A DNA stretch of 45,027 bases, from assembly GCA_003228915.1 (NCBI GenBank), contig QIGL01000097.1, positions 1 to 45,027 on the forward strand, read 5' to 3'. The notes under the pieces were generated by a model. That model made no database searches. It was not told where the DNA came from and worked only from the letters and a program-made list of their open reading frames with translations. The translations under genes were made by a program, and so were the position numbers. The stretch is from Acidiferrobacteraceae bacterium (lineage in GTDB: Bacteria > Pseudomonadota > Gammaproteobacteria > Acidiferrobacterales > SZUA-150). Below, piece after piece: positions 1 through 45,027 of this stretch; within the stretch, counting starts at the first letter, position 1, and each line of letters begins with the position of its first letter.

Positions 1-747
1 TAAAAACAAACCAATTTCACTGACCACGCCTAACGCCCAAAGCCAGCCAATGACATCACGGCTATAACCCTGCTCTTCAAGATAAATGGAATAAAATGTG
101 TAATAAGGCCCATGACTGGCCTGCATCAAAAAACAGGCCGCCAGAAAAATAAATACCTGGGGCTTGAGCAATACCTTGAGTAATGGTGTTAGCTGTTCAT
201 GTTTTACCGTGACCTGTTTTTCCGGGATCAGTAATGTGTAAAACCATACACCCGCCAGCAGCACGGTAATGACTGGCAATAACCACCAGGTCGCTACTGT
301 CTCGAGGGTATAGCCCAGGCCAACCACCGCAACAATAAATCCCACTGAGCCCCAGAGTCGCACCCTGCCATAAGTATTTGCCTGGCCGTCATGATGGGAC
401 ATGGTGGCCGCTTCAATTTGCGGTAGTGACGCATTCCAGAAAAAACTAAAAAACAACATCACTACGGCCAGCCACCAGAATGTGTTACCAAAAAATACCC
501 CAGCAAAGGCCAGCAGGCTTAAAAAACCGGCCCAGCGAACCACTGACATTCTCTGACCCTTGTGATCCGCCAGCCAGCCCCAGATATTTGGTGCGATAAT
601 GCGGGAAATCATCAGGATGGCAATCAGGTTACCAATCTGGATGGCCGTAAAACCGACGGACTTGAGATACAGGCCCCAATACGGCGCCAGCGCCCCTAGT
701 ACAGCAAAATAAAAAAAATAAAATCCAGAAAGACGCCAGTAAGGCAT
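1..747 (-). CDS. MFS permease, 3-phenylpropionate transporter-like (3' end outside window)
   Basis: The reading frame opens at ATG 747 and stays open to the left edge, giving 249 residues of a protein that continues outside. It starts MPYWRLSGFYFFYFAVLGAL and shows successive hydrophobic helices, with the APYWGLYLKSVGFTAIQIG segment typical of the MFS_1-like (HcaT/PPP) group. A short basic loop, WLADHKGQRMS, lies between helices 2 and 3, where MFS proteins carry their signature loop. It should be an inner-membrane secondary transporter; the substrate cannot be read from the sequence, since family members are annotated for phenylpropionate or nucleosides on thin evidence. About 190 bp separate it from aroC upstream. 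The family assignment is fairly secure, the substrate unknown. Confidence 0.85.
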   Translation of the reverse strand, partial: MPYWRLSGFYFFYFAVLGALAPYWGLYLKSVGFTAIQIGNLIAILMISRIIAPNIWGWLADHKGQRMSVVRWAGFLSLLAFAGVFFGNTFWWLAVVMLFFSFFWNASLPQIEAATMSHHDGQANTYGRVRLWGSVGFIVAVVGLGYTLETVATWWLLPVITVLLAGVWFYTLLIPEKQVTVKHEQLTPLLKVLLKPQVFIFLAACFLMQASHGPYYTFYSIYLEEQGYSRDVIGWLWALGVVSEIGLFL

Positions 748-938
748 TAGTGATTAAGTAGCGAGCGGCTGGGACCGAGGTTCGAAGTCATTATAAAAAA
801 GCGACATTTGATAGTTTATAAATGGCTGCAAGTAGCAGGTGATTAAAGTCGTGTAAAAAACTGACCTGATACTAACGATTGTTACATTTTTTCAGTACGT
901 GGCAGCTTTGCCCTAGCCACTTGATGCTCGCTACAGTT

Positions 939-2051
939 TTAATCAACCGAAGCAGGCACGTCTGGCGTGGTACCATCCACATCCATATTTTGCCCACGGT
1001 GTCTTAAGGCATGATCCATGAGGGTAATTGCCAACATGGCCTCGGCAATCGGTGTCGCCCGGATACCGACACAAGGATCGTGGCGACCGGTTGTTACCAC
1101 TTCAACACTATTGCCAGTGGTATTGATTGTTTTACCTGGCAATCGAATACTGGAAGTGGGCTTTAAAGCAATACTCACCACAATATCCTGGCCACTGGAA
1201 ATGCCACCCAGGATACCGCCGGCGTTGTTGCCATCGAATCCTTTTGCCGACATCTCGTCTCTATGTTCCGTACCTTTTTGTTCGACACTGGCAAAACCCG
1301 CGCCGATCTCAACGCCCTTGACCGCGTTAATACTCATCAAACCATGGGCGATCTCGGCATCAAGCCGATCGAATACTGGCTCACCCCATCCCGTGGGCAC
1401 CCCGGTTGCGACTATATTAATCCTGGCGCCAACGGAGTTACCTTCTTTGCGCAATCCGTCCATGTATTTTTCCAGCTCGGCGACCTTAGCCGGATCGGGG
1501 CAAAAGAATGGATTGTCTTCGATTATTATTTTGTCGATTTTTGTATTTTTATCGGCAAGTTTTATTGGTCCAAGCTGTGCCAGGTAACCTTGTATGATTA
1601 CACCATAACGTTCCTGTAAATATTTTTTTGCAATGGCGCCGGCAGCAACACGCATGGCAGTTTCCCGTGCCGACGACCGGCCACCACCGCGATAATCTCT
1701 TATGCCGTATTTTTTTAAGTAGGTATAGTCTGCATGGCCGGGACGAAACCGGTCCTTGATGTCCGTGTAATCTTTCGAACGCTGGTCGGTATTGTGAATT
1801 AACAGGCCAATCGGCGTGCCCGTGGTCTTGCCTTCAAACACACCAGACAAAATTTCAACCTCGTCGGATTCGCGACGCTGGGTCGTGTGCCTGGACTTGC
1901 CTGGTTTACGACGATCAAGATCAACCTGCAAGTCCGCTTCTGTAAGCGCCAGGCCAGGAGGACAGCCATCAACAACACAACCAATGGCCTTGCCATGGCT
2001 TTCGCCAAAACTGGTGACCGTGAAAAGTTTACCTATAGTGTTGCCTGACAT
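939..2051 (-). CDS. aroC: Chorismate synthase
   Basis: Chorismate synthase removes phosphate from EPSP to give chorismate, the last common step of the shikimate pathway in the cytosol, using reduced FMN without net redox change. The 370-residue product has the family's usual length and hallmarks: an N-terminal GESHG block ([14 protein letters not shown]), the [16 protein letters not shown] segment, the RPGHADYTY motif near residue 105 and the [12 protein letters not shown] motif just after. The C-terminal part holds [18 protein letters not shown]. Translation starts at ATG 2051, preceded by GGAATAAAAA. A small unknown gene lies 23 nt upstream on the same strand and may be co-transcribed. Identity is essentially certain. 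Confidence 0.98.
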
Positions 2052-2074
2052 TTTTTATTCCAAAATAAAATTAA

Positions 2075-2386
2075 TTAAGTATCGAAACCATCCTTATAAC
2101 CCTGGTTAATGAGTCCCAATAAATCCGAAAACGGAATTCGCTCATGGGCCCGGTTAACCAGCGGCATAAAAGGCAGGTCTTTGCCACGACCGACGGCGAT
2201 CTCATCACCGCTAAACTGTTCTTTCAGTGCCAGGTATTCTTCCAGGAGAACTTTGTACAATTCTTCATCACTGGAAAAAGTGACCATGCCATCGCCTTCT
2301 TCTGCACAGGCAAGCGCATCTTTTATTTCAAAAATGGCTTCATCCAGTAAATGGATAAATTGTTCAGCCGACTTTGGTCCCCGCAT
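2075..2386 (-). CDS. Small conserved protein of unknown function upstream of aroC
   Basis: The product is about 103 residues, acidic and apparently soluble, starting MRGPKSAEQFIHLLDEAIFE. I chose ATG 2386; a TTG four codons earlier (2398) is in frame but less likely, because GGGG just before the ATG could serve as the ribosome site. The N-terminal half is predicted helical and the C-terminal half ends in FSDLLGLINQGYKDGFDT. I see no signal peptide, metal motif or nucleotide-binding motif. It sits 23 nt upstream of aroC on the same strand, so both may share a transcript. I do not recognise the family and assign no function. Confidence 0.7.
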   Translation of the reverse strand: MRGPKSAEQFIHLLDEAIFEIKDALACAEEGDGMVTFSSDEELYKVLLEEYLALKEQFSGDEIAVGRGKDLPFMPLVNRAHERIPFSDLLGLINQGYKDGFDT

Positions 2387-2444
2387 AACAAGCCCCAAAA
2401 AAAATATGATCTACAATAAACAACAATAATTGAACATATCAGAA

Positions 2445-3251
2445 TCAGTTGTCGACATGAACCCAGTCATCTGATCGGGCGAAAATCCATGAGATGCCCC
2501 CGCCCAGCAAAAAGGCATATCGTTGCTCTACTAGCGGACTATCTTCATTAATAGCATCGCCGATATAATCATACCTTAAATAAAAACCTGTCCAGACTTT
2601 GGAAAATCGCTTGCTCAGTGACATGGCAAAACGAACACCGTTATAACCGCCTTTGGCATCATAAGCAGACCGATTTGCGCTCGCAAATTGAGGATCGACC
2701 CGGTAATAATAATCATTAAACCTGTTGTTGCCAAATACAGGGCCGAATGAGGACCCAAACGACCAGCCATCGCCCGGCCCAATATTATTTGCATGAAAGT
2801 TTAGATAGGGCGCGAACACCCATCCTTGTTGTTCAATGCTTTTGAAGTCTGTTGAAAAAACTGCCCGCACCGGGAATCGCAAGGACCAGACATATTGTCG
2901 CTCCCAGGTTTCGCTGAGCGAATAATACAGGGAAGGTCCGACCTCAAAAATCGGGTCGAGATCCGGCATGCCCTGTCGTACCCCTTCATCTCTGCTTTTA
3001 ACAGGGGGCCCGAGATTGCCACTAAATTCTATTCGCCATTTTTCGGACTTGAATAATTTTCCATGGGCACCGTTTCTGTCCAGCTCTAAATAATCACCGT
3101 TGTAGACCAGGTAGGGAATTGGAAATATGTAATAGTTGCGTTCAGAGGAGCCAATATAATCGTTAATGGTGACGCCGCTGACCCCGACACCAACTTCCCA
3201 AACCGGTTCTTTTCCGGCAAATACAGGCTCATTTAATCCTAATAACAGCAA
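2445..3251 (-). CDS. MipA/OmpV family outer-membrane protein (start codon problem)
   Basis: The mature part begins GKEPVWEVGVGVSGVTINDYIG and has the pattern of MipA/OmpV proteins: aromatic-rich amphipathic strands, a PIPYLVYNGDYLELDRNG block, and a C-terminal GGGISWIF strand. MipA in E. coli scaffolds a murein hydrolase and synthase; OmpV is a porin-like member. It should be an outer-membrane beta-barrel of about 270 residues. The first usable start is TTG 3251, which cuts through the signal peptide. Upstream the same frame reads KIHARLKASIVLCLLLLG, then NEPVFA, back to a stop at 3318-3320, with no ATG, GTG or TTG before 3251. Either an ATT start near 3293 or 3287 is used, or a one-base frameshift separates it from ATG 3307. 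Family assignment good, start unresolved. Confidence 0.8.
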   Translation of the reverse strand: MLLLGLNEPVFAGKEPVWEVGVGVSGVTINDYIGSSERNYYIFPIPYLVYNGDYLELDRNGAHGKLFKSEKWRIEFSGNLGPPVKSRDEGVRQGMPDLDPIFEVGPSLYYSLSETWERQYVWSLRFPVRAVFSTDFKSIEQQGWVFAPYLNFHANNIGPGDGWSFGSSFGPVFGNNRFNDYYYRVDPQFASANRSAYDAKGGYNGVRFAMSLSKRFSKVWTGFYLRYDYIGDAINEDSPLVEQRYAFLLGGGISWIFARSDDWVHVDN

Positions 3252-3446
3252 ACATAATACTATGCTGGCTTTTAACCGGGCATGAATTTTAATTGCCGTA
3301 ACCCCATATTGTGTAAATCATATTCGCTGAATTAAGTCCGGATTAAATCATTCGGATTGAATCCTCACTAGTTTAACCTTTTTTCAGTTTAACTGTGGAA
3401 ATCCCGGAATATCAGGGATTGCATCCAGGCTGAACTGTGTTTCAAT

Positions 3447-4352
3447 ATGCCCGTGACCCGACCAATATCCAATCTAACCCTGCCAGCCATTATCTGGTTC
3501 ATTTTTACAGTCATACTATTTAATAGTGTCGTTTCCTTTGCCGAAGAAAAACAAACAGAGCAAATCGGCCTGCTTTGGAAAATTAACAAACCAGGCGCTG
3601 AACCCAGCTACCTGTTTGGCACGATTCACCTGAATGATGAACGGGTAAAAAATCTCGCACCGCCCGTTAAATCTGCTTTCGATAATTCCAGAAGCTTCAC
3701 AATGGAAATGATAACAGACACAAGCGGCCTGGTAGTGTTGAGCAGGATGATGTTTCTCGCTGAGGGCTTGTCACTGAAAAAAATAACGGGAGAAAAACTG
3801 TACCGGCAAACTGTAGAGGTACTGCTCAAACGAGGCATGACAACCGAGAACCTTGATCGCATCAAACCCTGGGTCATTATCATGATGCTGAGCACACCAA
3901 AATCCAAGTCGGGCTTATTCCTTGATATGGATCTTTATGCGAAAGCAGTCTCGGCCAGGAAACCCGCATACGGCCTCGAGACCATGGCCGAACAACTGGC
4001 GCCATTTGACGATATGCCGCTCAAAGACCAGGTGGCACTACTAAAAGACTCCCTGCAGGCAAGTGACCAGCAGGATGCGCAACTGGAAGAAATTACCCAG
4101 GCATACCTGAGCCGAAATTTGACCAAACTCCTGACCATCTCTGACTCATACCAGACACAAGCCGGCGCGGCTTATGACCGGCTCATGACCCAGCTCATCA
4201 ATGATCGTAACCTGCGTATGCAACGACGTATGCAAAAACGCATAACGGAAGGCAACGCCTTTATTGCGGTCGGCGCCCTGCACCTGCCCGGCAAAGATGG
4301 GTTAATTAACTTATTTCAAGAACAAGGCTATCGCGTTACTTCAGTTTACTAA
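3447..4352 (+). CDS. TraB/GumN family protein, exported
   Basis: The 301-residue product starts with a long hydrophobic segment (residues 10-31) ending VVSFAEE, which looks like a signal peptide or membrane anchor, so it acts outside the cytoplasm. The TraB/GumN domain is marked by LFGTIHLND (residues 56-64) and a C-terminal VGALHLPGKDGL with GALH at 276-279. These are the two conserved GTIH and GALH motifs proposed to form a metal-dependent active site by similarity to TIKI-type proteases. Biochemical roles of bacterial members are poorly established, so protease activity is inference only. It is transcribed away from the MipA-like gene and is followed by a repeat element. Confidence 0.85.
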   Translation: MPVTRPISNLTLPAIIWFIFTVILFNSVVSFAEEKQTEQIGLLWKINKPGAEPSYLFGTIHLNDERVKNLAPPVKSAFDNSRSFTMEMITDTSGLVVLSRMMFLAEGLSLKKITGEKLYRQTVEVLLKRGMTTENLDRIKPWVIIMMLSTPKSKSGLFLDMDLYAKAVSARKPAYGLETMAEQLAPFDDMPLKDQVALLKDSLQASDQQDAQLEEITQAYLSRNLTKLLTISDSYQTQAGAAYDRLMTQLINDRNLRMQRRMQKRITEGNAFIAVGALHLPGKDGLINLFQEQGYRVTSVY

Positions 4353-4722
4353 GCACTTGATTTATAATTAGATATTTATTGTCGTGACTGTGTGAAAGCG
4401 GACCCAGCCAGCCATTTTTATTGCTTGAGCCCTCCTTTATATATCGCAATTTTACTGTACACTTCTTCCGTTTTTTAGAGGTCTGGCAACTGCGATAATA
4501 GCACCACAGCTTAGGGAAGCTCTGATCAATTGTCATCTCGACCGCAGTGGAGAGATCTCATACTATGGAACTTCAGTAGTATCAGGAAGCCACAAGATTC
4601 CTCCGCTTCGGTCGGAATGACAAAAATTTACGTGGAATGACAGACATGTATTGATCAGAGCTCCCTTGGTAATTATTAACACTGTTAAGTACAACAAACG
4701 AATATTTATTTATAATAAAAAA
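4353..4722. other. Non-coding gap between the TraB-family gene and metH
   Basis: This 370-bp gap holds the inverted-repeat element described at 4514-4665. The rest is AT-rich and shows no convincing ORF. I looked for a cobalamin or SAM riboswitch that might control metH and saw no B12-box-like sequence or conserved aptamer. The 57 bp between the element and the metH ATG have no clear Shine-Dalgarno sequence. Confidence 0.6.
4514..4665. repeat. MITE-like inverted-repeat element, copy 1
   Basis: The ends are imperfect inverted repeats: GGGAAGCTCTGATCAAT at 4514-4530 and the complement of GGGAGCTCTGATCAAT at 4650-4665, differing by one inserted base. Between them are TGTCATCTCGACCGCAGTGG and, later, CCGCTTCGGTCGGAATGACA, which can themselves fold back on each other. 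It encodes nothing. A related tandem copy lies at 30187-30520 and a third begins at 44938. The structure suits a non-autonomous mobile element or a large intergenic repeat; no transposase is present in the window. Confidence 0.8.
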
Positions 4723-7700
4723 ATGAGTCCTGATACCCTAAAAATTATCGACCGCACTGAAGAACTGCGTACCATCCTGGGCCAGCGTATTATGGTGCTT
4801 GATGGTGCCATGGGCACCATGGTTCAGCGTCACAAGCTGGAAGAAGCCGATTATCGTGGTGCCCGGTTTGTCGATCACACTAAAGACGTCAAGGGTAATA
4901 ACGACCTGCTCTCCATCACCCAGCCCGAGGTTATTCGTGGCATCCACCGGCTTTATCTTGAGGCCGGTGCCGACATTCTTGAAACCAATACTTTTACTTC
5001 GTCATCCATCGCCCAGGCCGATTATGAATTACAGGACCTGGCTTATGAGCTAAACCTGGCCGGCGCTGAAAACGCCAAACAAGTGGCGAAAGAATTTTCA
5101 ATGGGCGATAAACCCCGCTTTGTTGCTGGCGTCCTTGGCCCCATGAATCGTTCCGCATCGATCTCACCCGACGTAAATAATCCTGGTTATCGAAATATCA
5201 CCTTTAACCAGTTGGTCGAATCCTACACGGAAGCCACGCGCGGACTCATGGATGGCGGCGTCGATATTATATTGATAGAGACCATTTTTGATGTGCTCAA
5301 TGCCAAGGCCGCCATATTTGCTGTTGAGCAGGTTTTTTCTGATTACGATTGTCGTTTGCCGGTCATGATTTCCGGCACCGTCGCTGATGGTGGCCGCATT
5401 ACCTTGTCTAACCAAACGGTCGAGGCATTCTGGAATGCCGTGGCCCACATCAATCCTCTGAGTGTTGGCCTCAACTGCGCCCTCGGTGCCGACAAGTTGC
5501 GTGAGTACGTGGCCGACCTCGGCGCGGTGGCAACGACCTTCATCAGCGCCCATCCCAATGCCGGCCTGCCCAATGAATTTGGTGGTTACGATGAAACCCC
5601 GGAGTCGACATCGAAACACATCCAGGAATGGGCCGGCAGTGGTTTTTTAAATATTGTTGGCGGCTGTTGCGGCACCACCCCCGACCACATCAAGGCTATT
5701 GCCGAAACCGTAGCCGATGTCACGCCCCGCGTTATCCCCGACCTGGAACCTGCTTGTAATTTATCAGGTCAAAATGCATTACAAATAAATAAACAATCAT
5801 TGTTCGTTAATGTCGGTGAGCGTGCCAATATCACCGGCTCCGCCAGGTTCAAGAGACTAATTCTGGAAGATAAATATGACGAAGCACTGGATGTCGCCCG
5901 CGACCAGGTAGAGAACGGTGCCCAGATACTGGACATCAACATGGATGAAGGCATGCTTGATGGCGTCACTGCCATGCGCACTTTCCTGAACCAGATCGCC
6001 TCGGAGCCTGACATCGCCACCATTCCTATTATGGTGGACTCGTCAAAATGGGAAATTATCGAAACCGGTCTCCAGTGTTTAGCGGGCAAAGGCGTGGTTA
6101 ATTCCATTAGCCTCAAGGAAGGCGAAACCAAATTTCTGGAACACGCCAGCTTGTGTCGTCGTTATGGTGCAGCCGTAGTCGTTATGGCCTTTGATGAACA
6201 GGGCCAGGCCGATACCTTTAAGCGAAAAACCGAAATCTGCCAGCGTTCTTACGACATCCTGGTAAACCAGGTAGGGTTTCCACCTGAAGATATTATTTTT
6301 GATCCTAATATTTTTGCAGTGGCCACGGGCATTGAAGAGCACAATAATTACGCCGTGGATTTTATCGAAGCCACGACCTGGATCAAGCAGCACTTGCCCC
6401 ATGCCATGATTTCCGGTGGTGTCAGCAACGTGTCATTTTCTTTTCGAGGCAACAACAGCGTCCGCGAGGCCATTCATTCTGTTTTTCTTTACCACGCCAT
6501 TAAGGCCGGTATGGATATGGGTATTGTTAATGCCGGCCAGTTAACTGTTTACGAAGAAATCCCCGGCGAGCTACGGGAAGCCGTTGAAGACATTATTCTC
6601 AATCGTCGTGAAGATGGCACCGAGCGTTTACTCGACATTGCCGAACAGTATCGTGGTGATGGCGTCAAGGTTGAAAAAGAAAGTGAAGAGTGGCGCAGTT
6701 TTTCACCGGCGAAAAAACTGGAACATGCACTGGTCAGGGGTATCGATAAATATATTGTCGAAGACACCGAAGCCGCCCGGCTGGCAGCCGATAAACCCCT
6801 TGATGTCATAGAAGGTTCGCTCATGGACGGCATGAATGTGGTCGGTGACTTGTTTGGTGCAGGTAAAATGTTTTTACCGCAAGTGGTAAAAAGTGCACGG
6901 GTAATGAAAAAAGCCGTGGCCCATCTCATGCCCTTTATCGAGGATGATAAATCAACCGGCTCCAGGTCTAACGGTAAAATCCTGATGGCCACGGTCAAAG
7001 GTGACGTCCATGATATTGGTAAAAATATTGTTGGCGTTGTCCTGCAATGCAACAACTTCGAGATCATCGACATGGGCGTCATGGTGCCCGCCAAATCTAT
7101 CCTCGAGATGGCGCAAAAAGAAGGTGTGGATATTATTGGCTTAAGTGGTCTGATCACGCCCTCGCTGGATGAAATGGTCCTTGTTGCCAAAGAAATGGAG
7201 CGCACCAACATGAGCACACCCTTGCTCATCGGGGGTGCCACCACATCCCGGGTGCATGCTGCAGTTAAAATTGCGCCGGAAAAAAATTCACCTACGATCT
7301 GGGTGAAAGACGCGTCACGTGCGGTAGGAGTAGCTCAAAAGCTAATTAGTGCCAACTCTAAAGAAGATTTTGTGTCCGAAATTTCCAAAGAATATGCGGA
7401 CATTCGCGAACGCCATAGCAAAAAACAAAAAAGTATAGACTGGTTGACAATAACCGAGGCCCGGAACAATAAATTTGTTATCGACTGGAAAAACTACACG
7501 CCGCCTGCGCCAACAATGCTTGGGTTACGAGTTTGGGAAGATTTTTCACTTGCGACAATCCGCGAGTATATTGACTGGACACCATTTTTCAGAGCATGGG
7601 AGCTGGCCGGGCGTTACCCGGCGATACTGACTGACGAAAAAATCGGTAAAGAGGCCACATCGCTTTTCGATGATGCAACACGCTTGCTGGATGAAATTGT

Positions 7701-8424
7701 AGATAACAATTTACTGGTTGCCCGTGCCGTAATTGGATTTTTCCCAGCCAATAGCAACAATGATGATGTCATTGTTTATGCCGATGAAAACAGGAACAAC
7801 ACCCGGGCCAAATTACATTTCCTGAGACAACAAAACAGGAAACCGGGCGCTCGACCCAATCGTTGCCTGGCAGATTACGTGGCCCCGGAAAATAGTGGCC
7901 TGCAAGATTACATCGGTGGCTTCGCGGTAACCGCCGGAATCAATCTGGAAAAAATGGTAACCAAGTTTGAAAGCGACCACGATGACTATAATAGTATCCT
8001 GGCCAAGGCACTGGCCGACAGGCTGGCAGAGGCATTGGCTGAATACATGCACCTTTTAGTGCGCAAGGATTTCTGGGGCTACAGTGCTGATGAGCAATTA
8101 ACCAGCCAGGATTTAATAAAAGAGTCTTACAAAGGTGTTCGTCCGGCACCAGGTTATCCTGCCTGCCCTGATCACAGTGAAAAAACAACACTGTTCGATC
8201 TGCTCAATGCCAATGCCAACACCGGCATGATACTCACTGATAATTTTGCCATGTTACCCACGGCATCAGTCAGCGGCTTTTATTTTTCACACCCTGATTC
8301 TGATTATTTTGCCGTCGATAAAATTAACCGTGACCAGGTCAAGGATTATGCCGACAGAAAAAATGTCACCACAAGCCAGGCCGAGCGCTGGTTATCTCCC
8401 AATCTCGGTTACGAGCCTGACTAG
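4723..8424 (+). CDS. metH: Cobalamin-dependent methionine synthase
   Basis: MetH transfers the methyl group of 5-methyltetrahydrofolate to homocysteine through bound cobalamin. I chose ATG 4723 ([15 protein letters not shown]), giving 1233 residues, close to the E. coli enzyme; an in-frame TTG at 4651 lies inside the repeat element and is rejected. Modules appear in order. The homocysteine domain carries zinc ligands C252, C315 and C316 ([11 protein letters not shown]). The pterin-binding domain starts near 380 ([12 protein letters not shown]). The B12 cap and Rossmann domains hold DVHDIG, with the cobalt-ligating H763. The C-terminal AdoMet activation domain contains [12 protein letters not shown]. 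All modules are complete. psd follows 14 nt downstream, suggesting co-transcription. Confidence 0.98.
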
Positions 8425-8438
8425 AAATATAATTAATC

Positions 8439-9308
8439 ATGAAAGCTTCCCTGTTCGATTATATTAAATCTCTGCCCTTCTATGTTTTACCGCACCATTT
8501 TATTTCGTGGTTGTCGTATTACCTGGCGCGAATAACCTGGCAACCCGTAAAAAATCGTTTTATTAAATATACGCTGCACTTGCACCCAATGAATATGCAA
8601 GAGGCCATTGAAGAAGATCCCTACCAGTACGAATCATTGAACGCCCTGTTCACTCGGGCCCTGAAACCGGAAGCCCGGCCAATGGACCAGGACAATGCTT
8701 CAATCCTGTGCCCTGCCGACGGTCGTATTAGTCAAATTGGTGACATCAAGGAAGGCAGGATTTTCCAGGCCAAGGGCGTTGATTACAGCCTCCTGGAATT
8801 ATGCGGCGGCCAGGTCGACCTGGCTGCACCATTTTTAAATGGAAAATTCGCCACCATTTATCTCTCGCCCGTGGATTACCATCGCGTCCACATGCCGGTG
8901 GCGGGACAATTAAAATACAGTGTTTATGTGCCGGGCCGACTGTTTAGCGTGGCGCCGCACACGGTCCGGGTTATTCCGAGAATCTTTGCCAGGAACGAAA
9001 GACTGGTGTGTTATTTTGATAGCGAGACTGGCCCCGTGATCCAGGTAATGGTGGGCGCTGTTAATGTTTCGGCTATTGATACGGTCTGGCAGGAAAAAGT
9101 CACGCCCCCAAGCGGTTATAATATTCGCAGGACATCATACGTGAATGAACAAATCAGACTTTCCCGGGGCGGTGAAATGGCCAGGTTTAACCTGGGATCA
9201 ACAGTCATTATGCTCTTGCCTGAAAATATTACATGGGATGAAAATCTCCAGGCGGGACAAAAAGTATTGCTTGGTCAGTCTTTGGGAACTTTTTCTAATC
9301 ACAACTAA
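8439..9308 (+). CDS. psd: Phosphatidylserine decarboxylase proenzyme
   Basis: Psd decarboxylates phosphatidylserine to phosphatidylethanolamine at the inner membrane. The 289-residue proenzyme has the family's autocatalytic cleavage motif LGST with G253-S254. Cleavage there would leave a small alpha subunit bearing the pyruvoyl group made from S254, the position also used in E. coli. The substrate-binding YHRVHMPVAG block lies near residue 148 and CPADGRISQIG near 89, supplying the conserved Asp and His of the processing triad. The N-terminus is amphipathic and basic, suiting peripheral membrane association. It follows metH by 14 nt, an unusual neighbour, and is followed by a repeat-rich gap. 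Confidence 0.97.
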   Translation: MKASLFDYIKSLPFYVLPHHFISWLSYYLARITWQPVKNRFIKYTLHLHPMNMQEAIEEDPYQYESLNALFTRALKPEARPMDQDNASILCPADGRISQIGDIKEGRIFQAKGVDYSLLELCGGQVDLAAPFLNGKFATIYLSPVDYHRVHMPVAGQLKYSVYVPGRLFSVAPHTVRVIPRIFARNERLVCYFDSETGPVIQVMVGAVNVSAIDTVWQEKVTPPSGYNIRRTSYVNEQIRLSRGGEMARFNLGSTVIMLLPENITWDENLQAGQKVLLGQSLGTFSNHN

Positions 9309-9372
9309 GTAGTCATGTAGGGTCGGACATTGGCCACCCTACAGCAAATGAATGCAGGGTTAGTATTGCACT

Positions 9373-9538
9373 GACCGTCATTCCGGCCACGGGTCAACGG
9401 CCCACGAGCCGGAATCCAGTAAATATATTAAAGCCTTTGATCTACTGGTACCTGGCGCCACCTGTTAAAAGATCAAACCCTGGATTGACCGCCAGGGAGG
9501 GCGGGAATGCAAAAGGATTGTCTGGAACAATCCTTGCC
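9373..9538. repeat. Intergenic repeat module with GTCATTCCGG and GCGGGAATGC ends
   Basis: The segment opens with CGTCATTCCGGCC and closes with GCGGGAATGCAAAAGGATTG and TCTGGAACAATCCTTGCC. GGATTGT and ACAATCC form an inverted repeat. The last 38 bp (9501-9538) recur in reverse orientation, almost unchanged, at 44978-45016, where they are fused to the MITE-like family. A smaller relative (TTCCGGGGCT and AGCCCGGAA) lies at 14781-14810. It is clearly repetitive non-coding DNA; its mobility is inferred. Confidence 0.75.
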
Positions 9539-9540
9539 CC

Positions 9541-9579
9541 GTTTCCCATAAAACTCCGCCAGGAGGTTTTATGGGAAAC
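9541..9579. repeat. Long near-perfect palindrome
   Basis: GTTTCCCATAAAACTCC on the left and GGAGGTTTTATGGGAAAC on the right are complementary over about 17 bp with one bulged base and a loop of a few bases. It directly abuts the repeat module at 9373-9538 and lies between two convergent genes. It could be a cruciform, a bidirectional terminator without a T-tract, or part of the repeat unit. Confidence 0.75.
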
Positions 9580-9629
9580 GGGAATACAGTAATTAAAGGT
9601 ACTGACCGGCCACATGGGTGACAGTTGAT

Positions 9630-10301
9630 TCAGCCCGCTGCTTTTTTCCTGGCAGGCATGCGCGCCTCCAGGATGCGGCGCTTAACACTTAATATTTCAT
9701 TATCCAGGTTTAAATTAAACCTGCGATTACAATAATCCAGCACCGGCATCACCCGCAACGCCAGGTTAAGCACATAATTATCCAGTGCTTGCGGTTTGGG
9801 ACTGCGCAATACTTTTAGCGCCGATTCCAGGTCAGGCATTTCAGCGGAGCCATCACCACGATGACCCTTGTGTACTTTTAATTCTACAGGCGCATTGGTC
9901 CCGGTCTCTGGCACTTCTTCAATGTGGGCAGCAACACAGGACAACATTTGTTTTTTATCAATAGGCTTGAGAATAAAATCGTTAGCACCACAGGCATAAG
10001 CCCGTTCCCGTGTAATATCATCCTCGGCACCCGTGATGACAATGACGGGGATATTCCTGAGCGCCTCATCCTCTGATGCCCGAATCCGGCAAATAAAACT
10101 GTAGCCATCCATTTCCGGCATCTCGATATCTGAAATCACCAGCACGATACTGCTATTACTCAATACCTGGTTCCAGCCAGCCATGCCGTCGGCGGCCTCA
10201 ATAATCTCGTATCCATCACCCAGTATATTGATCATGGCCTTGCGCATGACGCGTGAGTCATCCACTACCAGTACCACGGGTTTTTCGGCTACAGTTGCCA
10301 T
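9630..10301 (-). CDS. Response regulator with a short C-terminal extension of unknown role
   Basis: Residues 8-125 form a CheY-like receiver: acidic pocket D14-D15, phosphoacceptor D58 in ISDIEMPEMDGY, T90 in VIVITGAEDD and K112 in FILKPID. All residues needed for phosphotransfer are present. The remaining 100 residues begin with a linker and a helical segment (LRSPKPQALDNYVLNLALRV) and end in a basic tail. I recognise no DNA-binding, GGDEF, EAL or HD-GYP domain there. No histidine kinase is adjacent, so the partner must be encoded elsewhere. It may act by protein contacts like other receiver-plus-helix proteins. The start is ATG 10301. Confidence 0.9.
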   Translation of the reverse strand: MATVAEKPVVLVVDDSRVMRKAMINILGDGYEIIEAADGMAGWNQVLSNSSIVLVISDIEMPEMDGYSFICRIRASEDEALRNIPVIVITGAEDDITRERAYACGANDFILKPIDKKQMLSCVAAHIEEVPETGTNAPVELKVHKGHRGDGSAEMPDLESALKVLRSPKPQALDNYVLNLALRVMPVLDYCNRRFNLNLDNEILSVKRRILEARMPARKKAAG

Positions 10302-10466
10302 ATCAAATCATCACTCAAATATCAGGAATCCAGACGCTGTTTTAAGGTCATATTTATTAGCTTAATATATTGTCTTATTGCAAAGAATAGGCCAGATATC
10401 TCAGTAATCTAGCGATAAAGAGCCCATTTATCGTAATTTTAGCCAGGTGAGCAGCACTTCAAGGAG

Positions 10467-11036
10467 CTAGTGGAGATACCCGTGATGCCCGTAATAACCC
10501 CCCGGGTGCCACAGGTAGGGGCCAGGATAACCGTAACCATAGCCATAGCCCCAGTAACTATCCCAATAGGGGTCGTAATACCCGGAATTCAACGGCTGGG
10601 TCCAGAGGTAATACTTGGTGCCGTTGACCACCGGGTAATCATAATCATGCTCGCCTATTTTTTTCTTTTGCAGGCCCGTCAGTGTGCCATATACCGTCAT
10701 TTCTCTTCCCGGCGCATAGAGCGACGGATCAACAAAACCCGCGATTTCCACTAAAAAACGTCCGGGGCTGGCGACATTGGGGATTGGCTGGCCGTAAGTA
10801 TTTAAGGGTTTGGCAAGAATTTCCAGGATGGTTTTTTCCTGCTGATTATCAATGCGAATAATCATGCCACCCCACCTGACCGGTTTGCCAATATGAGCCT
10901 TAATAATTTTTTGGGCGGCAACCAGGCCTATCTCCGGTAACGGGCTTGATGAAATTTCTTTCGGTACATTACTGGCACAACTTGCGAGCAGTAACAGCAA
11001 GCTGGAAAAAATAACGCCATAAAAGAATCTTTTCAT
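10467..11036 (-). CDS. Slp family outer-membrane lipoprotein
   Basis: A lipoprotein signal peptide is clear: MKRFFYGVIFSSLLLLLASC with lipobox LLASC and lipidated C20. The mature domain contains VRWGGMIIRIDNQQ and GREMTVYGTLTG, matching the Slp (starvation/stationary-phase-inducible lipoprotein) family, an OB-like beta fold. The family is usually found at the outer membrane, with no well-defined molecular function. The C-terminal 35 residues are unusual, a Tyr/Gly/His/Pro-rich tail (GYGYGYPGPYLWHPGGYYG) longer than that of E. coli Slp as I remember it. The gene stands alone, divergent from the thioredoxin-like gene at 11137. Confidence 0.88.
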   Translation of the reverse strand: MKRFFYGVIFSSLLLLLASCASNVPKEISSSPLPEIGLVAAQKIIKAHIGKPVRWGGMIIRIDNQQEKTILEILAKPLNTYGQPIPNVASPGRFLVEIAGFVDPSLYAPGREMTVYGTLTGLQKKKIGEHDYDYPVVNGTKYYLWTQPLNSGYYDPYWDSYWGYGYGYGYPGPYLWHPGGYYGHHGYLH

Positions 11037-11136
11037 AACCTGATTATATCACTATAGATGCGCTGGTGTTATGTCGGACCGGGAACACAACAACGATCTT
11101 ATGGTCTATATTTACTGTGAATAAAAGACTGGAACC

Positions 11137-11712
11137 ATGATCATTAATTCTAATTATAAGGCGTCTATAAGAATTGCTTTTGTGGTGATCCTGGCTGTAT
11201 CCGTGGTGGCCCTGTTCCTGCGTTACCAGGAATTAAAGGGTGCCGAAATTTTTCAGCCCGTGCCTCTGCCGGAATTTACCCAGACAAATAAAAACGCCTG
11301 GCTAAATAGCAAGCCCCTACGGGTAAATGACCTCAAGGGCAAAGTGACACTCCTGGATGTCTGGACTTTTGAATGCTGGAACTGTTATCGCTCTTTTCCC
11401 TGGCTCAGGCAAATCGAAAAAAACTTCACTGGTAGTCTCCAGGTTATTGGCATTCACACACCAGAATTCGCCCACGAAAAAATTCGTAAAAATGTGGTCG
11501 CTAAAACCAGTGATTTTGGGCTGCACCACCCGGTCATGATGGATAACGATTTTGCCTACTGGAAGGCGCTGAACAACAGGTATTGGCCGGCATTTTATGT
11601 CATCGATAAAAAAGGAATAATTCGCGGGCGATTTATTGGCGAAATCCATGCTGGTGATCGTAATGCCAGCTCAATCGAAAAACTGGTACGAAAATTGATC
11701 GCTGAAAAGTAA
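11137..11712 (+). CDS. Membrane-tethered thioredoxin-like (TlpA/redoxin) protein
   Basis: A single N-terminal transmembrane helix (residues 11-29) anchors a periplasmic thioredoxin fold of about 150 residues. The redox motif is C80-W-N-C83 in DVWTFECWNCYRS, followed by HTPEFAHEK and the cis-proline region YWPAFYVID, as in TlpA/ResA-like and DipZ C-terminal domains. A role in periplasmic disulfide reduction or redox signalling is likely; the specific partner is unknown. The ATG at 11137 is preceded by GGAACC. No cytochrome biogenesis genes are beside it, so a dedicated role in haem ligation is not supported by context. Confidence 0.88.
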   Translation: MIINSNYKASIRIAFVVILAVSVVALFLRYQELKGAEIFQPVPLPEFTQTNKNAWLNSKPLRVNDLKGKVTLLDVWTFECWNCYRSFPWLRQIEKNFTGSLQVIGIHTPEFAHEKIRKNVVAKTSDFGLHHPVMMDNDFAYWKALNNRYWPAFYVIDKKGIIRGRFIGEIHAGDRNASSIEKLVRKLIAEK

Positions 11713-11856
11713 GACTTTTCTCTTGTTTCTGGCACTATTCCCAGTCCAAAAATACCATTTGTCCGGCCCGTAATCACGAATATCGCCTACAGGCTGCAAG
11801 CCTGGATAGCCTATCTATACTGGTTGCAAGGGAGAATATTTTAAAAGGAAGACAAC

Positions 11857-12312
11857 ATGTCCAGTACTATCAAGATTTTAAATCGTGCCATTTCTGAACG
11901 CAAAATAGCAGTCGTACGTTGCAATAATCAACACGCAATCCGCGTCATTGAACCTCACGTCATCTATACAACCGGCACCGGGGAAATCGTTGTCGAATGT
12001 TTCCAGACACGTGGTTTTACTGAGTCCGGTAATCCACCGCCACTCTGGACCAAGTTTCGAATCGCCAGTATCCGGTCTGCCTACCTTCTGAATGACAGTT
12101 TTGAGGTACGAGTTGCTGACGGTTTTGATCCAGACAAAATGGCGTACCGCCATGGGCTCCTGAGCATGGTTAAATTACCTGAGCCGGAACTGGAAATCGC
12201 CGACGATGAAAAACGCCAGGTAACCATGAAATCAAAATCTTTACTGGGCAAACTCGGCTCTACCATTGACAATATTTTATCAAACCAGGCGAATACGAAT
12301 AAAGTTCATTGA
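11857..12312 (+). CDS. Stand-alone WYL-like domain protein
   Basis: The 151-residue protein has no signal peptide. Residues 16-85 follow the pattern of the WYL domain: an R-V-I-E-P-H stretch, GEIVVECFQTRG, then LWTKFRIASIRSAYLLND, equivalent to the usual EPH, Y-G-Y and rLdrI segments. WYL domains are ligand- or nucleic-acid-sensing modules, normally fused to a helix-turn-helix. No HTH is visible here, so this is a WYL-only protein with a charged C-terminal tail (LEIADDEKRQVTMKSK). The start is supported by AAGGA nine bases upstream of ATG 11857. The assignment is by pattern and only moderately secure. Confidence 0.75.
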   Translation: MSSTIKILNRAISERKIAVVRCNNQHAIRVIEPHVIYTTGTGEIVVECFQTRGFTESGNPPPLWTKFRIASIRSAYLLNDSFEVRVADGFDPDKMAYRHGLLSMVKLPEPELEIADDEKRQVTMKSKSLLGKLGSTIDNILSNQANTNKVH

Positions 12313-12328
12313 TTGTGCCCTAGCACTA

Positions 12329-13222
12329 TCACTTCCCATCAGCAGACAAATGCTTGCGAATAAACTTTTCAGTTCTTTGCAGTGAATCTTTGGTTGCCAT
12401 GTCATCGGCCAGGGTACGAATCCGGGGCGGCCGAAAATCAAATCCACGACCGACGCCGGGGTAAATAATCAGCTGCGGTTTTCTGCCCTTCTCCTTCAAA
12501 GTTTCTACGCCAGCCAGTATCGGGCGAAACCGCTGATACTGCTCATGTTCGCCAAAAAATATTAATGCCGGAACTTTTAAATCTTCAATTTCAGGTGCGT
12601 ACTGGTAAACCTGCAATGGTTCAGATTCATTCGGGTCTTGCCAATGGGGGTAATAGGCAACATAACAGGAAACTTTCTTGATTTGTCTTTTGTATGTGAC
12701 TAATGCCTTTAAGGTCATGTAGCCACCCCGGGTATGAGCAACAGTACAGGCCTTGTTACCGATGATATTTGGCAGTTTTAAGAGCGTATCAATACCCTTG
12801 GCAACATCTTTTTCGACCTCATAATCATGATTGAATGGATAAGGATTAATGAATCTGCCGCTCCAGATATCTGGCGCCAATACCACGAACCCCCTGGCGG
12901 CGAGTCGTCTTGGTACCAGCAGTGTCAGGTCATCAAGGCCGCGCCGGCCATGCTGAAATAATACAGGTAAATATTTTCCCGGTTTTTTCGGGCGAAAAAC
13001 ATAAGCTGGAATTTCAGAATCACCACTCTTGTAGGTAATTTCAGTCATGACCACGTCATAGTTGGTCGGTTGTTCTATTTTTCCGTTTTCCCACCAGTCA
13101 TCATTCCACCACAGCTTTTCCTTATCTTGTGGGAATTCAGTTTTTGTCCAGGGCTGATGGATAGCATAAACGAGCTGGGCAGGCATGAATGCCACAAGCA
13201 ACAATATAATAATTTTTTTCAT
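12329..13222 (-). CDS. Secreted dienelactone-hydrolase-like protein with substituted catalytic triad
   Basis: I chose ATG 13222 (MKKIIILLLVAFMPAQLVYA), preceded by AAGGGAGAAATC; an earlier GTG at 13240 is less likely. Residues 1-20 are a signal peptide cleaved after LVYA. The rest is an alpha/beta-hydrolase fold of dienelactone-hydrolase type: VLFQHGRRGLDDL (oxyanion loop), GFVVLAPDIWSG, then VAHTRGGYMT, FFGEHEQYQ and YPGVGRGFDF. The three catalytic positions, normally Cys/Ser, Asp and His, are T164, E227 and R259. I checked the codons (ACC, GAG, CGT). Hydrolytic activity by the usual mechanism is therefore doubtful. It is convergent with the WYL-like gene and has no obvious partner. Confidence 0.87.
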   Translation of the reverse strand: MKKIIILLLVAFMPAQLVYAIHQPWTKTEFPQDKEKLWWNDDWWENGKIEQPTNYDVVMTEITYKSGDSEIPAYVFRPKKPGKYLPVLFQHGRRGLDDLTLLVPRRLAARGFVVLAPDIWSGRFINPYPFNHDYEVEKDVAKGIDTLLKLPNIIGNKACTVAHTRGGYMTLKALVTYKRQIKKVSCYVAYYPHWQDPNESEPLQVYQYAPEIEDLKVPALIFFGEHEQYQRFRPILAGVETLKEKGRKPQLIIYPGVGRGFDFRPPRIRTLADDMATKDSLQRTEKFIRKHLSADGK

Positions 13223-13309
13223 GATTTCTCCCTTGTGCACGATAATACCTTGTATGGTTAAATTTCCCCAATATTCTATCTCAATGTACGGTGAAGTCGT
13301 AACTTTTTA

Positions 13310-13367
13310 GCGGAATTAACGGGCGGCTAACAGCTCAGAATGAGTTTCTTTTGCCGCCGACTCCTTT
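13310..13367. repeat. Dyad repeat, downstream copy flanking the GNAT gene
   Basis: The segment starts GCGGAATTAACGGGCGGCT, contains CAGCTCAGAATGAGTTTCTT, and ends GCCGCCGACTCC. GGCGGC (13322-13327) and GCCGCC (13353-13358) form an inverted repeat. A related copy in the same orientation lies at 13881-13935, with the acetyltransferase gene between them. Confidence 0.7.
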
Positions 13368-13383
13368 TAATACTTTTATTTGG

Positions 13384-13845
13384 TTACTTTACTGCTAATT
13401 GGTAAGTCGTAAATTTATTGTTATGAAGTTCAGTTTCAGACACATTCTCAGAAATTTTTTGCAAGAACTTATAACCAGGCCGAGTATGAAGAAAATGAAT
13501 GAAGACCTCATCATGGCCCAGCTCTTTTGCCCAACACATAATGTCATGGAATACACGCCTCCCTAAGCCCCAGAATTTATTATCAATGACAATTGCAATC
13601 TCGTATTTTCCGTCTTCAATTTGTATGCCACACCAACCGGCTAATTGATTTTTGTACATAATGCCTCTAACTCTACAACCCTGAGTGGTATCAATTTCTA
13701 TCTTGGAATTTATCCAATCCTTTACGGTGCCTGCATTAAATAACTCATGCTCGATTAAGTGCTTTCTAATTTTTGGGCTATTTAGTAATGATATAAAATA
13801 ATCCGGGTTTACTTCGCTAAGTTTTACATATTTCAGGTTGTTCAT
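13384..13845 (-). CDS. GNAT family N-acetyltransferase
   Basis: The 153-residue protein has the single-domain GNAT layout: N-terminal helix region, GIMYKNQLAGWCGIQIEDGKYE (strands 2-3), strand 4 EIAIVIDNKFWG, then the acetyl-CoA pyrophosphate loop WGLGRRVF in place of the canonical Q/R-x-x-G-x-G/A, and a C-terminal GYKFLQKI. It resembles RimJ/RimL-like members acting on protein N-termini or small amines; the substrate is unknown. The gene is bracketed by two directly repeated dyad elements (13310-13367 and 13881-13935), suggesting acquisition or movement as a unit. The start is ATG 13845 and the stop lies in AT-rich DNA. Confidence 0.85.
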   Translation of the reverse strand: MNNLKYVKLSEVNPDYFISLLNSPKIRKHLIEHELFNAGTVKDWINSKIEIDTTQGCRVRGIMYKNQLAGWCGIQIEDGKYEIAIVIDNKFWGLGRRVFHDIMCWAKELGHDEVFIHFLHTRPGYKFLQKISENVSETELHNNKFTTYQLAVK

Positions 13846-13880
13846 ATTAGCGCCCAGATTACTGATAATTACTATCCGTA

Positions 13881-13935
13881 AGAATTAATGGGGTCGTGAC
13901 AGTTAAGAATGAGTTTTATTTGTCACCGACCTCTT
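13881..13935. repeat. Dyad repeat, upstream copy flanking the GNAT gene
   Basis: The copy runs AGAATTAATGGGGTCGTGAC, AGTTAAGAATGAGTTTTATT, TGTCACCGACCTC. GGTCGTGACA (13892-13901) pairs with TGTCACCGACC (13921-13931). Order and orientation match the copy at 13310-13367 (GAATTAA, then a stem arm, then GAATGAGTTT, then the second arm). A weaker match, CTGACTATTAAGCATGAGTT, occurs at 20441-20460. Confidence 0.7.
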
Positions 13936-14060
13936 ATGTTGCCGACACCTCTATTATTGAGTCTCGCAGGGTATTGTCATTCTGGGGATACAACGATTTG
14001 GTATATTCACATGCATGAAGTGTGAGCAACAAACGAAAAAACATCAACTCGAATCATTTA

Positions 14061-14360
14061 TTACGCGTGGTTTATGTGGAGGTTTTTAAAGACCGACTCT
14101 GGATCTGCCTGGACAAGCCTTAACAATACTTTTGCGGGGCCTGTTGGATGACGATGTCCTTGTTCCCAATTCTGGAGAGTCCGCATACTTACGCCGATTA
14201 AAACTGCAAACTTCGATTGGGTAAAACCGATATGTTCTCGAATCGCTTTAACATCAGGCTCATCAAATTCAAACTCACGCGAAGCTTTAAGTTCTCCACG
14301 CATGATTTTTCCAGCTTCCCGGACACTATCTAGTAACTCATTGAATTTCTCATCATTCAT
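14061..14360 (-). CDS. HigA2/NadS-type antitoxin, XRE-family HTH
   Basis: The product is 99 residues from ATG 14360 (MNDEKFNELLDSVREAGKIM); an upstream in-frame start at 14381 lies within the toxin gene and is unnecessary. Residues 36-80 are a Cro/XRE helix-turn-helix: IREHIGFTQSKFAVLIGVSM, then RTLQNWEQGHRHPTGPAK, the standard recognition-helix pattern of this antitoxin group. The start overlaps the end of the toxin gene by 8 nt, so the two are translationally coupled. Toxin-first order is typical of higBA. The protein should neutralise the toxin and repress the shared promoter at 14684-14711. Confidence 0.9.
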   Translation of the reverse strand: MNDEKFNELLDSVREAGKIMRGELKASREFEFDEPDVKAIREHIGFTQSKFAVLIGVSMRTLQNWEQGHRHPTGPAKVLLRLVQADPESVFKNLHINHA

Positions 14361-14676
14361 TTTCAAACTCCAGCACAACAATTTTTTGAAGTGTCTTTAA
14401 CTGTTCTTTTGTTAAGTCATCTACTTCATTCTTGGCATAGGCAAATAACATATAAATTTGATCTAAATTTGCTGCCCAATAGTAGATAAAACGTGATCCA
14501 CCTCGCTTACCTCGACCGCTACCACGCCAGCGAATTTTGCGTATTCCACCACTCCCTGAGATTATATTACCTGTATCGGGTTGGTCGATAATCATTGCCT
14601 GAAACTCACGATAATCTTCATCGGTCATTAACTTATTGATTAATTTAGTGAAAATATGAGTTTCTACAATGACCAT
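14353..14676 (-). CDS. HigB2/RelE-type toxin
   Basis: This 107-residue basic protein belongs to the RelE/HigB superfamily. It shows the HigB2-type blocks TDEDYREFQAMI, DTGNIISGSGGIRKIRW, GKRGGSRFIYYW and IYMLFAYAKNEVDDLTKEQ. Family members are mRNA interferases that act on the ribosome. The closest architecture I recall is the higBA2 pair of the Vibrio cholerae superintegron, which is interesting because an integron-type cassette lies 1.9 kb away. The start is ATG 14676, immediately downstream of a strong promoter with an embedded palindrome. No catalytic residue is obviously missing. Confidence 0.9.
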   Translation of the reverse strand: MVIVETHIFTKLINKLMTDEDYREFQAMIIDQPDTGNIISGSGGIRKIRWRGSGRGKRGGSRFIYYWAANLDQIYMLFAYAKNEVDDLTKEQLKTLQKIVVLEFENE

Positions 14677-14683
14677 TTATCTT

Positions 14684-14711
14684 AGTATACGTCATTGACG
14701 TAGTTTGTCAA
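14684..14711 (-). promoter_or_regulatory. Promoter of the higBA-type operon with embedded operator
   Basis: Reading toward the toxin, a perfect -35 TTGACA (14706-14711) is separated by 16 nt from TATACT (14684-14689). The 15-bp palindrome TACGTCATTGACGTA at 14688-14702 fills most of the spacer and touches the -10. That is where an XRE-type antitoxin dimer would be expected to bind for autorepression. Operator function is inferred from position and symmetry. Confidence 0.8.
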
Positions 14712-14722
14712 TAAAGTAGGTG

Positions 14723-14813
14723 GCGTGTGCTGTGCGCACGCTACATTTATCCAGTACGCGCAAAATTTTAAAGCTCTGGATTCCGGGGCTGCACTTTGTT
14801 TAGCCCGGAATGA
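14723..14813. repeat. Two short palindromic repeats
   Basis: GCGTGTGCTGTGCGCACGC (14723-14741) is a compact hairpin. TTCCGGGGCT (14781-14790) pairs with AGCCCGGAA (14802-14810) and belongs to the GTCATTCCGG/GGAATGAC family also seen at 9373 and in the MITE-like elements. Confidence 0.6.
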
Positions 14814-14842
14814 CAGTGTTTTTGCATATTTTAGCGCCATTC

Positions 14843-14892
14843 GGGTCAGAAAATGTTTTATCCAATATTAGAAAAAAACTGTTCTCTGCTCC
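14843..14892. repeat. REP-like palindromic unit, copy A
   Basis: The unit reads GGGTCAGAAAATG, TCCAATATTAG, CTGTTCTCTGCTCC. The ends GGGTCAGAAAA and TTCTCTGCTCC are imperfectly complementary. Copy B at 15973-16026 shares GTCAG, AATATTAG and TGTTCTCTG in the same order and spacing. Both copies lie just beyond the stop codon of a minus-strand gene. Confidence 0.7.
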
Positions 14893-14925
14893 AGGTTTTT
14901 TCGCAATCATATTACTTTCACGCCA

Positions 14926-15822
14926 TCAATTTTTTTCAACACGATTTCTGCCAAGCTTCTTGGCATTGTAGAGCGCTTTATCTGCTTCATTTTTCAACTT
15001 GTCGATCGTTTCTGATCGACTGGGACGTATTGTCACAACACCGACGCTAACTGTCAGTATATCGGAAACTATTGATCCCTTGTGCTCGATTTTTCTCTGG
15101 GCAACATCTTGATGCAACTTTTCCGCAATCGAAACAGCTTCATTATGACCTGTTTCAGGCAATATAAGGGCGAACTCCTCTCCTCCAAACCGGGCAAGCT
15201 TGTCAGTGGAGCGCCTTACACTATGTTTCATTATACTTGCTGTTTCAGTCAATACCCTGTCACCAAAATGATGCCCATAGGTGTCGTTGTATTCCTTGAA
15301 ATGATCGATATCAATATAGATAAGCGATAAGAGCGCATCATTCCTGATGTGTCGTTCCCACTCATAATTGAGTACGCTTTCCATGTAACGGCGGTTATAG
15401 AGCCCGGTTAACTCATCGACTTCGCTAAGATGGAGCAGGTGCTTGTTTGTCTGCTCCAGTTCTAATGTCAGTTGCTCGAGTTTTTTCTGACTGGCATGGA
15501 GCTCTGTCACGTCCCGCGCAAGTGCCAGGGAGCCGATGACTTCGCCTTTATCATCTTTCACATCATGGGAGTTCCATGAAAGAATGCGACTGCTGCCATC
15601 CTTGCACCGAATTGTTGTCTCAAAGTCCATGAGCACTTCTCCCTGGTTGATGACATCAAGTGCTTTTGCATATATGGTGTTGCGATATTCTTCGTCAGGG
15701 TAGAGCAATTCCCACACATCACTGCTTCCCAACACCTCCTCCTCGCTATAACCACTAATCTTTTCTGCCGCCTTGTTCCATATAACCACCTTGGCATCCT
15801 TGTCCAACACATTCAGCCACAT
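14926..15822 (-). CDS. PAS-GGDEF diguanylate cyclase
   Basis: The protein has an N-terminal PAS domain (residues 1-108; WNKAAEKISGYSEEEVLG is the classic core), a short coiled coil (109-131), and a GGDEF domain (132-298). The active-site motif G213-G-E-E-F217 is intact and an RSTD motif at 204-207, five residues before it, is a canonical inhibitory I-site. It should make cyclic di-GMP in response to a signal sensed by PAS and be product-inhibited. ATG 15822 falls inside the expected start of the PAS fold. Upstream in frame is FINPHNTA, without a start codon before a stop. ATG 15866 opens another frame, MPEKDFYSLIH, so a one-base frameshift is possible. Confidence 0.9.
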   Translation of the reverse strand: MWLNVLDKDAKVVIWNKAAEKISGYSEEEVLGSSDVWELLYPDEEYRNTIYAKALDVINQGEVLMDFETTIRCKDGSSRILSWNSHDVKDDKGEVIGSLALARDVTELHASQKKLEQLTLELEQTNKHLLHLSEVDELTGLYNRRYMESVLNYEWERHIRNDALLSLIYIDIDHFKEYNDTYGHHFGDRVLTETASIMKHSVRRSTDKLARFGGEEFALILPETGHNEAVSIAEKLHQDVAQRKIEHKGSIVSDILTVSVGVVTIRPSRSETIDKLKNEADKALYNAKKLGRNRVEKN

Positions 15823-15972
15823 GGCGGTGTTGTGTGGATTAATGAATAAAAGTCTTTTTCTGGCATGTTATCTGTCTCGGCTCTGACTCAACTGAGTATA
15901 GTCGAAGGATATGGCTGTAAACAGGATATTGAGCAGGACAAACGACCGTAGTGGGTCGTTTTCTGTAAAAAT

Positions 15973-16026
15973 GGTGTCAGGGAAAAGTTTTTTTAAATAT
16001 TAGTAATAATTGTTCTCTGAGCCGGG
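15973..16026. repeat. REP-like palindromic unit, copy B
   Basis: The unit reads GGTGTCAGGGAAAAG, AAATATTAGTAATAATTG, TTCTCTGAGCCGGG. The left arm GTCAGGGAAAA and right arm TTGTTCTCTGA are imperfect inverted repeats. It follows the stop codon of the nuclease-like gene by about 30 bp. A diverged third relative (AATTATAATTGTTCTCTAA, then CTCGGGC) lies at 19882-19907. Confidence 0.7.
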
Positions 16027-16054
16027 TTTTTCGAGTTTTTATCCAGGTTTTATA

Positions 16055-16498
16055 TTATGCTTTGCATATTTTAGTGATGAAATTGTATGCATTTTCATAC
16101 TTTTCATAACCACCAGAAATGTTCTTTGGGTTAAAATTCGTGCCTGTTTTACCTTGTATATTCTTTTGCACAATATTATTAGGAAAAACATAAATTTTTC
16201 TTTTGGTTTTTTCTTTATATTTTATTTTATTATTTTCAATTGTACATGGGTGATATATAAATATTAGGACGTCGTATTCTTCACCTTTTATATTGGCTTT
16301 GAACTGTGACCGGCTGTGTTTGACTTCAACTCTACAACCATGCTTTAAATCGTGACTATTTACTATTATGTCAAAGTTTGCATTGTTACGAGGTGATTGG
16401 CTTACAAGTAAACCAGTATTAGCAACAATTTCACCCATTGCTAAATATTCAGCACCATTTGCTAGTGATACATTAATTCTTTTTTCGATGTTCTTCAT
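16055..16498 (-). CDS. Putative PD-(D/E)XK nuclease-like protein
   Basis: The 147-residue product, in AT-rich DNA, begins MKNIEKRINVSLANGAEYLA. It shows the arrangement of small restriction-endonuclease-like folds: an N-terminal helix (EYLAMGEIVANTG), a strand with D43 (NFDIIVN), and E58-V-K60 (CRVEVKHS). This D-Xn-E-X-K pattern is the metal-binding active site of PD-(D/E)XK nucleases. No methyltransferase or specificity subunit is nearby. Its start lies 22 nt after the attC crossover at 16521, the usual distance for the first gene of an integron cassette, and its stop overlaps GCATAAT, one mismatch from the expected R'' box. Nuclease function is inferred from the motif alone. Confidence 0.72.
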   Translation of the reverse strand: MKNIEKRINVSLANGAEYLAMGEIVANTGLLVSQSPRNNANFDIIVNSHDLKHGCRVEVKHSRSQFKANIKGEEYDVLIFIYHPCTIENNKIKYKEKTKRKIYVFPNNIVQKNIQGKTGTNFNPKNISGGYEKYENAYNFITKICKA

Positions 16499-16514
16499 GG
16501 TTTTCTTTTTTTAA

Positions 16515-16603
16515 GCATAACGCTTTAATAACCTGACGTTTTTTCTTGCGGCCTGCCTTTTAGGCCGTAAGAAATAATGGTCAGGTTGATTTACTTGTTA
16601 GCA
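16515..16603 (-). other. attC recombination site of an integron gene cassette
   Basis: On the minus strand this 89-bp site begins with R'' TGCTAAC (16597-16603) and ends with R' GTTATGC (16515-16521). Between them AACCTGAC/GTCAGGTT (outer stem) and TTCTTACGGCCT paired with AGGCCGCAAGAA (one mismatch) make a long hairpin, as in folded attC substrates of IntI. The decisive point is that R'' TGCTAAC is the exact complement of GTTAGCA at 17297-17303, the other end of the putative cassette, as it must be in the circular form. No intI gene is in the window. Confidence 0.78.
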
Positions 16604-16624
16604 GTTATTTATTTATACAGCAAC

Positions 16625-17281
16625 TCATTTAACTTTTTTATATTTGAGAAATATGCCTTCATTGCCACCTGCATGCAAATCCTTATTTTTGTCTAGAAAA
16701 AAATATTCTCCATGAGAGTTACCTCCCTTCTCAACTAGCTTTATACCAGAACCTGATTTTTTTTCCGTCATCTCTTCATTGGAGCTGCTTCCGTCTTTAT
16801 ATTTTGTTTCAAGATATAGCTTTCCATCCTTACGGCGAATAGTGATAGTTGCGCCTACATAAGGACGATCATCCATCCAAATACCTACTGCATCAGCAGA
16901 ATTGTTCTTTGCCTGTTGGACTGCTTTTGTTTCTTCTTCCAGTGTAAGACCGAGTATTTCAATCTTTAGCTTAGGGTTAAAGTGTGATGTTGCCCAAGCA
17001 CCTGAACCTACCTTCATATTTGGCAAATAATACGCGATGAATGTTCTTTCATATTTTTTCTTTTCTGATTTTTTTAGTTTTTCTGAAATTGAGCGTAAAT
17101 CTTGCTTTGAGACTTTCTTATTTAACCTGACATCAATACTACGCTTATAATTTTTATATTCATTTTCTGAAATTACTGTGTAAGTGTAATTTTTCTCATT
17201 TCCAGCTTGTGTTACGCCAAAAAAAGTCATTAACAAAGATATTGCTAGGATATGTGTAAATCTAATTTGAATTCGGTTCAT
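16625..17281 (-). CDS. Secreted protein of unknown function carried on a gene cassette
   Basis: The 218-residue product begins with a signal peptide (THILAISLLMTFFGVTQA, cleavage after TQA). The mature region is Lys/Glu-rich with a helical stretch (SISEKLKKSEKKKYERTF), then beta-rich segments FIAYYLPNMKVGSGAWATSH and AVGIWMDDRPYVGATITIRR, and a C-terminal GGNSHGEYFFLD. I do not recognise a domain. Composition is more AT-rich than the flanking malic enzyme gene. It is preceded by TAGGAG, 6 nt from the ATG, and starts 21 nt inside the cassette boundary at 17302/17303. The stop lies 22 nt before the attC. This is the standard one-gene integron cassette layout, so acquisition by cassette insertion is likely. 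Confidence 0.82.
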   Translation of the reverse strand: MNRIQIRFTHILAISLLMTFFGVTQAGNEKNYTYTVISENEYKNYKRSIDVRLNKKVSKQDLRSISEKLKKSEKKKYERTFIAYYLPNMKVGSGAWATSHFNPKLKIEILGLTLEEETKAVQQAKNNSADAVGIWMDDRPYVGATITIRRKDGKLYLETKYKDGSSSNEEMTEKKSGSGIKLVEKGGNSHGEYFFLDKNKDLHAGGNEGIFLKYKKVK

Positions 17282-17296
17282 TTTTTCTCCTATTAC

Positions 17297-17369
17297 TGCT
17301 AACAGTTAAGTATACGGCAGGTGCGCCAAGAGAACCCAACCCACCAGGTTATTATATACTTAAGTCTAT
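17297..17369 (-). other. Upstream cassette boundary with possible degenerate attC
   Basis: GTTAGCA (minus strand, 17303 to 17297) marks the start of the cassette. Next to it TTAAGTATA (17306-17314) and TATACTTAA (17355-17363) form a perfect 9-bp inverted repeat around a 40-bp centre. An attC of a preceding cassette would have this layout, but the outer box reads GATAGAC rather than an AAC-ending R'', so it may be degenerate, an attI remnant, or unrelated. Confidence 0.45.
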
Positions 17370-17470
17370 CTTTTTATTAATTTTATTACTCGTATATTCG
17401 TAGTTATCAATACAAGCCAGTCGCCTTACGCTAGGTATTTGCACCAATATTGTGCGCTGGCAATTGTTAT

Positions 17471-19102
17471 CTAATAACGGGGATCGTACATGAGTCTTTT
17501 TATTGATTTTTGTAAATCTGATTTTGATTGATCTTTGGGGTGTGGTTTTTGTGCCAGGTTTTGTTCGTAGGCTTTTTCGGCAACGGCAACGGCGATCACC
17601 AGGGAGATGGCGCGAATGTCTTGCAGGGGTGGATATATAACGCCTTGTTCCAGTTGCTCCTGTTTCACCATGCCGGCCAGGGCTGCGGCTGCGGCCAGGA
17701 ACATTTCGTCGGTAATACGACTGGTTTCACAGGCAATGGCACCCAAGCCAACACCGGGAAAGATATAAGCATTGTTTCCCTGTCCGGGTTGAAACGTTTT
17801 ACCTTCATAGCTGACATCTTCCGATGGACTGCCACTGGCAAAAATTACCCGGCCACCGGTCCAGTCATAGGCCTGTTGGGCGGTACACTCGGCATGGGAG
17901 GACGGGTTGGACAAGGCAAAGATGGCCGGTCGTTCGTTGATGTCTGCCATCAGTCGAACGGCCGCTTCCGTAAACGTCCCCTGGACGCCGGTGGCACCGA
18001 TCAATAGTTGGGGCTTGTATAATTTAATGGCCTCAACAAAAGACATGGCAGGCTGATCTTTTGCATAAGGCAGGATATGTTCGGCAAGTTCCTGGCGCGA
18101 TTTGATAACCAGGCCATTTTCATCAACAAACCATAATTGTGACAAGGCGGCGTCGTTGCTCAAACCGGCATCACAGAATGCCTTATGAATTAAATTTGCC
18201 ATGCCCGTGGCAGCCGAACCGGCACCTAGAAACATAATACGCAAGCCGGTGAATTCGTGACCGGAAATACGAATCGAGGAATAAATACCCGCCAACACCA
18301 TGGCGGCCGTGCCCTGGATGTCGTCATTAAAACACAATACCCGGTCACGGTAGGTATTGAGCAAGGCATAGGCATTAGGCGTCAGGAAATCTTCAAACTG
18401 GATCACTGCCTTCGGGAAAATATCCTGAACGGTGGTAACAAATTCTTCCACGAGCTCAGTATATTCAGCGCCTGTCAGCCGGGCTTGTTTGACACCCAGG
18501 TAAAGCGGATCATTACGCAATTCCTGGTTATTGGTGCCGACATCAAGCATCACGGGTAAACACTGCTCCGGGTAAATGCCGGCACCGGCGGTGTACAGGG
18601 CCAGTTTACCAATGGGAATACCCATGCCGTTGGCACCAAGATCACCGAGACCCAGGATACGCTGGCCATCGGTAACCACAATCATGCGCACATCTTTTTC
18701 TGGCCAGTTACACAGTATCTCGTGCATGTGGCCACGATCAGCGGGGGTAATATAAAAACCCCGAGGCTCCCGAAAAATATGCGCATACTCCAGGCAGGCC
18801 TGGCCGACGGTGGGCGTATAAATGATGGGCATGAGTTCATTTATATGCTCGATTAATAATTGGTAATATAATCGTTCGTTACGACCTTGCAAGGCAAACA
18901 GAAAAATATAACGCTCGATGTCGTAGGCCTTGCGGCGCATGCTCTCCAACGCCCGTTGTATCTGGCTTGCCTGGTTGGAGGCACCGGCAGGCAGTAGTCC
19001 CCTTAACCCGTATTTATCACGTTCGGCTTCACTAAAAGCAGAGCCTTTGTTTAATTTTGGGTTATTTAAAACGTCGAACCCGACAGGATTTTTTTTCGAC
19101 AT
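17471..19102 (-). CDS. maeA: NAD-dependent malic enzyme
   Basis: Malic enzyme oxidatively decarboxylates malate to pyruvate. I chose ATG 19102 (MSKKNPVGFDVLNNP), preceded by GAAGGGCAGT; a TTG at 19114 is weaker. The 543 residues match the long NAD-type (SfcA) family: YTPTVGQACLEYAHIF with Y95, ITPADRGHM, GDLGANGMGIPIGK, ELRNDPLYLG, QFEDFLTPNAY with the metal-binding Glu-Asp, and the Rossmann motif FLGAGSAATGMA near 301. FALSNPSSHAECT and FASGSPSEDV complete the fold. Cofactor preference for NAD is inferred from similarity. The gene is flanked by accessory DNA on both sides: vapBC upstream and the cassette downstream. Confidence 0.95.
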   Translation of the reverse strand: MSKKNPVGFDVLNNPKLNKGSAFSEAERDKYGLRGLLPAGASNQASQIQRALESMRRKAYDIERYIFLFALQGRNERLYYQLLIEHINELMPIIYTPTVGQACLEYAHIFREPRGFYITPADRGHMHEILCNWPEKDVRMIVVTDGQRILGLGDLGANGMGIPIGKLALYTAGAGIYPEQCLPVMLDVGTNNQELRNDPLYLGVKQARLTGAEYTELVEEFVTTVQDIFPKAVIQFEDFLTPNAYALLNTYRDRVLCFNDDIQGTAAMVLAGIYSSIRISGHEFTGLRIMFLGAGSAATGMANLIHKAFCDAGLSNDAALSQLWFVDENGLVIKSRQELAEHILPYAKDQPAMSFVEAIKLYKPQLLIGATGVQGTFTEAAVRLMADINERPAIFALSNPSSHAECTAQQAYDWTGGRVIFASGSPSEDVSYEGKTFQPGQGNNAYIFPGVGLGAIACETSRITDEMFLAAAAALAGMVKQEQLEQGVIYPPLQDIRAISLVIAVAVAEKAYEQNLAQKPHPKDQSKSDLQKSIKRLMYDPRY

Positions 19103-19144
19103 ACTGCCCTTCAAGCATTAATAATTAATTTCTTTTTAACAGCG

Positions 19145-19528
19145 TTAACTGGCTTTTGGTTTTGGATAATATCTCACGCCATCCAGACCTTTAAAATCGA
19201 TGTCCTGGGTCCATAACACGGCCCCATACTTTTGCGCAGTCGCGTATATGATGCTGCCGGCAAGCGGTAATTTGTGCTCAATACCAAAACAAGCAGCATC
19301 AACAGCCAGGCCATTATCCAGTACCACAACTTTTCCTTGCTCCATGTGGGCTATCGCTTCAATTGCCGATTCTTCATTACGCTGGCGCAGGACGCTCTTG
19401 AACACTTCTGTAATGGTGATGCTGGGCACTAATAGTGCCTCAAGTGATTCTATTGGTTTGGCGAATGATCCGGCATTTTTATCACCTGAAAAATAGGACA
19501 ACCATGCCGAAGAATCGACAACATTCAT
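19145..19528 (-). CDS. VapC-type PIN-domain toxin lacking one active-site acid
   Basis: PIN-domain ribonucleases use a cluster of three or four acidic residues to bind metal. This 127-residue protein has D5 (NVVDSSAWLSYF), E41 (TITEVFKS) and D109 (LWTQDIDF). The third position, normally Asp in a P-L-A-D-S-I-I-Y-A-T-A motif, is G91. The codon is GGC at 19256-19258, one base from GAC. Activity may be reduced or lost. The start overlaps the antitoxin stop by 4 nt (ATGA), so the two are translationally coupled. It lies just upstream of the malic enzyme gene on the same strand. Confidence 0.9.
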   Translation of the reverse strand: MNVVDSSAWLSYFSGDKNAGSFAKPIESLEALLVPSITITEVFKSVLRQRNEESAIEAIAHMEQGKVVVLDNGLAVDAACFGIEHKLPLAGSIIYATAQKYGAVLWTQDIDFKGLDGVRYYPKPKAS

Positions 19529-19731
19529 ACCCTGTCTTTATCTCGCGCTATTTTTGTTTTGATGCCTTTCAGAAACCCTCTCATCTTTTTCATGGGTTTT
19601 ATCGGGACGAGTTCTATCCGATTTTGGTAGGTAAGAACCTGAATTTTTTGACCGGAAAATATCCCCAATGCTTCTCGCACCTCTTTGGGGATTACGACCT
19701 GGTATTTTGGTGAAACAGTGACAGAAGGCAC
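19525..19731 (-). CDS. VapB-type antitoxin, AbrB/MazE-like
   Basis: The 68-residue product starts at GTG 19731 with MPSVTVSPKYQVVIPKEVRE, the SpoVT/AbrB swapped-hairpin DNA-binding domain, followed by ALGIFSGQKIQVL. The basic C-terminal tail (KKMRGFLKGIKTKIARDKD) is the expected toxin-binding segment. GGAG ten bases upstream supports the GTG start. It overlaps the toxin start by 4 nt. The promoter upstream carries two direct repeats that may be operators. Confidence 0.92.
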   Translation of the reverse strand: MPSVTVSPKYQVVIPKEVREALGIFSGQKIQVLTYQNRIELVPIKPMKKMRGFLKGIKTKIARDKDRV

Positions 19732-19742
19732 AAGCGTTTACT

Positions 19743-19793
19743 CCATCGATAGGCTATACGTATTACGATAGTCCCATCGATAGAAACTGTCAA
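19743..19793 (-). promoter_or_regulatory. vapBC promoter with direct repeats
   Basis: Toward vapB, -35 TTGACA (19788-19793) and -10 TATCGT (19765-19770) are spaced by 17 nt. CCATCGATAG occurs twice on the plus strand, at 19743-19752 (downstream of the -10) and 19774-19783 (inside the spacer), 31 bp apart. That is about three helical turns, so a VapBC complex could contact both repeats on one face. The regulatory role is inferred. Confidence 0.7.
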
Positions 19794-19825
19794 GTCGCAC
19801 TGTCTGGTGCCATCGGTGGCACCTT

Positions 19826-19852
19826 GGAGCAATTATCATCTGTTACCGAGCC
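19826..19852. repeat. Short repeat flanking the zinc-ribbon gene, copy 1
   Basis: The segment GAGCAATTATCATCTGTTAC followed by CGAGCC resembles GAGTAATCATCATCTGTCAC followed by TGGGCTC at 20492-20518. The two copies are in the same orientation, either side of the cysteine-rich gene. A separate hairpin, GGTGCC/GGCACC, precedes this copy at 19806-19823. Confidence 0.55.
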
Positions 19853-19881
19853 TTTTTATCTTACCGGCGTTGCGCCTATTA

Positions 19882-19907
19882 AATTATAATTGTTCTCTAA
19901 CTCGGGC
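19882..19907. repeat. REP-like unit, diverged copy C
   Basis: AATTATAATTGTTCTCTAAC then TCGGGC matches the right arm of copies A (14843) and B (15973). The left arm is not recognisable. Like the others it lies downstream of a minus-strand gene, here about 57 bp after its stop. Confidence 0.5.
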
Positions 19908-19963
19908 TTTGGAGTCAAGTAGCGACGTAGCCGTCGTGTTTTGGCGACTGGTTAAAACTCATA

Positions 19964-20455
19964 TCATCTACACTTGTTACAGGCATAGGTCTTGGTTTCA
20001 TTGTCAACTAAAATTAGTGGTTTCTCTCTACTACCACAAAATGAACACCATGTTTTCCAACCTGGAAAAGCTGTCTGCAACATAGGCTGAAAATTCCTGG
20101 GCACCTTCCTAGTATTTTGTGACTGCAAATCTTCCCATGAAACAGACTCCCTACATCCAGCACAGCGCCTATATGCCCTACTCTGAAATCGTCCACCGCA
20201 ATGGCAAGGATTTAATGCATCTGGAAGCGCTTCGTTTAGTTTCTCTGACAATCCATAAGTATCGACCATTTTTTGAAATATAGGCTCGTATCCACTGAAA
20301 TAGGTAAACCTTCCGCATTTGTCGCAAAAAACGAAAACGTCGTCTCCCATTCCGCTAAATCCGGATCGAAACTTGGTAGAAGTTTCGCATTTACCGCAAT
20401 TAAAATTAAATATATCCTTAAACATATCCATTGATAGGGTCTGACTATTAAGCAT
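19964..20455 (-). CDS. Cysteine-rich zinc-ribbon protein of unknown function
   Basis: The 163-residue protein has twelve cysteines in six pairs: C20/C23, C44/C47, C84/C86, C98/C101, C137/C140 and C159/C162. These would form three zinc ribbons (NCGKCETS with FCDKCGRF, PCHCGGRF with RCAGCRES, WCSFCGSR with ACNKC). No enzyme domain is visible, so nucleic-acid or protein binding is the simplest guess. The start is uncertain: ATG 20455 lies in a repeat-like sequence, and M9 or M11 are also possible. The gene is flanked by similar short repeats (19826-19852 and 20492-20518) in the same orientation, hinting at horizontal acquisition. Confidence 0.72.
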   Translation of the reverse strand: MLNSQTLSMDMFKDIFNFNCGKCETSTKFRSGFSGMGDDVFVFCDKCGRFTYFSGYEPIFQKMVDTYGLSEKLNEALPDALNPCHCGGRFQSRAYRRCAGCRESVSWEDLQSQNTRKVPRNFQPMLQTAFPGWKTWCSFCGSREKPLILVDNETKTYACNKCR

Positions 20456-20491
20456 GAGTTGTGTTACTGTAAAAGAATCAATAATACCTGA

Positions 20492-20518
20492 GAGTAATCA
20501 TCATCTGTCACTGGGCTC
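20492..20518. repeat. Short repeat flanking the zinc-ribbon gene, copy 2
   Basis: GAGTAATCATCATCTGTCAC then TGGGCTC is the upstream partner of the repeat at 19826-19852. About 20 of 26 positions agree by eye. Confidence 0.55.
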
Positions 20519-20532
20519 ACTCTTACTTTTCA

Positions 20533-20886
20533 TCAGGCCGAAACCGGTTTTTCTTTATTTAAGCTCTGCTTCATTACCAAACCCAGCAAGGCCACGGCAA
20601 TGAATGTAATAATAGTAACTGGAATGTTTTCTTCCATAAAGAGCACGACTGCGGATATTAAAAAGGTAATCGCCACAATAACTGCGCCAATGAATCTTGT
20701 TTTTCGAATAATCATCATAATGCCGCCAATGAGTTGGATGGCGCCATAGGTAATGAGAATGGCGTTGGTAAAACCATATTTACCAAAGAATTCCACGTCC
20801 TGCGGCATAAGCATAATTTTTGTAACGCCTGAGGAGACGGCTAAAAATACCAGTATTGCCAGGATCACTTTAAATAAAATACTCAT
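20533..20886 (-). CDS. DoxX-like small membrane protein
   Basis: The 117-residue protein has four hydrophobic helices. Helix 1 (LFKVILAILVFLAVSSGVTK) is followed by the loop MLMPQDVEFFGKYGF, characteristic of DoxX-like proteins, then LITYGAIQLIGGIMMII, FIGAVIVAITFLISAVV and VTIITFIAVALLGLVM. Such proteins are inner-membrane, and their biochemical roles are mostly undefined. GGAGGGCGC before ATG 20886 is a good ribosome site. It lies 20 nt downstream of another small membrane protein gene and is probably co-transcribed with it. Confidence 0.82.
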   Translation of the reverse strand: MSILFKVILAILVFLAVSSGVTKIMLMPQDVEFFGKYGFTNAILITYGAIQLIGGIMMIIRKTRFIGAVIVAITFLISAVVLFMEENIPVTIITFIAVALLGLVMKQSLNKEKPVSA

Positions 20887-20906
20887 GCGCCCTCCTTGCC
20901 AGGCAA

Positions 20907-21212
20907 CTATTGTTCCAGACCAATCCAGTCCTTCCGTTTAGCTAGCATCGCATACCAAATCAGGAACACTGCGACCAGCAACTGCATCGAGCTGCCTATT
21001 AAGGCCTCGGTAGGACCAAAGTCAGTCATGCCAAAGAAGTGAACCATTGTTACAATCGCGCCAAGCAACGAGGCGATAAACAAATGAATCGCAACTAACT
21101 TCCTGAGTAAAATCAGAAAACCGCCAAGTGCGCCACCGAAAACGGCTAGTGCAAATACGCTTGTCGCCCACACAGGCCGACTTTCAATGATGTTACGATA
21201 AGCTTCTGGCAT
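20907..21212 (-). CDS. Small conserved inner-membrane protein
   Basis: The 101-residue product starts MPEAYRNIIESRPVWATSVF and has four predicted helices: ALAVFGGALGGFLILL, IHLFIASLLGAIVTMVHFF, and two forming the C-terminal half. The RPVWAT-to-RK pattern recurs in a family often annotated vaguely as a membrane protein or sugar transporter; transport is unproven. The same frame remains open upstream (APYASAIAAMPEAYRN) without a standard start, so ATG 21212 is kept. It precedes the DoxX-like gene by 20 nt, so the pair probably forms a two-gene operon. Confidence 0.75.
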   Translation of the reverse strand: MPEAYRNIIESRPVWATSVFALAVFGGALGGFLILLRKLVAIHLFIASLLGAIVTMVHFFGMTDFGPTEALIGSSMQLLVAVFLIWYAMLAKRKDWIGLEQ

Positions 21213-21419
21213 TGCAGCTATTGCGCTGGCGTATGGAGCAAAATTATAATCTCTTCCAGTTCGTTTTCTTTATTATCTTTTATTTCAAATATGTGTTTAC
21301 CGATTAATTTTATTGCGTTGAATAAGCTGACCGAATTGAAATTGTAACACGCCAGTTTTGCCAGATTGATCAAAATCTCCTGGAATGACCACAATAAAAC
21401 TGCCCCGACTCTCTGCTTG

Positions 21420-21728
21420 TCAGCTTATGCGATAGGCATCCAGCTCTACTTCGATAATTCGGGTACCAACCAATACCAGTCTGCCGGTTAAACGTTGACT
21501 GCCATCATTGCTGTACTCAAAAAAATACAGCCGGCACAACTGGATTGTGCGATTGCCGGTACGCATGGGCCAATACTTGCGCAGGTGTACCGTACCATCA
21601 AGGAATTGCAGGTTTTGTCGCTGACAGACCGCGATGGCGGCCTGGGTTGCCGCCTGCCTGCTTTTTTGGCTCTGCCACCAAAACACGGCGCCTATGGCAA
21701 CTAATAGCAGGAAAAGAAAATTACCCAT
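21420..21728 (-). CDS. DUF3301 family protein
   Basis: The product is 102 residues with an N-terminal membrane anchor (FLFLLLVAIGAVFWW) followed by a small soluble domain. The family pattern is CQRQNLQFLDGTVHLRKYW in the middle and RLYFFEYSNDGSQRLTGRLV near the end, matching DUF3301, a family I know mainly from gammaproteobacteria. Function is unknown. It is divergent from the DUF2788 gene, with about 120 bp between them. About 200 bp downstream, up to the small membrane-protein gene, hold no recognisable feature. Confidence 0.85.
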   Translation of the reverse strand: MGNFLFLLLVAIGAVFWWQSQKSRQAATQAAIAVCQRQNLQFLDGTVHLRKYWPMRTGNRTIQLCRLYFFEYSNDGSQRLTGRLVLVGTRIIEVELDAYRIS

Positions 21729-21851
21729 TTAATAATCTCGTCTTTTGTAGTTTTGGAATATATTCAGCATTGATATTAAATAATACATTAGAATATGCTA
21801 ATATACCCGTAAATTTTCTGGACTAATTTTTAAGCGCTAATATTATTAACA

Positions 21852-22052
21852 ATGGATATTGAAACCTTCGAGTCCTGGTCGCTCACCATTGGCATCTCAT
21901 CGCTGATTTTATACATGACCTATATCATTTACAGGCTAGCCAAAGAGTCGAACGCCGGTAAGTTTGGTTATTTTATTCTTTTTTTAACCCTCGGTCTCGG
22001 CATGATTGGTTATATTGTCAAAACCTTGCTCGAATATTTTTTGGCAATATAA
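21852..22052 (+). CDS. DUF2788 family small membrane protein
   Basis: This 66-residue protein has two transmembrane helices: TIGISSLILYMTYIIYRLA and FGYFILFLTLGLGMIGYIV. They are linked by a conserved polar loop, KESNAGKFG, and followed by a short tail. This is the complete length of the DUF2788 family. No function is known. It precedes the alpha/beta hydrolase gene by 64 bp on the same strand and may be read from the same promoter. Short but well supported by family pattern. Confidence 0.85.
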   Translation: MDIETFESWSLTIGISSLILYMTYIIYRLAKESNAGKFGYFILFLTLGLGMIGYIVKTLLEYFLAI

Positions 22053-22116
22053 ATCTCATCTTAAACACTACCCGTGAATAGGTTAGTATCGCACTACATT
22101 CAAAAAAAGAATAATC

Positions 22117-22989
22117 ATGCCTGTTACTGAAGAAAAGAAAAGCCTTGATATTGCTGGCGCAACTATTACTTATCGTATCTGGCGACCGGGCGAACATCGA
22201 CGTTTGCTTGTTTTAGTCCATGGCATGGCCAGCAATATGTCGCGTTGGTCCGAGTTTGTTGAAAACACCGGGCTAAGTAAAACCTGGGATATTATACGAC
22301 TGGATTTACGTGGCCATAGCGAATCCATTTTCAGGGGAAAAATTGGTTTACGGGAATGGAGTCTTGATCTCGGTGAATTACTTGATGCTGAAAGATACCA
22401 GGACTGTGTTGTTATTGGTCATAGCCTGGGCGCACAACTTGCCATGTATTACGCTACCCATTACCCGTCACGTGTGGCGGGTGTTTGCCTGATTGATCCA
22501 TTAATTCATGAAGCTTTATACCCCGCCAAAAAACGTATTTACCATGCACGAATAATTATCTGGGCGCTCATTGGTTTAGCAAGACTGTTTAACATGATTG
22601 GTTTTAAACGAAAAAATCTGCCACTTAGAGATTTACGACAACTGGACATAAAAACACGTATCGAAATAGAAAAAACCGGGGACATGGAAGAATTTGTAGA
22701 TAAATACGGTTCGCCATGGCCTGATCTCAAACAATTCCCGGTCTCGAATTACTTAAAAGAGATCATAATAAGTTTAAGTCCTGTGCCTGGATTTAAATCG
22801 TTTAAAAAACCGGTACTTGCCCTGCTTGCCAAAGTCCCCACGTATACACGGCCTGAGTTGACCAGTAAATTTCTTTCAGGTATTGATCAGTGTGAGACTG
22901 TCGATCTTCACGCCTACCACTGGCCCCTGACTGAAAAGCCAGATGAAACCCGGGAAGCAATTGAAGCCTGGTGCGATAGAAATTTCTAG
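22117..22989 (+). CDS. Alpha/beta hydrolase
   Basis: The 290-residue cytosolic protein is a classic alpha/beta hydrolase. The oxyanion-hole loop is LVLVHGMASNMSRW (HG at 35-36), the nucleophile elbow is GHSLGAQLAMYY with S103, and the strand before it carries IIRLDLRGHSES. The final conserved histidine is in HAYHWPLTEKPDE near the C-terminus. The catalytic machinery looks intact, in contrast to the hydrolase-like protein at 12329. A basic helical lid (KKRIYHARIIIWALIGLARL) might contact membranes. Substrate unknown; family members include esterases, lipases and haloperoxidases. Confidence 0.88.
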   Translation: MPVTEEKKSLDIAGATITYRIWRPGEHRRLLVLVHGMASNMSRWSEFVENTGLSKTWDIIRLDLRGHSESIFRGKIGLREWSLDLGELLDAERYQDCVVIGHSLGAQLAMYYATHYPSRVAGVCLIDPLIHEALYPAKKRIYHARIIIWALIGLARLFNMIGFKRKNLPLRDLRQLDIKTRIEIEKTGDMEEFVDKYGSPWPDLKQFPVSNYLKEIIISLSPVPGFKSFKKPVLALLAKVPTYTRPELTSKFLSGIDQCETVDLHAYHWPLTEKPDETREAIEAWCDRNF

Positions 22990-23028
22990 CGACGCAGCAA
23001 CCTTCTTATTGGGTAATTTTTATTGTCC

Positions 23029-24093
23029 TCAAGCTTGACTGGTAACGCTACCTGATCGAGGCCAGGCCCTGAGTAAAGCCTGCACTAACGTTGCCAGGGG
23101 TATGGCAAAAAATACACCCCAAAATCCCCAAAGACCACCAAACACAAGCACCGCAACAATAATTGCGATTGGATGCAGGTTCACCACTTCAGAAAACATA
23201 ACTGGTACGAGTATAGTGCCATCAAGTGCCTGGATAATTAAATAGGTAATCACCAGGTAAGCAAACGTGGCGCTCCAGCCCCATTGAAAATAGGCCACCA
23301 GTACCACCGGGAATGTCACGACCACTGCGCCCACGTAAGGAACAATAACCGATAAACCCACCAGGGCGCCCAGTAAAATAGCGTACTGCAAACCAAATAT
23401 CGTAAAGGCAATGCCACAGGCTATACCCACTATTAATACTTCCCAGAATTTTCCCTTTACGTAATTACCCAGCTGGGCGTCCATCTCGGTCCAGAGTTTT
23501 ATCATTAAAGTTCTTTTCTTGGGCAGGAAACGTTCAAACCAACTCAGGATCAGCCATTTGTCTTTTAGAAAGAAAAAAACGAGTAATGGCACCAATACCA
23601 GGTAAACAATTAGCGTGACAAAGCTGGTCAGGGAGGAGATAGATTGCGTAATGGCTTTCTGGCTCAGGTTTCCTATTTCACCCGAGATCGTGGCAATCAG
23701 TCGGGCAATTTGCTCTTCCGAAATAAAAGTATAGACATCAGGTAAATCAAGCAAGGCCTGCTGACCTCTGGCGGCCATTGCTGGCAACTGTTGAATAAAC
23801 TCACCTACCTGGACAAAAAGTAGCGGGATAAAACTAAGAAAAAGAAACGTAAATAGCGCCAGGTAGCCAATAAAAACGATGACGACAGAAATATTTCTTC
23901 TGGCGCCGTACTTTTGCATTAACTGGACGATCTCTTCCAGTAAAAACGCAATAATAAGGCCGGCAAATACCGGCAATAACATCCCGCCCATGAAAATAAC
24001 AACTGAAAACCCCAGGACCAGCAAAAATGCCAGGTAAACCGCCTGGGGATCAGCAAAATATTTTCGCGACAGGTCTTTTAGAATACCAACCAT
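23029..24093 (-). CDS. AI-2E family transporter (PerM-like)
   Basis: The 354-residue inner-membrane protein has about eight helices and the family's large central non-membrane region (QQLPAMAARGQQALLDLPDV to GEIGNLSQKAITQS). The conserved C-terminal block GLSVIVPYVGAVVVTFPVVL, and then LVPVMFSEVVNLHPIAIIVAV, is diagnostic for the AI-2E/PerM family. Members have been tied to quorum-signal export and sodium/proton antiport, so the substrate is open. The gene lies 30 nt downstream of the HtrA-type protease gene on the same strand and may be transcribed with it. Confidence 0.9.
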   Translation of the reverse strand: MVGILKDLSRKYFADPQAVYLAFLLVLGFSVVIFMGGMLLPVFAGLIIAFLLEEIVQLMQKYGARRNISVVIVFIGYLALFTFLFLSFIPLLFVQVGEFIQQLPAMAARGQQALLDLPDVYTFISEEQIARLIATISGEIGNLSQKAITQSISSLTSFVTLIVYLVLVPLLVFFFLKDKWLILSWFERFLPKKRTLMIKLWTEMDAQLGNYVKGKFWEVLIVGIACGIAFTIFGLQYAILLGALVGLSVIVPYVGAVVVTFPVVLVAYFQWGWSATFAYLVITYLIIQALDGTILVPVMFSEVVNLHPIAIIVAVLVFGGLWGFWGVFFAIPLATLVQALLRAWPRSGSVTSQA

Positions 24094-24123
24094 TATTGAA
24101 TAGTAGCGTTGTTATCTATTCGC

Positions 24124-25644
24124 TTAATTATGAGGCTTGATAACAATAAAAAACTTTCCGCCTTTTCGCTTAACACGCAGCAGAATATTATTTTTAGTAT
24201 TAACATTTTTGGCAATTTTCTTGAAATCAGAAAGCTTACGTACTTTTTTCCTGTTTAACTCGACAATGACGTCGCCTTTCCTGAGACCTGCTTCCTGCGC
24301 TGAACTATTAGGTTCAACACTTGCTATTACCACGCCTGTCGTGCCTTCAGGCAAACCAATTTGCCTGGATATCTCATCAGTAAGGGTGCGCACTTCCAGC
24401 CCGGCCAGTGCCGACGATTCATTATTGTCGTTTTCAGTTGCAATACCGGCCTCGGCAATGTCTTTAGGTTGCTCGCCAATTTTGATTCTGAGCGTTTTCT
24501 GCTTGCCGTCACGGACAACAATAACATTAACGCGTTTGCCAACCGCGGTCTGGGCAACAAAGTTACGCAGGGTAGTGGGAGAATCAATCGCTTTTCCATC
24601 ATAGGAAATAATCACGTCACCATCCTTGATGCCGCCCGCTTTTGCAGGCGTACCCGCCATCACTTCACCAATAAGTGCGCCGTTTGAATCTTTCAGACCA
24701 AATTGCTTGGCCAGATCTTTTGTGACTTTCTGGATTGAAACACCCAGCCAGCCACGAACGACCTTGCCTGTTTTGATAAGGCTGCTCATCACACTGCGGG
24801 CCATGTTGCTAGGCACCGCAAAACCGATACCCATATAGCCGCCACTACGACTAAAAATTGCAGTATTAATACCGATTAACTCGCCATCAACATTGACCAG
24901 TGCACCGCCAGAGTTGCCAGGATTAATGGCCGCATCTGTTTGGATAAAATCTTCGTAATCGGCAATACCCACATTGGCGCGCCCGACGGCACTGACAATG
25001 CCCATAGTGATGGTTTGATTCAAACCAAAAGGATTGCCAATAGCCAATACATATTCACCAACTTCGAGCCGGTCTGAATCACCCCAGGGCACGCTTGGCA
25101 GATTTTTTGCGTCAATTTTAATGACGGCTAAATCTGTTTTAGGGTCGGTACCAACAACTTTACCAATAAACTCTCTTTTATCGCTCATCAGGACTTTTAT
25201 TTCATCGGCCCCGGCGACGACGTGATTGTTAGTGATAATGTAACCAGCGGAATCAACAATAACGCCAGAACCAAGACTGCTTTCCTTTCGTTTGCGTTTG
25301 CCCCCATTATTATCGCGGCCATTAGGCATCTTATCGCCAAAAAAACGTCTGAAGAACGGGTCGTCCATCAGGGGCGAGCGAAAACTTTTCTGATCCACCG
25401 TCCGGCTGGTCGCAATATTAACCACCGCGGGTGAAGCTGATTTTACAATCGGAACAAAAATACTCTTTGGCGACGTGGAATTATTTTTCTGGGTCGTCGG
25501 AGATGTAGAATTTATTGCTACCTCGCTCTGAACTGGTGATACCCAGTCCATGCGCATGGTTAACATCACGCCAATTACGATACCGAGCAATACCAGGATA
25601 CCTGTAGTAATGCCTATTTTAAGTGAACGATGCTCGCTGGCCAT
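24124..25644 (-). CDS. HtrA/Do-family serine protease, membrane-anchored
   Basis: The 506-residue protein is a periplasmic HtrA protease. Residues 8-30 are a hydrophobic segment without a good cleavage site, so it is probably anchored. The trypsin-like domain carries H141 (TNNHVVAG), D171 (KTDLAVIKI) and S245 (NPGNSGGALV). The loop PFFRRFFGDKMPNGRDNN resembles the LA loop. Two PDZ domains follow (about 290-385 and 405-500; GVSIQKVTKDLAKQFGL begins the first). The role should be degradation or chaperoning of misfolded envelope proteins. GGAGGTTGTTAG before ATG 25644 is a strong ribosome site. It lies downstream of clpB on the same strand. Confidence 0.94.
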   Translation of the reverse strand: MASEHRSLKIGITTGILVLLGIVIGVMLTMRMDWVSPVQSEVAINSTSPTTQKNNSTSPKSIFVPIVKSASPAVVNIATSRTVDQKSFRSPLMDDPFFRRFFGDKMPNGRDNNGGKRKRKESSLGSGVIVDSAGYIITNNHVVAGADEIKVLMSDKREFIGKVVGTDPKTDLAVIKIDAKNLPSVPWGDSDRLEVGEYVLAIGNPFGLNQTITMGIVSAVGRANVGIADYEDFIQTDAAINPGNSGGALVNVDGELIGINTAIFSRSGGYMGIGFAVPSNMARSVMSSLIKTGKVVRGWLGVSIQKVTKDLAKQFGLKDSNGALIGEVMAGTPAKAGGIKDGDVIISYDGKAIDSPTTLRNFVAQTAVGKRVNVIVVRDGKQKTLRIKIGEQPKDIAEAGIATENDNNESSALAGLEVRTLTDEISRQIGLPEGTTGVVIASVEPNSSAQEAGLRKGDVIVELNRKKVRKLSDFKKIAKNVNTKNNILLRVKRKGGKFFIVIKPHN

Positions 25645-25754
25645 CTAACAACCTCCAGAAAATTAATTAAATATAGAAATATAAATAGGAATAGAATCGA
25701 TAGCGATTATACACGTGATTTAAGAGAAATTGTTTGCCAATTATTCCTCATTGA

Positions 25755-28391
25755 TCAGGCCACTTCGTTGCTACTTTTGGCGTCTGATACGGCCCCTTGT
25801 TTGAAAGTAAATTTACCACCTTTCACGCCAACCAACACGACTGAGCCAGGCACGAGTTTAGCAGCCAATATCTCCTGGGCTAAAGGGTTTTCAATTGAGT
25901 TCTGAATGGCGCGTTTTAGCGGCCTGGCGCCATAAACAGGATCAAACCCGGCTTCAGAGAGCTTGTCCAGCGCCTCATCAGAAAGCTCCAGAGACAGATC
26001 TTTTTGTGCCATTCGGTCACGCAGGCCCTGGATCTGAATATCGGCAATATTACGTATTTGCTGTCGATTTAACGAGTGGAAAACAACCATTTCGTCGACA
26101 CGGTTAATAAACTCGGGCCTGAAGTGCTTACCCACCTCTTCCAGGACAGCCGATTTCATAATGTCATAATTGCCATGCCCGTCTTTACTGGCTTTATCAT
26201 CGGCCAAGCCCTGGATAATTTGCGAGCCTATATTCGAGGTCATAATAATGACCGTGTTGCGAAAATCCACAGTCCGGCCCTGGCCATCAGTCAAGCGGCC
26301 ATCATCAAGCACTTGTAACAAAATATTAAATACATCCGGGTGCGCTTTCTCGACTTCATCGAGCAAGATAACTGAATAAGGTTTTCTCCTGACTGCTTCA
26401 GTGAGGTAACCGCCCTCCTCGTAACCGACGTAACCTGGCGGCGCGCCAATCAGGCGCGCAACAGAATGTTTTTCCATAAACTCTGACATATCAATCCTGA
26501 CCAGCGCTTCTTCGGTGTCGAATAAAAATGTCGCCAGTGCCTTGGTTAGTTCAGTTTTACCGACGCCCGTCGGACCGAGGAATAAAAATGAACCATAGGG
26601 TTTTTTATCATCGGATAACCCGGCCCGTGATCGGCGAATGGCATTCGATACGGCTTCTATTGCTTTATCTTGCCCGATTACACGCTCGTGTAACTCGTCT
26701 TCCATGCGCAGAAGTTTATCTCGTTCGCCTTCCATCATTTTCGAAACGGGTATGCCGGTCCATAACGAAACCACTTCAGCAATTTCATTTTCGGTTACCG
26801 AGCTGCGCAACAGGGTCGGCGTCTTGCTTTCGACTGCACTCAAGGTAACAAGTTGATTCTCCAACTCCGGAATTTTCCCGTATTGTAACTCTGACATTTT
26901 AGCCAGGTCACTTGCCCGTCGCGCTACCTCAAGGTCGATGCGTGCGCGGTCAAGCGCTTCTTTAATATGCTGGGCGCCATGTACTTCTGCTTTTTCCGAA
27001 TTCCAGATTTCCTCGAAGTCCGCATATTCTTTGGAAAGTTTATTAATCTCTTGCTCAAGTGTTTGTAGTCGTTTTTTAGAGGCTTCGTCAGATTCTTTTT
27101 TTAATGCTTCTCTTTCAATTTTTAACTGGATCAGGCGACGATCAAGTTTATCCATGACTTCAGGTTTGGAATCAATTTCCATTCGTATGCGCGATGCCGC
27201 TTCATCGATCAAGTCAATGGCCTTGTCAGGCAACTGTCGGTCTGAGATATACCGATGCGACAAGGTGGCGGCCGATACGATTGCGGGATCAGTGATATCC
27301 ACACCGTGATGCACTTCATATTTTTCCTTGAGCCCGCGCAGGATGGCAATGGTTGCCTCTACACTCGGCTCACCAATTACAATCTTCTGGAAACGACGTT
27401 CCAGTGCCGCATCCTTTTCGACGTACTTCCGGTATTCATCCAGGGTCGTGGCGCCGATACAATGTAGCTCGCCACGGGCCAGTGCCGGCTTTAACATATT
27501 GCCGGCATCCATTGAGCCCTCGGCCTTGCCAGCGCCCACCATGGTGTGTAACTCATCTATGAATAAAAGTATGCGCCCTTCTTCTTTTGATAGGTCCTTG
27601 AGCACAGCCTTGAGTCGCTCTTCAAATTCACCCCTGAATTTTGCGCCGGCAATTAACGCAGCCATATCCAGCGACAAGAGTCGTTTATTTTTCAGACCTT
27701 CCGGGACTTCTCCATTTACGATTCGCTGAGCCAGTCCTTCAGCAATGGCAGTTTTACCGACACCGGGCTCACCGATTAGCACCGGGTTATTTTTAGTCCT
27801 TCTTTGTAAAACCTGGATTGCCCGACGTATTTCGTCATCACGACCAATGACGGGGTCAAGCTTGCCCTGTTCGGCTTGCTCGGTCATATCAATGGTATAT
27901 TTTTCCAGCGCCTGCCTGGTTTCTTCGGCATTGGCTTCGCTAACATTTTCGCCGCCACGCATGTCTGCGATGGCCTTTTCAAGATCATTTTTTGACGCAC
28001 CGGCATCTTTTAAACATTTTCCCAGCCCACTCTTGTCTTCCAGTGCAGCCAGGATAAATAATTCGGTTGATAAATACTGGTCATTGCGCTGCTGGGCATA
28101 TTTATCTACCAGGTTTAATAAACGACCAAGATTATTGGACAGGTGAACATCACCGCCATGGCCTTCAACCTGCGGCAAGCTGGCCAATAAAGCATCGATA
28201 CCGCTGTTTAATTTTCCCAGGTTGACGTCGGTCTTGGCCAGCAAGTGGCGTGTACTGCCGCCTTGCTGTTCCAGCAGAGCCGCGAATAAATGCACCGGCT
28301 CAATAAACTGGTGATCACGCCCCACTGCCAGGCTCTGGGCATCTGCCAGTGCCTGCTGGAATTTAGTGGTCAATTTGTCCATATTCATCAT
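25755..28391 (-). CDS. clpB: ATP-dependent disaggregase ClpB
   Basis: ClpB works with DnaK to dissolve protein aggregates. The 878-residue protein has the N-terminal Clp domain (1-150), the first AAA+ module with Walker A GEPGVGKT (207-214), a coiled-coil middle domain (about 410-530, where [20 protein letters not shown] is seen), and the second AAA+ module with GPTGVGKT near 605. The C-terminal D2-small domain, including [15 protein letters not shown], is present. The middle domain distinguishes it from ClpA and ClpC. ATG 28391 is preceded by GGAAATATAA; M4 is an alternative start. A sigma-32-like promoter lies upstream. Confidence 0.97.
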
Positions 28392-28425
28392 TTATATTTC
28401 CGCAAATTATCAAGCTCAGTAATAA

Positions 28426-28452
28426 AGTGGGGCAAACTGGCTGATTTTCAAG
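28426..28452 (-). promoter_or_regulatory. Sigma-32-type heat-shock promoter of clpB
   Basis: Toward clpB, CTTGAAA (28446-28452) is followed after 13 nt by CCCCACT (28426-28432). These match the RpoH consensus CTTGAAA-N13-15-CCCCAT, with one mismatch in the -10. The position, about 35 bp before the start codon, and the target gene both fit heat-shock control. Confidence 0.85.
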
Positions 28453-28555
28453 CTGTTAAGAAACTTAGACAATAGTCAGAGACCATTGCACGGATTGTCC
28501 TGAATTATGGAATGGCTTTCAATACATAGCAATAACAAGCGAAAAAGCGGACTTT

Positions 28556-28605
28556 AAGTACAGGATGTACTTATGTCGCGTAGTCCATGGATGGACGGGA
28601 GCGAC
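28556..28605. repeat. Pair of hairpins downstream of the glutamate dehydrogenase gene
   Basis: AAGTACAGGATGTACTT (28556-28572) is a palindrome. Next to it GTCGC (28575-28579) and GCGAC (28601-28605) enclose GTCCATGGATGGAC (28583-28596), a nested hairpin. No T-run follows on the minus strand. A loosely similar design (GACTCCAGGGATGGAG, then GCAAC with GTTGC) occurs inside the repeat at 30187-30520. Confidence 0.65.
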
Positions 28606-28684
28606 TAACGCATCATTTCTCATTATTCTGAGCTGGTTTTTTAACGTAGTATTGGAAGAAAAGACTTTCGTGCAAAAGCCTCGA

Positions 28685-30127
28685 CTAATAAACGCCCAAA
28701 TCCAGATAGGACCTGGATATTTTACGAATAGCGACCACAAATGCCGCTGTTCGTAAATCTGATATATCTTCATTGTCCATGTAATTCTGGTAAATCTCCT
28801 GAAAACCTGTGCGCATGGCATCCTCAAGACCTGAACGAACCAGGTCTACTTCGTCGGCACCGCCAAGCAAGGAACCGCGCATTTTTTCCGGGATTTTAAC
28901 GCCGGCATGTTCTTCCAGTAATGCCACGTATTGCTGACCACGCAACTCATCGTAGCGACGTTGCATGCGTCCGAACCGAATATGAGAAAGGTTCCTGATC
29001 CACTCAAAATAGGAGACGATGACGCCGCCCGCATTGACATAAGCATCCGGCAAAACCACTATTTTTCTTTTTCGTAAAATTTCATCGGCGGCGAAGGTTA
29101 CCGGGCCATTGGCGGCCTCAGCAATTAGTTTTGCCTGAATCCTGGGCGCGTTCTCCTCTGTAATTTGCGCCTCCAGGCAGGCCGGGATAAGCACATCACA
29201 GGGCATCTCCAGTACCGATTTTCCGTCTTCAATATATTCTGCGCCTGGAAAGGATTTTACTGAGTGTTTATTAACAATATACTGAAAAACATCTTCGACA
29301 TTGAGGCCATTTTTATTAACAAGAGCGCCGGTTCTTTCGATTATGGCAATGACTTTCACGCCATCTTGTTCCGACAAAAACTTGGCAGCGTGATAACCGA
29401 CATTTCCCAGGCCCTGGATGATGGCCTGTTTGCCATCGAGCCCGCCTGACATGCCCGCTTGTTTTACAATTTCAGGGTGACGGAAAAATTCCTGCAAGGC
29501 ATATTGAACACCACGACCGGTGGCCTCGGTGCGCCCGCGGATGCCGCCATGATGTACTGGCTTGCCAGTCACACAAGCCATGTGATTGATGTCTTCCGGA
29601 AATAAATGTTTATAAGTATCAGCAATCCAGGCCATCTCCCGCTGGCCGGTCCCGAGATCCGGTGCCGGTACATTAGTCGCGGGATTTAAAAAACCTTTTC
29701 TTGCCAGCTCAAGCGTGAAACGACGGGTAATTAACTGTAGCTCATCACGGGTATATTTTTCCGGCTCAATCATGAGCCCGCCTTTTGAACCGCCAAAGGG
29801 AACATCAACCAGTGCACATTTATATGTCATCAGCGCTGCAAGGGCTTCTACCTCGTCCTGGTTGACCATAGCGGCATATCGAATGCCACCCTTTGCCGGT
29901 AAACGATGACTGCTATGGAGTGCCCGCCAGCCACGAAAGACCTGAACCTTGCCACGAATCAAAACCGGGAAACTGACTTGCAAAACCGCGTTACAGGATT
30001 TGATTGCCGCGGCCGTACCGGGGTCGATGTCCAGCACCTTAAGTGCGCGATCAACCATGCGGTCGACACACTGACGAAAACTTAACGGTTTATTCTCACT
30101 ATTATTATTTTTATTTTTAGTGGCCAT
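28685..30127 (-). CDS. Glutamate dehydrogenase family protein
   Basis: The 480-residue enzyme belongs to the Glu/Leu/Phe/Val dehydrogenases, which interconvert glutamate and 2-oxoglutarate with NAD(P). The substrate-binding segment LPAKGGIRYAA (K79), then MTYKCALVDVPFGGSKGG with K103 and catalytic K115, are intact. NVPAPDLGTGQREMAWIADT and the Rossmann motif IQGLGNVGYHAAKFL follow. It has an extra C-terminal stretch compared with the short bacterial enzymes, ending KISRSYLDLGVY. Cofactor use is not evident. The start is ATG 30127. The gene stands alone between repeat-rich gaps; the PII gene glnB at 42782 is the only other nitrogen-linked gene here. Confidence 0.93.
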   Translation of the reverse strand: MATKNKNNNSENKPLSFRQCVDRMVDRALKVLDIDPGTAAAIKSCNAVLQVSFPVLIRGKVQVFRGWRALHSSHRLPAKGGIRYAAMVNQDEVEALAALMTYKCALVDVPFGGSKGGLMIEPEKYTRDELQLITRRFTLELARKGFLNPATNVPAPDLGTGQREMAWIADTYKHLFPEDINHMACVTGKPVHHGGIRGRTEATGRGVQYALQEFFRHPEIVKQAGMSGGLDGKQAIIQGLGNVGYHAAKFLSEQDGVKVIAIIERTGALVNKNGLNVEDVFQYIVNKHSVKSFPGAEYIEDGKSVLEMPCDVLIPACLEAQITEENAPRIQAKLIAEAANGPVTFAADEILRKRKIVVLPDAYVNAGGVIVSYFEWIRNLSHIRFGRMQRRYDELRGQQYVALLEEHAGVKIPEKMRGSLLGGADEVDLVRSGLEDAMRTGFQEIYQNYMDNEDISDLRTAAFVVAIRKISRSYLDLGVY

Positions 30128-30186
30128 GTTTAACTGATCCCTCGGTAGTTGACCCTGCTATATCGCCTGAAAATGTTATATCCAAA

Positions 30187-30520
30187 GAAGCTTTGATCAA
30201 TTGTCATCTCGACCGCAGTGGAGAGATCTCATACCACGGAACTTCAGCAGTCTCAGGAAGCTCAAGATTCCTCCGCTTCGGTCGGAATGACAAGTATATG
30301 CCGGAATGACAAACATATGGCGGAATGACAAACATATCATTGACCAGAGTTTTCCATGTCATCTCGACCGCAGTGGACGACTCCAGGGATGGAGGAGCTA
30401 GAGCAACGCATGGAGCAGTTGCCGAGAGATCTCATACCACGGAACTTCAGTAGTATCAGGCGGTGACAAGATTCCTCCACTTCGGTCGGAATGACAAACA
30501 TATATTAATCAGAGCTTTCC
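30187..30520. repeat. MITE-like element, tandem double copy
   Basis: Two related units abut. The left unit (30187-30355) starts GAAGCTTTGATCAATTGTCA and ends near ATTGACCAGAGTTTTCC. The right unit (30356-30520) starts GTCATCTCGACCGCAGTGG and ends ATTAATCAGAGCTTTCC. Both carry the ACTTCAG and GATTCCTCC core seen at 4514-4665. The right unit contains an extra insert with CTCCAGGGATGGAG and GCAAC/GTTGC hairpins. CGGAATGACA units are repeated three times in the left unit. Confidence 0.75.
30282..30337 (+). repeat. Short tandem repeat inside the MITE-like element
   Basis: CGGAATGACAAGTATATG, CGGAATGACAAACATATG and CGGAATGACAAACATATC follow one another at 18-20 bp spacing. The equivalent stretch of the copy before metH has two units (CGGAATGACAAAAATTTA and TGGAATGACAGACATGTA), so the number varies between copies. 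Confidence 0.8.
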
Positions 30521-30545
30521 TAAATATTAGCTTGTGAACCATTCT

Positions 30546-31820
30546 TTATAAAGCAGCTTTTCGGCCCCTCTGCTCATCAATCGTTAACAGCATTAAACCC
30601 CCTGCTACGAAAAATAATATCGTAATCAGTAGTGCCAGTTTGTGATCGCCCTTGGTCAGGTAAGCCGTGATGCCGTAACTGACGGGGCCAATAATTGCCG
30701 CCAGGCGAACAGCGAAAGTCCACAGCCCAAAAAATTCTGCCGACTGGCCCGGTGGTGAGAATTGTCCCACTAGCGCCCTGCCTGCCGACTGGCTAGCGCC
30801 CATGGCCAAACCTATCAAGTTGGCTACTAACCAGAAAACGATCCGTGTTTCACTAAAATAAGCTGTCAATAATGCGATTACCCACAATGCCAACGTCAGG
30901 CCCAGGGTGTTGATTGAGCCGATTTTGTCTTGCACAAACCCGAATACAAACGCACCAAGTGCTGCCGTAATATTAACTATTAATATCAATGTAATTGAAT
31001 CCTGGGTCGTAAAGCCCATCACTTCCTGGGCATAAACTGCTGCAATCACGATAACCGTATGGATACCCGAATAAAAAATCGCCAGGGCAATCAAAAAACG
31101 AAATAAATCTCGATAATGGTGTGCGTGCTTTAGTGTTTTTATTAAGCTGGCCAGTCCTGAAAAATAATTTTTTTTATTCTCGCTTGCTGTGGCTCGTTCC
31201 CGTAACCACAAAAAAGTAGGTAATGCAGCCAGGGCAAACATGGCAGCAGTAATCCACATTGTCACCGGGATAGTGTTTTCAGGACTCAGGCCCTCATTTT
31301 GGGCCCAGGAGACATAAGCAAGACTTAAGCCCAAAACCAGCAATCCGCCCAAGTAACCAATTGTCCAACCAAAGCCAGAGACTCGTCCCATATCCTGTGG
31401 TGGTGATATTTCCGGTAAAAATGCTGCGATTAAACCTTCACCCAGGGCAAACATATAATTCGAAAATATGATCAGGCCAATTGCCAGTACAATATCGCCA
31501 GGACCTACCCAGCCAAGCATGGCTGTGGCGGCGACACATCCTATGGTAGTTAAAAGCAGGAATTTCTTTTTTGAGGCCCTTTGATCTGCTATCGCACCAA
31601 TCACAGGTGCGCTTACAAGCACAAGCAAATTGGCAACTGCCAGTGTCAATACCCACAAGAAGGTGGCTTGACCATTTTCCAGGCTGGCGGCCACGACACC
31701 AACAAAATAGGCATTAAATACTGCCGTCAGTACCACCGTTGTATAACCTGAATTGGCAAAGTCATACATGGCCCAGGAAAAAATTTCTTTTCGTGGTGCT
31801 AACTGTTCGGTTACAGACAT
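30546..31820 (-). CDS. UMF1-family MFS permease
   Basis: The 424-residue protein is a polytopic inner-membrane permease of the UMF1 (Atg22/YxiO-like) branch of the MFS. It has the opening EIFSWAMYDFANSGYTTVV, highly typical of that group, followed by about 12 helices, a GAIADQRASKKKFLLL loop between helices 2 and 3, and a long central loop (LWLRERATASENKKNYFSG). The substrate of bacterial members is unknown; yeast Atg22 exports amino acids from the vacuole. The gene follows egtD on the same strand after 75 bp without an evident terminator. Movement of ergothioneine, hercynine or histidine is a reasonable hypothesis from context only. Confidence 0.9.
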   Translation of the reverse strand: MSVTEQLAPRKEIFSWAMYDFANSGYTTVVLTAVFNAYFVGVVAASLENGQATFLWVLTLAVANLLVLVSAPVIGAIADQRASKKKFLLLTTIGCVAATAMLGWVGPGDIVLAIGLIIFSNYMFALGEGLIAAFLPEISPPQDMGRVSGFGWTIGYLGGLLVLGLSLAYVSWAQNEGLSPENTIPVTMWITAAMFALAALPTFLWLRERATASENKKNYFSGLASLIKTLKHAHHYRDLFRFLIALAIFYSGIHTVIVIAAVYAQEVMGFTTQDSITLILIVNITAALGAFVFGFVQDKIGSINTLGLTLALWVIALLTAYFSETRIVFWLVANLIGLAMGASQSAGRALVGQFSPPGQSAEFFGLWTFAVRLAAIIGPVSYGITAYLTKGDHKLALLITILFFVAGGLMLLTIDEQRGRKAAL

Positions 31821-31895
31821 TTCGTATCGCTCAATTTACCCACCAATCGCCGATCAGTCAGGGCGCTGGCAGACAAGGCTTTAAAAACAGAAATA

Positions 31896-32909
31896 TTACA
31901 GGAGGACTGATTCTGGTTGCGCCATAACCAGTGAAAAGTAATTGTTTGCAGGCTGGAAATGATCAGTAACTTTCATGCCGGACTTTTGGAGCAAGGTTTT
32001 AATATGGTCTGGAGTGAATTTTCTGCTAATTTCAGTAAGAATAGTTTCGTCTGCGTCAAATTCCACATCCAGATTGATTGACTCTATCCTGACTTTTTGT
32101 GCCTTCGTCGACCTTAAATGCATCTCGATTCTGGATTCTTTCTCGTTAAACCAGGCATCATGCTCGAATGCCTCCAGGTCAAAGTTTGCTGAAAGTTCCC
32201 GGTTAATGACAGCCAGCACGTTTCTGTTGAATGAAGCTGTCAGCCCCGCACGATCATTGTATGCCAGATTAAGAACATCATGGTCTTTAATCCGATCAAA
32301 ACCCAGCAGGAAACGATCATCGGGTCGCATGATTGACTTTAGCTGTTCAAGAAATTGTATTGCCTCAAGCTCGTGAAAATTACCGAAGGTGCCCCCAAGA
32401 AAAACAAACAATCGTGGCTCGTCATGGTCAGGCAATGTTGTCATGTCATCACAATAATCAGCAACGACGCCTTTTATGTTTAGCCATTCGTAAGATTGGG
32501 ACAGGTGCAGACCCGCTTGTTCAATTATTTCGCCACAGATATCAACAGGATGGTAATCTATGGATAAATTAAGGTGCTCACATGCATCAAGTAAATGACG
32601 GGTCTTTTTTGAAACACCACTACCCAGCTCAATAATATGCGCAGGCCTGGCTGACTCCATTATTTTCACCGCACTGCTTGCTAACAGCGCGTCTTCTATC
32701 CTGGTTGGATAGTATTCTTTAGTATCGCAAATTTTATCAAACAATCTTGATCCGTGTGCATCATAAAAATATTTGGGCGCCAATGTTTTTGGATTCGCCG
32801 ACAACCCTTTAAAAACATCGTTAGCAAGATCAGCATAAGCGTCTTTATATGTGATGGTTCTGAGGCTAAATTGACTGGGTGACGGTGCAAGTTTCTCGGA
32901 TACTTCCAT
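31896..32909 (-). CDS. egtD: L-histidine N-alpha-methyltransferase (ergothioneine pathway)
   Basis: EgtD trimethylates the alpha-amino group of histidine with three SAM to give hercynine, the first step of ergothioneine synthesis. The 337 residues match the family: PKYFYDAHGSRLFDKI with the EYYPTR block (65-70), SAM-binding IELGSGVSKKT (E94-G98), YHPVDI, then FLGGTFGNFHELEA and LLGFDRIKD. ATG 32909 is preceded by GGAGAGGTAATA. It is divergent from egtC-egtB, with about 200 bp of shared upstream sequence, and a UMF1-type permease follows downstream. A lone EgtD could be ambiguous, but egtB and egtC beside it make the assignment strong. Confidence 0.95.
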   Translation of the reverse strand: MEVSEKLAPSPSQFSLRTITYKDAYADLANDVFKGLSANPKTLAPKYFYDAHGSRLFDKICDTKEYYPTRIEDALLASSAVKIMESARPAHIIELGSGVSKKTRHLLDACEHLNLSIDYHPVDICGEIIEQAGLHLSQSYEWLNIKGVVADYCDDMTTLPDHDEPRLFVFLGGTFGNFHELEAIQFLEQLKSIMRPDDRFLLGFDRIKDHDVLNLAYNDRAGLTASFNRNVLAVINRELSANFDLEAFEHDAWFNEKESRIEMHLRSTKAQKVRIESINLDVEFDADETILTEISRKFTPDHIKTLLQKSGMKVTDHFQPANNYFSLVMAQPESVLL

Positions 32910-33097
32910 TATTACCTCTCCTGTATTCCTGCCTGTTTTTACTGCAAGATTATACTAAGTCAGAATCATACAGGAAGGACTGGAAGGTCTCAAAAACTGC
33001 TAAATACCGGATATAGAGTAGTCGTAATTCCCGAAATAGAACACGGGTATTGATAACGGCTAAATCGATTACTGACAAGATGCACGCTGGTTGTATC

Positions 33098-33113
33098 TGG
33101 TACAATTTAAATT
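33098..33113 (+). promoter_or_regulatory. Possible -10 element giving a leaderless egtC transcript
   Basis: TACAAT lies about 10 bases before the egtC ATG and no Shine-Dalgarno sequence is present in GGTACAATTTAAATT. If used as a -10, transcription would begin at or next to the start codon. No good -35 is seen at the right distance, so this is tentative. Confidence 0.3.
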
Positions 33114-33893
33114 ATGTGCCGACTCGCAACATATATTGGTCCCCGACTCTCCCTGGAAGACCTGCTATTGAAGCCAGAATACGGATTAATGGAGCAATCC
33201 TGGGGACCAAAAGAAATGAATGAAGGTAAACTTAATGCCGATGGTTATGGGTTTGCCTGGTTCAACAATGGCAATCAACCGGCAAGTTACCGCAACCCAA
33301 TGCCAATCTGGACTGACATAAACCTGGAATCTCTTGCCCGAACCCTAACTGCCAGTCAATGGTTTGCTAATGTTCGCAGTGCCACGGTGGGCCTTGATGT
33401 CAGTCACGCAAATACCCAGCCCTTCACAGACGAAAAATTCATTTATTTGCACAATGGTTATATTAAAGATTTTAAAATTAATTACCGGGCAAAAATAAGA
33501 TCGTTAATTGATGATGATTACGACAGCCAAATTGGCGGCACCACAGACTCAGAATATATTTTTGCGTTGTTTTGCCAGGCCGTCAATAAAAATCCCGGTA
33601 TTACCATCCCGGATATTTTCCGTATTGTATTTGATCAGATTGATAAAGTTTTAACGCGCTCGAGCGCACTACTTAATATAGTGATCGGTAATGGTGAAAA
33701 AATTTTTGCCAGTCGTCATGCAATCAATGGTGACTGCCCAAGTCTTTATTATAATGTCCAGGATGAACTGTATCCCGGAGGTCAGTTAATTGTTTCAGAG
33801 CCATTTCATGAATCAACAAACTGGCGGCAGGTGCCTGAGCACCACATCATTACCCTCGATGGAATTAATGATGCGAACCTGGTAAAAATTTGA
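33114..33893 (+). CDS. egtC: Gamma-glutamyl-hercynylcysteine sulfoxide hydrolase
   Basis: EgtC is a class-II glutamine-amidotransferase-like hydrolase that removes glutamate from gamma-glutamyl-hercynylcysteine sulfoxide. The 259-residue protein starts MCRLATYIGP, with C2 as the N-terminal nucleophile after Met removal. NADGYGFAWF, ANVRSATVG and SHANTQPFTDEKFIYLHNG are the conserved Ntn-hydrolase blocks binding the glutamyl moiety. Its presence implies a route through gamma-glutamylcysteine, as in mycobacteria, rather than direct use of cysteine. egtB follows after 24 nt. EgtA and EgtE are not in the window. Confidence 0.93.
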   Translation: MCRLATYIGPRLSLEDLLLKPEYGLMEQSWGPKEMNEGKLNADGYGFAWFNNGNQPASYRNPMPIWTDINLESLARTLTASQWFANVRSATVGLDVSHANTQPFTDEKFIYLHNGYIKDFKINYRAKIRSLIDDDYDSQIGGTTDSEYIFALFCQAVNKNPGITIPDIFRIVFDQIDKVLTRSSALLNIVIGNGEKIFASRHAINGDCPSLYYNVQDELYPGGQLIVSEPFHESTNWRQVPEHHIITLDGINDANLVKI

Positions 33894-33917
33894 GCATGGA
33901 ACCATGAGTGCAAAAGT

Positions 33918-35084
33918 ATGTTGGCAGACCCGATAAAACAACTTGATAATTCTTACCAGGATATCCTGGCGCTGGCAATTACAGTCCCCGCCGATCAATG
34001 GCACCTGCAGTTTCATTCTGACCTGAGTCCTGTCGGCTGGCACATTGGCCATTGTGTTTATATCGAAAGTTACTGGTTGCAACACATGTTGCCTGGCAAA
34101 CCAGAAGACGAAACCGATTTGCAAAATCTGTATTTCCCCTGGTTAAGCCCAAAACATGAAAGAGGACAGAAACTTCCGGAATTGAATATATTAATCAAGA
34201 CGGTTAAGGATCATCATAACCAAAATCTTGATTTGCTAAATGATTTAATTGAAAAAAATAAAGCTCACACACTGCTCGATAACAACTACCTGCCCACGTT
34301 TCTGGTTCAACATTACTGCCAGCACATCGAAACACTACAACAAATAATTTTATATAAAACGCTTAAGATCGACTGGTCAGAACATGTTTGCACATCCTCT
34401 ATTGAACCAGTCAAACCCTGTCTTCCTGCCATAAATTTCAGGTCTGCAAAAACAATAACTGGTTGTCCGGATAAAACATTTGCCTATGACAATGAAATAC
34501 CCCGTCATGAAAACAGCCTCGATGCATTCTCAATTTCCCGGCAGGCTGTGACAAATTCTGAATACCTGGGGTTCATGGAATCAGGCGGTTACCAGGAAAA
34601 AAGTTACTGGGACGGTGAAAGTCTTGACTGGTTACAACAATCAAAAAACCGTGCGCCCATTCACTGGCGAAGAGATTTAAACAATCAATGGTATTGCCTG
34701 GAATTTGGCAAACCCGGTAACCTGAAACCAGACGCGGCCGTTTACGGTATTAGCCACTTTGAGGCCCGGGCATTTGCCCGTTATGCCGGGTGCCGCCTGC
34801 CTGCTGAAATAGAATGGGAACATGCGGATACAGCTAATAGTGGTAGTGATCTTGAAACTGGCCAGGCATGGGAGTGGTGTCAAAACTATTTTTATCCCTA
34901 CCCCGGGTTTACTGCGTTTCCATACGAGAATTATTCAAAGCCCTGGTTTAACAACCAGCACTATACTTTGCGAGGCGGCAGCATCTACACAGATGACAGG
35001 ATCAGGCGCGCCTCTTTCAGGAACTTTTACACGCCCGAAAAAAGACATGTATTTGCAGGTCTAAGACTCGCAATTAGTCAATAA
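33918..35084 (+). CDS. egtB: Ergothioneine biosynthesis sulfoxide synthase
   Basis: EgtB is a non-haem iron enzyme that joins hercynine to (gamma-glutamyl)cysteine using oxygen, forming the C-S bond and sulfoxide. The N-terminal DinB-like domain holds the iron ligands: H45 in GWHIGHCVYIE and the HX3HXE motif H132-YCQ-H136-I-E138. The C-terminal half is an FGE-sulfatase-like domain (NSEYLGFMESGGYQ, CRLPAEIEWEHA, GQAWEWCQNYF, LRGGSIYTDD). At 388 residues it is shorter than the mycobacterial enzyme. Unlike OvoA there is no fused methyltransferase, matching the separate egtD. The ATG at 33918 follows egtC closely; an earlier ATG at 33904 is out of frame and soon stops. Confidence 0.94.
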   Translation: MLADPIKQLDNSYQDILALAITVPADQWHLQFHSDLSPVGWHIGHCVYIESYWLQHMLPGKPEDETDLQNLYFPWLSPKHERGQKLPELNILIKTVKDHHNQNLDLLNDLIEKNKAHTLLDNNYLPTFLVQHYCQHIETLQQIILYKTLKIDWSEHVCTSSIEPVKPCLPAINFRSAKTITGCPDKTFAYDNEIPRHENSLDAFSISRQAVTNSEYLGFMESGGYQEKSYWDGESLDWLQQSKNRAPIHWRRDLNNQWYCLEFGKPGNLKPDAAVYGISHFEARAFARYAGCRLPAEIEWEHADTANSGSDLETGQAWEWCQNYFYPYPGFTAFPYENYSKPWFNNQHYTLRGGSIYTDDRIRRASFRNFYTPEKRHVFAGLRLAISQ

Positions 35085-35131
35085 CGGCCAGATTGTTATA
35101 AACAATATAAAAAAATTCCTACTGATTGCCT

Positions 35132-36511
35132 ATGGATGATATAAATTTTATTTCACTTCTGACGACCTGGTCAGGCGATCTCTCAGGATTACTCTGGGGC
35201 AACTATATTACGCTGGCAGTATTAGTTGGCACCGGTTTTTACCTGACCTGGAAAATGCGCCTGGTCCAGTTGCATGGTTTTCGTCATGCCATTTCGCTTA
35301 TCTCCGGCAAGCATAGCAAGCCCGAAGATGCTGGTGAAGTTTCACATTTCCAGGCCTTATCCACTGCGTTATCAGCGACCGTTGGCACGGGTAACATTGC
35401 CGGGGTGGCCACGGCGATCTCGCTTGGTGGGCCAGGTGCATTGTTCTGGATCTGGGTAACGGCCTTCGTAGGCATGGCAACAAAATTTACAGAAGTCACA
35501 CTGGCATTGCGTTACCGGGAAATAAATGACGGGGAAGTTGCCGGCGGCCCGATGTACACCATACTACATGGGCTAAAACATCGTGGCCTGGCAATTACTT
35601 TCGCTGTGTTTGCAGTGATTGCATCATTCGGTATTGGTAACATGGTACAGGCCAATTCGGTTGTCGATGGCCTGGGTTATATTTTGCCAGACATCAAAGA
35701 GTACAAACTGGCGGTTGGAATTTTCATGGCCATCACAGTTGGCCTGGTCATTCTTGGTGGTGTCAAACGGATTGCCAAGGTAGCCAGTACAATAGTTCCT
35801 TTTATGGCGATACTATATATAACAGCCGCCTTGATTGTATTGTTCAGCCACATTTCAGAAATCCCGCAAGCGCTGATTACCATATTTAACTATGCCCTTA
35901 ACCCATGGGCAGTAGGCGGCGCGGCCGTTGGTGAAGCAATTCGCTGGGGTGTCGCCCGCGGGTTATTTTCCAATGAAGCCGGCCTCGGTTCCTCCCCTAT
36001 CGCTCATGCGGCAGCAAAAACCAATGAACCGGTCAGGGAGGGCCTGGTTGCCATGATGGAGCCATTCATTGATACCATCGTTATTTGCTCCATGACGGGC
36101 CTGGTAATTATTGTCACTGGTGTTTATCAGACAAGTGATGAGAACCTGGTTGGTGCCGCGTTAACAGCCCATGCATTTACACAAACACTAGGTGCCGCAG
36201 GAGGCTGGGTCGTCGGTATCGGTCTGTCTCTATTTGCATTCTCTACAATTATTGCCTGGTCATACTACGGCGACCGTGCAACTCATTTTCTATTTGGTCA
36301 CCGGGCCGTACTGCCCTATCGCATCATCTATACATTACTTATTATAGTGGGCGCCTCAGTTCCTTTACAGCTAGTCTGGAATATTGCAGATGTAATGAAC
36401 ATACTCATGGCATTGCCAAATATAATCAGTCTTGTATTGTTGGCAGGTATAGTTAAAAAATTACACACCGATTATTTTTCAAAATTATCGGCATCTAAAG
36501 AAACTTCTTGA
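35132..36511 (+). CDS. Sodium:alanine symporter family protein (AGCS)
   Basis: I chose ATG 35132 (MDDINFISLLTTWSGDLSGL) over an in-frame TTG two codons earlier. The 459-residue protein is a polytopic symporter with AGCS hallmarks: ALSATVGTGNIAGVATAISL, GPGALFWIWVTAFVGMATKF, and EAIRWGVARGLFSNEAGLGS followed by IAHAAAKT. The SNEAGLGS segment is one of the most conserved in the family. It should take up alanine, glycine or serine with sodium, suggesting a sodium-using, possibly marine or haloalkaline habitat, although the family is also common elsewhere. It lies 47 bp after egtB on the same strand; read-through is possible but a functional link is not implied. Confidence 0.93.
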   Translation: MDDINFISLLTTWSGDLSGLLWGNYITLAVLVGTGFYLTWKMRLVQLHGFRHAISLISGKHSKPEDAGEVSHFQALSTALSATVGTGNIAGVATAISLGGPGALFWIWVTAFVGMATKFTEVTLALRYREINDGEVAGGPMYTILHGLKHRGLAITFAVFAVIASFGIGNMVQANSVVDGLGYILPDIKEYKLAVGIFMAITVGLVILGGVKRIAKVASTIVPFMAILYITAALIVLFSHISEIPQALITIFNYALNPWAVGGAAVGEAIRWGVARGLFSNEAGLGSSPIAHAAAKTNEPVREGLVAMMEPFIDTIVICSMTGLVIIVTGVYQTSDENLVGAALTAHAFTQTLGAAGGWVVGIGLSLFAFSTIIAWSYYGDRATHFLFGHRAVLPYRIIYTLLIIVGASVPLQLVWNIADVMNILMALPNIISLVLLAGIVKKLHTDYFSKLSASKETS

Positions 36512-36550
36512 TCTTAATATTTTATTTGATATGGCAGGCTGGTCGACAAC

Positions 36551-37426
36551 GTGAATATAGAAATTATTAAAAACAATGTTAGCGCGGCACTTAAAGAGGA
36601 TCTTGGGGAAGAATATTCCGGGGGTTCTGACATTTGCAGCATTGATTTAACGGCTAATCTCTTGCCAGCGGGAGTTATTATTAGCGCAGATTTAATTTGT
36701 CGGGAAAATGCAATCCTTTGCGGAAGACAATGGTTTGAAGAAGTATTTAACCAGCTTGATAAAAATATTACTATTCATTGGGATTTCTCTGATGGTGACC
36801 CAGTAACGAAAACCAGCAAAGTATGTCGCATAACCGGCCCGTCACGAGCAGTGCTTACAGGCGAACGAACGGCTTTAAATTTTTTACAAACATTATCAGG
36901 TACCGCCACCCGCACCAGGGTTTATATTGATGCAATTGCTGGTACTGATGTCGTAATTCTGGACACGAGGAAAACACTGCCTGGTCTTCGGGATGCACAA
37001 AAATACGCAGTTCGTTGTGGTGGTGGGTTAAACCACAGGATGGGATTGTATGATGCAATTTTAATTAAAGAAAATCATATTAGCGCCGCTGGTTCAGTAC
37101 AATCTGCACTTGAGCGTGCCAGGGCAATTAACCCGGACAAACCCGGGACAAAATGCCAGTTCATCGAAATAGAAGTTGAGAACCTTGACCAGTTGGGACA
37201 AGCAATAAAGGCTGGTGCCACAAGAATTATGCTTGATAATTTTTCTGTTGAGCACATAAAATTAGCCGTTAAAACTGCCGGTGGTGCAGTTGAACTTGAA
37301 GCCTCCGGGGGCATTAACCTGGATAACATTCGAAGTATTGCCATGACAGGAATTGATTATATCTCGGTTGGCGACATTACCAAGAATCTCCATGCCACGG
37401 ATTTTTCCTTATTGATTTCTGGATAA
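36551..37426 (+). CDS. nadC: Nicotinate-nucleotide pyrophosphorylase (carboxylating)
   Basis: NadC makes nicotinate mononucleotide from quinolinate and PRPP in de novo NAD synthesis. The 291-residue protein starts at GTG 36551. Quinolinate- and PRPP-binding segments are present: GERTALNFLQTLSGTATRT, ILDTRKTLPGLR, YAVRCGGGLNHRMGLYDAIL with IKENHI, then IEIEVENLDQ, MLDNFS and EASGGINLDNI. Length and motifs are typical. NAD synthetase (nadE) is also in this window at 43237, but not linked. Identification is secure. Confidence 0.97.
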   Translation: MNIEIIKNNVSAALKEDLGEEYSGGSDICSIDLTANLLPAGVIISADLICRENAILCGRQWFEEVFNQLDKNITIHWDFSDGDPVTKTSKVCRITGPSRAVLTGERTALNFLQTLSGTATRTRVYIDAIAGTDVVILDTRKTLPGLRDAQKYAVRCGGGLNHRMGLYDAILIKENHISAAGSVQSALERARAINPDKPGTKCQFIEIEVENLDQLGQAIKAGATRIMLDNFSVEHIKLAVKTAGGAVELEASGGINLDNIRSIAMTGIDYISVGDITKNLHATDFSLLISG

Positions 37427-37489
37427 AGAATGTATACTTATGCACCATTGCTGTCACGACTGTCCTTTATTATTTTTGTATAAACTAAT

Positions 37490-37990
37490 ATGTTAATTAA
37501 GCCACTAAATATTACTTCGTTTTTTCTACTGTCTTTGTTTATTTCACTGCCTTTTGTGACAACGCCTGCGTTTTCCCAGGAAGGTGAGCCTCAGGCCAAA
37601 ATAGAAAACAGGAATGATGGGCGTTATGTAATTGATGTAACTTTACATACCGCCAAAGAAATTGAAGCATTGTTAACCCGGGCAGAAGAATTATATGAAT
37701 CCGGCAACAAAAAAAATAATGGCATTAAATATACCCGCGTTGGCATTGCCCTGGTGCTACACGGAGATGAAATAAAGTTTTTTGATAAAAAATATTACAA
37801 AAAATATAAAAAAATTGTAGACAAGGCCGCGAAACTTGACGCCAACGATGTGATAGAAATTAAAATTTGTAACACTAAAATGAAAGAACTCGGGTTAAAA
37901 AAAGACGATATGCCTCCTTTTGCCGAAATAGTTCCTTATGGACCGGACGAAGTAGATAATTTGATACGCAAAGGTTACCTGTACTTATAA
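37490..37990 (+). CDS. Exported DsrE/DsrF-like protein
   Basis: The 166-residue protein begins with a signal peptide (ITSFFLLSLFISLPFVTTPAFS). The mature domain resembles the DsrE/YchN fold: KYTRVGIALVLHGDEIKFF, then DANDVIEIKICNTKMKELGL and DDMPPFAEIVPYGPDEVDNL, ending IRKGYLYL. The pattern of a strand-ending H-G, an I-C-N-T cysteine and a final G-Y-L matches periplasmic DsrE-like proteins linked to sulfur metabolism. The cysteine in IKICNTK is the probable reactive residue. No sulfur-oxidation genes are next to it, so the role is open. Its stop codon abuts the deformylase stop on the opposite strand with no gap. Confidence 0.75.
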   Translation: MLIKPLNITSFFLLSLFISLPFVTTPAFSQEGEPQAKIENRNDGRYVIDVTLHTAKEIEALLTRAEELYESGNKKNNGIKYTRVGIALVLHGDEIKFFDKKYYKKYKKIVDKAAKLDANDVIEIKICNTKMKELGLKKDDMPPFAEIVPYGPDEVDNLIRKGYLYL

Positions 37991-38518
37991 TTAGCTGTAA
38001 ACCTTGCGCCTGAATAATTCTCGCGTTGATATTATCCGGTCCAAAAACAACTTGCCGTCAAGATGATCTATTTCATGTAACACTGCCCTTGCTTCAAAAC
38101 CCTCGCATTCTATGTTTTTTACTTCTTGATGTGCCGTCATTGCCCTGACAGTGATAAGTTTGGGACGTTCCACGTTAGCCGTATAATCTGGCACTGATGA
38201 GCAGCCTTCACGCGCAACCTCTGCACCACTAACACTTACAATCTCCGGGTTAATGAGAATTAAACGGCCATGATTGCTGGATTTAAAACGCCGCTTTCTT
38301 TTTTTTGCTGTATTAGCCATAGGACTAACATCAACAATAATAATCTTCAGCAATTTATTGACTTGCGGTGCTGCAATACCAACGCCGCCTGGCCCGGCAT
38401 CCATTGTCTGCTCCAGGGCGGAGATAAAGTCTTTCAGTTTTTTGTCGAAGGAGACCACCGGAAGCGACACTTGTTTTAATCGCTCATCCGGATAGGTAAG
38501 GATATCAAGAACCGTCAT
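37991..38518 (-). CDS. def: Peptide deformylase
   Basis: Deformylase removes the formyl group from nascent N-terminal methionine. The 175-residue protein has motif I G45-VGIAAPQ52, motif II E104-G-C106-S-S and motif III H148-E149-I-D-H152, so the metal ligands C106, H148 and H152 and the catalytic E149 are all present. Motif II is normally EGCLS; the Leu is Ser here. A basic insert (AKKRKRRFKSSNHG, 71-84) is unusual. The gene lies 4 nt after gcvR rather than beside fmt, so it may be a second deformylase. The start is ATG 38518. Confidence 0.93.
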   Translation of the reverse strand: MTVLDILTYPDERLKQVSLPVVSFDKKLKDFISALEQTMDAGPGGVGIAAPQVNKLLKIIIVDVSPMANTAKKRKRRFKSSNHGRLILINPEIVSVSGAEVAREGCSSVPDYTANVERPKLITVRAMTAHQEVKNIECEGFEARAVLHEIDHLDGKLFLDRIISTRELFRRKVYS

Positions 38519-38522
38519 TTAT

Positions 38523-39065
38523 TTAACCAACCATGGTCTCCAGTGGTGTCAGAGAAATTTCAAACCCTTTATTCTCGAGGCTGGCGAGCGAAGCTTCCAG
38601 ACGCTCCAGTCCTTGTGTTGCGTCGCCATCAATCATCAGGACATAAACTGGTTTTTCAGCACTGCCAGCCACATCCGAGTTCAGATCGAGTATATCCAGC
38701 CCGCTATCCGACAGCGTTGCTACTGTATCCGCGACTATACCCGCACGGTCAGCACCATAAATCGTGATTTGTACATTCGGTATTTTATGGGCGTGTAAGC
38801 GCGCACCTGCTTTATCCACATGGGCTCTTAATTTAAATTTTTTCACCGCCGGGGAAATGACTGTTTGCAACGCTTTATCACTTTCGGCGCCACTAACCAT
38901 CATCATGATGGTGAACAAGCCGCCAAGCCGCAACATGGATGTTTCTCCCAGGTTGCATCCTCCCTTGTAAAGTAAAGTAGTGACACCGGCCACAATGCCA
39001 GGACGATCTTCGCCAACTAACGTTAACAAATGCCAGACAATTTTACTTTGTTGGTTTTTCTCCAT
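38523..39065 (-). CDS. gcvR: Glycine cleavage system repressor-like protein, two ACT domains
   Basis: The 180-residue protein has two ACT domains in tandem. Domain 1 runs from LTLVGEDRPGIVAGVTTLLY, and domain 2 from QITIYGADRAGIVADTVATL. GcvR in E. coli antagonises the activator GcvA in response to glycine. The fit to GcvR is good in length and in having D-R-P-G-I and D-R-A-G-I glycine-binding motifs. No gcv genes are in the window, so the name rests on family similarity alone. GGAGGCTGT precedes ATG 39065. The deformylase gene follows after 4 nt. Confidence 0.85.
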   Translation of the reverse strand: MEKNQQSKIVWHLLTLVGEDRPGIVAGVTTLLYKGGCNLGETSMLRLGGLFTIMMMVSGAESDKALQTVISPAVKKFKLRAHVDKAGARLHAHKIPNVQITIYGADRAGIVADTVATLSDSGLDILDLNSDVAGSAEKPVYVLMIDGDATQGLERLEASLASLENKGFEISLTPLETMVG

Positions 39066-39183
39066 ACAGCCTCCAGGTGGGAAAACGACAGAAGTTGAGA
39101 ATGTTAGCAGAAATCTGTCGTCGCATTATTTGCGCAAAATCAGCCCAGATACATTTCAGATACGTTTCCGAATCAATTCAGAA

Positions 39184-39966
39184 TCAGTGCAGTATTTCTT
39201 GCATAAAATAAATAATTAAAATACCAGTTAGTATCAATACAAACTGCTGGATAGTTGTTTTGAGGTCTACGCGTTTATGAAGGCCTGGAATTAAATCTGC
39301 CACTGCAACGTAGATGAAACTTGCTGCCGCAAAGGCAAGCACGTAAGGTAAAATTTGTTGCGATTCCCTGAAAAAATAAAATGCGATTATACCACCTGCT
39401 ACGCTGGTGATGCTGGTAGCAATATTGAAGGCCAATGCCCTGGCCCTGCTGTAGCCACTCTTTAATAAAATAGCGAAATCGCCTACTTCTTGTGGAATCT
39501 CGTGTGCCGTCACTGCCAGGCCAGTTAAAATTCCCAACTGTATGTCTGTTATAAATGCGCCCGCAATAAGGATGCCGTCAATAAAATTATGGAAGCTGTC
39601 ACCAATCAGGATTAACCTGCCAGCGGCATACTCCTTGGCATCGGGCCCAGGGACATGTGCCTCACAAGTGTCATGGTGACAATGTCGCCAAAGCACGAGC
39701 TTCTCTAGTAGAAAAAATGCCAGTAACCCGATCAAGATGGTTGCTGCGACATCACGTGGGTCGCTAATATATTGAGACTCAAGCGCCTGTGGCAGCAAAC
39801 CCAGGAACGCAGCGCCCAAAAGCGCGCCAATTGCCAGGCTTATTAGCGGGCTTAACATTTTCTCTCTTGTTTTTTTCGGCAATACTAAAAAAATACTACT
39901 GGCGAGAACGCTCAATATCCCGGCAAAAAACGTAAAAGAAATAATCCAGAGAAGAGTTGTATTCAT
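39184..39966 (-). CDS. ZIP family metal transporter
   Basis: The 260-residue inner-membrane protein has about eight helices and both metal-binding helix motifs of the ZIP family: HNFIDG (126-131) in TM4 and HEIPQE (155-160) in TM5. A cytoplasmic loop rich in His and Cys (RHCHHDTCEAHVPG, 94-107) probably binds metal. Substrate is likely zinc or another divalent cation, with direction set by the gradient. The closest group is the ZupT/GufA-like branch. It is a single-gene unit with about 160 bp upstream to the pgeF stop, in which nothing was identified. Confidence 0.94.
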   Translation of the reverse strand: MNTTLLWIISFTFFAGILSVLASSIFLVLPKKTREKMLSPLISLAIGALLGAAFLGLLPQALESQYISDPRDVAATILIGLLAFFLLEKLVLWRHCHHDTCEAHVPGPDAKEYAAGRLILIGDSFHNFIDGILIAGAFITDIQLGILTGLAVTAHEIPQEVGDFAILLKSGYSRARALAFNIATSITSVAGGIIAFYFFRESQQILPYVLAFAAASFIYVAVADLIPGLHKRVDLKTTIQQFVLILTGILIIYFMQEILH

Positions 39967-40126
39967 TTTTATGCTTTCTGCGAGTGTTTGTCTTTATTGG
40001 AAGTTTTAATAAAATATAAAAATACTGTTATTTTCAGAACCAGTGTTGCCGTGAAAAATTCTGAATATTAACATGGCATACACTAAAACACGGTTTTAAT
40101 TCAGCCGATACCAGAACAATGAGTGT

Positions 40127-40870
40127 TTAGCTCGCCATCCAGATCATACTTGCCATACGTCCACATATTTTATCCCGACGAAAGGAAAAAAAACGCTCCT
40201 TATCTCTATATGTACAGTAATCACCCCCGTAAATATGGCTGACACCACAGGTTCCAAGAATTAATCTGGCGGCACCGACTATATCAAGATAGCGCTTGCC
40301 ATTGACCGGTTCAGTAAATATTTTACTACAGCCTGGGTATTTTTTAGTAAATGCCTGGTAGACATCCTCTCCAACCTCAAAATGCTGGGGACCAATTGCG
40401 GGCCCCAGCCAGACAAGAATTTCATCAGGCTCTGTAGTCATTGCCGTTATGCCATTTTCAATAATTCCTGAAACCAGTCCGCGCCAGCCAGCGTGAAATG
40501 CCCCGACCTTATCGCCTTTAGTATTGGTGGCCAGCACGGGTAAACAATCCGCTGCTTGCACCAGGCAGACGATGTTGGCCTGACTGGAAACAATACCGTC
40601 TGCTTGCGCCTGGCCGCCTATTAATTCGGGAGTTGCATCGACAATTGTTATGCCATGAGTTTGTTGCAACCAAACAGGTTCCGAAGGCAGGTTACCCTGC
40701 GCTTTCAGCAGGCGTCTATTTTTACTTACAGATTTAATTTTATCATCGACATGGCCTGCAACATTGAAACTGTTATAGGGAGGTTCACTGACGCCGCCCT
40801 TTCGCGTTGTTGACAGTGCCCTGATATTGGATTTTACCGGCCAATCTGGAATTATAAATTCTGGTTTCAA
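40127..40870 (-). CDS. pgeF: Peptidoglycan editing factor PgeF (laccase-domain, YfiH family)
   Basis: PgeF-type proteins of the Cu-oxidase_4 family are implicated in removing wrongly built peptidoglycan precursors, and members show purine nucleoside phosphorylase or polyphenol oxidase activity. The metal ligands H72 (QQTHGITI), C109 (AADCLPV) and H126 (AFHAGWRG) are present. The 247-residue protein starts at TTG 40870. The frame is closed upstream by the rluD stop codon 15 nt earlier, so no other start exists. In E. coli the order is rluD, yfiH, clpB; here clpB has moved about 12 kb away. Confidence 0.93.
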   Translation of the reverse strand: MKPEFIIPDWPVKSNIRALSTTRKGGVSEPPYNSFNVAGHVDDKIKSVSKNRRLLKAQGNLPSEPVWLQQTHGITIVDATPELIGGQAQADGIVSSQANIVCLVQAADCLPVLATNTKGDKVGAFHAGWRGLVSGIIENGITAMTTEPDEILVWLGPAIGPQHFEVGEDVYQAFTKKYPGCSKIFTEPVNGKRYLDIVGAARLILGTCGVSHIYGGDYCTYRDKERFFSFRRDKICGRMASMIWMAS

Positions 40871-40885
40871 TTTCTTATTTTGCTT

Positions 40886-41836
40886 TTACAGTTTTGAATC
40901 TGATTTAAGTGCGTTAATGAGTAATTTCATGTCTTCAGGAACCGGGCTTTCCCACGATATATTTTCTCCGGTTTTCGGATGAACTAACCCAAGTTTTTGT
41001 GCATGCAAAGCCTGGCGTTTAAATCCTGTTAAAAGATCTCTAAAATCCTCAGTTATATTTTTTGGTAATTTCAGCCGGCCGCCATAAACCGGATCACCAA
41101 GAACAGGGTGTTTTATGAATGCCATGTGAACCCTTATTTGGTGGGTTCGACCAGTCGACAAATTTACCTTCAGCAAAGTGTGTTGGCGATATTTCTCACT
41201 GACACGATATGTGGTCAGTGCCGGTTTCCCTGTTGGCGTTATTGCCATTTTTGTCCGGTCACGATAATGCCTGCCAATGGGTTGGTTAATTTCGCCGCCA
41301 GCAATAATAGTGCCCTGGACCACGGTCAGGTATTCGCGTTTTAGCGAATGATCCTGTAATTGTTGAATCAGGGATAACCTGGTTGCTTCATTTTTCGCTA
41401 CCACCAGTAACCCTGATGTATTTTTATCAAGCCTGTGAACAATGCCGGCGCGGGCCAGTTTTGCCAGCGCCGGCTCGTGGTGAAGTAACGCATTCAAGAG
41501 TGTCCCTGAATAATTCCCGGCACCCGGATGAACAACCAGTCCGGCTGGTTTTTCGGTCACAATAAGATGCTCATCCTCAAATATTATATTTAATTCGATT
41601 GCTTCCGCTGACCATGGAATTTCTTCTTCGTCCGGTACAGTAATTTTGACAATCTGTCCCAGCTTCACCTTGTCCCTTTGACGGGGAACCAGGCTGGCAA
41701 TCGTGACATGGCCATCTTTAATCCATTGCTGGATCCTGGCTCGGGAATAAGCTGGCAGCAAGATTGCCAACGCCTGGTCCAGGCGTCGTCCTGCCATTTC
41801 GATATCAATCTCAAAGTGTATTATTTCGTTACTCAT
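40886..41836 (-). CDS. rluD: 23S rRNA pseudouridine synthase D
   Basis: RluD makes pseudouridines in helix 69 of 23S rRNA. The 316-residue protein has an N-terminal S4 domain (about 10-75; RRLDQALAILLPAYSRARI) and a RluA-type catalytic domain with D137 in GIVHRLDKNTSGLLVVA. EKPAGLVVHPG and STGRTHQIRVHMA are other conserved blocks. The gene is divergent from bamD with about 120 bp between them, the classical arrangement, and is followed by pgeF after 15 nt. The RluD assignment over RluA/RluC rests on this synteny and on length. Confidence 0.95.
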   Translation of the reverse strand: MSNEIIHFEIDIEMAGRRLDQALAILLPAYSRARIQQWIKDGHVTIASLVPRQRDKVKLGQIVKITVPDEEEIPWSAEAIELNIIFEDEHLIVTEKPAGLVVHPGAGNYSGTLLNALLHHEPALAKLARAGIVHRLDKNTSGLLVVAKNEATRLSLIQQLQDHSLKREYLTVVQGTIIAGGEINQPIGRHYRDRTKMAITPTGKPALTTYRVSEKYRQHTLLKVNLSTGRTHQIRVHMAFIKHPVLGDPVYGGRLKLPKNITEDFRDLLTGFKRQALHAQKLGLVHPKTGENISWESPVPEDMKLLINALKSDSKL

Positions 41837-41954
41837 TTTTTATACTTATATTTCAACTAGTTATAGAATTTTTTAACGGGCATTCCCGTTACTATAAAAT
41901 CGCGCTATTCTTGCGGCCAGCTTAATACTTGGGCCACCCGATCCACGAACCATT

Positions 41955-43165
<1,211 letters not shown>

Positions 43166-43236
43166 TTATTCTATGCATTGATAGCTCTATATGTTTTAGG
43201 CGCTGGCCAAGCTTAGCAAGCCAGCAGGGCTGGGCG

Positions 43237-44895
43237 CTACCCTTTTCCATAGCCCGAGGTAATGGGATAACGCCGATCACGGCCAAATGCGCGTTGCGTT
43301 ATGCGCACACCAGGTGCTGACTGCCTGCGTTTATATTCATTCCTGTCTACCATTTTGATGATTTTACTCACAACTTCTGCATCAAAACCTTGATCAATAA
43401 TATCGTGGGCGCACAGGTCCAGCTCAATATAAGATTCCAGGATCTGGTCAAGCACGTCATATTCCGGAAGAGAATCGCTGTCCTTCTGATCAGGTGCCAA
43501 CTCGGCGGATGGTGGTCTAGCAAGCACCCGTTCCGGAATCACGGCTGAACGCTGGTTCCGCATGTTAGCCAGTCGGTAAACCATTGTTTTTGGCACATCT
43601 TTAATCGCGGCATACCCGCCAGCCATGTCACCATACAATGTTGCATAACCCACAGCCATCTCGCTTTTGTTACCCGTTGTCAGCACCATTTTTCCAAACT
43701 TATTGGAAATAGCCATTAATAGGACACCGCGAATCCTGGCCTGGATATTCTCTTCAGTTGTATCCGGGTTGGTGCCGGAAAATTCCTGCCTTAAACTGCT
43801 CGAAAAAGATTTAACCATGGGCTCAATAGAAATTTCTCGTAACTTGACGTTTTGTGATTCAGCCTGTGTGCGTGCATCTTCTATGCTCATGGCAGCGGTG
43901 TATTGCGAAGGCATAATCACGGCCTCTACTTTATCCGAACCCAGCGCATCAACGGCAATCGCCAGTGTTAATGCTGAGTCGATACCGCCTGACAAACCAA
44001 TGACCACGCCGGGAAAACCATTCTTTTCTACATAATCTCGCACACCCAGCACCAGCACCTGGTAAATACTCTTCTCCAGATCAGGCACCGGTGACAATGA
44101 CGAACCGGTCAGGACCAGGTTTTTTTCATTGGTGAACGTCACAGGTAATAATTCTTCAAGGCATGCCGGCGCACGAACACAAACCCTGCCCGATTGATCC
44201 ATGGCAAATGACCCGCCATCAAATACCAGCTCATCCTGGCCACCGACTAAATTGACATACAATACTGGCAGCCCGGTTTCGCTGACGCGTTTTTTAACTT
44301 CAGCTTCCCTTTCTGATTGTTTGTTAATATGAAATGGCGAGGCATTCAAGTTTATAATTATATTTGCGCCTGCTTCTTTTGCTTGCCTGGTTACGTCTGG
44401 TTCCCAGATATCTTCGCAGATTGTGAGACCCAGTTTAACGTTATTAAGTTCGAATACACAGGGATCGTGGCCGGCAATAAAATAGCGTTTTTCATCAAAA
44501 ACACTGTAGTTGGGCAGTTTATGTTTGCAGTACGTTGCTACAACCTTGCCATTTCGTAACAGGCTTGCGCTGTTAAAAAGTATTATTTTTTTAGCTTGAT
44601 CAGCAGTTGACTTGATAGATGGATGGCCAATGATTACTGCAATGCCCTTCGCAGCTAGCGCTATTTCGGCAAGCGCCTGCTTGTTTTGATCCAGAAATCC
44701 CTTGCGCAGCAAAAGATCTTCCGGGGGATATCCAGACAAAGCCAGCTCCGGAAAAACAACCAGGTCAGCGGACAGCTCATCTCGCGATTTATCAATGGCT
44801 GCACGCAACTTGATTAAATTCTGCCTGAAATCACCGACAACGAAATTCTGCTGGGCCAGTATAATTTTAATAGAATTATTAACAGTAACGGGCAT
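43237..44895 (-). CDS. nadE: Glutamine-dependent NAD synthetase
   Basis: NadE amidates deamido-NAD to NAD. The 552-residue protein fuses an N-terminal nitrilase-type glutaminase domain to the synthetase domain. The glutaminase triad is E50 (VVFPELALSGYP), K126 (CKHKLPNYSVFDEKRYF) and C160 (LGLTICEDIWEP). The synthetase P-loop is SGGIDS (302-307), followed by MAVGYATLYGDMAGGYA and PPSAELAPDQKDSDSLPEYD. All catalytic residues are present, so glutamine can serve as the nitrogen donor. The start is ATG 44895. glnB follows 116 bp downstream on the same strand, which fits a link between NAD amidation and nitrogen status. Confidence 0.96.
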   Translation of the reverse strand: MPVTVNNSIKIILAQQNFVVGDFRQNLIKLRAAIDKSRDELSADLVVFPELALSGYPPEDLLLRKGFLDQNKQALAEIALAAKGIAVIIGHPSIKSTADQAKKIILFNSASLLRNGKVVATYCKHKLPNYSVFDEKRYFIAGHDPCVFELNNVKLGLTICEDIWEPDVTRQAKEAGANIIINLNASPFHINKQSEREAEVKKRVSETGLPVLYVNLVGGQDELVFDGGSFAMDQSGRVCVRAPACLEELLPVTFTNEKNLVLTGSSLSPVPDLEKSIYQVLVLGVRDYVEKNGFPGVVIGLSGGIDSALTLAIAVDALGSDKVEAVIMPSQYTAAMSIEDARTQAESQNVKLREISIEPMVKSFSSSLRQEFSGTNPDTTEENIQARIRGVLLMAISNKFGKMVLTTGNKSEMAVGYATLYGDMAGGYAAIKDVPKTMVYRLANMRNQRSAVIPERVLARPPSAELAPDQKDSDSLPEYDVLDQILESYIELDLCAHDIIDQGFDAEVVSKIIKMVDRNEYKRRQSAPGVRITQRAFGRDRRYPITSGYGKG

Positions 44896-44937
44896 AGTGA
44901 TTTAAAATTATTTAATTTTTTTGAAAAGTAAAGAAAC

Positions 44938-45027
44938 TCCGACCAATTGTCATCTCGACCGCAGTGGACGACTCCATGGCAAGGATTGTTCCAGACAATC
45001 CTATTGCATTCCCGCCCACTGTAGAAC
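44938..45027. repeat. MITE-like element fused to a second repeat module (runs off the window)
   Basis: The segment begins TCCGACCAATTGTCATCTCG, a diverged end of the MITE-like family, and continues ACCGCAGTGGACGACTCCA as in the right unit at 30356. From 44978 it switches to GGCAAGGATTGTTCCAGACA and continues to CGCC at 45016, which is the reverse complement of 9501-9538. The right end is outside the window. Confidence 0.75.

Follow-up and report, generated by a model that had tools for sequence, protein, structure and literature searches.

The locus and its product

The window, the entire stretch of 45,027 nucleotides analysed here, carries on its minus strand a gene for a protein with a dienelactone hydrolase (DLH) fold. 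Its reading frame is uninterrupted over all 297 codons, as the original prediction stated, and an in-frame GTG at 13240 offers an alternative start that would extend the product by six residues. At E <= 0.001 its genome contains one match. The features are listed below with residue counts from 77 scored rows of homologues, 47 from clade A (window included) and 30 from clade B.

12329-13222, minus strand: coding sequence of the DLH-fold protein, 297 aa plus stop codon, with the ATG at 13222 and the stop codon at 12329-12331
13163-13222, minus strand: residues 1-20 (MKKIIILLLVAFMPAQLVYA), by eye a likely signal peptide
13091-13111, minus strand: Trp-rich N-terminal motif W38-W44 (WWNDDWW), clade A only
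12938-12952, minus strand: oxyanion-loop motif H91-G-R-R-G95, in which both clades keep H91 and R94 without exception (77/77)
12827-12829, minus strand: H132, candidate alternative base (76/77)
12746-12748, minus strand: C159, clade A only (A 47/47, B 0/30)
12731-12733, minus strand: T164, nucleophile position in a strand-turn-helix elbow (Thr 44, Ser 33 of 77)
12728-12730, minus strand: R165, directly after the nucleophile position (77/77; other DLHs 0/20)
12665-12667, minus strand: C186, clade A only (A 47/47, B 0/30)
12644-12646, minus strand: H193, a further candidate for an alternative base, located in the loop that follows strand 184-190 (75/77)
12542-12544, minus strand: E227, acid position in the loop after strand 219-224 (Glu 45, Asp 32 of 77)
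12530-12532, minus strand: R231, start of helix 229-244 after the acid loop (77/77)
12446-12448, minus strand: R259, catalytic-histidine position (Arg 77/77; His in 20/20 other DLHs)
12431-12433, minus strand: R264 of the FDFR motif (77/77; other DLHs 0/20)

The Pfam DLH profile PF01738 matches residues 71-291 with 53.1 bits, above its gathering cut-off of 21, which places the protein in this family. The same profile matches 39 of 39 clade A rows at E <= 0.001 and gives 67.4 bits with one clade B protein. Hydrophobic N-termini are also present in most clade A rows with a chosen start, and the 29 clade B rows listed start with a signal-peptide-like segment; we infer that the window protein is secreted to the periplasm. 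In the Trp-rich motif W38 is invariant and W39, W43 and W44 are conserved to at least 90% (39 clade A rows), while the motif was not found in the 20 clade B rows aligned. The two cysteines C159 and C186 could possibly form a disulfide.

Upstream of the gene, at 14061-14676 on the minus strand, a RelE-type toxin (PF06296, 28.2 bits against a cut-off of 27) is followed by an overlapping HTH_3 protein (PF01381), likely a HigBA-like toxin-antitoxin pair. A PIN-domain protein at 19145-19528, also on the minus strand, may be a second toxin of such a pair. An AhpC-TSA/Redoxin-like protein is encoded on the plus strand at 11137-11712, about 0.6 kb from the DLH-fold gene; a locus from the same genus (L051) likewise has a 191-aa gene in the corresponding area, a candidate counterpart.

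Substitution of the catalytic triad

Enzymes of the DLH family (Pfam PF01738) use a Cys-His-Asp triad. To place the corresponding residues, the window protein was compared with 20 other DLH-like proteins from related genomes, namely the loci among L129-L149 with a hit to the clade A profile at 1e-4. T164, E227 and R259 align with the nucleophile column (16 Cys, 3 Ser, 1 Ala), the aspartate column (20/20) and the histidine column (20/20) of these proteins, respectively. The three columns are unambiguous, which rules out a misaligned triad, and they are those at which the original prediction had located the substitutions, with the right numbering. H163 of the HTRGG motif was also considered as a nucleophile and rejected, as it is Ile or Leu in five clade A rows (L011, L016, L017 and both L048 copies).

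Across clades A and B, position 259 is Arg in 77/77 rows and His in none, against His in 20/20 other DLHs. None of the 77 rows lacks the hydroxyl at position 164 (44 Thr, 33 Ser) or the carboxylate at position 227 (45 Glu, 32 Asp). The triad substitutions are hence far beyond chance, being fixed or varied only between Thr and Ser and between Glu and Asp. As these exchanges keep the chemical group, only the change from His to Arg alters the chemistry. The suggestion that all three catalytic positions are replaced is literally true in comparison with Cys-Asp-His; the stronger notion of three independent losses of catalytic groups does not hold. The expectation that an alignment of homologues would reveal a conserved Thr/Glu/Arg site is borne out across both clades in the form Thr/Ser - Glu/Asp - Arg.

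Besides R259, four arginines are found in 77/77 rows, R94, R165, R231 and R264, which are present in 3/20, 0/20, 1/20 and 0/20 of the other DLHs, respectively. Q195, E201 and Q204 are likewise present in 77/77 rows, and three histidines are invariant or nearly so (H91 77/77, H132 76/77, H193 75/77). Arg at the histidine position, the four further arginines, the hydroxyl at 164 and the acid at 227 together define what we refer to as the A+B family; the window protein and all 77 rows have this combination, the definition having been drawn from the same 77 rows that were scored against it. The scoring left out six ORFs (L001, L002, L018, L045, L046, L050) that are duplicates, contig-end fragments or the window itself; the copy of genome G001 was kept via L019, the same contig in the public set, and the split copy L041 contributed two rows, each gapped at the other's positions. 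The A+B family is a distinct, conserved DLH-related family with the triad rebuilt as hydroxyl (Thr/Ser) - carboxylate (Glu/Asp) - arginine.

For dienelactone hydrolase as an enzyme, which we take to be EC 3.1.1.45, a Cys nucleophile, a catalytic His and a catalytic Asp are expected; the window protein has Thr, Arg and Glu at these places and is unlikely to be a dienelactone hydrolase.

Predicted structure and known relatives

The AlphaFold2 model of the window protein (pLDDT 90.8) shows an intact alpha/beta-hydrolase fold with a nucleophile elbow; together with the PF01738 match, this agrees with the original claim that the DLH fold motifs are kept. According to DSSP, T164 is located between strand 158-163 and helix 165-176, while E227 follows strand 219-224 and R259 lies in the loop after strand 250-254. 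In a clade B model (L071, pLDDT 90.1) the corresponding residues occupy the same places: S129 follows strand 123-128 and precedes helix 131-141, while D189 and R221 come after strands 181-188 and 211-220, respectively.

The closest relative in the PDB, both by sequence and by fold, is 4zv9 from E. coli O157:H7 (Foldseek E 1.9e-14). The structural match has a Z-score of 24.7 with an rmsd of 2.6 over 219 aligned residues and 26% identity, other DLHs being tied within 1 Z. We infer that 4zv9 is YghX. It shares with the window protein the motif YPGV-x-[HR]-GF and the oxyanion-loop arginine (HENRGL against HGRRGL in the window protein), but carries Cys, Asp and His where the window protein has Thr, Glu and Arg. 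With 40.9 bits against a cut-off of 460 for the YghX model NF041440, the window protein falls outside that family. A weak match to the chlorophyllase family PF07224 is seen in 39/39 clade A rows at E <= 0.001; the window protein itself, however, scores 25.2, just below the cut-off of 26. The PDB matches also include RIB26 of the Tetrahymena ciliary doublet (8g2z chain 3D), a DLH-like fold in a structural setting, which differs from the window protein in being eukaryotic and in having Cys, Asp and His at the triad columns of the HMMER alignment.

In comparison with the DLH family PF01738 as a whole, the predicted fold, the profile match and the register of the elbow, acid and histidine loops are the same, whereas the exchanges of Cys to Thr/Ser, Asp to Glu (or Asp) and His to Arg in 77 rows, the five invariant arginines, the likely signal peptide and the Trp motif of clade A set the A+B family apart. 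As far as the accessible part of a survey of alpha/beta-hydrolases goes, the enzyme families compared there have a catalytic histidine coordinated by an acid and a nucleophile (PMC7034887), a pattern from which the A+B family departs. The accessible part of the literature searched contained no description of the A+B family.

Distribution, phylogeny and selection

Matches at E <= 1e-15 were found in 17 of 96 genomes, including the window's own, and public species genomes gave 32 homologous loci. By their titles, the latter come from Acidiferrobacteraceae, Candidatus Thiodiazotropha, Candidatus Thioglobus, Candidatus Ruthturnera, Chromatiales, Thioalkalivibrio and one Hyphomicrobiaceae, further from unclassified Gammaproteobacteria and from Betaproteobacteria or Burkholderiales. 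The 47-row alignment of clade A, with the window included and L041 entered as two rows, has T43/S3, E44/D2 and R46 at the three positions, with one gap each. The 39-row alignment contains 48 invariant columns, 29 of which, by our own count, belong to the four active-site loops (oxyanion, elbow, acid, histidine) or to segment 191-206. In Thioalkalivibrio sp. ALJ3 two tandem copies (L048:4854-6665) are 94.5% identical, one with Thr and the other with Ser at the nucleophile position. At L041:2391-3459 a stop or frameshift divides the copy into two ORFs; this may be real or an assembly error.

In a phylum-wide sample, a homologue at 1e-25 was present in 3 of 397 genomes, among them the window's own, and the class of another genome, G295, yielded no members beyond G295 itself (1/190 at 1e-20); the A+B family therefore looks rare outside its guild. 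Among 72,556 plasmid records there were zero matches at 1e-10. The divergent homologue of G278, one of the three carriers in the phylum sample, led to clade B. A search of its relatives gave matches in 60/149 genomes at 1e-12, including G601 (2.8e-15), an ordinary Cys-Asp-His DLH that was counted as outgroup; clade B was scored on 30 loci returned from this search. The genomes of this clade are of family f69. Its proteins have the motifs HAKRG, xSRGP (xSRGG in one), GExDFELRR and ARRAFDFR or close variants of them; the Trp-rich motif and the cysteine pair typical of clade A are both missing.

A quick IQ-TREE tree separates clades A and B from other DLHs with an SH-aLRT support of 100 (A 90, B 97), with all Arg-bearing rows on one side of the supported branch. 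It comprises 74 rows (42 A, 15 B, 17 outgroup), leaving aside three of the 20 outgroup proteins, half of the B rows and several near-copies; support is SH-aLRT without bootstrap, and the tool warned of long branches meeting. The gene is clearly under purifying selection, with a dN/dS of 0.059 against the copy from the same genus and values of 0.09-0.10 in three other pairs (0.059-0.103 over the four pairs). The open frame and the dN/dS of 0.059 rule out gene decay, and since the site is in addition conserved across the clades, the original view stands that the protein is functional, its site altered, and that the gene is not in decay.

Gene neighbourhoods

A comparison of 45 clade A loci, in 43 of which the gene was called, revealed no conserved operon. 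Shared neighbours are common only to near relatives: a gene of family F1 adjoins the DLH-fold gene in six loci (L030-L034, L036), and family F9 occurs in three Thioglobus/Ruthturnera loci. For a wider view, 118 of 119 neighbours within two genes were used, one very long ORF being omitted, with eight near-duplicate loci and ORFs below 90 aa skipped. DsrE, rhodanese, AhpC-TSA and Thioredoxin_2 match three each, level with general families such as radical SAM, GTPase and methyltransferases.

Sulfur-type genes (DsrE, rhodanese, Pyr_redox_2, TusA, DrsE_2 or molybdopterin oxidoreductase) lie within about 5 kb of a few clade A copies. DsrE is located at most 2 kb from the gene in three of the 18 carrier genomes, G023, G046 and G031, where 0.20 would be expected (P 0.001); the 2-kb limit was set after seeing the cases, and the distances were compared by eye. 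All three belong to one subclade of six rows (SH-aLRT 93). The DLH-fold gene of G023 (L057) has a rhodanese gene as its neighbour, with two Pyr_redox_2 genes at 2-4.5 kb and Sulf_transp at about 8.5 kb. The cluster at L057:5039-10957 comprises the two Pyr_redox_2 genes, DsrE, an iron alcohol dehydrogenase, the DLH-fold gene and rhodanese, and L060 has DsrE and one relative of these Pyr_redox_2 proteins in a similar order. Separate from the DsrE subclade, the DLH-fold gene of the Betaproteobacteria locus L049 is accompanied by DsrE, DrsE_2 and TusA at distances of up to about 4 kb, with a molybdopterin oxidoreductase about 3 kb away on the other side.

In clade B the gene is divergent to one gene family in 16/20 loci, with a second family close by in 11/20. 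These families are TonB-like and DsbC, as assigned from one locus (L073). The genes around clade B copies (TonB-like, DsbC and others) give no indication of sulfur oxidation.

Association with sulfur oxidisers

Three marker genes were searched in 80 chosen genomes, with 14 carriers and 8 non-carriers covered on the side of clade B. SoxB was found in 17/18 clade A carriers and 13/14 tested clade B carriers, and in 18/20 same-order, 5/20 one-per-family class and 8/8 f69 non-carriers. AprA gave 14/18 for A and 14/14 for tested B carriers (non-carriers 19/20 same-order, 4/20 class, 8/8 f69), RuBisCO 15/18 and 13/14 (non-carriers 19/20, 8/20 and 8/8). No RuBisCO match was obtained in the window's own assembly, and with 19/20 same-order and 8/8 f69 non-carriers positive, the RuBisCO association is uninformative within the order and f69.

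When families are compared across the class or phylum, the A+B family is found in sulfur oxidisers. The SoxB search was extended from the 80 genomes to the other 39 relatives. Among the 39 class relatives taken one per family, SoxB is then present in 4/4 clade A carriers against 6/35 others (Fisher p 0.0026), and in the phylum sample in 3/3 carriers against 73/397 overall (p 0.006; 0.033 without the window's genome). A further 24 non-carriers from the same order or family contain SoxB in 17 cases, one of the 17 below the model cut-off. The carriers are hence sulfur oxidisers, but same-order and f69 non-carriers are positive for SoxB, AprA and RuBisCO as often, so the gene is optional among sulfur oxidisers and the link, which is associative, may reflect lineage rather than function.

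Possible function

As the histidine is missing, the canonical Cys/Ser-His-Asp reaction cannot run as usual. The best reading of the data is a periplasmic DLH-fold protein, either anion-binding or catalytic in an unconventional manner, that is tied to lithotrophic sulfur metabolism. A cationic anion-binding site, with or without unusual chemistry, appears most likely from the conserved residues, and we give it a probability of about 0.5. R259 may be held by E227 and, as the conservation pattern suggests, could form a cationic pocket with T164, the oxyanion loop and R94, R165, R231 and R264. The ligand of such a pocket would be a small anion, with sulfur oxyanions and anionic organosulfur or carboxylate compounds as the most plausible candidates. 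The protein might then deliver or sense this ligand, or convert it by a route other than the classical Ser/Cys-His-Asp mechanism.

A catalyst would likewise fit the retained hydroxyl and acid and the three conserved histidines, and H91, H132 and H193 could be replacements for the lost base. An active hydrolase or transferase may thus be considered, with Thr/Ser164 as the nucleophile, Glu/Asp227 kept, H132, H193 or H91 acting as the base and R259 binding an acidic part of the substrate. The retention of both groups in 77/77 rows through the Thr/Ser and Glu/Asp exchanges, the near-invariance of the three histidines and the tandem Thioalkalivibrio copies with Thr and Ser are consistent with it. 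However, 8/20 other DLHs have a His at position 91 too while their own histidine is intact, and two rows are without H193 and one without H132. This alternative ranks second, clearly less probable than the anion-binding site.

Arginine can act as a general base in a few other enzymes. A new catalytic design of the alpha/beta-hydrolase fold, a Ser/Thr-Asp/Glu-Arg site with which sulfur oxidisers would process a thiosulfonate, a polythionate, an organic sulfur ester or a similar anionic sulfur substrate in their periplasm, is unlikely. In third place, and unlikely as well, comes a structural or protein-protein module without a small-molecule site, whose conserved arginines would attach to a partner or to the cell envelope. 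RIB26 provides a precedent for a DLH-like fold in a structural role, albeit one with Cys, Asp and His in place, and clade A has the extra Trp-rich N-terminal segment; yet 29 of the 48 invariant clade A columns fall in the active-site loops and segment 191-206, and the nucleophile and acid are conserved by chemical type. An ordinary DLH-type esterase with a misread triad, or a decaying gene, is very improbable despite the PF01738 matches in 39/39 clade A rows and 4zv9 as the top solved relative by sequence, given the unambiguous columns, the open frame and the purifying selection.

In the accessible part of PMC5962744, the chemolithotrophs S. limicola and Sulfurifustis variabilis are credited with dienelactone hydrolases, which are counted among 'surprisingly numerous' hydrocarbon-metabolism genes; a proteomics table in the accessible part of PMC6413534 contains one entry labelled 'Dienelactone hydrolase'. 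Pfam puts the same label on 39/39 clade A rows, although the protein probably binds or converts something else. Should the family prove to be an anion-binding or His-free protein of sulfur oxidation, the interpretation of metagenomes is misled by such labels, and a periplasmic component of lithotrophy would have been overlooked. With His replaced by Arg in 77/77 rows and the hydroxyl and acid kept, the family is a clean natural test of whether an alpha/beta-hydrolase site can function or be re-used once its histidine is gone.

Follow-up and report, generated by a model that had tools for sequence, protein, structure and literature searches.

The textbook integron has one attI site, adjoining its integrase gene intI, and the sedentary chromosomal form combines a G^TT crossover with attC sites built of R'', L'', L' and R' arms, cassettes that all point in one direction and arrays that differ between species. 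Cassettes are also found away from intI. For CALINs, in which cassettes with attC sites have no intI nearby, the published routes of origin are off-target insertion, the loss of intI and rearrangement (PMC8618304), and in Xanthomonas their positions are conserved between species, without an explanation through attI (PMC12444791). IntI is known to use attG sites in the chromosome (PMC12901181, PMC12444791), and in the Delta-attI cassettes of class 1 and class 2 integrons the cassette ends in a short attI fragment instead of an attC (PMC12901181). Detection of attI by IntegronFinder is limited to class 1 (PMC9024848).

The locus described here, in a stretch of 45,027 nucleotides (the window), has the crossover, attC arms, cassette direction and species-specific cargo of a sedentary chromosomal integron, but no intI lies in cis and attI is present in many paralogous copies per genome rather than one. 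It resembles a CALIN or single-attC element in having a cassette with attC and no intI nearby, but it starts with a recognisable attI paralogue. As in Delta-attI cassettes, attI lies away from its usual place and would be recombined by IntI, and copies within arrays of the sister species (contigs C9, C28 and C44) resemble such cassettes; here, however, attI heads chromosomal arrays directly after housekeeping genes, and the window cassette ends in a full attC with attI upstream. A cassette inserted at a chromosomal place away from intI also recalls attG sites, but the target is a 110-185 bp attI homologue and not a minimal GTT. CALINs, attG insertion and Delta-attI cassettes are already described; the dispersed orphan attI is the unusual part, and our literature search, partial in its coverage, found no description of orphan attI or of dispersed attI ports.

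The window cassette and its attI site

The features of the locus are as follows.

12329 to 13240, minus strand: dienelactone hydrolase family gene (Pfam DLH), conserved right anchor, 87% identical in the sister species
13231 to 17298, minus strand: variable interval, with nothing in common with the sister-species interval (BLASTN and TBLASTX between the loci)
16055 to 16498, minus strand: open reading frame of 147 aa, probable second cassette gene without its own attC, starting 16 nt after R'
16515 to 16603, minus strand: attC site, R'' TGCTAAC to R' GTTATGC, the sole attC model match in the window (E 2.5e-5)
16521 to 17302, minus strand: cassette 1, from the TT of the opening heptamer to the G of R', with the attC model match at its end
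16625 to 17281, minus strand: cassette gene for a 218-aa product with an apparent signal peptide, assigned to no known family by Pfam and NCBIfam searches
17299 to 17423, minus strand: orphan attI copy without an adjacent intI, its end at the crossover GTTAG (homology to the attI of contig C49; model R1)
17351 to 17380, minus strand: promoter-like TTAATA-18-TATAAT inside attI, reading into the cassette, candidate Pc (motif search)
17471 to 19114, minus strand: malic enzyme gene (Pfam malic/Malic_M), conserved left anchor with attI after its stop codon, DNA 84.5% identical in the sister species

Direct reading of the sequence gives TGCTAAC at 17297-17303 on the plus strand, that is, GTTAGCA on the minus strand. 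The 89-nt attC, read on the minus strand from 16603 to 16515, runs TGCTAAC AAGTAAA TCAACCTGACC ... GTCAGGTTATTAAAGC GTTATGC and has the arms R'' TGCTAAC, L'' TCAACCTGACC, L' GTCAGGTTA and R' GTTATGC. The opening heptamer GTTAGCA (17303-17297) is complementary to R'' (16603-16597), which fits the closure of a circle. Crossover and ATG are separated by a leader of 21 nt, as a preliminary description of this DNA had it, and the trailer from stop codon to R'' is likewise 21 nt, where that description counted 22. Folded as single-strand DNA, either strand of the site outperforms all 200 of its shuffles (z -5.1 and -5.7). Rfam at its gathering threshold gave no match for the site, and we therefore built a covariance model of our own (R2) from 30 aligned attC sites of integrons adjoining intact integrases, all in other genera; a heptamer-plus-stem scan, too loose for more (about 12 matches per 45 kb shuffled window), was used solely for collecting these training sites. 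Over the whole 45-kb window R2 gave a single match, at 16515-16603 on the minus strand, with 31.8 bits and E 2.5e-5. With R''/R' and L''/L' arms, a hairpin fold and a location at the 3' end of an open reading frame, the unit is confirmed as a genuine integron gene cassette with a self-matching attC, as had been proposed, and as a cassette it is ordinary.

The 218-aa product of the cassette gene had no Pfam or NCBIfam match above cut-off. Relatives at 28% and 23% are encoded on a Polaromonas and an Acinetobacter plasmid, and among 369 genomes of the class none was found outside its own genome. An AlphaFold model from the single sequence reached a pLDDT of 38 and was set aside. Sixteen nucleotides past R', where the next cassette gene would start, begins the 147-aa open reading frame, which the preliminary description had overlooked; R2 found no attC match downstream of it in the window at E<=5, and it is probably a second cassette gene whose own attC is missing. 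The remainder of the variable interval holds a GGDEF gene, a RelE/HTH pair and a GNAT gene. The PAS start of the GGDEF gene looks frameshifted (15750-15870, minus strand), the frame of an upstream ATG (MPEKDFYSLIHTTPP) stopping where the listed reading frame continues the PAS domain.

The left boundary of the cassette, which had also escaped notice, is an attI site. Positions 17412-17299 (minus strand) align over 114 bp at 79% with the stretch between intI and the first cassette on contig C49 of the same genome (L006 16857-16970), with a score of 111 against a shuffled maximum of 32; both sites end ...CCGTATACTYAACTGTTAG, and the homology stops at the crossover GTT. A sequence model of the attI family (R1) scored the window site at 99 bits (E 2.8e-28). 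Pairwise identity among 14 attI copies was 0.70 in the 25 bp before the crossover, 1.0 over GTTA, 0.42 over the next three bases and 0.31 beyond; because identity drops after GTTA, the family ends where IntI crosses over, as is required of attI. Promoter-like motifs were as frequent as expected in shuffled sequence, so the possible Pc is a candidate only. The window attI is among the more diverged of the 14 copies and may be inactive. A 12-bp match of the upstream flank to intI, noticed by eye, was rejected as an intI remnant when the flank aligned at chance level. Insertion of the whole unit as a precise cassette at the malic enzyme stop codon (GTTATTA) was not adopted, the left ends of other copies being variable; the left end shared by the window unit and contig C32 of the sister species is real.

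The absence of a nearby integrase, also noted earlier, holds for the whole window, which has no intI homology and thus no complete integron with intI in cis. A search of the rest of the genome (G000) found one integron integrase over the TIGR02249 cut-off, on contig C49. It scores 441 bits and retains the catalytic motifs, and it carries a 17-aa insertion in box II; the insertion is in frame, between RTV and ELLGHS and near the catalytic HxxR/H boxes (gene at L006 15769-16785), so that the only IntI of this genome may be damaged. The only integron integrase found in the sister genome (L046 7859-8850) belongs to another lineage, at about 47% identity, and is split by a frameshift. Both genomes of the genus are MAGs and could miss an intI. 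From the insertion and the frameshift, the integron system may be dying in this genus.

Conservation and dispersal of orphan attI copies

In the sister species (G001, an uncultured Acidiferrobacteraceae, contigs CAJVXY01) a malic enzyme gene is followed by an attI copy, an array with attC sites and a dienelactone hydrolase gene, the same flanks as in the window. R2 placed attC sites at L039 11336 and 13055 and a weaker one at 11828. At least two attC sites without integrase define a CALIN; the window has one, and this syntenic locus has two to three. By BLAST the two loci are 84.5% identical up to attI and 87% identical from the hydrolase onward, with nothing in common between. The malic enzyme site is a conserved orphan attI with changing cargo. 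The preliminary description had proposed a single integron-type cassette that might be sedentary, to be doubted if relatives showed the same flanks and no sign of an array. The opposite was found, since the sister-species flanks enclose a different cassette array; the cassette itself stands, and 'single sedentary' does not, as the cassette is the first behind an orphan attI in an interval that differs wholly between the species.

Two further observations concern these genomes. Both species have orthologous intergenic regions (L089 6720-6805 and L088 10935-11033) that resemble the attI model in its upstream part, with E of about 1e-6 to 1e-8, but contain no crossover core; these regions may represent a related promoter or a degenerate attI. 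The arrays of the sister species also contain, near attC sites and in both orientations, a repeat of about 50-65 bp with a GGGTCAGAGTGAAAACTC-like sequence, at the following places.

L039 10567-10628, 11413-11473 and 13140-13206: GGGTCAGAGTGAAAACTC-like repeat
L084 8344-8410 and 9230-9293: GGGTCAGAGTGAAAACTC-like repeat
L040 5771-5840: GGGTCAGAGTGAAAACTC-like repeat

Searching with R1 gave three strong attI copies in the window genome, including the intI-linked one on C49 and another on C71, and nine to ten in the sister genome (contigs C48, C32, C9 twice, C28, C36, C1, C17 and C44), with weaker matches elsewhere. R1 had no match in 55 other genomes of the order, and among 369 genomes of the class its matches were limited to the window genome and G057. 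A second conserved site lies directly behind the mnmE stop codon and is common to contig C17 of the sister species and to a contig binned as SZUA-177. This contig, QIFK01000049.1 (L063, assigned to Nitrosospira SZUA-177), carries the mnmE-attI junction of the sister species; it was probably misbinned or belongs to a relative of this genus. Some attI copies stand in mid-array, with attC sites or half attC sites upstream as well (L040 1681-1808 and 5835-5940; L041 7710-7836).

Dispersed copies are a general feature of the order. In G002, from another genus of the family, the attI next to intI can be aligned with the C49 site at a score of 70 (shuffled maximum 34) and has four further copies in the genome without intact intI, three of them followed by attC matches on the same strand. 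A joint search of 13 genomes with the attI regions from ten other intI loci gave extra copies in G002, G003, G004, G010, G015, G023, G026 and G036. Orphan copies with attC arrays are present in two closed isolate genomes (2,864,672 and 3,958,814 bp). We take G010 to be Sulfuricaulis limicola HA5 and G015 to be Sulfurifustis variabilis skN76. An attC on the same strand lies within 1.5 kb downstream of 20 of the 27 orphan copies, and within 4 kb downstream all attC matches share the strand of attI (46 same, 0 opposite). The seven other copies have no attC model match close downstream, and some of these have short context. Where a long gene lies upstream, the orphan copy mostly follows its stop codon by 130-290 bp and shares its direction. 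A tblastn search with eleven IntI proteins found no integrase beside the orphan copies, with traces at C71 and at C66 of G002 only. No larger mobile element surrounds the copies: different loci are homologous only within the attI segment, whose left end lies about 110-260 bp ahead of the crossover.

Identical cassettes are found in separate arrays. In the closed genome of S. limicola, whose IntI appears intact, cassettes of 405 and 628 bp occupy the first two positions behind the intI-linked attI and recur, 100% identical, as the fourth and sixth cassettes of an orphan-attI array 1.5 Mb away, at 1.98 Mb; identity starts and stops at GTT, the exact crossover ends. The two loci are given below.

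L052 (G010:C1), 2425-3451: identical cassettes in the intI array
L135 (G010:C1), 1977501-1979122: identical cassettes in the orphan-attI array

This identity shows exchange between the two arrays, in one direction or the other. Contigs C32 and C48 of the sister species end in the same 127 bp, starting GTTATGT, which stand behind attI on C32 and behind attC on C48. The shared-cassette junctions of both genomes are, by sequence, those that IntI makes. The first cassette at the SZUA-177 mnmE site matches one from another array of the sister species over 806 bp, at 82% identity, and this homology begins exactly at the TT after the crossover G.

Proposed origin and use of the dispersed sites

We consider it probable that dispersed orphan attI sites are served in trans by a single IntI and that the window cassette was inserted at one of them. 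This genome and its relatives have several attI copies scattered over the chromosome, most of them shortly beyond the 3' end of a gene and oriented as that gene is; these copies would act, or have acted, as extra ports for the IntI made at one locus. In trans, IntI would recombine the folded attC of free cassettes with the G^TT of any attI copy, and separate cassette arrays would thereby grow at fixed places. We infer from the sequences that IntI worked in trans at the window site, and any present activity there is to be read in the same way. The copies themselves would have spread by copying of the whole platform or of an attI module, followed by loss of intI.

Orphan attI copies could instead be the remains of whole integrons with intI, attI and cassettes, from which intI was deleted after the cassettes had been inserted in cis. 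Remnants of the 5' end of intI do lie in the right place and orientation on C71 of the window genome (score 82, shuffled maximum 44) and on C48 of the sister genome (94, maximum 37), and perhaps at C66 of G002 too (21 aa, 76%, E 0.001); some copies are therefore decayed whole platforms. But no such remnant was found at the window or at the malic enzyme locus of the sister species, where scores were at chance, nor at other orphan copies. In the LexA-box region, the orphan copies of G010 and G026 have changes in common that are missing from the intI-linked copy of G010, a pattern that suggests copying as orphans, and the identical cassettes in the intI and orphan arrays of G010 show exchange after separation. 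As the explanation of the locus we regard decay in cis as rather unlikely; it may still explain how some copies arose, and it does not conflict with their use in trans later on.

The other explanations fare worse than trans action on orphan attI sites. Given the use of attG sites by IntI, the cassette might have entered an ordinary stretch of chromosome offering no more than a minimal GTT core, but an attG site would not share the 110-185 bp attI homologue, which has further copies in the genome and stops at the crossover; this makes attG insertion very improbable for the window. Insertion of the attG type may apply to contig C78 of the window genome, where three good attC sites lie behind the rpe/gph/trpE region (L011 4200-6549) and no attI copy was recognised. 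That the heptamers and stem-loop are merely attC-like, in an ordinary chromosomal gene, is scarcely credible: isolated heptamer pairs with some stem are common under loose rules, at the shuffled-window frequency given above, but the attC model match is strong, attI stands at the other end, and the whole interval is replaced in the sister species. Equally hard to credit is an origin of the orphan copies in assembly errors or contamination. Arrays are cut off by the ends of several contigs, both genomes of the genus are drafts of many contigs, that of the sister species being a metagenome assembly, and QIFK01000049 is binned as Nitrosospira yet resembles this genus; against this, the malic-attI junction is identical in two separate assemblies, and the two closed isolate genomes carry orphan copies with attC arrays, which refutes an artefact for the phenomenon as such.

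More broadly, integrons of this order may be multi-port, with an attI module of about 60-190 bp, usually without intI, copied behind the 3' ends of many genes, kept across species and served by one trans-acting IntI that builds separate arrays; the same may hold for CALINs in general, whose nature as ports would have gone unnoticed because attI is not sought outside class 1. We would give this wider reading even odds. If one integrase serves many attI sites, cassette capture would be spread over the chromosome, several cassettes would each be first in line behind an attI of their own, with its promoter if there is one, and the integrase locus could decay while the ports persist. This would also explain integrase-less arrays at conserved places, the point raised for Xanthomonas, and it predicts for every genome that the heads of CALINs would carry paralogues of the local attI.
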